Assembly: GCA_014730235.1 (NCBI GenBank)
Contig: WJIO01000240.1
Coordinates: 1 to 50,035 of the forward strand
Direction: 5' to 3'
DNA length: 50,035 nucleotides
Source: Candidatus Poribacteria bacterium
GTDB lineage: Bacteria > Poribacteria > DTPJ01 > WJIO01
Shown: one piece after another, positions 1 through 50,035 of the stretch
Layout: each line of letters starts with the position of its first letter
How positions within the stretch are numbered: the first letter of the stretch is position 1
Notes under the pieces: model-generated
What the model was told of the DNA's origin: nothing
The model's database searches: none
The model's input: the letters and a program-made list of their open reading frames with translations, nothing else
Translations under genes and position numbers: made by a program

Positions 1-2
1 AA

Positions 3-2834
3 AAGGAAAATAAAATGACCTTTGTCCTGATCCAGCACCTTGACCCTGATCGCAAGAGCATGATGGTTGATCTGGTCAAGCGATATGTAAAAATGCCGGT
101 CTACCAAGTGGAAGATGGTATGAAGGTTAAGCCAAACTGCACTTATATAATTCCGCCTAATCGTGATATGGCTATATTTAACGGTGTTTTACAACTGATG
201 GAACCCATCGAACCCCGGGGATGAAGACTGCCTATTGACTCCTTTTTCCGTTCATTGGCCAGGGACAAATGCGAACAGAGCATATGTATAATACTTTCGG
301 GAACCGGAACCGACGGAACTCTGGGTCTAAGGGCAATTAAAGGTGAGGGCGGTATGGCCATAGTGCAGGACCCCGATTCAGCAGAATATGACGGTATGCC
401 CCAAAGCGCTATTAACACCGGTATGGCCGATTATATCCTGCCGCCCGATAAGATGCCGGAACAGTTATTCAATTACGTTCAACATGCCTTTGATAAAGAA
501 GCAATAAGGAAGATTGAAAAAGAACCAAAAAACGATGATTGGCTGCAAAAAGTCTTTATACTGCTTCGAGACTATACAGGTCATGATTTTAGTCACTACA
601 AGCAAAATACCATACTAAGGCGGATTCAAAGACGTATGACCGTTCACCAGATAATGGATCAAAAAGTTTATGTACGCTTTCTCCAGGAAAATCCTGAGGA
701 ATTGGAAGTATTGTTCAAGGAACTTTTAATCGGTGTTACCCATTTCTTTCGAGATCCCGAGGCCTTTGATGTCCTGAAGGAAAAAGCAATACCGGATATA
801 TTTAAAGGTAAATCCCGTGATAATACCATAAAAATATGGGTTCCCGGCTGTTCCACCGGGGAGGAAGCCTACTCCATCGCTATATTGGTTCAGGAGCATA
901 TGAATAAAATTAAAAAAAATTTTGAGGTGCAGGTGTTTGCTACCGATATAGATAATGAAGCAATAGAAAACGCCCGGTTGGGGATTTATCCCGACAGCAT
1001 CGCCGGTGATATTACACCTGAACGTCTGAAGAATTTCTTTATAGAGAAGGAAAACCAATACCAGATTAAACGCAAAATCCGGAATATGCTGGTGTTTTCC
1101 ATACAAAATGTGGTTAAAGACCCATCGCTTTCCAAGATAGACATAATTAGCTGTCGAAACCTGCTGATATACATGGGGGAAAAACTACAAAAAAAGCTGC
1201 TGCCCCTTTTTCATTATTCCCTGAAACCCAATGGATACCTTTTTTTAGGAACTTCCGAGAGCACAAGCAGTTTTGATGACCTGTTTGAGACTGTTGATAG
1301 AAAATGGAAGCTGTTTAAGAAAAAGTCCACAGTTGATTATACACAGATTGAGAACCGAGCCTTGATGGATTTCACGCGGATGTTCTTGGAAGAAGATAAA
1401 ACACAGAAAGATAAGTTTTCAAAAGACGTTAAAAAGACCAATTATAAAGACCTGGTGGAAAACATACTGTTGAAAACTTATTCCCCTGCATGTGTGCTTA
1501 TAGATAATAAATACGATATTCTCTATGTTCACGGACGCACTGGAAAATACCTGGAGCAACCCCAGGGAGAAGCCAGCCTGAATATACTGGAAATGGCCCG
1601 GAAAGGGCTAAAAATGGAACTTTCCACAGCCATACGTAAGGTAGTAAGCAAGGGGGAGGAAAATCTTAAAAGAGGATTATTTGTAAAGACTAACGGTGAA
1701 ACACAGATGATCGATCTGATAGTTAAGCCTATTACAGATATCCAATCACACGAAGATTTGCTGTTACTGATTTTCCGTGACATAGACTCTCAGTCAGGGA
1801 AAGAATTAACGTCAGGAGAAGATGGCAGTAAAAGCGAAGAAGAATTGAAGCTGGAGCGAGAACTGGAAGCCACAAAGCAGTACCTTCAAACCACTATTGA
1901 GGAACTGGAAACATCCAATGAAGAGCTAAAATCAACCAACGAGGAACTGCAATCGTCCAACGAGGAACTTCAAAGCACTAACGAGGAACTGGAAACATCC
2001 AAAGAGGAACTGCAATCGGTCAACGAGGAACTTACAACAGTAAACGCCGAATTGGAAAACAAGCTGGACCAACTGCACAAAGCTAACAACGACATGAATA
2101 ACCTCCTGGTCAGCACAGAGATCGCCACAATTTTCCTGGATGAAAAACTGCAAATTAAACTTTATACTCCTAAAGCCACTGAGGCAATAAACCTGATCCA
2201 GAGCGATATAGGAAGACCTTTGAAACATACTGTCTCTAATCTTAAATACGAAGACCTTATAGAGGATGCAAAAGAGGTGCTGAATACCCTGGAATCCAAG
2301 GAAGTAGAAGTCCAATCCAATGATGGAAAATGGTTTTCTATAAAAATATTCCCCTATAGAACCACAGATAACGTCATAGAGGGAGTGATTATTAATTTTA
2401 TAGATATTACCAAGCAGAAAAAAAACCAGAAAAAATTGCAGGAACAGAAAGAGCTTCTGGAAGAAAGCAACAGTTACATCACAGCTATTCTGGATACAGT
2501 GCGGGAATCCCTGCTGGTGCTGGACGTTGATCTGAAAGTGGTATCAGCCAACATGTCATTCTATGATGTTTTCCAGGTAGAAGAAGATACAGAAGGGAAG
2601 CTTGTCTACGACCTGGGCGATGGTCAATGGGACATACCGGACCTGCGGGAACTGCTGGATAATGTCATCTCAAAAAAGAAGGTATTTAACGATTACAAAG
2701 TAGAGCATGATTTTCCAAATATCGGTAAAAGAATTATGCTTCTGAACGCCCGACGGGTAGAACTTGAAAAAAGCCACAGAAAGCTGATATTGCTGGCTAT
2801 TGAGGATATTACCCAAAGGGCTGGAATTCACTAG
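3..2834 (+). pseudogene. CheB-CheR-PAS fusion, 5' end outside window, internal in-frame TGA
   Basis: This is a chemotaxis-type fusion of methylesterase (CheB), methyltransferase (CheR) and PAS sensor parts. The first segment (to 224) has the CheB QHLDPD motif with the catalytic His, preceded by in-frame codons, so the true start lies before the window. A TGA at 222-224 then interrupts the frame, but the same frame continues at once with the normal family sequence RLPIDSFFRSLA. From the ATG at 255 (859 residues) I see the CheB LSGTGTDGTLG motif (Asp about residue 20), CheR with HFFRDP (163-168), the SAM site GCSTGEEAYS (198-207) and SCRNLLIYM (299-307). A long coiled coil of repeated 'EEL.S.N' units follows (about 515-600), then two PAS domains. 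It ends without a kinase domain; a separate hybrid kinase lies 130 bp downstream. The break looks like a nonsense mutation or base error. The methyltransferase part could still be made from 255, though no strong ribosome site is seen there. Confidence 0.85.
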
Positions 2835-2852
2835 TTGTGCTGATGATCCTGG

Positions 2853-2875
2853 ATTCCTGCTTTCACAGGAATGAC
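2853..2875. repeat. Short palindromic repeat, family A copy 1
   Basis: ATTCCTGCTTTCACAGGAAT plus GAC forms a small imperfect hairpin between the CheB-CheR gene and the hybrid kinase. The same palindrome (consensus TCATTCCTGCGAAAGCAGG) occurs at seven further intergenic places in the window. Confidence 0.8.
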
Positions 2876-2964
2876 AAAAATTATAATAAATCGGTAATCA
2901 CATATGTAATAGATTGGTAATGATACATGTAATAAGGCAAAAATTAACATAAGGGGATGGAAAA

Positions 2965-5034
2965 ATGGCGGACAGAAAATATGATCAAAATGATTTACGC
3001 AGACGGGCAGAGAAACAAATTGAAGATCAGGAAGCAGACCTGGATAGTATGTCACCCGATGACATAAAGAAGCTGGTCCATGAACTACGGGTACATCAGG
3101 TTGAACTGGAGATGCAAAATGATGAACTTCGCCGGATTCAGCAGGCCCTTCAGGATTCCCGGGACAGTTATTCTGACCTCTATGACTTTGCACCGGTGGG
3201 TTATCTCACTGTAAATGAAAAAGGGATAATACTGAAGGCGAACCTTACCTGTGCAACCATGCTAGGTATAGATAGAGGAAAACTTACAGGTAAACCCCTG
3301 GCCCAGTTTGTATTCAGAGATGAAAGGGATAAATTTTATCTGCATCGCAGGAAACTCTTTGAAGAAAAGAACCGTAAAACCTGCGAATTACGAATGGTAA
3401 GGAAAGACGGCAAACAATTCTATGCCCAGTTTGAAAGTATAATTAATGGGGATAATAACACCGGTGAAGATTGCTGTCAAATAGTGATTAGCGATATAAC
3501 CGAAAAAAAGCAGGCAGAAGAGGCATTAATAGAAAGCGAAAGAAACCTTAAACTGGCCCAGAAAGCCGCCCATATCGGAAGCTGGAAATATTATGTCAAA
3601 ACCAGGGAATTATACTGGTCTGATGAATTATACAGGATATACTGCCTTGATCCTGAGTCCACAAAAGCAAGTCTTGAGCATGGGCTGGGTATGATTCACC
3701 CGGATGATAGGGAGGTAGCTGAAAAAACATTTCGGAACGCTGTTGAAAATGCGATGGAATACGATATTACCTACAGGATTATAAGGCCTGATGGGGTGGT
3801 GCGATTCATAGAGGGTGTCGGGAAGGTTGAAGAAGATGAAAAGGGAGAAATATTAAGCGTATACGGAACCGGCCAGGACATTACTGAACGAAAAAAAATG
3901 GAGGAAGAGCTTCAGAAGATGGAAAAGCTGGAATCCATCGGCATATTGGCCGGCGGTATCGCCCATGACCTGAATAACCTGCTGGTGGGTGTAATTGGCG
4001 GAATATCAATGGCTAAAATGTCTGAGGATAAATCCCGGAGAGATAAAGTCCTGGATAAAGCGGAGAAGGCAGCCATGCGTATAAGAGGCCTGACCACGCA
4101 GTTGCTAACTTTCTCCAAAGGCGGCACGCCAGTCCTGGAAACTGTAGATATAAAACCTCTACTGGAAGAATCAACGCGCTTCGCCCTCAGCGGATCCAAT
4201 GTTATATGCAATTTATCTATTCCCGAAAATATTAAACCGGTGGATATTGACGAGGGGCAGATCAACCAAGTCATAAACAACCTGGTAATAAACGCAAAAC
4301 AGGCCATGTCCAGCGGAGGAAATATCTGGCTGAATTGTGAAAATGTATATATTAGTGAAAAAGATCAGATACTAAAACCGGGAGAGTATGTCAAAATAAC
4401 AATACAGGACGAAGGCATAGGAATTCCCCAGAATCACCTGGATAAAATTTTTGATCCATTTTTCACCACCAAACAGCAAGGAAGTGGCTTAGGACTTACT
4501 GCATCTTATTCCATTATCCAGAAACACAGAGGTTATATTGCAGTAGAATCAGAAATGGGCGAAGGAAGCACGTTTAATATATACTTACCAGCTTCTTATG
4601 ATGTATCCTACGAATCAGAACAGGTTGAGGAAAAAACCTCTATCCGGGGAAATGGGAAAATACTGGTAATGGACGATGAGGATTTTATAAGGGATATGCT
4701 CAGGGATATGCTGAATGAATTAGGTTATACCGCAGCCACAGTTAGTGATGGCTTTGAAGCCATTGGAGCGTACCAACAGGCAATGGACTCAGGAGAACCT
4801 TATGATGCGGTCATATTGGATTTAACTGTTCCCGGAAGCATGGGAGGCCTGGCAACTGTTAAAAATCTCCTGGAAATAGATCCTGAAGTTAAAAGCATTG
4901 TATCCAGCGGCTACTCGGATGACGAAGCAATATCAAAATTCAGGGAACACGGCTTTAAGGGTTTTATCACCAAACCCTATAAGCTAAAAGAATTAGATGA
5001 GGTAATAAACAATATGCTTTCATGCAGAAGTTAG
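2965..5034 (+). CDS. PAS-PAS hybrid sensor histidine kinase with C-terminal receiver domain
   Basis: A 689-residue cytoplasmic signalling kinase with no membrane segment or signal peptide. An N-terminal coiled coil with LVHELRVHQVELEMQN (37-52) leads into two PAS domains (about 65-180 and 195-308). Next come a HisKA domain with phospho-acceptor H334 in GGIAHDLNNLL and an HATPase domain with N-box NNLVINAKQAM (438-448), G1 DEGIGIP (482-488), F-box FDPFFTTK and G2 GSGLGL. A receiver domain follows: acidic pair DDED (570-573), phospho-acceptor D619 in ILDLTVPGSMGG, and K670 in TKPY. All catalytic motifs are intact. AGGGG about 8 nt before the ATG supports the start. It probably works with the upstream CheB-CheR-PAS protein. 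The stop codon overlaps the stop of the convergent downstream gene, so no terminator separates them. Confidence 0.95.
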   Translation: MADRKYDQNDLRRRAEKQIEDQEADLDSMSPDDIKKLVHELRVHQVELEMQNDELRRIQQALQDSRDSYSDLYDFAPVGYLTVNEKGIILKANLTCATMLGIDRGKLTGKPLAQFVFRDERDKFYLHRRKLFEEKNRKTCELRMVRKDGKQFYAQFESIINGDNNTGEDCCQIVISDITEKKQAEEALIESERNLKLAQKAAHIGSWKYYVKTRELYWSDELYRIYCLDPESTKASLEHGLGMIHPDDREVAEKTFRNAVENAMEYDITYRIIRPDGVVRFIEGVGKVEEDEKGEILSVYGTGQDITERKKMEEELQKMEKLESIGILAGGIAHDLNNLLVGVIGGISMAKMSEDKSRRDKVLDKAEKAAMRIRGLTTQLLTFSKGGTPVLETVDIKPLLEESTRFALSGSNVICNLSIPENIKPVDIDEGQINQVINNLVINAKQAMSSGGNIWLNCENVYISEKDQILKPGEYVKITIQDEGIGIPQNHLDKIFDPFFTTKQQGSGLGLTASYSIIQKHRGYIAVESEMGEGSTFNIYLPASYDVSYESEQVEEKTSIRGNGKILVMDDEDFIRDMLRDMLNELGYTAATVSDGFEAIGAYQQAMDSGEPYDAVILDLTVPGSMGGLATVKNLLEIDPEVKSIVSSGYSDDEAISKFREHGFKGFITKPYKLKELDEVINNMLSCRS

Positions 5035-5987
5035 AGCATTGAATACAGATATTTAACGCTTTTCGATGGATCTCTTTTTACCCACAATTCATCCATTCTT
5101 TCCGGATCAAGGCGACTTGCAATTTCCATTAATTTCAGGGTATTGCTGGTAACCACTTCAAAATTCCCCACAGTATCAATTTCCTTGGGTGTAACATCAT
5201 AAGCAAACCAGTCGTTATAACCAAGTTTTTCAAGATAATAGAAAAACTCGATGAATTCCCAGAAATTATACGCACCGGGGATCATATCCCAATCCCAGAA
5301 CTTGTCGTTATCATTCAGATGAACGTAAAACAGACGTTCTGCCCTGGCCAGCATTACGGCTGATTGGGCTGGTCTTTCACCGGCCTGGATAGCATGGCCG
5401 AAATCCAGAGTTACGCCGACATTTGGCAGACCAATTCGCTGGCAAAAGGCCAGGGTCTCTCCGGCATTACCCAACAGGCATCGGGCTCTGGGGTCGTTCA
5501 TCTTGTATTCGATACACAGCTTTACATCGGGATATGCAGACGCTGCCTCTGAAACCGTTTCTTCAAAAAAATCCAAAGCCTGTCCGTAATTTATCTCAAA
5601 TGGATAATCATGCCCCTCGTTAAGAGGGCACGTGGTAATCCTTCTGCATGCCAGTTCCACAGCCAGAGCCATGGCTGCCTTCAGGTCTTCCACTACCTCC
5701 TTACGCTCGTGGGCTTTCTGGGAACTGAAAGAACCTCTCAGCCATTTGCCGGTGCGCCTTGAGCGGAAATTAACGGCGGATACTTCCAATTGGTAATGAC
5801 TAAGAAGTTTAAGAAGCTGATCTTTATCCTCAAAATCCGCAGGATAACAAACCTCCAGGCCTGAAATATTTTCAACCTCTGCCGCCATGCGTATCTTTTC
5901 TGCCAGGTTTCTGTCATCCTGATACACCATATACCTGTTTCTTACACCGCCCAGAAAGCCTGTGATTATAGCTAGTTTGTTTGTCAT
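5031..5987 (-). CDS. Sugar phosphate isomerase/epimerase-like TIM-barrel protein
   Basis: A 318-residue protein of the xylose-isomerase-like TIM-barrel superfamily (AP endonuclease family 2 fold). Typical metal ligands are visible: E160 in LCIEYK, D195 and H198 in TLDFGHA, and H223 with D226/D228 in FYVHLNDND. Members usually isomerise or epimerise sugars, or open or dehydrate oxidised sugars; the substrate here cannot be told. It has no signal peptide, so it is cytoplasmic. It is the last gene of the operon that starts at 10204. Its ATG directly follows the TAA of the URO-D gene, with GAGG inside that gene as ribosome site, so the two are translationally coupled. The 3' end overlaps the stop of the convergent histidine kinase by 4 bp. 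Confidence 0.85.
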   Translation of the reverse strand: MTNKLAIITGFLGGVRNRYMVYQDDRNLAEKIRMAAEVENISGLEVCYPADFEDKDQLLKLLSHYQLEVSAVNFRSRRTGKWLRGSFSSQKAHERKEVVEDLKAAMALAVELACRRITTCPLNEGHDYPFEINYGQALDFFEETVSEAASAYPDVKLCIEYKMNDPRARCLLGNAGETLAFCQRIGLPNVGVTLDFGHAIQAGERPAQSAVMLARAERLFYVHLNDNDKFWDWDMIPGAYNFWEFIEFFYYLEKLGYNDWFAYDVTPKEIDTVGNFEVVTSNTLKLMEIASRLDPERMDELWVKRDPSKSVKYLYSML

Positions 5988-7223
5988 TTACATGGCCTCG
6001 TTTACCGCTTCCCGGGCAATCTGTGACCATATATCGAATCTTTCCGGCTTATGTTCGCAGGTGTGAGTATCTTTCAACACCATTTCCAGTATACAGTTGT
6101 TTTCCAGGGCTACATCAACGGTATGCTTGATATATTTTTTTATCACATCCGTATTAAATTCTCCCACCAGATGCGAAGGCTGGGGTTTCCATGAATATAT
6201 GTAATTTCCCTTAAGCTTTTCTGCGGAAGCATCTACATCTGCCGATGGTGCAACAGAAATACGGCGGATTTGGGGTATGGTAAAAACGTCATCCAGCTTG
6301 AGGGTTAGGTCTTCACAGCAGCCATATCCTGTAAGGGCAAAGGGTTCCAGCAGACGTTTTTCATACTGCATGCTGAATTCAACATGCATTTCGGGTGACA
6401 CCTGGGCCAGCTCCTGGGCTTCTGCGCTTCCCCACATATCACACAAGCGAATGCGTTCGGGATCATAGTCCGGCGGGGGTAATTCATCGGTATAGCCATT
6501 GCCGCCGGTGTTCTGGTATGTGTTGTCGTTATTCAGGCTTAACAAATTCATGTCAACGTATTGATCCAGCATACGCCGGTGGCCTTCTTCCAGAAACGAC
6601 ATGGCATCGTGCAACATACCGGGATTTTCGTACATATCGCACATAACCTCTTCCAGCCCTCGAAGTCCTGTATATATATTCATCAGGTGGAAGGATATAT
6701 GGGACACACCCTTTTGCTTTACATCCAGAATATCCCCGAACAAATCCTGCATCTGTTCCAGATTTCTCTTTGATGCTTCCTCATCGTGGGTAACTTCGGG
6801 AAATTTGAGTTTTTTCAAGTCTGATGGCTCTTTTATGACCGGATCGAAATGCCATGCTCCCCTGGGTTCGGTGCTGGGAATATGCTTTGCCGACATACCC
6901 CACCCGGTTCTCCCTATAGCTTTTGACACTATCCATTCCTTTTCGATTACCGTATCGTCCTGAAAGTGTTCGTAATAGTAAATACGGCTTCTTAACGACC
7001 ATTCCATACCCCTGGCCTGATCGCTTTCACATTCCATCTGATCCCGGGGTAGCAGTTCACCCCATGAACCTTCGGGGAATATAAGTATCATGGGGCGTGA
7101 TGTTTTAAGGCTGTTATGCTTTTTCCACAGGTTTTTACGCTCTTCCATAATGGGCATATCAGCTATATCCGCGACCCTTTTGGCCAGGTCTCGTAGTTTT
7201 TCTCTATCTTTACCTGTTATCAT
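5988..7223 (-). CDS. URO-D superfamily protein (uroporphyrinogen decarboxylase / corrinoid methyltransferase-like)
   Basis: A 411-residue protein with the URO-D/MtaA-like barrel pattern. It has YGCCEDLTLKLDDVF (about 301-315), PQIRRISVAPSADVDA and the C-terminal DTHTCEHKPERF. The CC pair and the HTC motif could be zinc ligands, as in corrinoid-dependent methyltransferases of this superfamily; that assignment is inference. It lacks the short conserved N-terminal substrate motif of true HemE, so haem synthesis is unlikely. Start: ATG with GGAGAT about 7 nt upstream. It lies between a second URO-D-like gene (15 nt gap) and the TIM-barrel isomerase (adjacent), suggesting a joint catabolic role, perhaps demethylating a methylated substrate. 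No corrinoid protein is encoded in the window. Confidence 0.8.
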   Translation of the reverse strand: MITGKDREKLRDLAKRVADIADMPIMEERKNLWKKHNSLKTSRPMILIFPEGSWGELLPRDQMECESDQARGMEWSLRSRIYYYEHFQDDTVIEKEWIVSKAIGRTGWGMSAKHIPSTEPRGAWHFDPVIKEPSDLKKLKFPEVTHDEEASKRNLEQMQDLFGDILDVKQKGVSHISFHLMNIYTGLRGLEEVMCDMYENPGMLHDAMSFLEEGHRRMLDQYVDMNLLSLNNDNTYQNTGGNGYTDELPPPDYDPERIRLCDMWGSAEAQELAQVSPEMHVEFSMQYEKRLLEPFALTGYGCCEDLTLKLDDVFTIPQIRRISVAPSADVDASAEKLKGNYIYSWKPQPSHLVGEFNTDVIKKYIKHTVDVALENNCILEMVLKDTHTCEHKPERFDIWSQIAREAVNEAM

Positions 7224-7238
7224 CGGTTATCTCCTGAA

Positions 7239-8315
7239 TTAATCGCTGGCAATATCCAGTATTTCTTCCGCATGTTCCGGGGATTTTGCCCCCATATTGA
7301 TAAGAAAATGTTTGAATTTCCATCCGAATTCTTTTTTTAATATTTTAAGTGTATCTGTATTATCGCAGTTAATAAGCATCTTTTTTCCGGCTTCGATGGT
7401 TTTATGATAATAGGGCCACCAGCGTTTGTGAAACGTAGGTTCCTGTCCTGCTCCGGGTGTCCATTGGAGCATGGTAAGCCGGGGAATGGAAAGCAAGCAA
7501 TCATGGTGCTGAAGCGCGCCCGGGCCGTCCCAGTGGAACATGCAGTAGGACACCCGTTCGCACATTTCCGTAAGCACCGGCTTCATGAATTCTGCAAACA
7601 TCTCAGGTGAGATCATAGCAGCAAAATCACATTGAAACTTGGACATTCGACCCGGTGCCCAGGCCCAGAAAATTGATCCGCCTACTTCATCCCGAAACAG
7701 ATCGTATAAAATATCGTAGTAATGAAAATATAAGTCTGTAATTCTGCGCAGGGATTTATGTACCCATTGGGGCCTTTCCAGCAAGTCTATCAGTAGTTTT
7801 TGAGTGCCTCGCATGGCTGCCAGGGTGTCCAGGCCTTCAATTAGATCAGGAAATGTAAACAGGAATTTTCCCTCGCCCAGACGAACCTGTTCCCGCCCTA
7901 GTTTCAGGGTAAATTTCCAGTAGAAGTTGTCGGGATCGTAATCAAATGCGTATTCATCCGGTTCGTCCAGAAATGGTTCACACCATACTGTTCCGGGCAT
8001 GTCCACACCCTTACAGCCCAGGTAAAGGGCCAGGCAGTTTGGGGCCAGGTCAGGCGTAACGCTGGGGACAGCATCGCCCAGGTAGTATGTATTTATACAC
8101 TTACGCCTGGAAAGGTTGACCCTGTAATCGTAATTTGATGTGGAATATCGGGTAACCCAACCTTCCGGTTCTGGCATTATTTCGACTTTTTCCAGGGGTT
8201 CAGGACGTCGGGCTGTGATCTGCATTACAGGTCGGCCTATGTCGCCGCCGTTCCACCATTGTGTCAGTCTTTGACGCACTTCATCCATATCTTCTCTATA
8301 TAACAATCCGCTCAT
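7239..8315 (-). CDS. Second URO-D-like protein (trimethylamine corrinoid protein 2-like)
   Basis: A 358-residue protein related to the branch of the URO-D superfamily often called trimethylamine corrinoid protein 2. The N-terminus has the typical REDMDEVRQRLTQWW and 'DIGRPVMQ' pattern. Later motifs include FPDLIEGLDTLAAMRG, SYCMFHWDGPGAL and LQWTPGAG. It is clearly different from its URO-D neighbour, so this is not a recent duplication. The frame is open to 8363, but I start at 8315: that ATG has GGAGAT about 6 nt upstream, whereas the ATG at 8363 would add 16 unusual residues. No signal peptide. It is the second gene of the operon and probably shares substrate or cofactor with the next gene; substrate unknown. 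Confidence 0.8.
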   Translation of the reverse strand: MSGLLYREDMDEVRQRLTQWWNGGDIGRPVMQITARRPEPLEKVEIMPEPEGWVTRYSTSNYDYRVNLSRRKCINTYYLGDAVPSVTPDLAPNCLALYLGCKGVDMPGTVWCEPFLDEPDEYAFDYDPDNFYWKFTLKLGREQVRLGEGKFLFTFPDLIEGLDTLAAMRGTQKLLIDLLERPQWVHKSLRRITDLYFHYYDILYDLFRDEVGGSIFWAWAPGRMSKFQCDFAAMISPEMFAEFMKPVLTEMCERVSYCMFHWDGPGALQHHDCLLSIPRLTMLQWTPGAGQEPTFHKRWWPYYHKTIEAGKKMLINCDNTDTLKILKKEFGWKFKHFLINMGAKSPEHAEEILDIASD

Positions 8316-8374
8316 ATAGTATCTCCATAAGACATTGATAGGGACATAAAATGTCCCTATCAATGAGATTTATT

Positions 8375-10204
8375 TTATTCTTCGGCTTTTAGCTTTGCAA
8401 AGAAGTCCTCTGCACTCATGTGTTCTGCTGCCATAGTCAGGTTGTGTTTTTTAGCTAATTCAATATACTTATCAATAACCTGATCCCGTTCAGAACCTTC
8501 CAATCCACCGGCTTCAATCATGGCTCTATAAGCACATATAGAAGCTTTTTCCACCCTGGATCGTACAACTTCGTCATCGGCCATTTCCAGGGCTTTGTTG
8601 AAATATGCCATTATCTCCCTGCATACATCCGGGTCAAGACCTACTTCTTCGGGTTTGGGGAAGCATCCGGGATGCAGACCTCTTTCTGCCACGTTGTCAT
8701 GGAACATGTTTATGTAGTCCATAATGGGTTGGGCTGCGCTTTTGTAATGAAGAGTTACGAACTCCTTTAATACTTCCTGATCATCCAGCCTGGGATTCCA
8801 TATCATGCGGGATATAAGGTAGTTGCGCAGGTCTGAAAACTCGCCGGATGTGCCGTTACCGTTAGCCTGCATAAACAAACCTTTGACGTTGCTTTTCAGG
8901 AAATACCGCACATTGGGGCCGATGCTCCTTAGATTCGGGAATGGCAGGTCGTAGTAGCGGAAGTTGGTGTTGTAGTTCCATACCCATATATCGTTGCAGA
9001 TGGCGCTCCATTCGTTCATATCCTGGCAGAACTTTGTGTTTCTTTCACATTCAGGATCGTCAATGGGGTTGAATGTGCAACATTCTATACTGCAAAGCTG
9101 TATCTGAACATTGTGGCGGGGTTTGATTGTTTTGGGGGCCTGTCGTGTGTACCAGTAAGCCAGAGTACCGACTTTTACATCCGGATATTTTTTCTCGATA
9201 ATCTCGGCTACAGCGTTGACAAAGGCCAGGTTTGACCCCATGGGAGTTCCTTCTCGCTGGTTAATCTTTTCGCATTCCTCGCAGTGACAGTATCGGGCAG
9301 TATCGGCCTGACTTACGCTGATATTCTTTAATCCCGGATGTGCATCCAGATGCTTTATGGCATTTTCGGCTACAAGCTTAATGACTTCTTCATTACTAAC
9401 ACACAACTGGGGGCCTCCGCCGCCTGTATGGGTATCCCGCTTTCCTTCCCACATGGCGTAGTATTCGGGATGCTCTTCACCATATTTGCTGAAGGGTAGA
9501 AGCCATCCGAAGGAGTGATTGATGAGGTTTTGTTGAGTTTTACCGCCTAATTTTTCATCGCCTGTAACGGTGTTGATCCTGAGCTTTGCGGCAAAATCGG
9601 GTCTTTCGGAATTCTCCCGGTAATAGCTCCATCGGAAGGAAAAGGGCGGCATGTAGGAATATTCGCCGTAAGGAACAGCAGACATTCTGGCATCATGGGG
9701 TATATGGGTGTGATCGCAGGTTAAAAATCGAATTCCCATAGCATCCTCAAGGAATTGATACACACCGTAGAGAGTTCCCCTGGGTTTACCACCGGCTATA
9801 AACAGAGAATCTTCATCTACGATGATTTTAAAGCCTTCTTCACCTAATTCCGATACATCAACGTCTTTATGTGCAATGTATACATGCTTCTTTGCACTAT
9901 CTGCATTATTATTTATTGTCAGGGATATACCTGTAGCTTCCTGAAAGAAGCTCTGGAACTCTTCGGCGGCGTATTTCTCCGATGGTATGGCTTCAGGGCC
10001 AACAACAATATCCCATCCCTCCATCTGAGAGACTTCAAGAACTTTGTCTGTTCCAGACTCCTTGTAAAATAGCGACGTTTTATCTGGCATTTTAACCCTC
10101 CTGTTGGTGGAATCAGCCAAATCCGCAGGCTGTTTTGCAGAACAGCCTGCAAAAATTGTGATTATACACGAAAACAAAACAAATAAACTTAATATTTTAT
10201 GCAT
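8375..10204 (-). CDS. DUF4838 / alpha-glucuronidase-like lipoprotein
   Basis: A 609-residue lipoprotein. The N-terminal signal ends in lipobox IFAGC (Cys about residue 20). Residues about 60-160 resemble the accessory N-terminal domain of GH67 alpha-glucuronidases (EKYAAEEFQSFFQEATG, then 'GGKPRGTLYGVYQFLEDAMGIRFL'-type sequence). The rest is a DUF4838 domain with RYCHCEECEKIN and TLAYWYTRQAPK. DUF4838 proteins are widespread, poorly characterised glycoside-hydrolase-like proteins; activity on a uronic-acid or other sugar polymer is inference. Start: ATG with GGGAG about 6 nt upstream. It is first in the operon with two URO-D-like proteins and the TIM-barrel isomerase, so it may release the sugar they process. 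A promoter is seen at 10256-10284. Confidence 0.85.
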   Translation of the reverse strand: MHKILSLFVLFSCIITIFAGCSAKQPADLADSTNRRVKMPDKTSLFYKESGTDKVLEVSQMEGWDIVVGPEAIPSEKYAAEEFQSFFQEATGISLTINNNADSAKKHVYIAHKDVDVSELGEEGFKIIVDEDSLFIAGGKPRGTLYGVYQFLEDAMGIRFLTCDHTHIPHDARMSAVPYGEYSYMPPFSFRWSYYRENSERPDFAAKLRINTVTGDEKLGGKTQQNLINHSFGWLLPFSKYGEEHPEYYAMWEGKRDTHTGGGGPQLCVSNEEVIKLVAENAIKHLDAHPGLKNISVSQADTARYCHCEECEKINQREGTPMGSNLAFVNAVAEIIEKKYPDVKVGTLAYWYTRQAPKTIKPRHNVQIQLCSIECCTFNPIDDPECERNTKFCQDMNEWSAICNDIWVWNYNTNFRYYDLPFPNLRSIGPNVRYFLKSNVKGLFMQANGNGTSGEFSDLRNYLISRMIWNPRLDDQEVLKEFVTLHYKSAAQPIMDYINMFHDNVAERGLHPGCFPKPEEVGLDPDVCREIMAYFNKALEMADDEVVRSRVEKASICAYRAMIEAGGLEGSERDQVIDKYIELAKKHNLTMAAEHMSAEDFFAKLKAEE

Positions 10205-10255
10205 TATAACTCCCGTTAATTTTGAATCATATTGTCATTTAATTTTAATGGTGAG

Positions 10256-10284
10256 ATTATAACAGGAATAACGACGATGGTCAA
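10256..10284 (-). promoter_or_regulatory. Sigma-70-like promoter for the DUF4838/URO-D operon
   Basis: On the minus strand TTGACC (10279-10284) and TATAAT (10256-10261) are separated by exactly 17 nt, about 50 bp before the DUF4838 start. The -35 box overlaps the stop codon of the upstream Gfo/Idh/MocA gene, so the operon can be transcribed independently of that gene. Confidence 0.65.
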
Positions 10285-11249
10285 CAGGATATGGTGGAAT
10301 TTGTGCGGACAGATTCGTATGCCGATGTTATGATGCGTATGTTTTCCAGACCGGCTGTGCCCGGTGAAATAGGTTCTGCTTCACCTTGCAGGCATTTGTG
10401 GAAATGCTCAAACAGGGGTTTATAGAGGTTCCCGGCTGAGCTTTGCTCCTCTCTCTTTTTGTCACCTATGGTTATATTCAGCTTTCCACCGGAAACTGCC
10501 AGAGAACCCTTAGAGCCGTATATTTCCATTATTGTGCCACCCTGGGGAGTGACGAAACTGCTGAAAGCCGTTGCATGGGCACCGCCTTTCATCTTGATCA
10601 TTACAGTTCCGGTTTCCTCTACTTTCCACCCATTGATCCGGGAATCAGTGAAGGCCGTCACCTGAGACGCTTCACCCAGTATATACGAAAGCAAGTCAAT
10701 TATATGAGACCCTAAGTCCATAAGAACGCCGCCGCCGGCTCTTGCAGGATCCCGCCGCCAGCCACCTTGGTCAATTGAATACCATTTCATCAGGGATGAC
10801 CTGGCATCTATCACCTGACCGATTTCACCATGGGCTATTATTTGTCTGATCCTTTGATAATGTGGGTGGTATCGCATAAGAAAGCATATATGCAGTTGAA
10901 CGTCTTTATCCCTGCATGCGTCTATCATACTCTGACATTCTTTTACATTCATGGCCATCGGTTTTTCACACAATACATGCTTTCCCTTTTCCGCCGCCTG
11001 AATGACATGATCACAGTGAAGGTATACCGGAGTGGCGATATAAGCTGCGTCTATATCAGGATCAGACAAGATGGCATCAACAGAGTCGTAATAAACCGGC
11101 GCTCCGTGTTCCTGAGCAAGTTTTTTTGCTCTGTCCATGTCTCTGACCATAAGGGCGTATAATTCGTTATTTTGAGCTTCGTTAAGGGCTGACATGGTGC
11201 GTCGGTGTGCTATACCGCTTGCTCCTACTACTCCCCATTTGATAGTCAT
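10281..11249 (-). CDS. Gfo/Idh/MocA family NAD(P)-dependent oxidoreductase
   Basis: A 322-residue cytoplasmic dehydrogenase. The N-terminal Rossmann fold starts VVGASGIAHRRT (7-18), and the family catalytic motif CEKPMAMN is at 94-101 (Lys in EKP). A C-terminal alpha/beta domain carries GGVLMDLGSHIIDLL, with the His expected in the substrate pocket. Members oxidise or reduce sugars, inositols or related cyclitols; the substrate here is unknown. Start: ATG with a strong AGGGAGGT site. It precedes the DUF4838/URO-D operon, which has its own promoter overlapping this gene's TGA stop. A MITE-like repeat lies immediately upstream and may supply its promoter. Confidence 0.9.
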   Translation of the reverse strand: MTIKWGVVGASGIAHRRTMSALNEAQNNELYALMVRDMDRAKKLAQEHGAPVYYDSVDAILSDPDIDAAYIATPVYLHCDHVIQAAEKGKHVLCEKPMAMNVKECQSMIDACRDKDVQLHICFLMRYHPHYQRIRQIIAHGEIGQVIDARSSLMKWYSIDQGGWRRDPARAGGGVLMDLGSHIIDLLSYILGEASQVTAFTDSRINGWKVEETGTVMIKMKGGAHATAFSSFVTPQGGTIMEIYGSKGSLAVSGGKLNITIGDKKREEQSSAGNLYKPLFEHFHKCLQGEAEPISPGTAGLENIRIITSAYESVRTNSTISC

Positions 11250-11273
11250 TTTATACCTCCCTAAAACTTACCT

Positions 11274-11302
11274 ATTATTCACTGTTTTTCTCAGAATTGC
11301 AA
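11274..11302 (-). promoter_or_regulatory. Weak candidate promoter inside repeat element C
   Basis: On the minus strand TTGCAA (11297-11302) and AATAAT (11274-11279) are 17 nt apart, about 25 bp before the Gfo/Idh/MocA ATG. The match is partial and lies within a dispersed repeat. Confidence 0.3.
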
Positions 11303-11466
11303 CCGTTAGTCATTTAATTCTATGTTTAATTATAAAATTCGTCATTCCTGCGAAGGCAGAAGACCAGAAAACGCGTTATTTTGGAAAACTGGATTGCTGC
11401 TTTCGCAGGAACGACAGGAACTAATCTTTACTTTTTTAGCAGTATTCATAGAAAAATAGTTAATAC
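11277..11466. repeat. MITE-like element C copy 1, interrupted by a family A palindrome
   Basis: 11277-11314 (starting ATTCACTGTTTTTCTC) is the reverse complement of 28939-28976 with one mismatch. An imperfect inverted end AGAAAAATAGTTAATAC lies at 11450-11466. A long family A hairpin sits inside at 11341-11415: GTCATTCCTGCGAAGGCAG on one side and CTGCTTTCGCAGGAACGAC on the other. The right end touches the stop codon of the serine-hydrolase gene. No gene is seen in this 216-bp gap. Confidence 0.6.
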
Positions 11467-13928
11467 TACTTAATCTTCTTAACTTCTATCTTGACGGGTC
11501 CTTGCTGGAAAGCTGCTTTAATGACTTTGCCGTTTTCATCCCGGATGAACTTAACCTGCGCGTTTACAACCTTCCAGAAAAACTCATCCTTTGAACCTGG
11601 AAATATCTGAACTTTTGGCTGACCTGACATCTGACTCATGAGTTTGTCGTCTTCTTTTGTTATTGTTAAAACAGCCCGACCAAAATCATATTCACCAACA
11701 TAGTCATCAAGTATCTCAGGATCGATATCAACTTCTTTTCGTCCTTCATCAGACATCTTTTCAGCTTTTATCTCAAGATTCGATTGGTAGTGCATAGCAT
11801 GAGTTACATTGCCGCTTTCATCCCGGATGAATTCAATCTGAGCGTCAACTACTTTCCAGAAGAATTTATCTTTTGCTTCCGGGAATATCTGGGATTTTGG
11901 CTGTCCAATCAACTGGGCCATGAGTTTTCCGTCTTCTTTCGTAATTTTCATTATACCACCATTACCATAATCATAATTTCCTACGTAATCATCATATAAA
12001 CCGGTATTTATGCTATCATCCTCAGTATGAATTTCCATTTGTTCCATGTGCTCCCATAAGTATAGATTAACGGCAAGCTGGGATATTGCTGAAGCAATAA
12101 TTCCCGGAGAGCCTTCTTTAGGTGTGGGAGGAGGTAGTGCATTGGTTAGAACCACTACTGTAAAATTGTGTTCCGGTATACGTTTTATATATGCATTAAA
12201 TCCATCAAAACCGCCGCCGTGATGTATGTTCTTTAAGCCACGAGCATCTGAAATCATCCAGCCATAACCATACTTTGCACCCATTGCGTTGGCTTCACTA
12301 TCGTCTTTAAGCCTTGCCGGTGTAAAGGCAGCATTAAGGCTTTCTTCACTCAGGATTTCGCCGTTAAATATGGCCTCGTTCCAGCGATACATGTCATCTA
12401 TTGTAGAATACATAGCACCAGCACCGCCGGCCTGAGACATATCCCATTTGTCGGCTGGTTGTAGTTTACCCTCTTTGTTTGAATAACCACGAGCTTCATT
12501 TTCCAGGTCCAGATCCCAGCTATGTATACCTGTCCTTTCCATATCCAAAGGCTTAAAGAATTTCTCGTCCAGATACTCGCCCAGAGTTTTACCTGAAATT
12601 TTCTCCACTATATAACCCAGAATGAAGTAACCGGAGTTATTGTAAAGCCACTTTTCCCCCGGATCAAAATCATAGGAATAACTCTTTATAGCATTTACCA
12701 TTTCTTCGGGAGTTATCTTTTTATCCATATTTTTAAAGAATTCAGGATTGGATGTAAAGCTGTGAATACCAGAAGTATGGGTAAGTAGATGATATATTGT
12801 CACTTCATCCCCTCTAGGGAAATCCGGTATAAATTTGGACAGCTTATCTTCTACACTGCTCTTACCTTCTTCCTGCATTTTTAGTATTGCAGCGGCGACA
12901 AACTGCTTTGTTATAGAGCCGATGCGGAATATGGTATCTGTATCAGCGGTGATTTTTTCCTCCATATTGGCATAACCAAAGGCTTTTTTATATATAAGAC
13001 CCCCATCCTGAGCTATCAGTATTGCTACAGCCGGAGTTTTCCCTTCGGTAGCTTCTTTTAACTCGTTTTCAAGCATGGTTTCAGCAGGCGGCACGGGGAT
13101 ATTTGGATCTGCTCCTTTTTCCAGCAGGAATTGCATCATATCCTGTCTTCCGAATATCTGAGCGGCGTTATAGGGAGTCAGACCTGATTTATCCTTTAAA
13201 TCCACATCCGCGCCCTGAGAAAGAAATGTTTCAAGCCTGTCTTCATCCCCTGTGTATGCAGCTATAATCATCTTATCGGCAACAATTTCAGGTTTGACAA
13301 TTCGGCATGAGAAGGCCCAATCCATGATTCCGTTCTGTATTTTAAGGAGAATGTGGTTGCTGCCTTTTTTCAAATCCGCTTTTACAATATCATGATCCTT
13401 AACCAAAGCCCGGGCTACCCAATGTTCATGTAACATTTCACCATTTATCCAGACCTTAACAGCATCGTCACTGCCAATGCCAAGAAAGACCTGTTTGTCT
13501 TCTTCTAACACGACTTCGGCATAGGCATAAGCTACCGCATATTCGGTATACCCTAAGGCTTTATTCAGATTAACAACACCAAATTCATTTGAATTAGTAA
13601 TATCAGGTCTAGAAATATAATATTTCCAGGTGTATGTTTCACCATCAATTTTCACTTCCGTTCCTGATTCTGGTTTTATTTCTGCCTCGCCATTATATTC
13701 TTCCATTAGGTCTTTTTCAAAATATGTCTTTTCTTTTTCGGATGTTTCGTCATGGGGGACAGGTATTGGGCCCAGGAGTAACCATCTGGTCATGAATACC
13801 CCTGCTTCTGGATTTTCATACACTGTATTTTCTACCTCCGAAACTTTTGTGACAGCAGCACACGCAAAAGCTGACACGATCAGGGAAACAAAAGTAAACA
13901 AAATCCTGCCTTTAGTAAACACTGTCAT
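11466..13928 (-). CDS. Secreted serine hydrolase (class C beta-lactamase family) with ankyrin repeats and DUF3471-like tails
   Basis: An 820-residue exported protein. The signal peptide covers about residues 1-24 (FTFVSLIVSAFACA). Next is a beta-rich domain (about 45-210) with RWLLLGPIPVPHD and GSDDAVKVWINGE, a pattern common in secreted proteins of uncultivated bacteria. Ankyrin repeats follow at about 218-278 (LLEKGADPN). The beta-lactamase/D-aminopeptidase domain (about 290-605) has nucleophile motif SITK (338-341), YNN (429-431) and HGG (570-572), all intact. The tail holds two similar units of about 75 residues (YVGNYDYG... and YVGEYDFG...) resembling DUF3471. The family includes peptidases and esterases, so antibiotic resistance is not implied. 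The ATG has AAAGGA close upstream. The last 3 bp touch a dispersed repeat. Confidence 0.9.
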   Translation of the reverse strand: MTVFTKGRILFTFVSLIVSAFACAAVTKVSEVENTVYENPEAGVFMTRWLLLGPIPVPHDETSEKEKTYFEKDLMEEYNGEAEIKPESGTEVKIDGETYTWKYYISRPDITNSNEFGVVNLNKALGYTEYAVAYAYAEVVLEEDKQVFLGIGSDDAVKVWINGEMLHEHWVARALVKDHDIVKADLKKGSNHILLKIQNGIMDWAFSCRIVKPEIVADKMIIAAYTGDEDRLETFLSQGADVDLKDKSGLTPYNAAQIFGRQDMMQFLLEKGADPNIPVPPAETMLENELKEATEGKTPAVAILIAQDGGLIYKKAFGYANMEEKITADTDTIFRIGSITKQFVAAAILKMQEEGKSSVEDKLSKFIPDFPRGDEVTIYHLLTHTSGIHSFTSNPEFFKNMDKKITPEEMVNAIKSYSYDFDPGEKWLYNNSGYFILGYIVEKISGKTLGEYLDEKFFKPLDMERTGIHSWDLDLENEARGYSNKEGKLQPADKWDMSQAGGAGAMYSTIDDMYRWNEAIFNGEILSEESLNAAFTPARLKDDSEANAMGAKYGYGWMISDARGLKNIHHGGGFDGFNAYIKRIPEHNFTVVVLTNALPPPTPKEGSPGIIASAISQLAVNLYLWEHMEQMEIHTEDDSINTGLYDDYVGNYDYGNGGIMKITKEDGKLMAQLIGQPKSQIFPEAKDKFFWKVVDAQIEFIRDESGNVTHAMHYQSNLEIKAEKMSDEGRKEVDIDPEILDDYVGEYDFGRAVLTITKEDDKLMSQMSGQPKVQIFPGSKDEFFWKVVNAQVKFIRDENGKVIKAAFQQGPVKIEVKKIK

Positions 13929-14000
13929 TTCCTTTCACATTTGTCTAAGTTCATTTAACCAAAAACAACCAGAGTAGATAATGCAACAAATTTGCCATTT

Positions 14001-15308
14001 TTATTGGGAAAATTGAACCTGATCTTCACCTGCATCGTTTTTCACTTCGCCATCTTTGTTGCCATCTATAATATTGCCCTCTATCTTAACTCTCCGGGCT
14101 TTTTCTCCTACCCATACACCATACTCCTGGGTCTTATCAACCTCAGAACGGGTGTCGGTAATCTCGTTGTTTATGATGGTTGTATCATGAGTTTCGCCGT
14201 TGATGTATATACCGCATCCTTGGTCGCATGTGCCGTTGTTGATTATCCTGTTTTTTTCCAGTATGTTTCTGTGACCGCCGGTGTATTCGGGTTCGTTGCG
14301 GAAAAATACACCGTGTTTGCAGTTACCTTTTATTAGATTATTACGGAAAATATTGTCAGTGTCCTTATGACCTATTGATATACCGAACTGACCATTGTTG
14401 TAGACTTCATTTCGTTCAAACAGACCATGCCTGACACGCCAGCACAGGAATATGCCATCCGAACCGTTGCTGTAAGATTTATTGTTACGCATTACCGGCC
14501 TCTGGGAACCGCTGCCGGGGTGGAATCCTAAGGTTGCGTTGTGATGGGATATGCAGTCTTCTATGATAATATCATTGCTTTGCTGGAAACTTACGCCGTC
14601 ACCGTTGTAGCTTTGCGTTGTGCATTTTCTGATATAGACTTTATTGGACCTATACAGGAATATACCAGCCCCTCTGCATCCGTTTAGATGGTCGTTATTA
14701 TCCCGATTTCCATCAACGACTAAATTTTCAATATTGACGTTATCCACATAATACCCGCTTATGACTGGAAATGTGGTTCGGGCTGTGGCGTTGTTATGAA
14801 CCATACAATCGGCATTTAAAGGCCTGGTTATTATAAATTCACCGTCTTTTTCACCAATTATCGTAGCTACTGTGGTATGAAATCCTCCTGAGCGATCATC
14901 GGCTACTGTAACGCCTATGCCTATTTTGAATCCAGAGGGGTCAACCGGTGTTATGGCTTCCTGCCCATAGTCGCCGTCGGTCGCCAGTGGGGAACAGAAG
15001 CTGTTACATTTATATAAGACTGTTTTTTCTCCTGCACCTGTGATGTTTACATTGCTTCGGAGATGTAGAGAATCATTCATCTGGTATTCTCCCGGGCCGA
15101 TCTCCACAGTTCCGCCGCCTAATCCAGCGACGTAGTCAACAGCCGACTGTAAAACTACGTTATCTGAACCAACAATATCAGCATCCTTAAGGCCGACTTT
15201 AATATATATACCATTTTTCATTTCATCTTCCTTTTCTTCTGAATACAGATTATCTGTCTTTACAAAGAGAATTATTGCAAGGGTAAAAATAATCTTCAGT
15301 ATAACCAT
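14001..15308 (-). CDS. Right-handed parallel beta-helix repeat protein (pectate-lyase-like fold)
   Basis: A 435-residue protein with an N-terminal signal (hydrophobic residues 4-16). The first turn has the pectate-lyase superfamily pattern LQSAVDYVAGLGGGTVEIGP (about 54-73), followed by LRSNVNITGAG. The rest is a regular series of about 22-residue beta-helix rungs with asparagine ladders (IENLVVDGNRDNNDHLNG, NKVYIRKCTTQSYNGDG, NDIIIEDCISHHN). Such proteins bind, cleave or epimerise acidic polysaccharides; no catalytic residues can be named with confidence. ATG with AAAGGG about 6 nt upstream. It lies 34 nt after the acetyltransferase gene and 72 nt before the serine hydrolase, all in the same direction. 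Confidence 0.85.
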   Translation of the reverse strand: MVILKIIFTLAIILFVKTDNLYSEEKEDEMKNGIYIKVGLKDADIVGSDNVVLQSAVDYVAGLGGGTVEIGPGEYQMNDSLHLRSNVNITGAGEKTVLYKCNSFCSPLATDGDYGQEAITPVDPSGFKIGIGVTVADDRSGGFHTTVATIIGEKDGEFIITRPLNADCMVHNNATARTTFPVISGYYVDNVNIENLVVDGNRDNNDHLNGCRGAGIFLYRSNKVYIRKCTTQSYNGDGVSFQQSNDIIIEDCISHHNATLGFHPGSGSQRPVMRNNKSYSNGSDGIFLCWRVRHGLFERNEVYNNGQFGISIGHKDTDNIFRNNLIKGNCKHGVFFRNEPEYTGGHRNILEKNRIINNGTCDQGCGIYINGETHDTTIINNEITDTRSEVDKTQEYGVWVGEKARRVKIEGNIIDGNKDGEVKNDAGEDQVQFSQ

Positions 15309-15342
15309 GTCTAACCCTTTGGTTGATAGTTTGTTTATCTGG

Positions 15343-15828
15343 TTAAATAATTGTTTCGTAGAGTATATCTATTTTTTCCTCACCATTATCAGATTTTGTG
15401 GACTTAAGGAATAGCCCATGCAAGGATACCGAATTAAAGGGTATGCTGGAAAGCTTTTTCATAGATTTACCTAACTTGCTGTCGGATGCTATGGTAAAAT
15501 GAAGCTTAGTGCATCCCATTTCCCTCGCAACATCCCTTATCTGTTTGTTAAGCTTCTGAGTAACGAGCTTCCCGCGATATGTTTCCCTTACAAATATCTG
15601 CCATATAAATAATATGGAAGGATCATCCTGACTTATAAAGCACAATATAAAACCTACGATCTCATTATCACTTTCAGCAACAAGGCAGGTTTTTGTAAAA
15701 TATTCTGATAATATACGATACAAGTACTTGTCGTAGGTCCTGAGAGTCAGGCTTCCATCCACAAGGTTATATATTGATTCCACATCGTCAGGGGTAATAT
15801 TTCGTATATAAATTTTTTCTTCGCTCAC
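15343..15828 (-). CDS. GNAT N-acetyltransferase resembling diaminobutyrate acetyltransferase (EctA-like)
   Basis: A 161-residue acetyltransferase. The order LTLRTYDKYLYRILSEYF, TCLVAESDNEIVGFILCF, SILFIWQIFVRETYRGK closely follows EctA, the enzyme that acetylates 2,4-diaminobutyrate in ectoine synthesis, including the rare FxWQ strand before the acetyl-CoA loop. In the pyrophosphate loop the usual RGxGL/A is changed to RGKLVTQKL. Start is GTG at 15828 with only a weak ribosome site. No ectB or ectC is in the window, so ectoine synthesis is not supported and the substrate may be another diamino compound. It lies between purQ (153 nt gap with repeat remnants) and the beta-helix gene. Confidence 0.7.
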   Translation of the reverse strand: MSEEKIYIRNITPDDVESIYNLVDGSLTLRTYDKYLYRILSEYFTKTCLVAESDNEIVGFILCFISQDDPSILFIWQIFVRETYRGKLVTQKLNKQIRDVAREMGCTKLHFTIASDSKLGKSMKKLSSIPFNSVSLHGLFLKSTKSDNGEEKIDILYETII

Positions 15829-15884
15829 AATTTATTTCTCTGTTCATCAGAACATTTAAGTGATTACCAATAAATATCCTTAAG

Positions 15885-15975
15885 TTCCTTTACTAAAGGG
15901 GGATAAAAGGGGGATCCGTGTCAATAAATATTTTCAACTTTCTCCTAATGGGCAAAGCTGAATATGTTTTTTGAT
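15885..15975. repeat. Degenerate family B repeat remnants
   Basis: AAAGGGGGATAAAAGGGGGAT followed by CTTTCTCCTAATGGGC and GCTGAATATGTTTTTTGA are pieces of the family B element in mixed orientation. They fill the gap between purQ and the acetyltransferase. Confidence 0.5.
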
Positions 15976-15981
15976 AGATAC

Positions 15982-16779
15982 TTACAACTTTTCACGGGCA
16001 TAATTCACGGCATTTCTGAATATGGCCAGACCATCACCCTCTTCTGGCAAATCCTCCCTGGTCCATCTTGGATGGTTGTATCTGGTCAAGTATCGTTCAG
16101 GATGGGGCATCAGTCCGAATATTCGACCGGTAGAATCGCATATCCCGGCGATGTTCCGATCTGAGCCGTTGGGATTCCAGGGATAATCGGCTTTGTTGCC
16201 TTCAGCATCCACATATTTAAACACCACCTGACCGTTGGCTTCCAGCTTATCTAGTATATCCTCTCCGGCTGTTGTAAATTTTCCCTCCGCATGGGCTATG
16301 GGCAGGTAGATAATATCTTTTATCTCCCTTGTAAATACACATTTACCGTTGCTGTTTGCCTGGTGCTTCATATATACCCAGCGACATTCAAATTTACCCG
16401 AATCGTTGCTATATAGCGTAGTCTCCTGGACATCGCTTATACCTTCAAAACCGGGAAGCAGTCCAGCCTTAACCATGACCTGAAAGCCGTTGCATATGCC
16501 TATAACCAGCTTTCCGTCAGCCACAAAATTCTCCAGGGGTTTTCTAAGCCTGTATTTCAACTCGTTGGCCAGGATTTTCCCGGCGGCTATGTCGTCACCG
16601 TAGGAAAATCCGCCGGGAATAGCCATTATATAGTATGCGGATAATTCCTTTTCACCCCTGATGAGCTGATTAATATGAACCAGATCCACCTCTGCACCGG
16701 CTGTCTTAAAGGCATGAGCCGTCTCATAATCGCAGTTAGTGCCAGCAGTTCTCAGGGCTATAACTTTTACTTTTTTCAT
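15982..16779 (-). CDS. purQ: Phosphoribosylformylglycinamidine synthase, glutaminase subunit
   Basis: A 265-residue class I glutamine amidotransferase subunit of FGAM synthase, which supplies ammonia for the fourth step of purine synthesis. Features: ALRTAGTNCDYET at the start, PGGFSYGDDIAAGKI (55-69) forming the oxyanion region, nucleophile C96 in GICNGFQ, and the His-Glu pair in MPHPERY (about 226-228). It is slightly longer than the compact Bacillus-type PurQ (about 227 residues). Its ATG lies 3 nt after the Gfo/Idh/MocA stop, so it is in the same operon as that gene and the epimerase. No other purine gene is near, which is unusual for purQ. Confidence 0.9.
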   Translation of the reverse strand: MKKVKVIALRTAGTNCDYETAHAFKTAGAEVDLVHINQLIRGEKELSAYYIMAIPGGFSYGDDIAAGKILANELKYRLRKPLENFVADGKLVIGICNGFQVMVKAGLLPGFEGISDVQETTLYSNDSGKFECRWVYMKHQANSNGKCVFTREIKDIIYLPIAHAEGKFTTAGEDILDKLEANGQVVFKYVDAEGNKADYPWNPNGSDRNIAGICDSTGRIFGLMPHPERYLTRYNHPRWTREDLPEEGDGLAIFRNAVNYAREKL

Positions 16780-16782
16780 TTT

Positions 16783-17907
16783 TTATACCTGTATTGTTTC
16801 AAATGTTGTTCTTAGTTCCTGGGATTTGCCTGTTTCAGCGGAGCGATAAGCTTTGTCAAAAATCTCTATCACATGACGGGCATGTTCGGCTGTAACTATA
16901 GATGGTTTATCCTCCCGAATCCAGTCCACCAACTGCATGATGTCTTCGTAAACATGGGCTTCCTGAATTTTTCGATGCGGGCCTACCACATGGGGTAAAA
17001 CCGAAAGCGTTCCTTCTTCATCAGCTAAATTCTTACCTGGATAATCAATGGTTTTGCCATTCAGGTTTCCACCGTTTATCACACCTTTTGTTCCAAAGAT
17101 AAGTGGTGTTCCCATTCCCGGCATTCCACCGGCAGCAGCACCGTATACAAAGGCAAACAGAGAATCGCCAAAATCCAGCACCATAAAGGTGTTGTCATCC
17201 ATATCCGTAGGCAGCATTTCACCCCGGAACTCCCGTTCGTGAATACGCACACCAGAAAAAGCTGTAACTCGTTTGGCGGGGCCCAATATACCCGTCATGG
17301 TATGCAGTCCGTATACCGTCATATCAAACAAAGGTCCGCCGCCGGGTTTTCGGAAATACCAGGCTGGATTTATGTTTGAAAGGAGATCATCACCATGCCG
17401 GACGGATTCATTTTCATGATACCTGCCGAAAGCTGCGCCTGTGGCTGCCCATGTCAATGTTCCCAGAGCGCCATTCATCACAAGGCGTCGGATTTCTTGA
17501 AAAAGCGGTCTCAGCATTTGACCCGGACAGGCAACTAATTTCACATTATGCTTTTGGGCTAATTCGATGAGTTCATCAGCTTCCTCAACGGTAGTAGTCA
17601 TGGTTTTGTTGAAATGGGCGTGTATCCCCCGCTGAATGGCCATCTTTCCCTGCTCATAATGGACACCAATAGGCGAGGCAACGGTAATAGCATCAACATT
17701 GCCGGAGTCCAGCAGTTCCTCATAGCTCTCATAAGCACTGGGTATGTCAAATTTTTCCGCCGCAACCTTTGCCCTTCCGGGAACAGGATCACAGACTGCC
17801 GTCATGCGAACCCGGTCATGCACATCTTCCAGGGATAAATGGGGCATGATACCCCTTACGGATATACTTCCAGCACCAACTACACCCACACGCACTACAT
17901 TACTCAT
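16783..17907 (-). CDS. Gfo/Idh/MocA family oxidoreductase
   Basis: A 374-residue NAD(P)-dependent dehydrogenase. The Rossmann motif GVVGAGSISVRG is at 8-19. The usual catalytic EKP motif is replaced by NKT at 100-102 (HFNKTMTTT); the lysine is kept. The C-terminal domain has GGGPLFDMTVYGLHTM with the expected Asp and His. No signal peptide, so cytoplasmic. The substrate is probably a sugar or cyclitol. The ATG (with GGAGGG about 7 nt upstream) overlaps the TGA of the epimerase gene by 4 bp, showing translational coupling; purQ follows after 3 nt. Confidence 0.9.
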   Translation of the reverse strand: MSNVVRVGVVGAGSISVRGIMPHLSLEDVHDRVRMTAVCDPVPGRAKVAAEKFDIPSAYESYEELLDSGNVDAITVASPIGVHYEQGKMAIQRGIHAHFNKTMTTTVEEADELIELAQKHNVKLVACPGQMLRPLFQEIRRLVMNGALGTLTWAATGAAFGRYHENESVRHGDDLLSNINPAWYFRKPGGGPLFDMTVYGLHTMTGILGPAKRVTAFSGVRIHEREFRGEMLPTDMDDNTFMVLDFGDSLFAFVYGAAAGGMPGMGTPLIFGTKGVINGGNLNGKTIDYPGKNLADEEGTLSVLPHVVGPHRKIQEAHVYEDIMQLVDWIREDKPSIVTAEHARHVIEIFDKAYRSAETGKSQELRTTFETIQV

Positions 17908-18800
17908 AACAAATCCCTCCAGGATGTCTTATGTTCCCAGCCAACGGCTTTTTTCAACTTATCACAGTTGAGGAATGAATCATTTCCCTTCATATAACCG
18001 GCCTTGAATAAAGGCAATAATTCCGGTTTGAATTTTTCCACCAGTTCCCGGGAAGTTTCCAAGGCTGTTGTATCGTCTGAATTCAGAAAATAAACATCAT
18101 GATGCGGCAAATCCGATGAGGCTTCCATTAAAAGACGATGAGCGCTTGCCACATCTTCACTCCCTACCCAGCACCACATCCAGTCAGACCAACCACCAGT
18201 TGGACTGGCATTATCGGCCATTTTTTGACGCCGTTCCGGCGGCGTAATTCCGGCTGGCCGGGTTATGTATGTCCTTATTCCATAACCCCTTGAAAAGCTG
18301 GCTAGGAGATCTTCTCCGGCTTTTTTAGAATAGCTGTAAGAATCTTCAGGATAGCTTGGATGCTTTTCATTTATAGGCAGGAAATGTATGGGAAATTGGT
18401 CCTTGCTGATTCGGAATCCATGACCCAGAGCGCAGTTACTTCCAGCCATTACTACAATTTTTACATTGGCTTCAACAGCCGCCTGCATGAGATAATAAGT
18501 ACCAAGCATATTGGTTTTGAATGTAGCGTCAAAGGGGATTCCCTGTTCTTCTGCTCTATCCCGCATATTAGGATGATCAACAGGCCAGGGCTGCGCCCCC
18601 AGATGCTGGATAACTTCAACCCCTTCCATCATCTTTTGACAATCCTGAAAATTTACCAGATCACCCTGGACCCAGGGGTAATCGGATAACTCCTCCGGTG
18701 GTTTTCGGCGAGATGTTAATACAAGCTCGTATTTATCCGCCAGTTCTCGAACGACATATCCAGCCAGTCGTCCACTGGCACCTGTAACTAATACTTTCAT
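17904..18800 (-). CDS. NAD-dependent epimerase/dehydratase (extended SDR)
   Basis: A 298-residue extended short-chain dehydrogenase. The dinucleotide motif TGASGRLAGYV is at 6-16, the active-site YxxxK is Y155/K159 in DSYSYSKKAGED, and ITRPAGITPP follows. The family covers nucleotide-sugar epimerases, dehydratases and uronate dehydrogenases. The short N-terminal motif and length are compatible with a uronate-dehydrogenase-like enzyme, but that is only a guess. ATG with GGAGAGG close upstream. It is first in the operon with a Gfo/Idh/MocA enzyme and purQ, transcribed divergently from the GHMP kinase. Promoter seen at 18854-18882. Confidence 0.85.
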   Translation of the reverse strand: MKVLVTGASGRLAGYVVRELADKYELVLTSRRKPPEELSDYPWVQGDLVNFQDCQKMMEGVEVIQHLGAQPWPVDHPNMRDRAEEQGIPFDATFKTNMLGTYYLMQAAVEANVKIVVMAGSNCALGHGFRISKDQFPIHFLPINEKHPSYPEDSYSYSKKAGEDLLASFSRGYGIRTYITRPAGITPPERRQKMADNASPTGGWSDWMWCWVGSEDVASAHRLLMEASSDLPHHDVYFLNSDDTTALETSRELVEKFKPELLPLFKAGYMKGNDSFLNCDKLKKAVGWEHKTSWRDLL

Positions 18801-18853
18801 GGTAGCCTCTCCTGAATAATTTCCTTAAATTGGTAACTATCGTAATATTTCAC

Positions 18854-18882
18854 ATTATATCACTTAGTAAAAATTCGATCAA
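18854..18882 (-). promoter_or_regulatory. Sigma-70-like promoter for the epimerase operon
   Basis: On the minus strand TTGATC (18877-18882) and a perfect TATAAT (18854-18859) are 17 nt apart, about 55 bp before the epimerase ATG. It lies in the divergent region shared with the GHMP kinase gene. Confidence 0.65.
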
Positions 18883-18890
18883 TATACATT

Positions 18891-18940
18891 TCTCATTACG
18901 AGAAAAATTGAAAAGATTTATTGAAAATTACTTATTTTTC
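18891..18940. repeat. Family B tail repeat
   Basis: ATTGAAAATTACTTATTTTT (18919-18938) and its upstream AT-rich part match 21697-21738 and the 3' end of the family B copy ending near 23008. It lies between the epimerase promoter and the GHMP kinase ribosome site. Confidence 0.5.
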
Positions 18941-18990
18941 ACATATTACCCTCCTCAACCTGATATTTCTATACGAGGAGGTATACTGGA

Positions 18991-20010
18991 TTGATAGAAA
19001 AAAGGACATATGCAAGAGTAGGACTTATGGGTAATCCTTCAGATGGCTTTTATGGCAGGACAATATCATCGTGCATTGATAATTTTTATGCAGAGGTACG
19101 CATTGATGAGAATAAAAGCCTGATTATCAAACGTCATGAGGTATTTGATGCAAACGAGTTCCAGAGTCTTGATGACCTGGAAAGCAAACTTGGACGGAAT
19201 GGATATTACGGTGGTTTAAGGCTTATACAGGCTACATGCAAAAGATTTAACCAATACTGCCGGGAAATGGACATTAAACTGGATAATCGTAATTTTGTCG
19301 TTGAATATAACACCAATATCCCACGTCAGATTGGGCTGGCAGGTTCCAGCGCGATTATTGTATCACTTACAAAAGGTCTCATGGATTTTTACAAAGTGAC
19401 GGAACATGATATACCTTCAGAATTACTGCCTAACTTTGTTTTAAGCGTGGAGACAGATGAACTGGGTATAAGTGCAGGTCTACAAGATAGAGTTGTTCAA
19501 TGCTACGGCGGAACCGTATACATGGACTTTGATAAATCCCGGATGCAAGACCTGGGTTATGGTATCTATGAACATCTGGATTCAAAGCTTGTACCCAAAC
19601 TATTTCTTGCGTATTTTAACAGCTCTGGTAAAAACTCAGGGATGATACATAGCTCTGTGAAAGATAAATTTAACCAAGGAGATAGGGAAATAACAGAAAA
19701 AATGAAAAAGCTTGCAAAATTAACCCTTGACGCCAAGGATGCACTGATAAAAGGGAAAAAAGATCGATTGGGTAAACTTATGGACATGAATTTCGATCTT
19801 CGCCGGGAGATATACGGAGATGATGTAATAGGTAAGGATAATCTGAAAATGATTAACACAGCCAGGAAAATGGATGCGCCGGCAAAATTTCCCGGATCAG
19901 GCGGGGCTGTAGTAGGTATGTATGAGGATTATGAGCACCTTATTAAACTGGAAAAGGCCTATGCTGACCAGGGATATAAATTTGCCAGAGTGGAGATGGG
20001 TGGAGTTTAG
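18991..20010 (+). CDS. GHMP family kinase, glucuronokinase-like
   Basis: A 339-residue small-molecule kinase. Motif 1 is VGLMGNPSDGFYGRT (about 10-24), the phosphate-binding loop IPRQIGLAGSSAIIV (110-124) is complete, and motif 3 FPGSGGAVVGMYED is near the C-terminus. GNPSDG and PRQIGLAGSSA are the form seen in glucuronokinase-like members, which make a sugar 1-phosphate; the sugar is not proven. The start is TTG, chosen because a near-perfect GAGGAGGT lies 8 nt upstream and no better in-frame ATG exists nearby. It is a single gene: divergent from the epimerase operon and closed by a strong terminator at 20101-20136. Confidence 0.88.
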   Translation: MIEKRTYARVGLMGNPSDGFYGRTISSCIDNFYAEVRIDENKSLIIKRHEVFDANEFQSLDDLESKLGRNGYYGGLRLIQATCKRFNQYCREMDIKLDNRNFVVEYNTNIPRQIGLAGSSAIIVSLTKGLMDFYKVTEHDIPSELLPNFVLSVETDELGISAGLQDRVVQCYGGTVYMDFDKSRMQDLGYGIYEHLDSKLVPKLFLAYFNSSGKNSGMIHSSVKDKFNQGDREITEKMKKLAKLTLDAKDALIKGKKDRLGKLMDMNFDLRREIYGDDVIGKDNLKMINTARKMDAPAKFPGSGGAVVGMYEDYEHLIKLEKAYADQGYKFARVEMGGV

Positions 20011-20100
20011 ATAGATTTCAGCCAAGTAGTCAAACTCTTACAACAGCGGGGTGACAGGTGAGGCACATAGCTGGAGTGCCGGGGATGGTGGAAGGGCATG

Positions 20101-20136
20101 AAACAGGCGGATTGACTTCACTCCGCCTGTTTTTTT
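20101..20136 (+). terminator. Rho-independent terminator of the GHMP kinase gene
   Basis: AAACAGGCGGA (20101-20111) pairs with TCCGCCTGTTT (20122-20132) around a 10-nt loop and runs into seven T residues. It ends just before the stop codon of the convergent gene (20139), so it may also limit transcription from that side. Confidence 0.85.
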
Positions 20137-20138
20137 AT

Positions 20139-21221
20139 TTACTGAGACAAGCCCATAGAAAGGGCCAGAATAGCATAGGTTGTAGTAAGAAGAGGCATGG
20201 ATTCCATCCAACGGTCTTCTTCGTTGATCCAGTAACCTTCGGGTTTCTGTAGAGATATTAACTTATTGGCCAGTTCCTCGTACCAATTATGCTGAACGCC
20301 GTTTGAATCGGTAATTACGGGCTTACCATAAGCTTTCAGGGCTTTTGCCATTGTGTGGTAGTAATAGTAAAGCCCCTGAGCACCAATAGGGGGATTTTCT
20401 TCCAGGGTGTAGTTGTCTTTAATCCATTTTACAGCAGCCTGAACCCTGTCATCCTCTTTATCAACATTGGCATATATAAAACTCAGAATACCGACATAAG
20501 TCATAGTACCGTAAGACCTGGTTCCACCGGCTTTGCTGTTTCCGGGATAATACACAAATCCGCCATCGTCGCCAGCCCAGGGCTGGTCATTAGATTCACT
20601 TCGATTCTGGCATCTTTCAATAAATTTTATGGCTTTATCCCATACTTCGGCGTCGTCGGACACACCGCTTTCTTTGAGGGCCTGAAGGCTAAAGTGAAGA
20701 TTTGACATATCAGGTCGTAAATCTCCGCCGTAGCCAATTCCACCATACATCTTATCATCCGGGGAATATCCCTCCCCCTCATCGGCTTGCAGCATCATGA
20801 GGTAATTCTGGGCTTTTTTAATGATCTCATTATATTCAGGATTCTCTGTGGATGTGAGGGCCATAAGACTGACGGAAGTGTTATAATTGGGCAAAGCCTG
20901 ATCATAAATAGAGCCGTCGGGTTTTGCCATGCTAACCAGATATTTGATGGCATTTTTAACAAATGGGCCATCTTCTTCGGAATATTCCCTGTGACTTCTC
21001 ATAAAAGATGTAGCCACGAGAGCGGTAATTCCGGGGTGATGGGCATAAGAGCCATCATCTTCCTGCTGTTCCTTAAGCCATCTTAAACCTCTGTCAATGG
21101 ATGCCTCTACTTTTTTCTTTAGTTCCGGATCTATTTCAGAAGCGGCATAAGATGCCGTGAATATGTTAATTGAAAGGTACATAACCAATAAAGTTATTAC
21201 TATCCATTTATGTTTCTTCAT
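20139..21221 (-). CDS. Secreted prenyltransferase/squalene-cyclase-like alpha-barrel repeat protein
   Basis: A 360-residue exported protein. The signal peptide is MKKHKWIVITLL... to about TASYA. The mature part has repeats of the prenyltransferase/squalene oxidase type: IDRGLRWLKEQQEDDGSYAHHPGITALVATSF, KYLVSMAKPDGSIYDQ and LISLQKPEGYWINEEDRWMES, each with the QxxDGSW-like turn. Such alpha-alpha barrels occur in cyclases but also in many exported proteins of unknown function; the DXDD acid motif of true cyclases is not seen. The open frame extends to 21338, but I start at 21221, which has AAGGAG 6 nt upstream; the extra 39 residues are translated repeat DNA. A repeat-rich gap lies upstream. 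Confidence 0.85.
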   Translation of the reverse strand: MKKHKWIVITLLVMYLSINIFTASYAASEIDPELKKKVEASIDRGLRWLKEQQEDDGSYAHHPGITALVATSFMRSHREYSEEDGPFVKNAIKYLVSMAKPDGSIYDQALPNYNTSVSLMALTSTENPEYNEIIKKAQNYLMMLQADEGEGYSPDDKMYGGIGYGGDLRPDMSNLHFSLQALKESGVSDDAEVWDKAIKFIERCQNRSESNDQPWAGDDGGFVYYPGNSKAGGTRSYGTMTYVGILSFIYANVDKEDDRVQAAVKWIKDNYTLEENPPIGAQGLYYYYHTMAKALKAYGKPVITDSNGVQHNWYEELANKLISLQKPEGYWINEEDRWMESMPLLTTTYAILALSMGLSQ

Positions 21222-21276
21222 CTTTTTCTCCTTGATATTTTTGTTCCTTTCAGGTTTGGTATTGATAAATAGGACT

Positions 21277-21301
21277 GAATTCCTGCTTTCGCAGGAATGA
21301 C
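21277..21301. repeat. Short palindromic repeat, family A
   Basis: GAATTCCTGCTTTCGCAGG followed by AATGAC forms a short hairpin just upstream of the alpha-barrel protein gene. Confidence 0.8.
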
Positions 21302-21335
21302 AGTAAGTGATACAGGAATAAGAGTAAGTAATACT

Positions 21336-21586
21336 CATTTTTAACGATTACTTATATAATAACAATTTGGTTTCGGTGTATATTGCATCAATGTTATTTA
21401 GCAATTATCATGCCTTGAAAATATAAGGCTAAAAGGTAAAAAATGTGTGCTTTTCTGTAAATTAAATGTTCAGTCTGTGTTCAGTTTTTATACAAATATT
21501 ACCTAAATTTTTCTGCCGCGCTAAAAATTCCTTCGCCCACTTATTAAGGTGGAAATAAGCCTCGTCCATTGTAATCGTTAAAAATG
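21336..21586. repeat. Inverted terminal repeat pair CATTTTTAACGATTAC / GTAATCGTTAAAAATG
   Basis: The 16-nt arms at 21336-21351 and 21571-21586 are exact reverse complements and match the ends of the element at 37549-37682. The 219 bp between them include a family B copy. The arms may be the inner ends of two neighbouring elements. Confidence 0.55.
21512..21569. repeat. Family B repeat
   Basis: CTGCCGCGCTAAAAATTCC, then CCACTTATTAAGGTGGAAAT with a short hairpin (CCAC...GTGG), is a diverged copy of the family B element. Confidence 0.65.
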
Positions 21587-21607
21587 AAAGATATTTTTAC
21601 TATATTC

Positions 21608-21692
21608 GTAATCGTTAAAAAATGGATATAATTTAGTTGTCATTCCTGGGAAGACAGGAATGACAATAAGTAACACTGTTTTTTAACAATTA
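21608..21692. repeat. MITE-like element with GTAATCGTTAAAAAATG ends
   Basis: The first 41 nt (21608-21648) are identical to 37549-37589. The right end (21676-21692) is a diverged inverted copy of the left end. A family A palindrome occupies 21639-21664. Confidence 0.7.
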
Positions 21693-21752
21693 TCCATTAG
21701 AAAAAATTTGAATACGTTTTTTGAGAATTACTTATTTTTAGATAATAAGAGA

Positions 21753-22313
21753 TTACAAAATTTTATTTGCAAGGGGCAATTTTCTTATATAATTTGCAAT
21801 CACAAAACACACGGGAACAATAATCAGAGCACCGGCTGCAAATTTAACAAGTGGATAGACCGGCATATGCCTGAGAATAAGCCCAAAGGCAACTAATACA
21901 GGTGCATGTATTATATATGCTGTATATGAGCTTTTAGCCATGTTCCAGGCCAGCCAGCCGCTGTTATTAACTCTTTTGCGAAAGAATATCACCAAGCATA
22001 TTATTATTCCCATACATAACAACTGCTGCCAGATGGCATATATAAGGGCCTGCCAGTTTAATCCGCCAAGGAAAACAGAATCATCATTTTTCAGAACAAT
22101 CCTGCTGATTGATAGTGCTACAGGAAGCATGACAAAGTTAATAAGAACTATAATCAACCAAAATTTTGCTACTTTATCGGGTAATTCTGTCAACCACCTA
22201 TTCCAGTAAGCCATAATTCCCAAAATAAAGTAGCTAATCCACTGGGGTGGAATCAATGGGAATCCAATTCCTATTATATTTATATTACTTCGAGCCGGCA
22301 ACCATATTCTCAC
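21753..22313 (-). pseudogene. Acyltransferase 3 family protein, C-terminal fragment after frameshift
   Basis: 186 residues with about five membrane helices (WISYFILGIMAYW, VAKFWLIIVLINFVMLP, LLCMGIIICLVIFF, YTAYIIHAPVLVAFGLI, AAGALIIVPVCFVIA). This is the C-terminal half of an acyltransferase 3 family membrane protein. The first codons (VRIWLPARS) continue the N-terminal fragment in the next frame, and no ribosome site suits an independent start. One base of the A-run at 22317-22320 accounts for the shift. If the base is real, the protein is broken; if it is a base error, the intact gene is 21753-22893. Confidence 0.8.
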
Positions 22314-22893
22314 TATAAAATGTAATCAAACCAAGAATAAAGGCAAATATTAGCATATGTTTGTTATCAGGAACCTTGTAATCGTTTTTATCAGTCGTGT
22401 TACTGGATCTCTTTATCAAACACCATAAGGCATATCCGACGTTAAATATAATAAGCCTCTCCACAAACCATAAAGGACCTGTACCAAAACTAAAATTTTT
22501 AATATATAATAAATAAGCACTCCATATAGAACCATGAACTTGATGATCTGACAGAGAACTAAAATATCCAGTTATAGGGTTAATTATAAAATCGTAAAAA
22601 AGCAACGGTATACCAAGTCGGGCCAGTCGGTCTTTTAAAAATGCCCTGGCGCCCTTGCGTTTATACGAGGCAGGGGTAAAATAACCGGAAAGCATAAACA
22701 GAAAGGCCATGAAAAAGCTTTCATTCACAGCGTTATGCATGGTTATTAAAAATATGCTGGATATAAGATCATCAGTGTGACCTTCAATATACCATGAACC
22801 GGGCCCACCGACTGTTATAGAAAGATGCTGCAGAATTACGAGGATGATGAGTAAGGTTCTTAGATTATCAATAAAGTATAACCGTTTTTCCAC
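22285..22893 (-). pseudogene. Acyltransferase 3 family protein, N-terminal fragment
   Basis: 202 residues starting with GTG behind AGAGGTG. The start LYFIDNLRTLLIILVILQHLSI contains the family's first helix, with His24 equivalent to the catalytic or conserved HxxR-region histidine. FFMAFLFMLSGYFTP and LARLGIPLLFYDFIINP follow, typical of inner-membrane acyltransferases that decorate surface glycans. Translation leaves the family after LGLITF, reading 12 unrelated residues before TAA. The correct continuation is in the overlapping downstream frame. It lies in a surface-polysaccharide/secreted-protein region, consistent with glycan modification. Confidence 0.8.
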
Positions 22894-22913
22894 ATCACCT
22901 CTTTTAATAATTC

Positions 22914-23008
22914 AATGTCGCACTAAAAATCCCCCTCGCCCTCTTATAAAGGGGAAAATGGGCTTCGCCAATTAAGGGAAAAGTTGAATATGTTTTCTGA
23001 AAATTACA
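22914..23008. repeat. Family B repeat, long copy
   Basis: GCACTAAAAATCCCCCTCGCC, AAAATGGGCTTCGCCAATT and GTTGAATATGTTTTCTGA give head, hairpin and tail of the family B element in order, between the giant protein gene and the acyltransferase. Confidence 0.75.
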
Positions 23009-23036
23009 TAATTCTCTTTTAGGAAGAAGGTAGTTA

Positions 23037-26000
23037 TTAATTATTCGGTTGTCGGAGTATGAGGGTGCCAAAGAAACTTGGTGATAACCTGGGATCGCTT
23101 TCGCCTCCTGCTGCCCAGCGTAACTGAGAGGCATTGGATCGGCGGATTATGTAGTTAAATCCAACTCGATCTGCCTTTGATGTTTTGTAGGGATCAAAAT
23201 CTCCAAGGGCTGTATCAAAAGGGATCTTAGCTTCCAATACATATCTTGAGCCGGGAAGTATCCTTACTGCTGTATTTATCTCTGTAAAATTATAAACTGT
23301 TTCAGGTAAATTTTGACCTACATATGGAAGATTTCCATCAGGGCCCGCACCCTTGGGGCAAATCCAGAAAAAGTATGTGCTTGGTTTCTTCAGACCCTGT
23401 AAATAAAGACTGACTTCTGCTGCCGGTTCTGTATCTATATGTATTTCCAGGGCATCTGCACCATGCCAGAAGCGAGTGGGATCGGGAACAACAACCTCTG
23501 CATCCATTATATAAGCCAGTATATACAGATTGTCCATATCCCATTGGACATAAATATTGCTTCCCTCATCTCCGGCCCGGAGGGCGTTTTCCAGGGGCCA
23601 TTCCCCCAGGTTTCCGTCTATGACAACGCCTTCGGAGGCGTAGGTGGCCACTCCTTGCATATTTGAGCGACAGCTATCGGAAATTTTTACCCCTGTTTCA
23701 CCAGAATTGGTAAGGGCATCATAATAAACGGCAGTAACAGTTTCACCGCCCACTACCTCAAGGACATTGGCACTATCCAAACCTCGACCATATCTTGTCT
23801 TAATTGAGCCTGTAAATACATTGGAATTTTCACCCGTTTCTGTCAACATAACGTTTTTCCCTCCGGCTATGGCATCTCCCACAACCCATATATTCACCGT
23901 ATCAATGCCAAACATATCTTTATTAAGGTCTACATCTTCCAGCCTGAAATATAACACATCACCGGCGTTGAAGTTAGTTATTTCAAGCCCATTATCTCCA
24001 GTAATGGTGAGTTTTGCTGTAAAACCGGTGTTTGTAAAGGTGGTATCAATAACCGGATCTGATGGGGAACCGGGAGTCTGGGGATAATATATGGCTCTAA
24101 CCTCTTCTCCTCCCCGCACCTGGAGAACTTCATCCTGGGATGGCGTAGTTCCATAGGTAGTTGATATAGAACCTATATATATGCCCTGTTCCGTTGGCAA
24201 TTCTACCAGTAACACTTCTTCCACATCGTTTGTGCCGTCAGACTGTACCATAATACGGGCAGGAATATTAGGAGCGGTGTTGCTCAAGACAAAATCATCC
24301 AACCTAAAATATATTTTCCGCCCTGCGTTGAAATTCGGGAGTTCCTGATAAGTTTCATCCACGATCAAAAGAGATCCGGCAACGCCGCTTCTGACAATAA
24401 GATCTACAGTAACGGGTATGTCAGTTTCACCGGTAACCCTGACTTCATCTATGTAGGTAATTGTAACAACTTCCTTTTCCTTTACCTGCAATTGATCATC
24501 ATAGGGATCCTGCATATTGCCATAAGTGGTTTTGACCGATCCTTCAAAAATACCGCTGTTCAGATCTGTCTCTTGTAATATAACCTCCAACTCGTCCTGT
24601 AATATGTTTCCCCTGGCTGTAGCTTCTGTACGGTCGATAGCCTGCGGGTCTTTATTAAGGTCTGAATCCCTTACTCTTATAATAAAACTTTCACCTGCAT
24701 TAAAGCTGCTTATGTTCCTGTAACCATCCTCACTGAATATTTCGATTGTTCCTATGCTTCCTGTTTCTACAATGAGTACCGCCTCAATCCTTACATTTGT
24801 TTCACCTGTATCCCTTATTGAGTCTACGTAAGATATACTAACCTCGCCTTCTCCCTGTACTTGTAGTATACCATCACCGGGCACTGCTTCTGTTCCATAC
24901 TCCGTATTTACCTCTCCTACGAAGACCCCGGCGCTACCTGATACCTCTTTTAATGTTACTGGAACCCTGTCCCGGATAACATCCTCTGTAGTGCTGACCT
25001 GGAATATTTCAGCGGCGGCATTTGCTATGTTTAGATCCATATCCTCCAGACGGATTACCAGGGTGTCGCCAGCTTTAAACCTGTTATTGTAACCCTCATC
25101 AGGAAATCCCGCAATGGGGTTAGCAGGATCATTCTTACTGTATACGACGATCTTTCCTGTTGTTCCCACGTTTGATTCACATGAATCAGTGATAGGCACC
25201 CCGGTTTCTCCTGTAACTCTAAGCCTATCTATGTATATGGCCGTAACTTTTTCATTTCCGCCTACCTGTAGTATGTCATTCAACCTGTATTCTTCAGGAT
25301 TTTCTTTTGATCCGGCATAATATTCGGTTTCCAGAGAACCAAAGAACTCGGGAGAGTTGGTGTTTTTCTCTTCCAGCAAAACCCTTTCTTCATCCCGCTT
25401 TTGCTCACTAACTACAGAAATTTCTGTATAATTTACCTCTTCGGGATCGGTATTTAGATCACCATCCTCAACTTTAAAATATATGGTATCTCCGGCATTA
25501 AAATTTTCCATATCCCAAAAGTAATTTGCCTGTAGTATATTAATGCTGCCGTTTTTACCTGTGTTTACCACAACGGTTTCACTTACAGGAACATTGGTTG
25601 CACCTGAAGCCTGCAATTCATCGTTATAAGTAACAGTAACATTTTCGTTTCCCTTTACCTCCAGCAGGTTATTATTGGGGTCAGCAGAAAGTCTGTAAGA
25701 TGTTTTTAGAACACCGGAGAAGGTGTCAGAACCAGCTTCCGTTTCTTTCAGTGTCAAAGTTAGGGTGTCCAAGACAGAACCGCCCCTCACTTTTACCTGA
25801 GTAGTTTCTTCCTTTATATCCCTGTCAGTAAGGAATATAAGCAGGTCATCACCGGCATTAAAATCTTTTACAGGCGTAAAGTCTTCCACACTGCCTCTTT
25901 CAGATTTTCCCACTATAAGCCTTCCGGTGCTTCCCACATTAACCGTCAGTTCTTTCTTTATTTCTACATTGGTATTACCTGTTTCCTGGATAGAGTCCAC

Positions 26001-28781
26001 ATAAGAAACTATAACCTTATCAGCCCCTTCTAACTGGAGTTTACCATCATCAACTGCCTGAGTCCCATAAACAGTCTCTACAGAACCGGTAAATATGCCA
26101 GAATATTCTGGATCTGTCAATGTAACTTCTTCAGTTTCCTTCGTGCTTTTAATTGATATATTAATCTGGGGTGGTGGTGTTTCCTCACCCTCTTTGACCT
26201 CTTTCTTTTTTTGTATGAGATCTTTATCTTCCACCGTAAAGAAGAGCTTATCGCCTGCGCTAAAATTTGTAACTTCGCTGCCATCCTCCCAATGCACTTT
26301 CAGAACTCCTGTGGTACCTGTTCTGACCTGGGCCTGGGCTTTAACTTCCACATTATCTTTACTGGGGCCGTAATAAGGATCAACATAGGAAAGGGTTATT
26401 ATTTCATCACCCTGAACCGTCAAAATATCGTCATTTTCGTCAGGGGCCAGACCATACTGAGTCTTAATTTTTGAGGCAAAAAGGTCGCTGTTATTTTCAA
26501 CATCTTCAGCTTTCGAAGCCCGGGTTGTCTCCTGCAATACCATCTCTATGCTGTCGCTGGTAATGTCACCGCTGACGCTTATCTTTATTGATTGAGGTGT
26601 ATTTCTGTCGGTATTTCTGTCGGGATCCCATACTGCCATTGCTAGAATTTCACCAGCGTTGAAACTATCCAGTTTTTTATTCAGCTCCGAATTCATAACA
26701 GCGGTTTTAGCTGTAACTGTACCCACAAGCTCAAGCTTTCCCCATGAGTCAGGTGAAGCGCCTATCTGTTCTGCTGACCAAAATAATCGCTCAGTATATG
26801 TATTATTCAACACAAAATTAAAGCCAATCACCGAACCGGGTTGAGGGTTGTATTCATATAAAGCATTGCCTTTAGGTATGCGCGTCTCCAGAGTATATCC
26901 CGAGTTGCCTGACATCAAAGTAGCCGCTGACTCTATATTTCTATTATCTTCTATAGTTCTAGGGATAGCGTCCAGATGGTGGTGAATCTGAGTGGCCAGG
27001 ATGCGTCGCTCGGAATCAGGTGTGCCTAAAGGCAGAAAACGGAAGTGATGATCACCGGTTCTATACATGCCCGGAGATCTGGTAAGGGCAGCATCCACAA
27101 ACAGATGCAAAGTATCAGTTGATTCCATGAAAGACGAAGATTTAGATAGTTCCGGGAATTTGCTTCTATTGCATGTCAAAGCAACATAGAGATTATCAGC
27201 ATCCCACTGCACATACATTTTGCATGGTGAATTGGCAGGATTGTCTTTAAACTCACTGGGTACTATAGGGAATATCAGAGGCCATTCTTTTAATAAACCA
27301 TCAACGACCACAGTTTCAGCGACCTGAGTTGCTCTGCCCACTGTTTCCGGAAGCTGGGCTTCCGCTTCAACCAAGGCTTTCTGTTTGCTGGCCTGGAATA
27401 TTGCCACCTCTGAAACAACTGCATTGGGACCTGCAAGACGATTGAAATGCAGTTCCATCTTACCATCGGCGTAGATTTCCGCCGGTACAGCGTAAGTCAA
27501 TTTCTGGGCAACGTTTTTGGGTATTTCCATGCTTTCATGGAGAATTATACCGTCAGCCACAAGATTCTGAATCCTGTTTCCATCTTTTTCCTGGAGATAA
27601 GTCACCTGAACCCAGTATATGTATTCGGGCTCCAGATTGGTGTATTCAATAATTATCCTGTCGTAGTGATAACAAAAACTCCTTTCCCTGGGCGAGTTTT
27701 TTCCATCAACCTCTTCATCAGGTTTAAAAAAATATCTCTGGGCTGGATCTATCTCTTGACCTCTATCAAAGGGAAAGCCCTGTATAACATCCGGGGCCTG
27801 GGCGTTTCCATCCATACCACAGTTATCATAATAAACCTGAATAGCATTATATTCTTCGATAGGCATCTGGTAATCTGAAGATCTGTAATCCTGAGTATAT
27901 ATCTCTACCTCACGGATCTCCGGGTAACTACCGTACCAGCCTTCGGGTTTGATGTTCAGCCTTATATAACGGGCCTGAATCCTATCTGAAAATATGTGGG
28001 TATCTGTAACCATCTTATTTTCCAATACTTCTGAAATAAATACCTGTTGAAAGCTTCTTCCATCCATGCTGCTGGAAATGCTATATTGTTTGAGATTATT
28101 TTCTCCATCTCCTGTGGTAACAGAAACGCCGTATATATTTTTTTCTATGCCCAGGTCAAAAATTACATCAACATTATCATTTCCCGGGGATTCATAAACT
28201 ATTTTCTTTACCTCCTTATTATCTTCTTCAACTTTCTTTTCAACCCTCTTGGCTCCAAGCCATTTTTCTGCTCCCTGATGCTTAAGCCCGTCAACTAATT
28301 TTCCAGCATCAAAAGCATTATAACTAGTTCTTAAACTGCTTACCCGGGTGTCTTTATTGTAATATGCGCCAATTTTTGTGGAGTTAATCTTAGGTCGTGA
28401 GCGAGTCCAGTCGTTAATCACAAGTCGAACATATCTTGCTTCTACAGGTTGAAAGGTGACTAGCTGTTGAGAAGATGAAGCCGAGGAGGATTTTACCCGG
28501 TAGTATTGAGGATTGTTGCCGCCCGGGCTTGTTAGAATATCGTAGTTTTTTGGCTCTCCCCCAAAGGATATTTCTGCCGCATTAATCCTGTATACATATC
28601 CCAGATTGTAAGTCTCAACCACAGGATTATACTTACGGAGCTTTGCCCCTTGAAGGGTTTCTCCTTTAGATGTATTTTTTATTTCTATCCACTCTGTAGG
28701 AACCGCCTGCTCATCCCGGGGATAAAAAAGAAAGCCCAAAACAGCGAGAATGGCCAGAGAGACTATTAGTTTTAAATTCAT
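23037..28781 (-). CDS. Giant exported protein: two discoidin domains, two CBM9-like domains, eight beta-repeats
   Basis: A 1914-residue surface or secreted protein. The N-terminus has one hydrophobic helix (LIVSLAILAVLGFLFYP) that is a signal or anchor. Residues about 30-300 hold two F5/8-type-C (discoidin) domains (RYVRLVINDW and RYIRLNIKPEGW ends). A CBM9/DOMON-like sugar-binding domain at about 490-690 has VVDGLLKEWP and YVQWDADNLYVALTC. Then come eight related repeats of about 115-135 residues, each with 'FNAGD..YF.VED.DLN', 'G.YGT', 'L.V.G...V...Y.D', 'TGETNV'. A second CBM9-like domain closes the protein (VIDGNLGEWP, YVQWDMDNLYILAY). No catalytic domain is seen, so adhesion, matrix or S-layer-like roles are likely. 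No clear ribosome site precedes the ATG. The next gene upstream is a putative outer-membrane barrel. Confidence 0.88.
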   Translation of the reverse strand: MNLKLIVSLAILAVLGFLFYPRDEQAVPTEWIEIKNTSKGETLQGAKLRKYNPVVETYNLGYVYRINAAEISFGGEPKNYDILTSPGGNNPQYYRVKSSSASSSQQLVTFQPVEARYVRLVINDWTRSRPKINSTKIGAYYNKDTRVSSLRTSYNAFDAGKLVDGLKHQGAEKWLGAKRVEKKVEEDNKEVKKIVYESPGNDNVDVIFDLGIEKNIYGVSVTTGDGENNLKQYSISSSMDGRSFQQVFISEVLENKMVTDTHIFSDRIQARYIRLNIKPEGWYGSYPEIREVEIYTQDYRSSDYQMPIEEYNAIQVYYDNCGMDGNAQAPDVIQGFPFDRGQEIDPAQRYFFKPDEEVDGKNSPRERSFCYHYDRIIIEYTNLEPEYIYWVQVTYLQEKDGNRIQNLVADGIILHESMEIPKNVAQKLTYAVPAEIYADGKMELHFNRLAGPNAVVSEVAIFQASKQKALVEAEAQLPETVGRATQVAETVVVDGLLKEWPLIFPIVPSEFKDNPANSPCKMYVQWDADNLYVALTCNRSKFPELSKSSSFMESTDTLHLFVDAALTRSPGMYRTGDHHFRFLPLGTPDSERRILATQIHHHLDAIPRTIEDNRNIESAATLMSGNSGYTLETRIPKGNALYEYNPQPGSVIGFNFVLNNTYTERLFWSAEQIGASPDSWGKLELVGTVTAKTAVMNSELNKKLDSFNAGEILAMAVWDPDRNTDRNTPQSIKISVSGDITSDSIEMVLQETTRASKAEDVENNSDLFASKIKTQYGLAPDENDDILTVQGDEIITLSYVDPYYGPSKDNVEVKAQAQVRTGTTGVLKVHWEDGSEVTNFSAGDKLFFTVEDKDLIQKKKEVKEGEETPPPQINISIKSTKETEEVTLTDPEYSGIFTGSVETVYGTQAVDDGKLQLEGADKVIVSYVDSIQETGNTNVEIKKELTVNVGSTGRLIVGKSERGSVEDFTPVKDFNAGDDLLIFLTDRDIKEETTQVKVRGGSVLDTLTLTLKETEAGSDTFSGVLKTSYRLSADPNNNLLEVKGNENVTVTYNDELQASGATNVPVSETVVVNTGKNGSINILQANYFWDMENFNAGDTIYFKVEDGDLNTDPEEVNYTEISVVSEQKRDEERVLLEEKNTNSPEFFGSLETEYYAGSKENPEEYRLNDILQVGGNEKVTAIYIDRLRVTGETGVPITDSCESNVGTTGKIVVYSKNDPANPIAGFPDEGYNNRFKAGDTLVIRLEDMDLNIANAAAEIFQVSTTEDVIRDRVPVTLKEVSGSAGVFVGEVNTEYGTEAVPGDGILQVQGEGEVSISYVDSIRDTGETNVRIEAVLIVETGSIGTIEIFSEDGYRNISSFNAGESFIIRVRDSDLNKDPQAIDRTEATARGNILQDELEVILQETDLNSGIFEGSVKTTYGNMQDPYDDQLQVKEKEVVTITYIDEVRVTGETDIPVTVDLIVRSGVAGSLLIVDETYQELPNFNAGRKIYFRLDDFVLSNTAPNIPARIMVQSDGTNDVEEVLLVELPTEQGIYIGSISTTYGTTPSQDEVLQVRGGEEVRAIYYPQTPGSPSDPVIDTTFTNTGFTAKLTITGDNGLEITNFNAGDVLYFRLEDVDLNKDMFGIDTVNIWVVGDAIAGGKNVMLTETGENSNVFTGSIKTRYGRGLDSANVLEVVGGETVTAVYYDALTNSGETGVKISDSCRSNMQGVATYASEGVVIDGNLGEWPLENALRAGDEGSNIYVQWDMDNLYILAYIMDAEVVVPDPTRFWHGADALEIHIDTEPAAEVSLYLQGLKKPSTYFFWICPKGAGPDGNLPYVGQNLPETVYNFTEINTAVRILPGSRYVLEAKIPFDTALGDFDPYKTSKADRVGFNYIIRRSNASQLRWAAGGESDPRLSPSFFGTLILRQPNN

Positions 28782-28834
28782 TTTATGAAATAGAATGCAG
28801 AAGTAGTTTTCAAAAATGATTACTAAGTTTTCAA

Positions 28835-28902
28835 CCGCGCTAAAAATCCCCCTCGTCCTCTTTATAAGTGGGAATAATGGGCTTCGCCCATTAGGGGGAA
28901 GT
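28835..28902. repeat. Family B repeat
   Basis: CCGCGCTAAAAATCCCCC, then TAATGGGCTTCGCCCATTA (a perfect 8-bp stem with a TTC loop, 28875-28893) and GGGGGAAGTT. Confidence 0.8.
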
Positions 28903-28904
28903 TA

Positions 28905-28977
28905 GTATTCACCGTTTTTCTATAATAAAACATAGAAAATGACTAACGGTTGCAATCCTGAGAAAAACAGTGAATAC
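28905..28977. repeat. MITE-like element C copy 2 (73-bp hairpin)
   Basis: GTATTCACCGTTTTTCT (28905-28921) and AGAAAAACAGTGAATAC (28961-28977) are inverted with one mismatch. The inner half matches 11277-11314 in the opposite orientation. Confidence 0.75.
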
Positions 28978-28991
28978 CACTTAAAAGTATA

Positions 28992-31280
28992 TTATAATAA
29001 AAATAGCTTCACAACAAAAGTTGTGCTTTTCTGGCTTCCGCCAATATCTTTTGGCAGATCGTTGGTTATGTAATCCAGGCTTCCCAGCATTCCCACATTT
29101 TTACCTGCTATCTTGCCCTGTAGGGCCAGGGCCAGAAATCCTACCCTTCGATTGTAATTGGTCAGGGGATTTTTCAAGTCCCGGTATGTGAGGTACTGAA
29201 CACCTGCACTGACCTGAAATTCCTCAGAAAGTCGGTGAACTCCCTGTAAAATAAAGGCCTGCCGGACTGAATCTATAGACCTGTCCTCTTCTCTGGGTAT
29301 TGTATAACCTATTGTCTTGTCATTTCTGTAGGCCGGAGATAAAACAGTATCCTGACCGATCTCAATGTCATATCTGGCCTGATTAATTAATATGGTGTCA
29401 ATAACTCTCCTGTTGCCATGAAAATCCGCGTCATATTGATATTTTAGCTTGGTTGTAAGGGTTAAACCCTCCAGTTTCTTGTAATCGGCAATGAGTGTAA
29501 CAATATTGCTGAGAGAATTTTGTAAGGCCAGAGTATCTTTGCGATTAACGAGATCATCAGGGATTATATCATGGGCTCGTTTAGTCATAAATCTCAACTG
29601 GACTGTGCCGAAGTTTGGTATCTCTCTTGGGGTATATCCGATTAAGGCATAAACGGCTCTGGCACTCTTTTTATCCAGAATAAGCTCTTTTTTGTAATAT
29701 CCCTGGGTAACAGAAAGTCCCTGAACAAAGGGTATATCCAGTATCATATAAGTTCTATAACCTTTTGAACCTTCCTCATAATCAAGACGGTAATCGGGTT
29801 TATTGTCGTTTTCGCTATCGTCGGGTTCGCCGTTGTTGTTGAAGTCCATAAACTCGCTGCTTAGACCTAATCTGAACTTAGGTGGATCTCTGCGGAACAG
29901 AAGGAAATCGTCTTCCCAGTCGGGTATATTGTCACCGTCCAGATCGTTTTCTGTTGCAATATCAGGTAAGAAAGGCTCTGTACCATCCAGATAACCGTCG
30001 CCATCATCGTCGTCATCCACAAAGTCCGAAGCATTAAAAAAAGGGTCTATATATGTATATTCACCGGCTAGAAGCAACGGGCCAAACCCCCTGTTGGCAT
30101 CAATAAACCATGCACCGGCTGTTTCCTGAGATTTTTCACCTTTGTAAGACGGAAACTGTTTGTTTTTTATAAGCCATGCCCTTTCGGCTTCAAATGCTAT
30201 TCCCCATAAAGTCGTCTCCAGATCTACACCCAGAGTTGATTCACCTATGCTTTCGCCATAATAAAAAATTCTCCATCCTCGATTAGAGCCATTTCTAACA
30301 TTCCCCCTAGCACTTAACATGGTTCTGTAATTGTTATCATCGGTTGAAAGCTGCACAACATAATCGTTGGCAATATCAAGCTCAAACCTTACGGATTCAA
30401 CTTCTGCCGAATTTGGAATAAAGAACTGGTATATAAAGAATCCATCCTCATCAACCCATCGGGATTGGCCATCCTCAGTGCTATTGGAGGCATTGTAAAG
30501 CACAGTAACCGGCTCGCGACTGCCGGCAAAATTATATTCCAGAATATCGTTTACATAAACTTTTACCCAGAAGACCCGAGCGCCATCAATATTTTCAGGC
30601 GAACCATCCAGAAATTTTAAATACAGATATGCAGGAGGGTTATGAGCTACAATTCCGGCAAAAGGATTGCTGGTTCTGGAAAGGTCGTAGTTGGTAAAGT
30701 ATTTATTCACATAGCTAACGCCTATTCTTGGAAGCCCAAGGGCGAACTGGTAATTATTAACGTTTATATCCCATATACCTAGATCAGTCTCGGCCCTGGC
30801 TCCGGCCATATACCAATCTGATTCGCTTTCTATAGTTCTATTTTCATTGCCAAGGGTTGTATTTGTCAGCTTTGATATAAAAGTTGAGACTTTACCTCTT
30901 GATTGAGGAAATTTTATTTCCCAGCCAAGGGCATCGGACTGCATTTTATTCAGGGTAAGACTGGAAAAGGAGGTGGGAAAACCGCCGACGCTTACGGCAT
31001 GTTGCAGACCGTTTGACTCACCGATATTGAAGGTAACGTATGTGGCTTTGAGTTGGTCTCTGAATTTCTTTTCTCTCCTGGCTTCTGCGCCTCCCTCGAT
31101 AAGTCCATATGTTGCATCTATGGAGTATAATTCTTCCCCTCTTCCTTCAAAGATAAGATTGCCCAGGGGATCGTAAACCGCGCTGTAACAGGGCTGGGAT
31201 ATTATTATGTAAATCAAGACATAGAGTATTAAAAGTCTTTTTGGATTATTAATTTTGTATTTCCTGATTTTACAAATCAT
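28992..31280 (-). CDS. Putative outer-membrane beta-barrel protein with thrombospondin-type-3-like acidic insert
   Basis: A 762-residue exported protein with a signal peptide (LLILYVLIYIIISQPCYSA, about residues 16-34). Alternating hydrophobic strands run through it and the last residues are TTFVVKLFLL, ending in an aromatic/hydrophobic strand as barrels do. The middle (about 415-505) has DDDDDGDGYLDGTEPFLPD, DLDGDNIPDWEDD and DFNNNGEPDDSEND. These are type-3-repeat-like Asp loops that probably bind calcium. The rest is not assigned to a named family. Its neighbours are a PorV/PorQ-like protein and the giant repeat protein, so it could be the outer-membrane component exporting or anchoring them. 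That is inference. Confidence 0.7.
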   Translation of the reverse strand: MICKIRKYKINNPKRLLILYVLIYIIISQPCYSAVYDPLGNLIFEGRGEELYSIDATYGLIEGGAEARREKKFRDQLKATYVTFNIGESNGLQHAVSVGGFPTSFSSLTLNKMQSDALGWEIKFPQSRGKVSTFISKLTNTTLGNENRTIESESDWYMAGARAETDLGIWDINVNNYQFALGLPRIGVSYVNKYFTNYDLSRTSNPFAGIVAHNPPAYLYLKFLDGSPENIDGARVFWVKVYVNDILEYNFAGSREPVTVLYNASNSTEDGQSRWVDEDGFFIYQFFIPNSAEVESVRFELDIANDYVVQLSTDDNNYRTMLSARGNVRNGSNRGWRIFYYGESIGESTLGVDLETTLWGIAFEAERAWLIKNKQFPSYKGEKSQETAGAWFIDANRGFGPLLLAGEYTYIDPFFNASDFVDDDDDGDGYLDGTEPFLPDIATENDLDGDNIPDWEDDFLLFRRDPPKFRLGLSSEFMDFNNNGEPDDSENDNKPDYRLDYEEGSKGYRTYMILDIPFVQGLSVTQGYYKKELILDKKSARAVYALIGYTPREIPNFGTVQLRFMTKRAHDIIPDDLVNRKDTLALQNSLSNIVTLIADYKKLEGLTLTTKLKYQYDADFHGNRRVIDTILINQARYDIEIGQDTVLSPAYRNDKTIGYTIPREEDRSIDSVRQAFILQGVHRLSEEFQVSAGVQYLTYRDLKNPLTNYNRRVGFLALALQGKIAGKNVGMLGSLDYITNDLPKDIGGSQKSTTFVVKLFLL

Positions 31281-31311
31281 AATTTAGTTATTTGTCTTTG
31301 AGACTTTTTTA

Positions 31312-31360
31312 CCGCGCCAAAAATCCCCCTTGATCCCCCTTTACAAAAGTGGGAAGTAGA
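31312..31360. repeat. Family B repeat, head part
   Basis: CCGCGCCAAAAATCCCCCTT, then CCCCCTTTACAAAAGTGGGAA, sits between the barrel gene and the PorV/PorQ-like gene. Confidence 0.65.
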
Positions 31361-31393
31361 GGTTTTACTTTTAAAAAATTAAAATGACAAATA

Positions 31394-32338
31394 TTAAAAA
31401 TCATAAACAAAGCTAATTCTGTGACTGCCAAGAGTTCCTGCAACGGAATTTACAGGATAGACGAAAGCGTAATCTATCCTTACAGATTCATCAGGTTTAT
31501 ATGAAACACCGAAAGTTAGATTAGTTCCCCAGGCAAGGTTTTCCAGGCTGAAGCCTGTTCTTAGAATCAAATTCGATTTATAGCGTTTTTCGATACCCGC
31601 TTTCATGTCCACCTGACCTTCCTGTAAACCCAAATCCATGGCCCATGTTATGCTTTCGCCTATAGCGGCTACACCCATTCTGGTTGAGAGGGGAAGTTCT
31701 TCTATTACCTGAGACAGCTCAGAAGCTATATTTGGAGTATTTATATTTTCCAGCACCAGAGCTACAGGTATATTATCCGAAGGCCATACTGTAATACCTA
31801 GATCAAAGCCAAATCCACTCCATCCGGCTAAGTCTTCCACAACCTGACCATCAGTTCCTATAGTAGGGGCTGAATCCCAGTTCATAAGGTTTATAGCAAG
31901 GCCTAAGAAGAGATTTTTTCTTCTATCCTCTTCTTTATTTTCATCTTCGTTCCTTTTAAGGCTAAAAAGAAAAGGCCTGGCTATAGCAAGACAAAGTATA
32001 TTTTCAGAATAAAGCCCTCCGGCGTCAAAACGCTTCCATAGAAGCCCCATGGTTCCAACACCATCGTGTTTATGGGCATAACCCAAGATGCTCTGGGAAA
32101 TTGGCGATTCATCGGTCAGACCTACATACATGGCGGCGGCAGTAGCAATTATCTGGCGATTTTTTATCAAATTCATTCCTGCTGGATTTGCCAGGATACC
32201 GTCCACATCGTCTGCCGTGGCGGCATAAGCGCCGCCCATAGCAACAGATTTTGCACCTAAGAAATCATCTTCAAAAGCACATAAAGCGGGATCTGCAAAC
32301 CAAAGAATTAGTAAGACATAAAAAATATACTTAAGCAT
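31394..32338 (-). CDS. PorV/PorQ-like outer-membrane protein
   Basis: A 314-residue outer-membrane barrel with signal peptide MLKYIFYVLLILWFADPALC. The early motif KSVAMGGAYAATADDVDGILANPAGM (30-55) is the hallmark shared by PorV/PorQ, UPF0164 and FadL-like barrels. Many amphipathic strands follow and the last residues RISFVYDF end with Phe. In Bacteroidetes, PorV works with the type IX secretion machine as a shuttle for proteins with C-terminal sorting domains. Three proteins in this window have FlgD/T9SS-like tails, which fits. No other type IX genes are in view, so the functional link is inference. It is about 114 bp upstream of the barrel gene in the same direction. Confidence 0.75.
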   Translation of the reverse strand: MLKYIFYVLLILWFADPALCAFEDDFLGAKSVAMGGAYAATADDVDGILANPAGMNLIKNRQIIATAAAMYVGLTDESPISQSILGYAHKHDGVGTMGLLWKRFDAGGLYSENILCLAIARPFLFSLKRNEDENKEEDRRKNLFLGLAINLMNWDSAPTIGTDGQVVEDLAGWSGFGFDLGITVWPSDNIPVALVLENINTPNIASELSQVIEELPLSTRMGVAAIGESITWAMDLGLQEGQVDMKAGIEKRYKSNLILRTGFSLENLAWGTNLTFGVSYKPDESVRIDYAFVYPVNSVAGTLGSHRISFVYDF

Positions 32339-32355
32339 TTTTCAGAAAATTTGTG

Positions 32356-32457
32356 GCTTTTCCGGGTTTAGTTGCGTGATTTCTGAATTCCTGCTTTCAC
32401 AGGGCTGATATGCTTATGAGGGTTCTTTATTATTACCACACTAAACCCGGAATAAGC
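32356..32457. repeat. Inverted-repeat element with CCGGGTTTAGT arms
   Basis: GCTTTTCCGGGTTTAGT (32356-32372) is inverted as ACTAAACCCGGAATAAGC (32440-32457), differing by one base insertion. A family A half-palindrome (GAATTCCTGCTTTCACAGG, 32385-32403) lies inside. Confidence 0.7.
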
Positions 32458-32511
32458 AAATCTGTTAAGGATTTAAGGAATTTCAGACGCGCTGAAAAAT
32501 CCTCCTTAATC

Positions 32512-32681
32512 CGAATGGCACTTACTTTAGGAAATATGGAGATAATTTAAAAATTTTCTAAGCATGTCATTCCTGCGAAAGCAGTAATGACAAAAAGATG
32601 AGATTTTTTCTTATTTAGAACATGTTTTATCGTTTCCAAAATCAAATCGGAATAGCAAATTTCCTAAAGCCAGTGCCATTC
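32512..32681. mobile_element. MITE-like insertion with 23-bp terminal inverted repeats and 9-bp target duplication
   Basis: The left end (from GAATGGCAC at 32513) and the right end (to GTGCCATTC at 32681) match in 21 of 23 inverted positions. TCCTTAATC occurs on both sides (32503-32511 and 32682-32690), as expected of a target-site duplication. The flanks join into one family B copy. Inside is a family A palindrome (32566-32591). There is no transposase gene. Confidence 0.75.
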
Positions 32682-32843
32682 TCCTTAATCACACTTTACG
32701 AAAGGGTTAAATAGAGGTTTTATTTCTATAGAATTTTCAAGTTTCTATAGAAATATAGAAAAGCTGGAGATGAGATTCTTCGGTTTGCTCAGAATGATAA
32801 AAGTATTTCTAGTTATTTAAAATTCAGGTACTATACAGATATC

Positions 32844-34757
32844 TTATCTGGCTACCACAAGAACGCCGTTGCGAATTTCTTTACCCACAGTTACCTGGTA
32901 TATATAGGGTCCTATTTTCACCCGTTCACCGTTTTCGTCTTTGCCATCCCATACTATACTCATATACCCGGATCGGGATTTTTCGTGCATTAACGTTCTT
33001 ATTAGCTTACCTGTATAATCGAATATTTCCACTTTTGCTTCACCGTTTGACTCTTCTCCCATACTTATGGAAATAGTTGTGTTATCGGCTATACCGTCAC
33101 CATTGGGCGAAAAGGGATTATAGCTCCAATTAATTTCAGGAACTGAAATAGCCTTTTCAAAAAGGGCCAACGTAGAAAAATGATTCAAGTTTACAGTTAT
33201 CCAATTATTGGCTTCGTCAATCCTTCCGCCTACCAGATGCCATTCATCCATACCCTCATTCCAAGTAAACACAGCGAGATTTTCCTCCCGCTGGATTCCT
33301 GCGGCTGTCAAATCTTTATCATCGTAAAGTATTGTCAACTCGACCGGGCGTTTCAGGGATACTCCACTCAGTGGTACATACGAAACAATATCTGCGCCTT
33401 CGCCGTCCTTAAAATCCAACTCGTTTATCTGTATATTATTTCCCTGCCAGCCCTCTTCTATTTCTAATCTTACATATCGAGCTACAGGATTATTGGGAAG
33501 GAATATTTCTATCCTACTAGTATTACAATCATCACAAACTGCGGCTTCTATATAATTTTCATCATCTTCTGATGTCAATATCATTAACCTTTTGGGGCCG
33601 TAAGCTGCATCACCAGCAATCCTGGGATATATTATAACCCTACCCAAAGTATGAGATTCCCTCAGATCTATTTTTATCCATATGGGTAAAGCACTTGTGG
33701 TTGTCATCCATGTTGATGGATATTCGTAATTTCCATCAACCAAAAGATTAGGTGGTTGACGTTCCAAGGAATCTTTAGCATCCACAGGAAAAGGCACAGC
33801 CGCACTTAATAAAATTTCATAAGCCATAACCGGAAATGTGTTCCGCATTATGTATGTATTATCCGAATACGAATTCCAGATGATTTCATCTACATCCAGT
33901 GGATTTATGGATACTTTATTTATCTCTGATGGCAAAGCATCGGGGGGTATTGATACTTCTGCTCTATAACCGTCGCTTAATATCAGGTAATCTTCCTCTA
34001 CCAGAATATGTGGTATGTAATTAGCATTTATAATTATAATCTCCTCGTTTATATCCTCTTCCGAAGGTTCCAGAACTTTTGTTGAAACTGCAATAATGTT
34101 TTCCCCGTTTTTCAATAAAACCGTCAGTTTAAAACTTGCCTGATAACTATCAATTTCATAATCAATCCGCAATACAACAGAAATGCTTCTCGTTTTGGTT
34201 TTGAAAAGCCTTTCTGAAGTGTCCAGGAAAGCAACTTCTTCTATACTTACGCCCCCTGATTGCCAACCATCTATAATATCGATCCTAACAAATCTGGCGT
34301 TTATTGGTGCATCAAAATCGACTCTGGCTTCACCATATTCGTTTCCCATACCCGATGTGCAGTTAAACACACCCCTGTCGGTAAAATTCCGACCATCCCC
34401 AGAAAAGGACAAATTCACCACCCTGGGGCCCAGAGACAGTTCATCTTTGAACACAGGCTTCAAAACCATAGCAGTCAAAGAATGGGATGAACCAAGATCG
34501 ACAACCAGGAAATTAAGAGGATTATCCACAAGACTTAAGTCCGGGACACCGGCGGGAGTATCAACCGATACGACCACAGTATCAGGTTCCTGACATATAA
34601 CAACACCTTCTATCACAAGTTCATCGTTATTAGTTGTAAACTCTTCAATGGGTCTAAGCAGAGATAAATCCAGACTTGCCTGGGTAATACGTAAAGACAT
34701 TAAGAATATTATAAAAACGAAAATTAAATATAGATTGATTTTTTTTCTTTTGATCAT
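32844..34757 (-). CDS. Secreted discoidin-domain protein with FlgD-like C-terminal tail
   Basis: A 637-residue exported protein with signal LYLIFVFIIFLMSLRITQA. Two F5/8-type-C-like modules are visible: one at about 85-165 (VVDLGSSHSL, ARFVRIDIIDGWQSGG, ISIEEVAF-like) and one at about 340-460 (KIDLRESHTLGRV, ARYVRLEIEEGWQGNNIQINELDF). The last 95 residues form a FlgD Ig-like/type IX sorting-like tail: WSYNPFSPNGDGIADNT, VEIFDYTGKLIRTL, SIVWDGKDENGERVKIGPYIYQV. The protein probably binds glycans at the cell surface. The gene is downstream of wzz/wza but has its own promoter at 34813-34841. Confidence 0.85.
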   Translation of the reverse strand: MIKRKKINLYLIFVFIIFLMSLRITQASLDLSLLRPIEEFTTNNDELVIEGVVICQEPDTVVVSVDTPAGVPDLSLVDNPLNFLVVDLGSSHSLTAMVLKPVFKDELSLGPRVVNLSFSGDGRNFTDRGVFNCTSGMGNEYGEARVDFDAPINARFVRIDIIDGWQSGGVSIEEVAFLDTSERLFKTKTRSISVVLRIDYEIDSYQASFKLTVLLKNGENIIAVSTKVLEPSEEDINEEIIIINANYIPHILVEEDYLILSDGYRAEVSIPPDALPSEINKVSINPLDVDEIIWNSYSDNTYIMRNTFPVMAYEILLSAAVPFPVDAKDSLERQPPNLLVDGNYEYPSTWMTTTSALPIWIKIDLRESHTLGRVIIYPRIAGDAAYGPKRLMILTSEDDENYIEAAVCDDCNTSRIEIFLPNNPVARYVRLEIEEGWQGNNIQINELDFKDGEGADIVSYVPLSGVSLKRPVELTILYDDKDLTAAGIQREENLAVFTWNEGMDEWHLVGGRIDEANNWITVNLNHFSTLALFEKAISVPEINWSYNPFSPNGDGIADNTTISISMGEESNGEAKVEIFDYTGKLIRTLMHEKSRSGYMSIVWDGKDENGERVKIGPYIYQVTVGKEIRNGVLVVAR

Positions 34758-34812
34758 GATTTTAACTGTAAATATAGAATCCCTAGAAATTACTTACAAA
34801 ACTATTACAGAC

Positions 34813-34841
34813 AGTATACTATTTCCTTAATCCTATTTCAA
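34813..34841 (-). promoter_or_regulatory. Sigma-70-like promoter for the discoidin/FlgD-tail gene
   Basis: On the minus strand TTGAAA (34836-34841) and TATACT (34813-34818) are separated by 17 nt, about 55 bp before the ATG, between this gene and the Wzz-like gene. Confidence 0.55.
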
Positions 34842-34922
34842 GAGAAGAAAGGTGGGAACATCACACAGTATTACATTATTACAATCACACGAATCTGTAC
34901 CAAATTAGTCGATTGGAATCAA

Positions 34923-36386
34923 CTAAGAAAATTTAGCCCGTTTAAAGTACTCTATCAAAAAAACCAAAAACAACCCTAACAGGAATCCCAGAACACCTGC
35001 AATTGCTGTATTTATTAATACTTTTGGAGAATAAGGCTTTATGGGTAAATCCGGTTTATCCAGTATTGATAGATTTGTTTCTGCGCTTTCTCCTGCAAGT
35101 TTAGCTTCGCTTTCCCGCTGTCTTAAATCTATGTATATTTTTTTGTATGCCTCAACCTCTCTTTCAAGTCTAGCCAACTGCATTTCCTGTTCCGGTATTT
35201 TTTCCATTTCGGTTTCCAAATTTGATATTCTTTTTTCTATAGATGATTCTTTAATTTCCAGGTCTTTTATATCCAGAATTAGCTTTGTTTCCTCCTTTTT
35301 GAGATAATTATACATGGGATTGCTGGAAATTGTTTCCTGAGCTATGATCCTTTCGGGTTCTGAGTCTATTTGTTTATTGTATTCTGATATAAGGTCTCTC
35401 ATGTCCTCCAACTCGGGATTGGATTCTCCCATCTTTTTACTAAGACTTTTGGCTTTTACCTCTAGATTGGATGCCTCTTTTTTCAGGTATTGATTAATGG
35501 GATTTTCGCTTATGGTTTTTGAAGATGTTACCATTTTTTCCTGTTCTTGTAACTGCTTTTGAATATTATGAAGCTGAGTTTTTGCTGAATTTAATTCTGT
35601 TTTAGTAGAATGCAGGAATGCCCTGGAATTCATTAATTCGTCCATTAGTTTGCTGGTTTCATCTGGTAGGGCAAAGGCTTTGTATTTATTTTTAAAATCC
35701 CGCAGGGCCTTCTCGGATTTTGATAACTCAGCCTGGATGTTTTCGGAACTAAGGGTTTCTGAGTCTGGTTTACCTTTAAGCATGTAGCTTATTAAATTCC
35801 TGGTTTTTGCTGCTTTTTCTTGTTTTAGCTTAGTATCATATTTTATCAGGTTTTCACCTAGTTTTTGAGCAATTTTAACAGCCAGTTGGGGTTTATCCCA
35901 TCTGACTCTTATCTGGACTATGTCGCCGCCCAGATGACGGACTTTTATTTTTTCTGTAACCTCTTTTATCAAAAGCTTTTTTCTTATTTCCAAATTATGG
36001 GGATATTTATTATTATTTTGAAACCTGCTTATTAAACCTCGTTTTTGCTCAAGAGTATAATTTTGCATTAGTTCCGGAACATGGTCTATTACCTTTGTTA
36101 TTATGTTCCTGCTTTTCAGAATCTGTGAGTATGTCTGCATTTGCTGATCTCCGACTGAAAGCCCCAAGGCTGAGCTTGCTGATTGGGGGAGATTGTTGAG
36201 GATACTGGATTTATTTTGTGTTGGAGATATTATTCTGATGGACATATCGGTTTCGTAGATTTTATCCAGGGAAAGGCTTACGATAAAAGCTATTGATGCC
36301 GCTAATAGGCAGGATAATAATATAATCCATGATCTTTTAATCAAAACACGCGTGTATTCAATTATGTCAACTTCTTCTGAATTCAT
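34923..36386 (-). CDS. Wzz-type polysaccharide co-polymerase / chain-length regulator
   Basis: A 487-residue inner-membrane protein with a membrane helix near each end (about 19-39, SWIILLSCLLAASIAFIVSL; and about 460-480). The large periplasmic part begins IYETDMSIRI and contains long coiled coils (about 215-430). The proline-rich LDKPDLPIKPYSPK before the second helix is typical of Wzz/GumC-type polysaccharide co-polymerases. It ends 8 residues after that helix, so the cytoplasmic tyrosine-kinase domain of BY-kinase fusions is absent. It follows the Wza-like gene by 5 nt, forming an export pair. Polymerase and initiating transferase genes are not in the window. Confidence 0.88.
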   Translation of the reverse strand: MNSEEVDIIEYTRVLIKRSWIILLSCLLAASIAFIVSLSLDKIYETDMSIRIISPTQNKSSILNNLPQSASSALGLSVGDQQMQTYSQILKSRNIITKVIDHVPELMQNYTLEQKRGLISRFQNNNKYPHNLEIRKKLLIKEVTEKIKVRHLGGDIVQIRVRWDKPQLAVKIAQKLGENLIKYDTKLKQEKAAKTRNLISYMLKGKPDSETLSSENIQAELSKSEKALRDFKNKYKAFALPDETSKLMDELMNSRAFLHSTKTELNSAKTQLHNIQKQLQEQEKMVTSSKTISENPINQYLKKEASNLEVKAKSLSKKMGESNPELEDMRDLISEYNKQIDSEPERIIAQETISSNPMYNYLKKEETKLILDIKDLEIKESSIEKRISNLETEMEKIPEQEMQLARLEREVEAYKKIYIDLRQRESEAKLAGESAETNLSILDKPDLPIKPYSPKVLINTAIAGVLGFLLGLFLVFLIEYFKRAKFS

Positions 36387-36391
36387 TTTGT

Positions 36392-37531
36392 TTAATCATT
36401 ACCGCGAATTATTGATATGGCTGTATTAACTAATATAATCTCAGCCACTAGCTGGGCGAATTTTTGCCATATCATGGGTTTTTCCGGCACTAATATTGTG
36501 TCGCCTGCTGATAGCTGGGGCAGACTGCTGGTGTCGCCAGTCTGGAAAACCTGTTTTAGATCAAACCTTCGGATGGTGCTGTTAAGGCTGATTATTCGGA
36601 TGTGGCTTAATCGAGCTTCTTCTGTCACTCCGCCGGCCCGGGCCAGGGCCTGAAGTAAATCCATACCCTGGGAAGGTATGTTTATTTTGCCCGGATTTTT
36701 TACCTTCCCCAATACATTTACAAAATTTTCTGTGTCTTGAGGGATATTAACTACATTACCAGGAGAGACTTTTATGTTTTGAGAAAGATCACCCTTTATC
36801 AAGAAACGGTTGAAATCTATTTCTAATGGTGGTTTTCCGTTATGTGATACTGTTATCCTGCGAAGGTTGGCCCTTTCGGTATGACCACCGGCTGAAGCGA
36901 TAGCTTCGGCCAGGGTTATACCGCCTTTAATGGAAATAGGACCGGGATTATTCACCTCACCCAAAATAAAAGCGAAGCTTTCCCGATCCTCAGGAACATT
37001 TATAACATCTCCCGGCATTAGCAGAAGGTTTTGGGTCATGTCTGCTTTATTCAGCAAGTTTTCAAGGTTTACTTTTATCTGCTCAGTACCTCTGGTTATG
37101 GATATGCTTCGCATCATAGCCTTATCGTTGGGTTTTGCCCCGGCAACTATCTCCATGATCCGGGTTTTTCCTTCGAGGGTATATGTTCCCGGTTCGTCTA
37201 CACCTCTGCCTAATACTGAGACAAGCCTGCTTTTAGTTTTAACCAGGATTACGGATACCTGGGGGTTTTTGAGGTAGTTTCCCTCTATAAGTTTTTGGCG
37301 TATGACTTCGGCTAATTGGGAAGACGTGAGTCCATGGACGGCTATGCTGCCGATAAGAGGGAAGCTTATTTTGCCATCAGAGCCAATTATGGTTTCTTCA
37401 CTGCTGTATTGGGGATAACCCTTTACGTTGATAATCAGGACATCACCTTCGCTGAGGGGAATTTCGCTGCAGAGAGAGGTGTTATTAAAAATCAGAAGCA
37501 GGATTATTATGGGAATTGTAAGGTTTTTCAT
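36392..37531 (-). CDS. Wza-like polysaccharide export protein with SLBB domains
   Basis: A 379-residue exported protein with signal LTIPIIILLLIFNNTSLCS. Despite the Cys, no convincing lipobox follows. The Poly_export domain is at about 25-105 (LSEGDVLIINVKGYPQY, GKISFPLIGSIAVHGLT). Three SLBB-type beta-grasp units follow, starting VSVLGRGVDEPGTYTL, AFILGEVNNPGPISI and VNVLGKVKNPGKINI; each has the 'A.A.A.G' helix and 'PGD.I.VP' turn. The C-terminal AQLVAEIILVNTAISII could be the outer-membrane alpha-helix. It forms the secretion channel with the Wzz-like gene, 5 nt downstream. Promoter at 37731-37759. Confidence 0.9.
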   Translation of the reverse strand: MKNLTIPIIILLLIFNNTSLCSEIPLSEGDVLIINVKGYPQYSSEETIIGSDGKISFPLIGSIAVHGLTSSQLAEVIRQKLIEGNYLKNPQVSVILVKTKSRLVSVLGRGVDEPGTYTLEGKTRIMEIVAGAKPNDKAMMRSISITRGTEQIKVNLENLLNKADMTQNLLLMPGDVINVPEDRESFAFILGEVNNPGPISIKGGITLAEAIASAGGHTERANLRRITVSHNGKPPLEIDFNRFLIKGDLSQNIKVSPGNVVNIPQDTENFVNVLGKVKNPGKINIPSQGMDLLQALARAGGVTEEARLSHIRIISLNSTIRRFDLKQVFQTGDTSSLPQLSAGDTILVPEKPMIWQKFAQLVAEIILVNTAISIIRGND

Positions 37532-37548
37532 TGTGTTTTTTATAAAAG

Positions 37549-37682
37549 GTAATCGTTAAAAAATGGATATAATTTAGTTGTCATTCCTGCGAAAGCAGGA
37601 ATGACAAATTTTGTAATTTACCATCATTATAAAGGTATTTTCAGGTATTTTCTAAACACATTTTTCATTTTTTAACGATTAC
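37549..37682. repeat. 134-bp MITE-like element with perfect 17-bp inverted ends
   Basis: GTAATCGTTAAAAAATG (37549-37565) is perfectly inverted at 37666-37682. A family A palindrome occupies 37580-37605. The first 41 nt are identical to 21608-21648. No transposase is encoded. Confidence 0.8.
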
Positions 37683-37730
37683 AAAAGCAAAGAACCTAAA
37701 ACCTTAAAAATATTTGTTAAACCTAATTAA

Positions 37731-37759
37731 AGTCTACATTATCAACCGCCAGTTGTCAA
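37731..37759 (-). promoter_or_regulatory. Sigma-70-like promoter for the Wza/Wzz pair
   Basis: On the minus strand a perfect TTGACA (37754-37759) and TAGACT (37731-37736) are 17 nt apart. About 200 bp, including the MITE-like element, lie between it and the Wza-like ATG. Confidence 0.6.
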
Positions 37760-37790
37760 ACAAAACCGGTAGTATGTTTTTGCATCAACC

Positions 37791-37819
37791 TTGACGCTTC
37801 TATAGGCTTTGTGTTATAT
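37791..37819 (+). promoter_or_regulatory. Sigma-70-like promoter for the metalloprotease gene cluster
   Basis: TTGACG (37791-37796) and TTATAT (37814-37819) are 17 nt apart, about 52 bp before the ATG at 37872, back to back with the Wza promoter. Confidence 0.6.
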
Positions 37820-37871
37820 TTTTACCTGTCAGCAAATTTATTGAGATTAACATGTTTTCAGGACTATATAT

Positions 37872-40379
37872 ATGAATATCAAGGATTTTTTGGGAAATTT
37901 TCTAAGGATTTTGATCATATTACAAATTGGAATTTTGTTTTTTATGGTCGTGGGAGATCTTAAAGCCCAGAACCAGAGCATTAGTCTCCCTGTCGCTCTG
38001 GATAAAATGCATTTTGCCAGGGGGAATTCCAATTATACGGCAGATCAGATGGAGAAATGTCTTTTTCCCTATATTTCAACCATTGTCGATAACTGGGACA
38101 GTATGCCGGCCTTGATGAGGCAGGATGTAAAAGCCATGTTCCAGCGGCCGGATAACCCCCATAGCTGGTGGTATAAGGCGGGACTTCCGCTTAAGCTTGA
38201 AACGCCGCATTTTCGATTTCACTATACTTTGACCGGACCGGATGCCGTTTTATCTGAAGATGTTTCTCCCCTTAATGGCATACCTGATCTGGAGGATGTA
38301 TGCGCTGAAGCCTATGAAAAATCATATCGGGTTGAGATACAGGAACTGGGTTATCGAAAACCTTATGACGATTACTGGACGCTGGATAACGGTGGTAATG
38401 AAAAATATGATGTGTATTTTTTCTCAGGACCCTGGCTTGGATTTACCATGCCGGAATTATATATTTCATCCCAGTCCACAGTTTTAACAACCTCACTTTA
38501 TTTTGGGATGAATTCCCACATTTACCAGTATTTTGGAGCTTCTGAGGGTGAAAAATACGCCCAGACGACCTGCGCCCATGAATTTTTCCATTCCATTCAG
38601 TTTGCTTATAACCTATACATGCCCAGGTGGTATATGGAGGCAAGCTCTACCTGGATAGAAAGAATGGTATATGACGGAAGTGAACAGGGTGAAACTGATG
38701 CGAATAATTACTACAACAGTCAACTGGTATACTGGTTTCGATATCCAGATTGGTCTCTTACCAAGTTTGATGGATGGCATGAATACGGATGTGTTATATG
38801 GAATTTATTTTTGACGGAAAAATATGATGTTGATATAGTGAAGGACTTTTTTGAAGATTTTTCTGAAGGGACTTACCGAGACCTGGTGAATTTTTATGAC
38901 TCATTCATAAATCGCGGAACCAATTTAGGAGCGGCTTTCAAGGAATTTACCCTGTGGAATTATTTTACCAATTACAGATATGACGATCGTTTTTACTCCC
39001 GAGGTTTTGATTACCCGCCTGTATCAGTTCATCCCAGCGATATTCATGAGAATTATCCGGTTAAAGTTGATTTTGACAGCGAGCAGTCACCGGAAAACCT
39101 AGGCGCTCGTTATATCAGGTTTTTGCCGGCACCGGGTCAGAATAAGCTTTCTTTAAAAATTGACGGTTCAGATATTATTAAGTCGGATGATCTACAGACC
39201 TTAGATTTGTGGGGAACCCGGGGTTTTGGAGCCAAGCTGGTGGTTTACAGGCAGGATAAAGCTCCTGTTCCTGATGAAATATTTTTGTTTCAGAACTCCC
39301 AAGAAGGTCAGAAAAATTTCGATAATTTTGGCAGAGATGTGCAGGAAGTCGTGCTTATAATCAGCAACCTGAACCCAGACCTGGATGTGGGGAGTATATC
39401 ATATTCGGCTGGAAAACCTCCGGAGGGTAAACTATCTGAACCACAACTTCGTCGTAATGACAGGGGTGAAGTTATTGTATCCTGGGAACTGCTGGATCTG
39501 TCGGGGATAAAGGAAATAGCTATAGTGCGCAAACGATTTTCGCCTATGGATGGGGATACGGATGACAGCATTATTAAACCGAATGAATCATACCAGGCCG
39601 GGGATGCAAATGAAGATGGTATACCTGACAGCCGTCTGAATATTGTGGGTAAGGTTTCGCCTACTGATACTACTTTTGTGGATAATACAACGTTTACAGA
39701 TGTCTTCAGCGCTACTCAACCCGGATTTGACTACAGTTCTGTGGTATATTATTATGCTGTAGTGCCTGTAAACGAATATGGTATCATGGGAACACCGTCT
39801 ATGGCTAAAAATGGCATAACACCTACCGCCCCACCGCCCACTATATTTATTAATACCCAGATGCTTGCACCGGGGGAATGGAACGTCAGATTAACTGCTT
39901 CACTACCGCTTGGGGAAACACCTGAGCTAAAGACCATTACACCTGATGGTCGGCGTATAACCGTTGAGATGGTGAAGGTTTCAGAAGATAATCAACTTTG
40001 GCAGGGGAAGTTGTTAGTACCATTTTTCCCGACATCAGGAACTTATACTTATGTTGTTTCGGCAAGAAGTTGGGCTGGAAGCGAGGGAACGAAAATAGCT
40101 TCGGGAAGGCAGTTTCAGTATGCTGAAGAAAGCGAAAAACAGGAGATTATATGCTATCCTAATCCCTTTAATCCTGATGTTGATGAAAAAATACTATTCC
40201 GTCCTCCTGGTTTTAAGATACAGATTTTCAGCCTTTCCGGGGAGATGATCAAGGAAGTAAAAGATAGCCAATGGGATGGAACAAATCAATTTAACCAGCC
40301 GGTGTCCAGCGGAAATTATATTTATCATGCTGAAGGTGATGGTTATGAAAGCACAGGGAAGATCGCAGTAATACGATGA
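37872..40379 (+). CDS. MXAN_6640-type putative secreted metalloprotease with FlgD-like tail
   Basis: An 835-residue exported protein. The hydrophobic segment at 11-28 acts as signal or anchor. The catalytic zinc motif is HEFFH (236-240) in TTCAHEFFHSIQFAY, with glutamate E256 in WYMEASSTWIE as the likely third ligand. This matches MXAN_6640-type putative metalloproteases. After about residue 540 there are fibronectin-like beta domains, one with an Asp-rich loop (PMDGDTDD, GDANEDGIPDS). The last 80 residues form a sorting-type tail: CYPNPFNPDVDEKILF, IQIFSLSGEMIKEV, SSGNYIYHAEG. A cell-surface or extracellular role is likely. It overlaps the next lipoprotein gene by 4 bp, so the two are co-translated. 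Confidence 0.85.
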   Translation: MNIKDFLGNFLRILIILQIGILFFMVVGDLKAQNQSISLPVALDKMHFARGNSNYTADQMEKCLFPYISTIVDNWDSMPALMRQDVKAMFQRPDNPHSWWYKAGLPLKLETPHFRFHYTLTGPDAVLSEDVSPLNGIPDLEDVCAEAYEKSYRVEIQELGYRKPYDDYWTLDNGGNEKYDVYFFSGPWLGFTMPELYISSQSTVLTTSLYFGMNSHIYQYFGASEGEKYAQTTCAHEFFHSIQFAYNLYMPRWYMEASSTWIERMVYDGSEQGETDANNYYNSQLVYWFRYPDWSLTKFDGWHEYGCVIWNLFLTEKYDVDIVKDFFEDFSEGTYRDLVNFYDSFINRGTNLGAAFKEFTLWNYFTNYRYDDRFYSRGFDYPPVSVHPSDIHENYPVKVDFDSEQSPENLGARYIRFLPAPGQNKLSLKIDGSDIIKSDDLQTLDLWGTRGFGAKLVVYRQDKAPVPDEIFLFQNSQEGQKNFDNFGRDVQEVVLIISNLNPDLDVGSISYSAGKPPEGKLSEPQLRRNDRGEVIVSWELLDLSGIKEIAIVRKRFSPMDGDTDDSIIKPNESYQAGDANEDGIPDSRLNIVGKVSPTDTTFVDNTTFTDVFSATQPGFDYSSVVYYYAVVPVNEYGIMGTPSMAKNGITPTAPPPTIFINTQMLAPGEWNVRLTASLPLGETPELKTITPDGRRITVEMVKVSEDNQLWQGKLLVPFFPTSGTYTYVVSARSWAGSEGTKIASGRQFQYAEESEKQEIICYPNPFNPDVDEKILFRPPGFKIQIFSLSGEMIKEVKDSQWDGTNQFNQPVSSGNYIYHAEGDGYESTGKIAVIR

Positions 40380-41092
40380 ATATATCTAAAAAACACATAT
40401 ACTTTGCTTTGATATTATTAATTTTTATTGTGTCAAGCTGCAGCGAGGAATACCCCTTTGAAGATCAATCCGGTGTTCCTGAAATAAGGCCTGGTGCCAT
40501 GTATGCGAAGGATTTTCCTACAGGTAGTGGTACAGAATGGACTTATGTTTCTCTGGTTGATGGATTCTCTTATACTTCAACAGTTGCCGGCAATAAAAAT
40601 CTGGGTGGTTACGCTGTGAGAATCATGGAAGCAGATGCCAATATACCAGTGAATCATATAGGCGCGCTGTATGGATTTCCAGTATATCACAGCTTTTTTA
40701 CAAAAGATACTGATTCTTACGTTGAACATGGATTTGAGCTATGGTTGGATTACGTTCAGGATACCTTCTTTCAGCGAAATTCTCCCAAGCGCATGCTTTG
40801 GTCTTTTCCTTTATACGAGGGAAAGGAATGGGAAGTTTCCACATCCAGAACTGTTCCACAATTTACATATACCCGAAAGGTTGTTTCGGCTAATAATAGA
40901 GTTGAAGTTCCTGCCGGAGTTTATGATAATGTTTATTATATCGAGGAATATTTATCCATTGCCGATATGTCGGATGAAAGGGATATACTAAATAAATTCT
41001 GGGTTGCTTCGGGGGTTGGGGTTGTGAAATACGAATTTGTGGATTCTGAGCTTGATACTACTCAGGTTTATGAGCTGGCTAAGTTTAAGTAA
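40376..41092 (+). CDS. Lipoprotein of unknown function
   Basis: A 238-residue lipoprotein. The signal ends with lipobox IVSSC (Cys about residue 22) followed by SEE, which favours the outer membrane. The mature part is a beta-rich single domain (TGSGTEWTYVSLVDG, EVPAGVYDNVYYIEEYLS, WVASGVGVVKYEF) that resembles small exported proteins found beside surface proteases. No specific family is recognised. Its ATG overlaps the TGA of the metalloprotease gene (ATGA), so the pair is translationally coupled and may function together. A family B repeat follows the stop. Confidence 0.8.
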   Translation: MNISKKHIYFALILLIFIVSSCSEEYPFEDQSGVPEIRPGAMYAKDFPTGSGTEWTYVSLVDGFSYTSTVAGNKNLGGYAVRIMEADANIPVNHIGALYGFPVYHSFFTKDTDSYVEHGFELWLDYVQDTFFQRNSPKRMLWSFPLYEGKEWEVSTSRTVPQFTYTRKVVSANNRVEVPAGVYDNVYYIEEYLSIADMSDERDILNKFWVASGVGVVKYEFVDSELDTTQVYELAKFK

Positions 41093-41119
41093 ATTTAAAT
41101 GATAACTCTGGAATTTTCT

Positions 41120-41207
41120 GCCGCGCTAACCCCCCTCGTCCCCTTATTAAGTGGGAAATAGGCTTCGCCCATTAGGGAAAAGTTGAATGTATTTATTGAA
41201 ATTTAGA
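41120..41207. repeat. Family B repeat providing the start region of the next gene
   Basis: GCCGCGCTAACCCCCCTCG, AATAGGCTTCGCCCATTAGG and AAAGTTGAATGTATTTATTG follow the family B order. The ATG at 41187 of the fibronectin protein lies in the tail. Confidence 0.75.
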
Positions 41208-42992
41208 TTTGAGCAAAGTCTCATATTCATTTTACCTTTATTTTTTATATTTTATAACTTACCAGTATTGGGAGATTCGACCCTTACTCATAATGTGGGC
41301 AATACTGAGATGATGGTATCGGATTGGGGAACTTTTACCAGATTTGATAATGGAAACATATCACCCAGCTTTTTATATTCGGGCAGATATTACCTGGATC
41401 CCTTTTCTGAGATATGGATTGGTGATGCAGACGGACATGTGGCATCGGCCTATGACAATTTTGAGAATGATATAATCCTAGGGGAGTGGCAATCAGAGGA
41501 TACAACAGGTCAGGTTCAGTATGCTGACGATTCGGGAAATGCCAGCCAGACTATATATACACGCTATTTGCCCAACCGATATAACGATTATCCTTATAAT
41601 ATAGCAGTGGAACAGTATACCTATGCCTGGGATTCGGCAATTTATCCTGATGACGATGACTATATAATAGTGAAATTGGTACTGAAAAATCTGGATGTTG
41701 TTGATCTGGAAGATTTTTATATAGCCATAAACTCTAACTGGGATGTGGACTACAGCGATGAATTAGACGATCTTGTTGACTGGGACGCTGAATATCGGTC
41801 TGGAATAACCTATGATTCTGACGGCACAGATCAGACTTACCTGGCCTTGACGCTCCTGGAGGGAGAACTGGCATCCCATAACATAACGAAAGCATACGCA
41901 TGGCAATATCTGGATTCCCAAAGGAGTTTGCTTATGGCCAACGGTGAAATTGACGACTTGAACACTATAAGCCGAACTCCGGGAAACTACTCCAGTGTTA
42001 TTTCATCAGGGCCATATAATATGTCACCGGATGAAAGTGTAACGGCTATATATGCCTTTGCTGCTGGTAAGGGACTAGATGAACTCCACACAAACATAAG
42101 ATCAGCCAAAAGGCGCATAATAATTCCGGGTGAACTGACGGCAGTTTCCAGCAAGGCCTCGGTTGATCTTTCTTGGAATAAGCCCATAAGTTCTGCCGTA
42201 AGTGACTATGTAGTCTACAGAAGGGTTGAAGGTGAAGATGATTATGAAAAGCTGGCGGATGTATCATGGGAAAGTACCGAATACAGGGATACAAAGGTTG
42301 AGATCGGGATAATATATGAATACAGAATAACGACTATTGATATAGACAGCATGGAGAGCGACTTCTCCAATCATGTAAAAGCGTCACCGGGTGTGGCTCC
42401 GCCATCACCCCGGAATCTTACTGCAAATGTGTTTTCTGATACAAATATCACTTTGAACTGGGATTTGATAGATCAGGAAAGTGTAGAAGGTTATATGGTT
42501 TATCGTAATTTTACCGGTGATGAACCTTGGACTCCTATAGCGAAAATTGAAAAAGGAATCAGTTCTTTTACTGATAGCAATGTATACCAGGGAAATACAT
42601 ATTATTATACTCTATCTTCAACAAACGCTTATGGATGGACAAGTGACTATTCCAACGTGGTATCCATAACCATAGATTCTTATTACAGTTCTAATGCTTT
42701 TGTGGATTTAATCAATGTAAAAACTGCACCGAACCCATGTTTCGTCGGTTTGACCGATAGTATAAGTTTTTTGAACCTGACTTCCCGGGCTGAGATTTCC
42801 ATATATACTTTATCCGGCGAGCTAGTGCAAACACTTTATCATATGGACAGCAGCAGGGAGAAAAAATGGGATATGCTTAATAACAATGGTGTGAAGATTG
42901 CCAGTGGAGTTTATATATATCGAATAGAAGCTTTTAAACCTGAAAAGCCGGGAAAATTTGTTAAAACAGGTAAATTTGCTGTGGTAGATTAA
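41187..42992 (+). CDS. Secreted fibronectin-type-III protein with type IX-like C-terminal tail
   Basis: A 601-residue exported protein with signal peptide SLIFILPLFFIFYNLPVLG (about 11-29). The N-terminal 280 residues are a beta-rich domain of unknown family (EIWIGDADGHVASAYDNF, Asp-rich). Two FN3-like domains follow: about 312-405 (GELTAVSSKASVDLSWNKP, VVYRRVEGEDDYEKLA) and about 408-495 (PRNLTANVFSDTNITLNWD). The last 85 residues are a sorting-like tail with TAPNPCFVGLTDSISF, ISIYTLSGELVQTL and IASGVYIYRIEAF. The start ATG lies in a dispersed family B repeat; TTG at 41196 is an alternative. It is 22 nt before the next gene, so the two form an operon. Confidence 0.85.
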   Translation: MYLLKFRFEQSLIFILPLFFIFYNLPVLGDSTLTHNVGNTEMMVSDWGTFTRFDNGNISPSFLYSGRYYLDPFSEIWIGDADGHVASAYDNFENDIILGEWQSEDTTGQVQYADDSGNASQTIYTRYLPNRYNDYPYNIAVEQYTYAWDSAIYPDDDDYIIVKLVLKNLDVVDLEDFYIAINSNWDVDYSDELDDLVDWDAEYRSGITYDSDGTDQTYLALTLLEGELASHNITKAYAWQYLDSQRSLLMANGEIDDLNTISRTPGNYSSVISSGPYNMSPDESVTAIYAFAAGKGLDELHTNIRSAKRRIIIPGELTAVSSKASVDLSWNKPISSAVSDYVVYRRVEGEDDYEKLADVSWESTEYRDTKVEIGIIYEYRITTIDIDSMESDFSNHVKASPGVAPPSPRNLTANVFSDTNITLNWDLIDQESVEGYMVYRNFTGDEPWTPIAKIEKGISSFTDSNVYQGNTYYYTLSSTNAYGWTSDYSNVVSITIDSYYSSNAFVDLINVKTAPNPCFVGLTDSISFLNLTSRAEISIYTLSGELVQTLYHMDSSREKKWDMLNNNGVKIASGVYIYRIEAFKPEKPGKFVKTGKFAVVD

Positions 42993-43013
42993 CGGAAAAG
43001 GGGTAATTACATT

Positions 43014-44639
43014 ATGAGAAAATATATAATTTCATTTGTTTTACTAATTTCATTATTTTTTGCCTTATCAGTTTATGCCGATAATACACCCGATTGGGTT
43101 AGGAATTTTGATCCTTACCAGAAATATCCGGCGGATAAATATCTGGCTGGTTTTGGTACATCTTCGGGTAAGGATTCGGAGGCTTTTCGCGTCGCCAAAG
43201 ATAATGCTCGGGCTGCGGTTTCCAGGGCTATTGTGGTGGATGTAGACAGCATGATCCGCACAGTTAAGGAAGAGGATGAGGAGAAATTTTCTCAGCATTT
43301 AAGCTCTATAACCCAGAGTTCTACAGCTCTTCAAATCATGGGCTTGGATACAGAAACCTATGCTGAGGACAGCCCCCCCACCGTCTATGCCGTAGCTTAT
43401 GTCAGTAAAGCTGATCTGGGAAGGATTTACGCAAGAAAAAAAACTGATTTGATAGATGAAATATCCCGGATAATTTCCGATGCACAGAAGGCAGAGAGGG
43501 ATTCCAGAAGCATAGACGCGGCTACAAAATACCTGAGCCTTTATCCACTATACCAACAGCTAAAAGAGGCAGAAACTGTATTGCTGGTAGTAGGGGAAGT
43601 GCGCAATATCGAGGACGCTTTTTCGGATTTAAACAAAGAACTGGGTCAGGGAACAGCAAACCCGGTGAAGGCAAAAATCCCCACCTGGACTGAGGTCAGA
43701 AATAAGATAGACGAACTTCTTTCTCAGGATTTAAATACTGTGGAAGATGTGGCGCGCTCCGTGATAATACAATTATCCAAGCAGGCCGGGGATTTAAATG
43801 GACGTATGCTTATTAATTCCTTCTCATATCAGGACACAAAAATGGGCAGTCCTTTTTCCCGCTATTTTAAGTCGGCTCTGGAAAACCAGTTGGTCCTTAT
43901 GTCCAATCTGAAATGGGATACGGTCAAGAAAGCAGAGGATTTTACCCCCAAATCTGCTAATATTACGGCTGACCTGGCCAAGGCTTCTGGTGCCCAGTGG
44001 GTGCTTTCGGGAACTTACTGGGAACAAGGGGATAAGATCAAGATAATGGCATCCCTAAACGAAGCTGAGACCAGCAAGATTCTGGCCGGGGCTGATGTGG
44101 TTTTTGATAAATCTATGCTGGAAGCGGCGCACTTAAGCGTAAAACCCCAGAACTATCAGCAGGCTATACAGGAGCAAGAGGCCTTTAAGGAAGACCAGAT
44201 AATAAGCGGTAACCTGACTCTAGAGGTATGGACTAACAAGGGGAATGAGGATTTGATATTCAACGAAGGCGAGGTAATGAAAGTCCGGGTTCGAGTGAAT
44301 AGGCCAGCTTATGTGAGACTTCTTTATATCATCGCTGACGGCAAGCGATCCCTGCTTTATGATAACTACTATATAGACAGTTCCAGAGTTAATCATGTTG
44401 TGGAAATCCCCGAAGAATTCGAGTGTGCGCCCCCCTTTGGTGCAGAAATGCTGGTGGCAATCGCCCGGACAACGGAATTTCCGCCTATTGAAGTTATAAA
44501 TGTGGATGGATACGATTTTCTGGCTACTGATACGGCAAAAAATGCGGCGTACCAGTCCCGGGGTATGATCAGGAAAAAGCAGAAACCTGAAGACATCCAG
44601 CAGACTGAGGCTAAGATTGTAATTACAACAATGGAATAG
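43014..44639 (+). CDS. LPP20/DUF4384-domain exported protein
   Basis: A 541-residue exported protein with signal peptide ISFVLLISLFFALSVYA, without lipobox. Residues about 25-160 are an LPP20-like domain (PDWVRNFDPYQKYPADKYLAGFG, DNARAAVSRAI). A central region has a curli-assembly or TolB-like nucleotide-free alpha/beta pattern (GRMLINSFSYQDTKMGSPFS, GAQWVLSGTYWEQGDKIKI). The C-terminal 130 residues match DUF4384 (LTLEVWTNKGNEDLIFNEGEVMKVRVRVNRPAYVRLLYI-type sequence, here 400-440). DUF4384 proteins are periplasmic or envelope proteins of unknown role. AAAGGGG lies about 9 nt before the ATG. The 3' end overlaps the convergent primase-like gene by 17 bp. Confidence 0.8.
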   Translation: MRKYIISFVLLISLFFALSVYADNTPDWVRNFDPYQKYPADKYLAGFGTSSGKDSEAFRVAKDNARAAVSRAIVVDVDSMIRTVKEEDEEKFSQHLSSITQSSTALQIMGLDTETYAEDSPPTVYAVAYVSKADLGRIYARKKTDLIDEISRIISDAQKAERDSRSIDAATKYLSLYPLYQQLKEAETVLLVVGEVRNIEDAFSDLNKELGQGTANPVKAKIPTWTEVRNKIDELLSQDLNTVEDVARSVIIQLSKQAGDLNGRMLINSFSYQDTKMGSPFSRYFKSALENQLVLMSNLKWDTVKKAEDFTPKSANITADLAKASGAQWVLSGTYWEQGDKIKIMASLNEAETSKILAGADVVFDKSMLEAAHLSVKPQNYQQAIQEQEAFKEDQIISGNLTLEVWTNKGNEDLIFNEGEVMKVRVRVNRPAYVRLLYIIADGKRSLLYDNYYIDSSRVNHVVEIPEEFECAPPFGAEMLVAIARTTEFPPIEVINVDGYDFLATDTAKNAAYQSRGMIRKKQKPEDIQQTEAKIVITTME

Positions 44640-46611
44640 AAACCGGTTTCCATTTATTTGATAGGACGTATTTCAGAAATCTTTGGGCCTGGAAAACTGC
44701 GTCATGGGGTATTCTTGTCCATTCTTCAGATACTGAAAACTGATCAGGTTTGGCCATTTCCGGAGAGAAATTTTCCAGATTCCAGGGCATTGTTATTATA
44801 CATGCTTTTTTGGTTTTTGGATTCAAGGAATAAGCCGGTCTGGTGTAGCCATAGGGATTTATAATCATTATGCAGTCATTGCCATTGACTTGCGGTATCT
44901 TTCTTAATCCTGAGTTAAGGCCGGAGGCTAACTGATTCATCTGAAGGGCTGTGGGCTGGCCATCCAACTGTTTTGGTAGGGCTTCTGCTGGTATAACAAT
45001 TTCCAAAATATTAGTTCCATCATATTTTATAAAGCAGAATACCTCATACCTTAATAATAAATTTGTTAAAATTTGAGTCAGTTCTACCGCAGATTCGTAA
45101 TCGCTGCGGGAAAAATCTATCTCAATGCCTATATCGCAGGCTATCAATAACCTGTCTGCCGGATTGTAAATTCCGCGGGTGCATTGAAATCCCTTCCATT
45201 TTGGATTTTGGGATTTAAATATTGCTTCTAATACAGGTATATCCTCGGTTTTTTGTAGTATGTAGTGGGATTTTTGAGGTGACGCCCTTAAGAACCTACC
45301 GGCGGAGTAGTTGAAAATTGCATCCTGAATTTCGGTTCTCTGGTAATAGCTTATACCATCTTCTCCGGGAGATCGATGCCATTGTTTTTGCAGTTCGATA
45401 AAATTTACAGAAAACACGTCAGCCGCTGCCTTTAAGTCCACCCTCCTTCCCGCATCTTTCCAATTATTCAGCATATCCAAAGCTTCCTGCATGTTTTCAT
45501 CGGGTTTTTGTAATTTTTTATCCGAGGCCAGGATTTCCCTACCGTTTCTTATTACCTTTGTATACCAATCATTATCCAGGAAAGTGCGTATTTTTCGGGG
45601 AACTTTGGGAGGTTTCCATTTATGTTGAGTTTTGCTTATATCCACACCAGTAACAAGGCGAGGGTAATTTTGCAAAACCTGTTGAAGAAATTCCCGACCT
45701 CTTTCGGATGCATCTTCGGGGATTTCCCACCAGTTTTTCATAATCTTTATGTTATTCAGGGTTGCTTTAGAGGGGTTAAAGCTGTCAAACTCCTCTGGTT
45801 TTATGGGCATGCTTATTTTGCCACCTAATTCGTGTATGGAGTAGACTAATCGCAGGAAATGATTGGGTTTCCAAAGCGCCCCGTCCAAAAGCCCGGGGTT
45901 CTTCATGTGGTTCTTGACAAAACTGTAGACTGCTTCTCGAAATTCTTTCCGACTTAAATCCATATCTTTGGGGGGTATAATGGCTTCTCCGGGAACGATA
46001 ATGTGAGGGCTGGTGCTGCCACTGTATTTAACGAAGAAAGGCAAACCTAATTTCAGGAACAATTTTACAATTGGACGGGCGGCGTTGAAGGCGGCAGTCC
46101 AACTTTTCTTAAAATCAGGCTCAAACACAAAATCACATATTTTTTTACCGTCTTCGTTATAACGCACTACAGTTCCATGAAGGGAGGGCCATCTTACACC
46201 TTTGGGTCTGGTATAATAAAACATAAGGGGAAGTACGTCTTCCGGTTCGCGAAGATGAGTAAACATGGGTTTGAAGTTTCTTAAAACTGTGATATATCGT
46301 CCATTGGCATAGCGAAACATCTCCCACTGAACGTCAGGACGGGCATAATAGGCAACGATTTTTTCCTTTTCCTTAAGCTGAGAGAAATCAGGTGCGGCGA
46401 AGCTTTGTGTTGGGTCAGTTTCCTGAGCGGCTATGGCGTGCTGAAAGCTCATCCTTCGGGAATAGGGTATGTCTTTTATTATTTCAACAGATTTATTTGA
46501 AAACACCCCAAGCTTCCGGGCATATTCCTGAGCTTCGGCATTGTATTTTGACACAATCTGGGTGTATAAGCTGTCCTGAAGTTTTTTACTTTTTCTGCGC
46601 TTTTTACTCAT
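44623..46611 (-). CDS. Tandem-duplicated archaeo-eukaryotic primase (PriS)-like protein
   Basis: A 662-residue cytoplasmic protein with no signal or membrane segment. Residues 87-312 follow the archaeal primase small-subunit order: YYARPDVQWEMFRYANGR (88-105), a strand with E164-P-D166 at the place of the D-x-D metal motif (CDFVFEPDF), VKYSGSTSPHIIVP with H203 (194-207), and RLVYSIHELGGKISMP (254-269). Residues 421-650 repeat the order: SYYQRTEIQDAIFNYSAGR, CDIGIEIDF (E497, D499), IKYDGTNILEIVIP (His lost) and RPAYSLNPKTKKACIITMP. The third catalytic acid (before the RxxYS segment) is not evident in either half. The middle (313-415) is a linker with basic patches, and the N-terminus is Lys/Arg-rich (KKRRKSKK). 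It may bind nucleotides or nucleic acid, but activity is uncertain. It overlaps the upstream glycosyltransferase gene by 8 bp. Confidence 0.7.
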   Translation of the reverse strand: MSKKRRKSKKLQDSLYTQIVSKYNAEAQEYARKLGVFSNKSVEIIKDIPYSRRMSFQHAIAAQETDPTQSFAAPDFSQLKEKEKIVAYYARPDVQWEMFRYANGRYITVLRNFKPMFTHLREPEDVLPLMFYYTRPKGVRWPSLHGTVVRYNEDGKKICDFVFEPDFKKSWTAAFNAARPIVKLFLKLGLPFFVKYSGSTSPHIIVPGEAIIPPKDMDLSRKEFREAVYSFVKNHMKNPGLLDGALWKPNHFLRLVYSIHELGGKISMPIKPEEFDSFNPSKATLNNIKIMKNWWEIPEDASERGREFLQQVLQNYPRLVTGVDISKTQHKWKPPKVPRKIRTFLDNDWYTKVIRNGREILASDKKLQKPDENMQEALDMLNNWKDAGRRVDLKAAADVFSVNFIELQKQWHRSPGEDGISYYQRTEIQDAIFNYSAGRFLRASPQKSHYILQKTEDIPVLEAIFKSQNPKWKGFQCTRGIYNPADRLLIACDIGIEIDFSRSDYESAVELTQILTNLLLRYEVFCFIKYDGTNILEIVIPAEALPKQLDGQPTALQMNQLASGLNSGLRKIPQVNGNDCIMIINPYGYTRPAYSLNPKTKKACIITMPWNLENFSPEMAKPDQFSVSEEWTRIPHDAVFQAQRFLKYVLSNKWKPVSIPLL

Positions 46612-49036
46612 GATCTGTCTCTTGAATCTTTTTGATTATTATGCAGTCAACCCCAAAGAGGTAGTTACTGGAACTTTTATTTTTGTCTACCACCAGAAAT
46701 TTGAACCGGTTGTCACCCTTAATCAGATTAACTGTGCCAAACTCTACTATGCCAGTATATATGACGTTTTTGTTGTAAGTATCCAACAGTTCGCCCAAGG
46801 GTTTTCCATTAACTATCAGTTGTATCCGGGCAAAATTCGGAGCTTTGGTAAAACAAGCTGAGATTTCGTAATTCCCCACTTCATCCACATAAACAGGCAG
46901 AACTATGTAATCTCCCGGACTGTTTGTGTATACGAGAACTTGAGCCTCACTGCTCCATTGAAGCCCAAATCCCAGCATATTTTGTAAGCCGTGACCATCT
47001 CCAGAGGATTCTATGACTTCCAGGGATTCGGCTTCTATAAGTGCTTGCCCCTTTGCTGGCACTTCCAGCTTTTGTATATTAGATCCGTTAGCTCTATAAT
47101 ATTCTCTATGGGGATAATATTCCATCATTTTTCGATTTTTTGTAGCGCCCAGGTCCCGTACATAGATAATATCACCGTCAAAAGTTGGTGAATTTGCCGG
47201 TAAAACAGATCCGTAATAGGACTGGACAAAGATCACCGCGTTTTTTATGCCTCTACTTTTTACTGCTTTTAATACGGAGGCGTTTACCCCCCAGTAGTTG
47301 TTAGAATAGATATTTACCAAAGGTTTTATATGGAAACTAAGGCCGATAGCAAAGCAAAATATTATTACAAAACCAACGGTTCCCTTGCTTTTAGCTAAAG
47401 AAGTTTTTAAACCAAAAATGTCGTTAACCAGTTTTGGTGTTCTTATAAGGCTTCTGGATGTCAGAATTACCGTTGCTAGAGTGGATTCATACATAAACCG
47501 GGGGCCAAAACACCAGTCCTGAAACCAATAAAAGAAATATGAAATTGACAAACACCAGAAAGCACCTAAAAGCATGTAATCCCATTTGTTCCTAGTCATG
47601 GAAATGAAAAGCAAAAACATGAAGAACAGGCATGGTATGGGCCACTCGAATAGATATTTGTTGAGTGCGTTCAGATTATTCAGATTCTGACGTAAACCCT
47701 TAGAAGGTGTATGAGGTTCACCCCAACCACTGTGACCGAATCCTGGATTATGGCCTTCGCCGTGTTTGACAACATAACCAAATAGCATGGCATCTCCGGT
47801 GGTGAGGTAATTGAATAACAGAAGTATGAACAAAAAGACCAGTATTGTTATCAGCATAATAGATAATCTGACTATATACTCTCTGAAACGTTTTATCAAG
47901 AGTACAAGGGCATAAATAGCAAAGGGAAAGCATATTCCCAGAGATGTCAATGGTCTTCCATTCAGGGCCATTCCCAAAGCTGATCCTGCCACCAGGGGAT
48001 GCCAGTTTTTTCTGTATTTAACCGACCTGGCAAAGAAAAGCACGAAGAGGGAAAGCCAGAATAACGCGCTGGCATGGGACATAAACTCCGACGACATGAA
48101 AATTATAAAAGGAGAAAATAAGCCCAGTAAAGCCGATAGTCTTCCGGTTTTTTCGTCATACAATTCCTTCCCCAAAAAATAAAATACAACAACTGTTAAA
48201 GAACCCAACAAAGGATTTATTATCCAGGGAATACCCATCATTACCCCGAACATCATGAGAAATGAATGACCTGGCGGGTATTCCGAATACCAGCGACCAT
48301 CGTTAATCATGTGGGTAAAATCAAAAAATTCTTTGTATTTATGGGATGGAACTGTGAGTTTTCCAATAGAGAAAATCTTACCATGAAAAACCTGATCCAG
48401 ACTATCCTGTATATGGGGTATATGCTCAAAAAGGTAATATGAACCAAGATTTGTGGCTGTAAACGCCAGGGCAAATACGATTAGCAAAAATAACTCAATC
48501 CTCATATTGAGTATAAAATTAACGATATTGACTGAGACTTTATAGATAAACTTTCCCGGACTTCGTCGGCCTATCGAGTTTACCAGAGGAAAAATGCCCA
48601 CTGAGCAAAACAACACGCCTAAACCTCCTAATGTGGTATATAAGACTATAGGCATCCCGCTTTGGGTGGGTTTTAGGGTAAAAACGAACATGGCCATTGA
48701 TACTAAAAAAGCGGGTACATATTTGGGATTTTTCAGATAATTTATGAAGACTTTTCTGCCCGATGAGGTTATAATTGTAAGACCAATGAGACATAAACCT
48801 GTTGTTTTAAATATTTTTTTGGCTGATGTTTTGATAGGAAACTGGACTGGCCCTATGTTAATATCTTTTTTTATGGGAAAGCTTATTGTGATTTCCTGAC
48901 CTTTGTCGCCTTTTATGGAGACAAGGGACATATTCCAAGGGTCTTTGTGGGGGATAGTTATCAGCAAAAGTAGTATGCCAGCAATCAACAATATCAATCG
49001 GCTGGCAAAGGTGAATATATATCCAATAATTTTCAT
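46604..49036 (-). CDS. GT39/PMT-like membrane glycosyltransferase with C-terminal carbohydrate-binding-like domain
   Basis: An 810-residue inner-membrane protein with about a dozen hydrophobic helices. The signature YSEYPPGHSFLMMFGVMMGIPWIINPLLGSL (about 248-278) and later GMALNGRPLTSLG are typical of GT39/ArnT-type lipid-linked sugar transferases. The expected early acidic pair is not obvious because of an unusual 190-residue N-terminal region. The last 145 residues are soluble and beta-rich (LIEAESLEVIESSGDG, GDYIVLPVYVDEVGNYEISA, IQLIVNGKPLG), like a CBM6-type module facing the periplasm. It may glycosylate exported proteins or lipids. It is first in a two-gene operon with the primase-like gene (8 bp overlap), an unexpected pairing. 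Confidence 0.82.
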   Translation of the reverse strand: MKIIGYIFTFASRLILLIAGILLLLITIPHKDPWNMSLVSIKGDKGQEITISFPIKKDINIGPVQFPIKTSAKKIFKTTGLCLIGLTIITSSGRKVFINYLKNPKYVPAFLVSMAMFVFTLKPTQSGMPIVLYTTLGGLGVLFCSVGIFPLVNSIGRRSPGKFIYKVSVNIVNFILNMRIELFLLIVFALAFTATNLGSYYLFEHIPHIQDSLDQVFHGKIFSIGKLTVPSHKYKEFFDFTHMINDGRWYSEYPPGHSFLMMFGVMMGIPWIINPLLGSLTVVVFYFLGKELYDEKTGRLSALLGLFSPFIIFMSSEFMSHASALFWLSLFVLFFARSVKYRKNWHPLVAGSALGMALNGRPLTSLGICFPFAIYALVLLIKRFREYIVRLSIMLITILVFLFILLLFNYLTTGDAMLFGYVVKHGEGHNPGFGHSGWGEPHTPSKGLRQNLNNLNALNKYLFEWPIPCLFFMFLLFISMTRNKWDYMLLGAFWCLSISYFFYWFQDWCFGPRFMYESTLATVILTSRSLIRTPKLVNDIFGLKTSLAKSKGTVGFVIIFCFAIGLSFHIKPLVNIYSNNYWGVNASVLKAVKSRGIKNAVIFVQSYYGSVLPANSPTFDGDIIYVRDLGATKNRKMMEYYPHREYYRANGSNIQKLEVPAKGQALIEAESLEVIESSGDGHGLQNMLGFGLQWSSEAQVLVYTNSPGDYIVLPVYVDEVGNYEISACFTKAPNFARIQLIVNGKPLGELLDTYNKNVIYTGIVEFGTVNLIKGDNRFKFLVVDKNKSSSNYLFGVDCIIIKKIQETDHE

Positions 49037-49221
49037 TTATTTAATGACTCTGATAAGGCAGGTATTTATTAAGCGAACATCAGGAATAATATTGGTAATC
49101 TCTAAGGTTAAATATTATTGAAAGCATCAATAGAAATTTAGCACCTTTTAGGTATCATGTCAATGAATAATATAAAATCTCTTATGGAGGATTTCATTAA
49201 TTGTTAAACAGGAGTAAAAAT

Positions 49222-49407
49222 ATGGTTATAAAGGTTATATTAGGTGCATTAATAGGCGGGGGGGTTGGTTTTTTGCTGAATCAACTTACCTCCAAATTAT
49301 CATCTCCGGGCGGATTTAAATGAGCAGGTACAGCGAATCCTTATGTTAGTATTGCACTTGGTGTTATACTGGGGATTCTAATCGCCTCAGGTGGAGGCGG
49401 AAAATAA
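49222..49407 (+). CDS. Candidate selenoprotein: DUF6132-like small membrane protein with in-frame TGA
   Basis: Reading through TGA at 49321-49323 gives 61 residues: helix 1 VILGALIGGGVGFLLNQL (5-22), a loop with U34 in GGFK-U-AGTANPY, and helix 2 VSIALGVILGILIAS (42-56). DUF6132-type two-helix proteins have a conserved 'CPITSNPY' at this place, so the TGA replaces the cysteine and NPY is in register; this alignment is from memory of the family. The stop TAA is at 49405. AGGAG lies about 7 nt before the ATG. A hairpin compatible with a bacterial SECIS follows the TGA (49333-49355). The other cysteine of the family loop is missing here. If Sec is not inserted, only a 33-residue peptide is made. 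No selenocysteine machinery genes are in the window. Confidence 0.6.
49333..49355 (+). promoter_or_regulatory. Possible bacterial SECIS hairpin after the TGA
   Basis: Pairs G33-C55, C34-G54, A36-T53, A37-T52, T38-A51 and C39-G49 (last two digits of position) leave a bulged G, a bulged T and a 9-nt loop CTTATGTTA. The loop starts 17 nt after the TGA and includes GTT, within the usual range for SelB-binding hairpins. The stem is weak. Confidence 0.4.
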
Positions 49408-49426
49408 GTCTTTTGAAAGGACTATA

Positions 49427-49633
49427 ATGGCTCAGGGAAAACAACTGGAGAATAGTATTGAAGAAAGGATTTCAGTAAGGGAAGATTCGCCATTTAATGA
49501 CACCATTCTTGATATTATTATGAACAGTCATAAAGCCATACCTGATGTAGTTATCAGGACTGCAGAATTGATAGCTTATGGATACAGGATTAAAGCTGAC
49601 TTTATTGGCGGAGTTGGGTTAAATACATTCTGA
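49427..49633 (+). CDS. Small protein of unknown function
   Basis: A 68-residue protein with no membrane segment or signal. It begins MAQGKQLENSIEERISV and contains ILDIIMNSHKAIPDVVIRTAELIAYGYRI, which looks like two amphipathic helices. No family is recognised. The ATG at 49427 has AAAGGA about 6 nt upstream; a GTG at 49391 would overlap the candidate selenoprotein and is less likely. It lies 19 nt after that gene's TAA, so the two may be co-transcribed. Confidence 0.5.
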   Translation: MAQGKQLENSIEERISVREDSPFNDTILDIIMNSHKAIPDVVIRTAELIAYGYRIKADFIGGVGLNTF

Positions 49634-49725
49634 TTTGGATGTGGAACATACCTTTAAATCTGATTGGTTAATCCTTTTGGTTTTTCAGGGTTCAGTATGT
49701 TTATAATTGAAAATTGCTTCAGCTT

Positions 49726-49751
49726 GTCATTCCTGCGCAGACAGGAATGAC
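49726..49751. repeat. Short palindromic repeat, family A
   Basis: GTCATTCCTGCGCAGACAGG followed by AATGAC forms a short hairpin downstream of the small unknown ORF. Confidence 0.8.
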
Positions 49752-49810
49752 AGCATAAAGAAGTTTCTATCTTTACCCCACTGAATCTGTAAGAGCCACC
49801 CTTTTTAAAT

Positions 49811-49850
49811 AAAAATACCGGGTGTTTATTGATACATCCGGTATTTTTAT
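49811..49850 (+). terminator. Rho-independent terminator
   Basis: AAAAATACCGGGTGT pairs with ACATCCGGTATTTTT over about 15 bp (one G-T pair) around an 8-nt loop, ending in a T-run. It probably closes the transcript of the candidate selenoprotein and the 68-residue ORF and may work in both directions. Confidence 0.85.
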
Positions 49851-49996
49851 TACTCAGAGAATATTATGAAATTTTAGTTGCATATATTCTAAAAGTTATT
49901 ATGTGTTTCATTGAAAAGCTTAGCCGGAACTTTGAAATCCAGTAAAGGATTTAATGTGCAACATTTTTTGGAATATGATGCAAAGTGAGTATTAGC

Positions 49997-50025
49997 TTGA
50001 CTTGCCATAAAATTCATGCTAGAAT
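49997..50025 (+). promoter_or_regulatory. Sigma-70-like promoter reading out of the window
   Basis: TTGACT (49997-50002) and TAGAAT (50020-50025) are 17 nt apart. The gene it would drive lies beyond the window. Confidence 0.55.
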
Positions 50026-50035
50026 TCCGGTTGAA

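Follow-up and report, generated by a model that had tools for sequence, protein, structure and literature searches.

How a single bacterial protein comes to contain two modules of the archaeo-eukaryotic primase (AEP) type, and what each of them does, is the question raised by a gene of Candidatus Poribacteria. The gene lies in a 50,035-nucleotide stretch of contig WJIO01000240.1, which is called the window here. An ORF check of the stretch found its 662-codon reading frame intact on the minus strand (Table 1). Known AEPs have a single catalytic module, which is joined to helicases, PriL, nucleases or ligases. A literature search, incomplete in coverage, returned no description of a protein with two tandem AEP modules of which one is inactivated.

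The anatomy, tandem AEP modules with one of them degenerate, is well supported. The best overall explanation, to which a probability of roughly 0.6 is given, is a stand-alone AEP-superfamily primase-polymerase that arose by internal duplication, in which an active module 1 and a dead, DNA-holding or architectural module 2 would serve in repair or gap filling.

Table 1. Positions of the tandem AEP gene, its parts, the adjacent gene and the gene pairs of single-module relatives
Feature	Position	Strand	Basis
Tandem AEP (primase-polymerase) gene, 662 aa	44623..46611	-	ORF; family; fold
N-terminal extension, residues 1-77, start MSKKRRKSKK, predicted helical	46381..46611	-	Alignment; model
Module 1, residues 78-322, AEP polymerase, catalytic set complete	45646..46380	-	Profiles; fold
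Module 1 motif I, E164-P-D166, ExD metal-binding acids	46114..46122	-	Aligned with primase DxD
Module 1 motif II His, H203 (SGSTSPH)	46003..46005	-	Family-invariant; aligned with LigD SGGKGMH His
Module 1 motif III Asp, D243	45883..45885	-	Invariant; aligned with PriS 'LD' and DPANN primase Asp
Linker, residues 323-411, disordered then predicted helices	45379..45645	-	Model
Module 2, residues 412-655, catalytically degenerate AEP module	44647..45378	-	Profile; fold; residue columns
Module 2 motif I remnant, E497-I-D499	45115..45123	-	Retained here, not in all relatives
E537 in module 2, motif II His position	45001..45003	-	Alignment
PMT_2-type membrane glycosyltransferase, 810 aa, upstream of AEP gene	46604..49036	-	ORF; stop overlaps AEP start
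Single-module AEP and 500-610 aa gene pairs	L027:5448-8053, L032:7961-10380, L033:3813-6433, L031:1616-4044		

Homology of the two modules

The original prediction had seen the same order of primase motifs in both halves and read it as an internal duplication. Profile comparison showed this to be a real repeat of two homologous modules, each of about 245 residues. A profile built from module 1 sequences and single-module relatives detected the window protein's second module at E=1.1e-34; 1,000 shuffled module-2 sequences gave 0.63 at best. The same profile detected the second modules in the other duplicated proteins (1.7e-42, 6.6e-14 and 4.9e-5), and hhalign aligned module 1 with module 2 at E=1e-33 over 222 columns. 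Sequence comparison of the N-terminal extension with the inter-module linker gave nothing clearly above shuffled controls, so duplication is claimed for the AEP modules only. The basic start of the extension (MSKKRR) recurs as MAKKRR or MAKRRR in the aligned relatives, and the predicted helices of the linker lie inside the range matching LigD polymerase domains, for which the aligned ranges begin at residues 351-357.

Family assignment and predicted fold

Curated libraries recognise the 662-residue protein weakly. The Pfam family PF21686 (LigD_Prim-Pol) matched module 1 at E=2.8e-5 with 24.2 bits, under its 27.4-bit cut-off; TIGR02778 (ligD_pol) matched at 5e-6 with 26.4 bits, where the cut-off is 214.7; and TIGR00335 (PriS) gave a match of 0.013 over residues 250-285. 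A Pfam search with module 2 alone gave no match, and this module was revealed only by profiles built from the family itself. The module 1 profile finds primases of DPANN archaea at 5e-33 to 8e-21 and the module 2 profile finds them at 4e-17 and weaker, while hhalign against a DPANN primase profile gave 5e-35 for module 1 and 3e-18 for module 2. Each half is thus separately related to AEP/PriS proteins, as had been proposed, and the predicted folds agree. With the single sequence, the PDB search also gave matches to MHC chains, which were short and were rejected as chance.

The DPANN primases, which are PriS proteins and in several cases PriL-fused, are closest in sequence among the relatives found outside the phylum. 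They share with the window protein the YYSRxDVQ start and an H-x-LR-x-PYSL-x-x-x-TG motif, and differ in having D-x-D as the catalytic pair where the window protein has E-x-D. All four that were checked are PriS by Pfam; three have a PriL-like region and none has a second AEP module.

Structure prediction and superposition placed both modules with the LigD polymerase (LigD Pol) and Prim-PolC, the PF21686 domain, as best fold match (Z 17-18). Module 2 modelled alone reached a pLDDT of 85, with LigD polymerase and Prim-PolC as top PDB matches (Prim-PolC 6sa0: Z 18.1, rmsd 2.9, 227 residues), from an alignment whose single-module relatives bias the model toward the AEP fold. The full-length model, made with few module-2 rows in its alignment, agreed with this fold. 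In that model (pLDDT 79) residues 17-322 and 352-657 match LigD Pol/Prim-PolC separately at Z about 18, and the pTM of 0.50 makes the placement of the modules relative to one another unreliable. In the structural comparison module 1 matched Prim-PolC best (Z 17.9 over residues 17-322), and like Prim-PolC and LigD Pol it has no visible cysteine-rich zinc-binding insertion. Both modules are therefore predicted to have the AEP-superfamily fold of primases and LigD-type polymerases; CAPP structures are weaker matches, at Z about 12 compared with about 18. Unlike LigD and Prim-PolC, the window protein has two modules per chain, the second of them dead, and scores below the PF21686 cut-off. It also differs from LigD in having neither a ligase nor a phosphoesterase domain, in a genome with no detected Ku.

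Catalytic residues

Alignment with primases assigns E164, D166, H203 and D243 as the catalytic set of module 1, complete for an AEP. Compared column by column, E/D164, D166, H203 and D243 occur in every module 1 and in every single-module relative outside the HEAT-repeat fusions, and the four DPANN primases have D, D, H and D at the same columns. The original prediction that the first half keeps an acidic pair and the motif II His was borne out, but the third acid that it had missed in this half is D243. This residue is invariant in the close family, is aligned with an Asp in the four DPANN primases and is profile-aligned to the 'LD' of motif III in vertebrate PriS. It stands 14 residues before a conserved Tyr-Ser, a spacing also found in Pseudomonas aeruginosa LigD; as HMMER aligns LigD with a gap of one residue, this last correspondence rests on the spacing. 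The motif II/III region as a whole is profile-aligned to P. aeruginosa LigD at 2.6e-6. Since the third acid is present, module 1 should be an active polymerase, a template-directed nucleotidyl transferase of the LigD-Pol/Prim-PolC/PriS type, on the assumption that the Glu which replaces Asp as first acid in this branch works in catalysis.

Module 2 lacks the AEP catalytic set. As had been seen in the window protein, where E537 takes its place, the motif II His is missing, and it is lost in all five copies, with E, N, Y, R or Y at its position. The third acid, rightly described as not evident in this half, is likewise absent from 5/5 copies, which have C, C, H, K or H there. Equivalents of H145 and H251 are lost in all five together with those of H203 and D243, and only some module 2s have intact motif I acids, with S, T and N as replacements. 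The window copy retains E497, D499 and the motif III-region Arg. A derived Cys is common to the five module 2s where all module 1s have Ser267.

Relatives, phylogeny and selection

Matches were found in 7 of 84 Poribacteria genomes. Named relatives among bacteria are all Candidatus Poribacteria, and the other matches in the genome collection are far weaker and nearly all from DPANN archaea, in a scan whose patterns came from the window protein's own family and which may miss divergent tandem AEPs elsewhere. The source genome has three copies: the window protein, C89 (duplicated, 621 aa, 32% identical to the window protein over the match) and C47, which is cut at its 3' end by the contig end, can be read for 334 aa and may be duplicated too. 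Homologues with the same duplication, whose search had been suggested with the original prediction, comprise four complete proteins (window, C89, G080:C234 and G071:C303) and a fifth, G080:C152 (L030:6934-8729), in which the modules lie in different frames through a frameshift or an assembly error; all are from Poribacteria. As far as seen, the tandem AEP architecture is new within a known superfamily and limited to this phylum. Viral contigs, phages and plasmids were searched and held no relatives of the 662-residue protein, which leaves a mobile-element origin without support.

Single-module relatives and HEAT-repeat fusions also exist. In L034, L035, L036 and L028 the AEP module is N-terminal in a longer protein, which has recognisable HEAT repeats in L034 and L035 and a weak PARP-like insert in L034. 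The C89 copy has a PARP-like gene (L022:4154-4978) nearby. Four Poribacteria genomes have a conserved pair (Table 1), a single-module AEP gene with a gene of 500-610 aa directly after it; a C-terminal toastrack domain (DUF4097) scored near or above the cut-off in three of these partners, the fourth being truncated by a contig end.

A maximum-likelihood tree unites the module 2s in one group (89/63) on long branches and joins the module 1s to the E-x-D single-module proteins (95/92). This is most simply read as a single duplication, after which module 2 changed fast. The evidence for a single duplication is moderate because of the long branches and is strengthened by the shared Cys. The original prediction of a decaying second module held for the loss of catalytic residues and not for simple decay, given a dN/dS of about 0.14. 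In a near pair of module 2s, which carries most weight, dN/dS was 0.14 (21.5 synonymous and 10.5 nonsynonymous changes over 195 codons). It was also 0.14 in a distant pair, which is near synonymous saturation and has one frameshifted member, and was similar for module 1 at 0.16. Module 2 thus appears to be under purifying selection.

Genomic context

The neighbours of the window gene encode LPP20/DUF4384 and PMT_2 proteins. The stop of the PMT_2 glycosyltransferase gene overlaps the AEP start (ATGA), and the two are probably on one transcript; this neighbour is not conserved in the relatives. Comparison of the duplicated loci revealed no common gene neighbourhood and no conserved operon partner, the other duplicated genes being near RsgA-like (by eye), PARP-like, DUF6785 and DSHCT helicase genes. 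The C47 copy (L023:1-3939) is a single case in which type I-D cas7d-cas5d-cas6d genes lie divergently about 170 bp away.

The genome has DnaG. Searches of the genome, which is about 92% complete, gave no match to Ku, the partner in LigD/NHEJ systems, none to PF04104 for PriL, the partner of a replicative PriS, and no LigD polymerase domain above the cut-off. With DnaG present and these absent, chromosome replication need not depend on the tandem AEP. The presence of DnaG and the undetected Ku fit a non-replicative role, such as the repair, signalling or defence that the original prediction had suggested, without pinpointing it.

Proposed function and alternatives

LigD polymerase domains work in pairs on a break: each holds one of the DNA ends, and the primer comes in trans from the partner (PMC3898472). 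Prim-PolC fills gaps of 1-3 nt with ribonucleotides (PMC5663958). From these precedents we infer that such a pair has been put in one chain, with catalysis kept in the first half only. The 662-residue protein would most likely act at damaged or broken DNA to fill short gaps or extend primers, and module 1 would carry out the template-directed nucleotidyl transfer. Module 2 would be a pseudo-polymerase, its fold retained, its catalytic residues gone and selection keeping it as a DNA-holding or architectural partner that may grip the template, the downstream 5' end or the opposite DNA end. A single chain could then perform the task that takes a pair of LigD polymerase domains across a break. The activity, the substrate and the ligand of module 2 are proposed by analogy with these systems, and the gene context, which varies among the duplicated loci, does not fix the pathway. 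A more specific and tentative version is a 'pre-paired' repair polymerase, an intramolecular AEP dimer whose dead module would bridge the second DNA end in a Ku-independent, Poribacteria-specific form of end joining or gap filling.

Eukaryotic DNA polymerase epsilon, a B-family enzyme, has an active polymerase and, in tandem behind it, an inactivated one turned structural. It is an analogue in way of working, its B-family fold and sequence being unrelated to AEP. The tandem AEP would be a prokaryotic, primase-fold parallel to this active/inactive pair, and a simple system in which to ask what polymerase folds do after polymerising stops.

A role in defence, in which the protein would be a CAPP-like primase-polymerase working with Cas proteins and the window copy a dispersed paralogue, is suggested by C47, the close relative that adjoins cas genes in the same genome, and by a reverse transcriptase-AEP fusion directly upstream of a cas1-like gene there. 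CAPPs are likewise AEP-fold proteins of bacteria; they are implicated in CRISPR adaptation, have TPR, RT, helicase or PriCT partners and occur in cas operons, mostly of type III (PMC8211822). The window protein differs from them in these partners and in its locus, which is no cas operon: the window contig holds no CRISPR-like array, the window protein has no PADLOC match, and cas genes are absent from the neighbours scanned around the other duplicated copies. With a weaker fold match to CAPPs than to LigD/Prim-PolC as well, this explanation is considered unlikely.

The remaining alternatives concern module 2. It could regulate or inhibit module 1, or sense a nucleotide, instead of holding DNA, and its constraint without an intact catalytic set, together with the kept fold and the partly kept metal-binding residues of the window copy (E497/D499 and the motif III-region Arg), is consistent with this. 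Nucleotide sensing would not be general, however, as the retained acids vary among module 2s (S, T, N), and the proposal is doubtful. The long branches, the lost catalytic motifs and the frameshift that splits G080:C152 between its modules would also suit a functionless, decaying passenger. This last reading is disfavoured and very improbable, given the low dN/dS in two pairs and the persistence of module 2 in four proteins of three genera at about 30% identity.

Additional observations

The reverse transcriptase of the source genome mentioned above (L116; G000:C357, match 3636-3815) is fused to another primase-polymerase domain, and with its cas1-like neighbour, assigned by eye, resembles RT-type CAPP adaptation modules. 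Elsewhere in the window, at 1860-2048, an imperfect 21-nt repeat encodes a heptad-like EELxxTNEEL coiled coil within a long ORF, which is probably a signalling protein.

Follow-up and report, generated by a model that had tools for sequence, protein, structure and literature searches.

Does the TGA at codon 34 of a very short reading frame end the gene, or does it encode an amino acid, and if so what might that residue do? The frame lies at 49222-49407 of the window, by which we mean the whole stretch of 50,035 nucleotides analysed here, from a Candidatus Poribacteria genome. A first-pass annotation had proposed that it encodes a selenoprotein. It begins at ATG 49222, has a single TGA, and closes with TAA at 49405-49407. 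As the annotation claimed, it stays open across the TGA, and from ATG to TAA it specifies the 61 residues MVIKVILGALIGGGVGFLLNQLTSKLSSPGGFKUAGTANPYVSIALGVILGILIASGGGGK. The standard code offers here only a frame of 40 codons with an upstream TTG start, so that ordinary gene callers would indeed miss the gene, and reading UGA as a stop would leave a product of 33 residues. The features are as follows.

49210-49214, forward strand: Shine-Dalgarno-like AGGAG, 7 nt 5' of the ATG (from sequence)
49222-49407, forward strand: gene for a predicted membrane selenoprotein, 61 residues, stop TAA (from the read-through frame and homologues)
49225-49299, forward strand: helix 1, residues 2-26, glycine-rich, presumed transmembrane (AlphaFold2, low confidence)
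49321-49323, forward strand: TGA, putative U34, at the family's invariant Cys position (homologue alignment)
49335-49378, forward strand: hairpin with a 9-bp closing stem GAATCCTTA/TGGGGATTC, presumed SECIS element (RNA folding)
49339-49392, forward strand: helix 2, residues 40-57, presumed transmembrane (AlphaFold2, low confidence)
49427-49633, forward strand: downstream gene of 68 codons with its own AAAGGA site, probably co-transcribed (from sequence)

TGA terminates 4 of the 28 open frames of at least 200 codons in the window. It is therefore an ordinary stop elsewhere, as previously stated, and any recoding would be local. The two membrane helices described earlier are also predicted by AlphaFold2, but the confidence of the model is low (mean pLDDT 65).

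The downstream gene has no relatives that we could find in the phylum. It ends at TGA 49631, and reading on to 49657 would add UFGCGTYL before the next stop, giving a UxxC motif. No unusual RNA fold was seen near this TGA, and a second Sec site here is conceivable but could not be supported. A terminator-like inverted repeat (AAAATACCGG...CCGGTATTTTTA), spotted by eye, lies 3' of the two-gene unit at 49811-49849.

Further evidence comes from homologues. Single-sequence scans of genome contigs, viral contigs and plasmids gave no match. A search of genome contigs with an alignment as query found Cys forms in a 'Chloroflexi' MAG and in a Deltaproteobacteria/Myxococcota MAG. The Pfam DUF6132 model was then run over 149 genomes of the phylum of the 'Chloroflexi' MAG, and gave a TGA form in genome G224 (GSTUGLMCNPW). 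A six-sequence profile, run over 377 genomes of the Myxococcota-type phylum, identified carriers in 54 of them. Six of these matches hold one TGA each, in every case at the same column, in the context GCDSGU..NP or GCTSGU..NP in five and GGTUSILCNP in the sixth; one genome (G602) has both forms, Cys at L061 and Sec at L082. Within the phylum of the window, the homologue in G016 has Cys (KGYCIFLCNPY). That in a second Poribacteria genome, G059 (contig DTYX01000881.1), is 42% identical to the window protein and, like it, has TGA at this position (ATUAIWCNPY).

Taken over 55 homologues, the TGA column contains Cys in 46 and TGA in nine, and no other residue, the outcome sought by the proposed check for Cys homologues at U34. 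The codons of the 54 fetched members are TGC in 38, TGT in seven and TGA in nine, the 46th Cys being that of G016, added to this set; three low-score profile matches (L029, L030 and L041) were left out of the family count. Of the nine TGA genes, two are from Poribacteria (the window and G059), six from the Myxococcota-type phylum and one from a further lineage (G224). Across the aligned members, TGA within the domain is confined to this column. In an alignment of 32 sequences the invariant columns are G12, G16, C/U34 and G47, and the residues conserved 3' of the TGA are N39, P40, G47 and G51. The first-pass annotation had thus chosen the correct Cys/Sec column, but had placed it immediately before NPY, whereas four residues intervene (U-AGTA-NPY).

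A tree was built with the Cys/Sec column removed. One starred clade (99/96) contains five Sec forms of the Myxococcota-type phylum, while a second (98/98) contains the Sec forms of the window, G059, G224 and G335 together with two Cys forms. The starred branches force at least two Cys/Sec changes, and a constraint uniting all the Sec forms gives a p-AU of 0.058; because the alignment is short, the exact number and direction of the changes are uncertain.

The relation to DUF6132 (PF19628) is clear at the level of the family. The window protein is absent from the Pfam matches to this model at E<=10, but its relatives P0006 (24.2 bits), P0007 (26.7 bits) and the G224 copy (23.5 bits) exceed the gathering cut-off of 23.2 bits, which P0008 also passes. 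The window protein is 49% identical to P0006 over its whole length, and both fall in one starred clade. The proposed link to DUF6132 is therefore right in the sense of a shared family, with the window protein falling short of the Pfam cut-off. Its weak Pfam matches to FtsX, ATP-synt_I and others were rejected as chance membrane matches, and NCBIfam has no relevant model match to it or to the family. It shares with the Pfam family, whose members are Cys forms of unknown function, the size, the two helices, the glycine positions and a [C/U]xxxxNP motif. It differs in that Sec replaces the invariant Cys, and in that the other common Cys (GCxxG) is missing. DUF6132 is not among the 119 prokaryotic selenoprotein families of a 2026 catalogue (PMC13188914 Table 1), and full-text literature searches found no paper on it. 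The Sec form would thus appear to be a selenoprotein family not yet catalogued, although other databases may carry single annotations.

Clues as to function come from the gene neighbourhoods. In 16 loci of relatives a thioredoxin gene of the same orientation lies within 200 bp, and these thioredoxins are mostly of cytosolic type, with no evident signal peptide. Thioredoxin also heads the Pfam tally of large neighbours, in which DsbD_TM and ECF sigma factors are prominent too. One Sec copy (L086) adjoins an MBL-rhodanese gene and has a PF04143 sulfur transporter nearby; downstream of a Cys copy (L034) come TauE and MBL-rhodanese genes; and several loci have nearby proteins that resemble, by sequence, CoA-disulfide-reductase/rhodanese fusions. 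In G224 the 3' end of the gene for a di-haem cytochrome c peroxidase overlaps the Sec copy. The contig of the window ends about 630 bp past the gene, and over this distance no thioredoxin or rhodanese gene was found beside it. Two B-box-like, Cys-rich zinc proteins, 35% identical to each other, adjoin DUF6132-like genes in two phyla (L028 1300-1473 and L033 6091-6261).

The thioredoxin, rhodanese and sulfur-gene neighbours lead us to prefer a membrane-located thiol or sulfane-sulfur relay. The single invariant Cys of the family, or U34, would sit in the short loop between the two helices and serve there, at the surface of the membrane, as a redox-active or sulfur-accepting nucleophile. It may take up a disulfide or sulfane sulfur (as a persulfide), and the oxidised U34 would be re-reduced by cytosolic thioredoxin, alongside rhodanese-type enzymes. 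Lacking a second Cys, the window protein would be a one-selenol relay and would need a partner thiol. We put this role forward tentatively, as somewhat short of an even chance.

It is also conceivable, but unlikely, that the protein is a selenoprotein whose Cys or Sec binds a metal, for example copper in cytochrome oxidase assembly, and not sulfur or disulfides. CcoG- and CopA-like genes do lie upstream in L034, a CcoG-like gene is near L054, L028 has an upstream CsoR-type repressor, and two Cys are common among family members (GCxxGxC). Against this, the commonest neighbour is thioredoxin and sulfur genes occur at several loci, the window form has one chalcogen residue and so presents a poor set of metal ligands, and some CsoR relatives (CstR) sense persulfides.

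The relay has partial parallels among known selenoproteins. The YeeE/YedE thiosulfate transporter (PF04143), which is included in the 2026 catalogue (PMC13188914), is likewise a Sec-containing membrane protein connected with sulfur handling, and it is a PF04143 gene that is found near the L086 Sec copy; however, it belongs to a family of larger transporters, and no homology was seen. Bacterial Sec-containing thioredoxins and rhodaneses show a similar exchange of Sec and Cys at a redox or sulfur-transfer residue, but these are soluble enzymes of known fold, unlike the 61-residue membrane hairpin predicted here.

The two remaining alternatives concern the reading of the codon itself, on which both the RNA and the decoding machinery have a bearing. 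The hairpin starts about 11 nt 3' of the TGA, and only 3% of synonymous recodings fold equally well (rank 0.03). The mean rank against synonymous recodings is 0.10 for the Sec genes and 0.46 for the Cys genes (Mann-Whitney p 4e-4), and a closing stem of at least 7 bp is present in 5/9 Sec genes and 2/45 Cys genes (Fisher p 7e-4), although the genes share ancestry and the p values are thus guides only. In five of the nine Sec genes the Asn-Pro codons pair with sequence around the last Gly codon to close the hairpin. The window closes in this way with GAATCC/GGATTC, G059 with GCAATCCC/GGGATTGC, G224 with GTAACCC/GGGTTAC, and two others with CAACCCG/CGGGTTG. The strict bSECIS rule places a G within the first two positions of the apical loop (PMC13188914). 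This pattern was dropped as proof of Sec because it is passed by 5/9 Sec and 18/45 Cys genes and does not discriminate. The SECIS-like hairpin noted at first is therefore real, and such folds are enriched among Sec genes, but it fails the strict loop rule; a SECIS element is likely, short of proven.

The genome that contains the window (G000; 5.5 Mb, 92% complete, 451 contigs, 4.8% estimated contamination) has all four of the genes selA, selB, selC and selD that the first-pass annotation had suggested looking for. A tRNA-Sec is found on contig C397 (79.1 bits, ARAGORN anticodon TCA, that is UCA), with a G73-CCA end in which G73 was read by eye. There is a selB on C31 (367 bits), and two selA genes are above cut-off (L017 on C246 and L018 on C64, 530 and 424 bits). 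The selD gene (L020 1501-2427, contig C226, 394 bits) has an in-frame TGA in the motif THGAGUACKI, a known Sec site (GUACKI) of Sec-containing SelD. The contigs carrying this machinery match the window in GC content and tetranucleotides.

The distribution of the machinery is in agreement. All three of the TGA carriers that were tested (G000, G059 and G224) score above the SelB cut-off. Both tested Cys carriers (G016 and G084) score below it, and their top matches to the tRNA-Sec model are ordinary Leu and Ser tRNAs. G085 combines a Cys form with tRNA-Sec, so the Cys form can occur in a Sec-decoding genome. The tRNA-Sec search among TGA carriers covered G000 and G059, and no tRNA-Sec(UCA) was found in G059 (79% complete). 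G059 does have a 94-nt tRNA (contig C965, L103 3996-4089) that scores 54.8 bits with the tRNA-Sec model, has a GCA anticodon and U73, and lies close to a putative cysteine desulfurase gene. It resembles a selC*-type tRNA-Cys, although Poribacteria are outside the phyla named for this type in a review (PMC7609411).

A true stop at 49321, a sequencing error or a decaying gene, with only the 33-residue peptide being made, is very improbable: the failure of the window hairpin under the strict loop rule and the fragmented, slightly contaminated assembly would be consistent with it, but in independently assembled genomes of three lineages TGA occurs solely at the invariant-Cys column of the domain, the residues 3' of the TGA are still conserved, and Sec machinery of matching base composition is present. 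Equally little weight can be given to decoding of UGA as Cys by an opal-anticodon, tRNA-Sec-like tRNA-Cys, since although such selC* tRNAs with UCA anticodons are known (PMC7609411) and the 94-nt tRNA of G059 has U73, the anticodon of that tRNA is GCA, the UCA tRNA of G000 is an ordinary tRNA-Sec at 79 bits with a G73-CCA end, and selD of G000 uses the same TGA signal.

Since Cys and Sec are exchanged at this position, more than once, and the Sec machinery is present, we conclude that 49222-49407 very probably encodes a DUF6132-like protein in its Sec form. Considered alone, decoding of the UGA at codon 34 as Sec, for which the SelA, SelB, SelD and tRNA-Sec of the host cell would be responsible, is on these sequence comparisons almost certain. 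Cys or Sec homologues, selB and selC, and conservation downstream of the TGA, whose absence the first-pass annotation would have counted against a selenoprotein, are all present.

The absence of the family from the 119-family catalogue and from the NCBI models suggests that, in most genomes with the Sec gene, annotation probably truncates or overlooks it. The recurrent exchange of Cys and Sec singles out this position as the reactive site in a widespread family, and the adjacent thioredoxin and sulfur genes make its function directly testable. DUF6132-like proteins in general may be membrane thiol or selenol relays that connect the membrane with cytosolic thioredoxin by handing on sulfane sulfur or reducing equivalents, and in which Cys and Sec have been exchanged more than once; this we offer as a working proposal, rather less than evenly probable.
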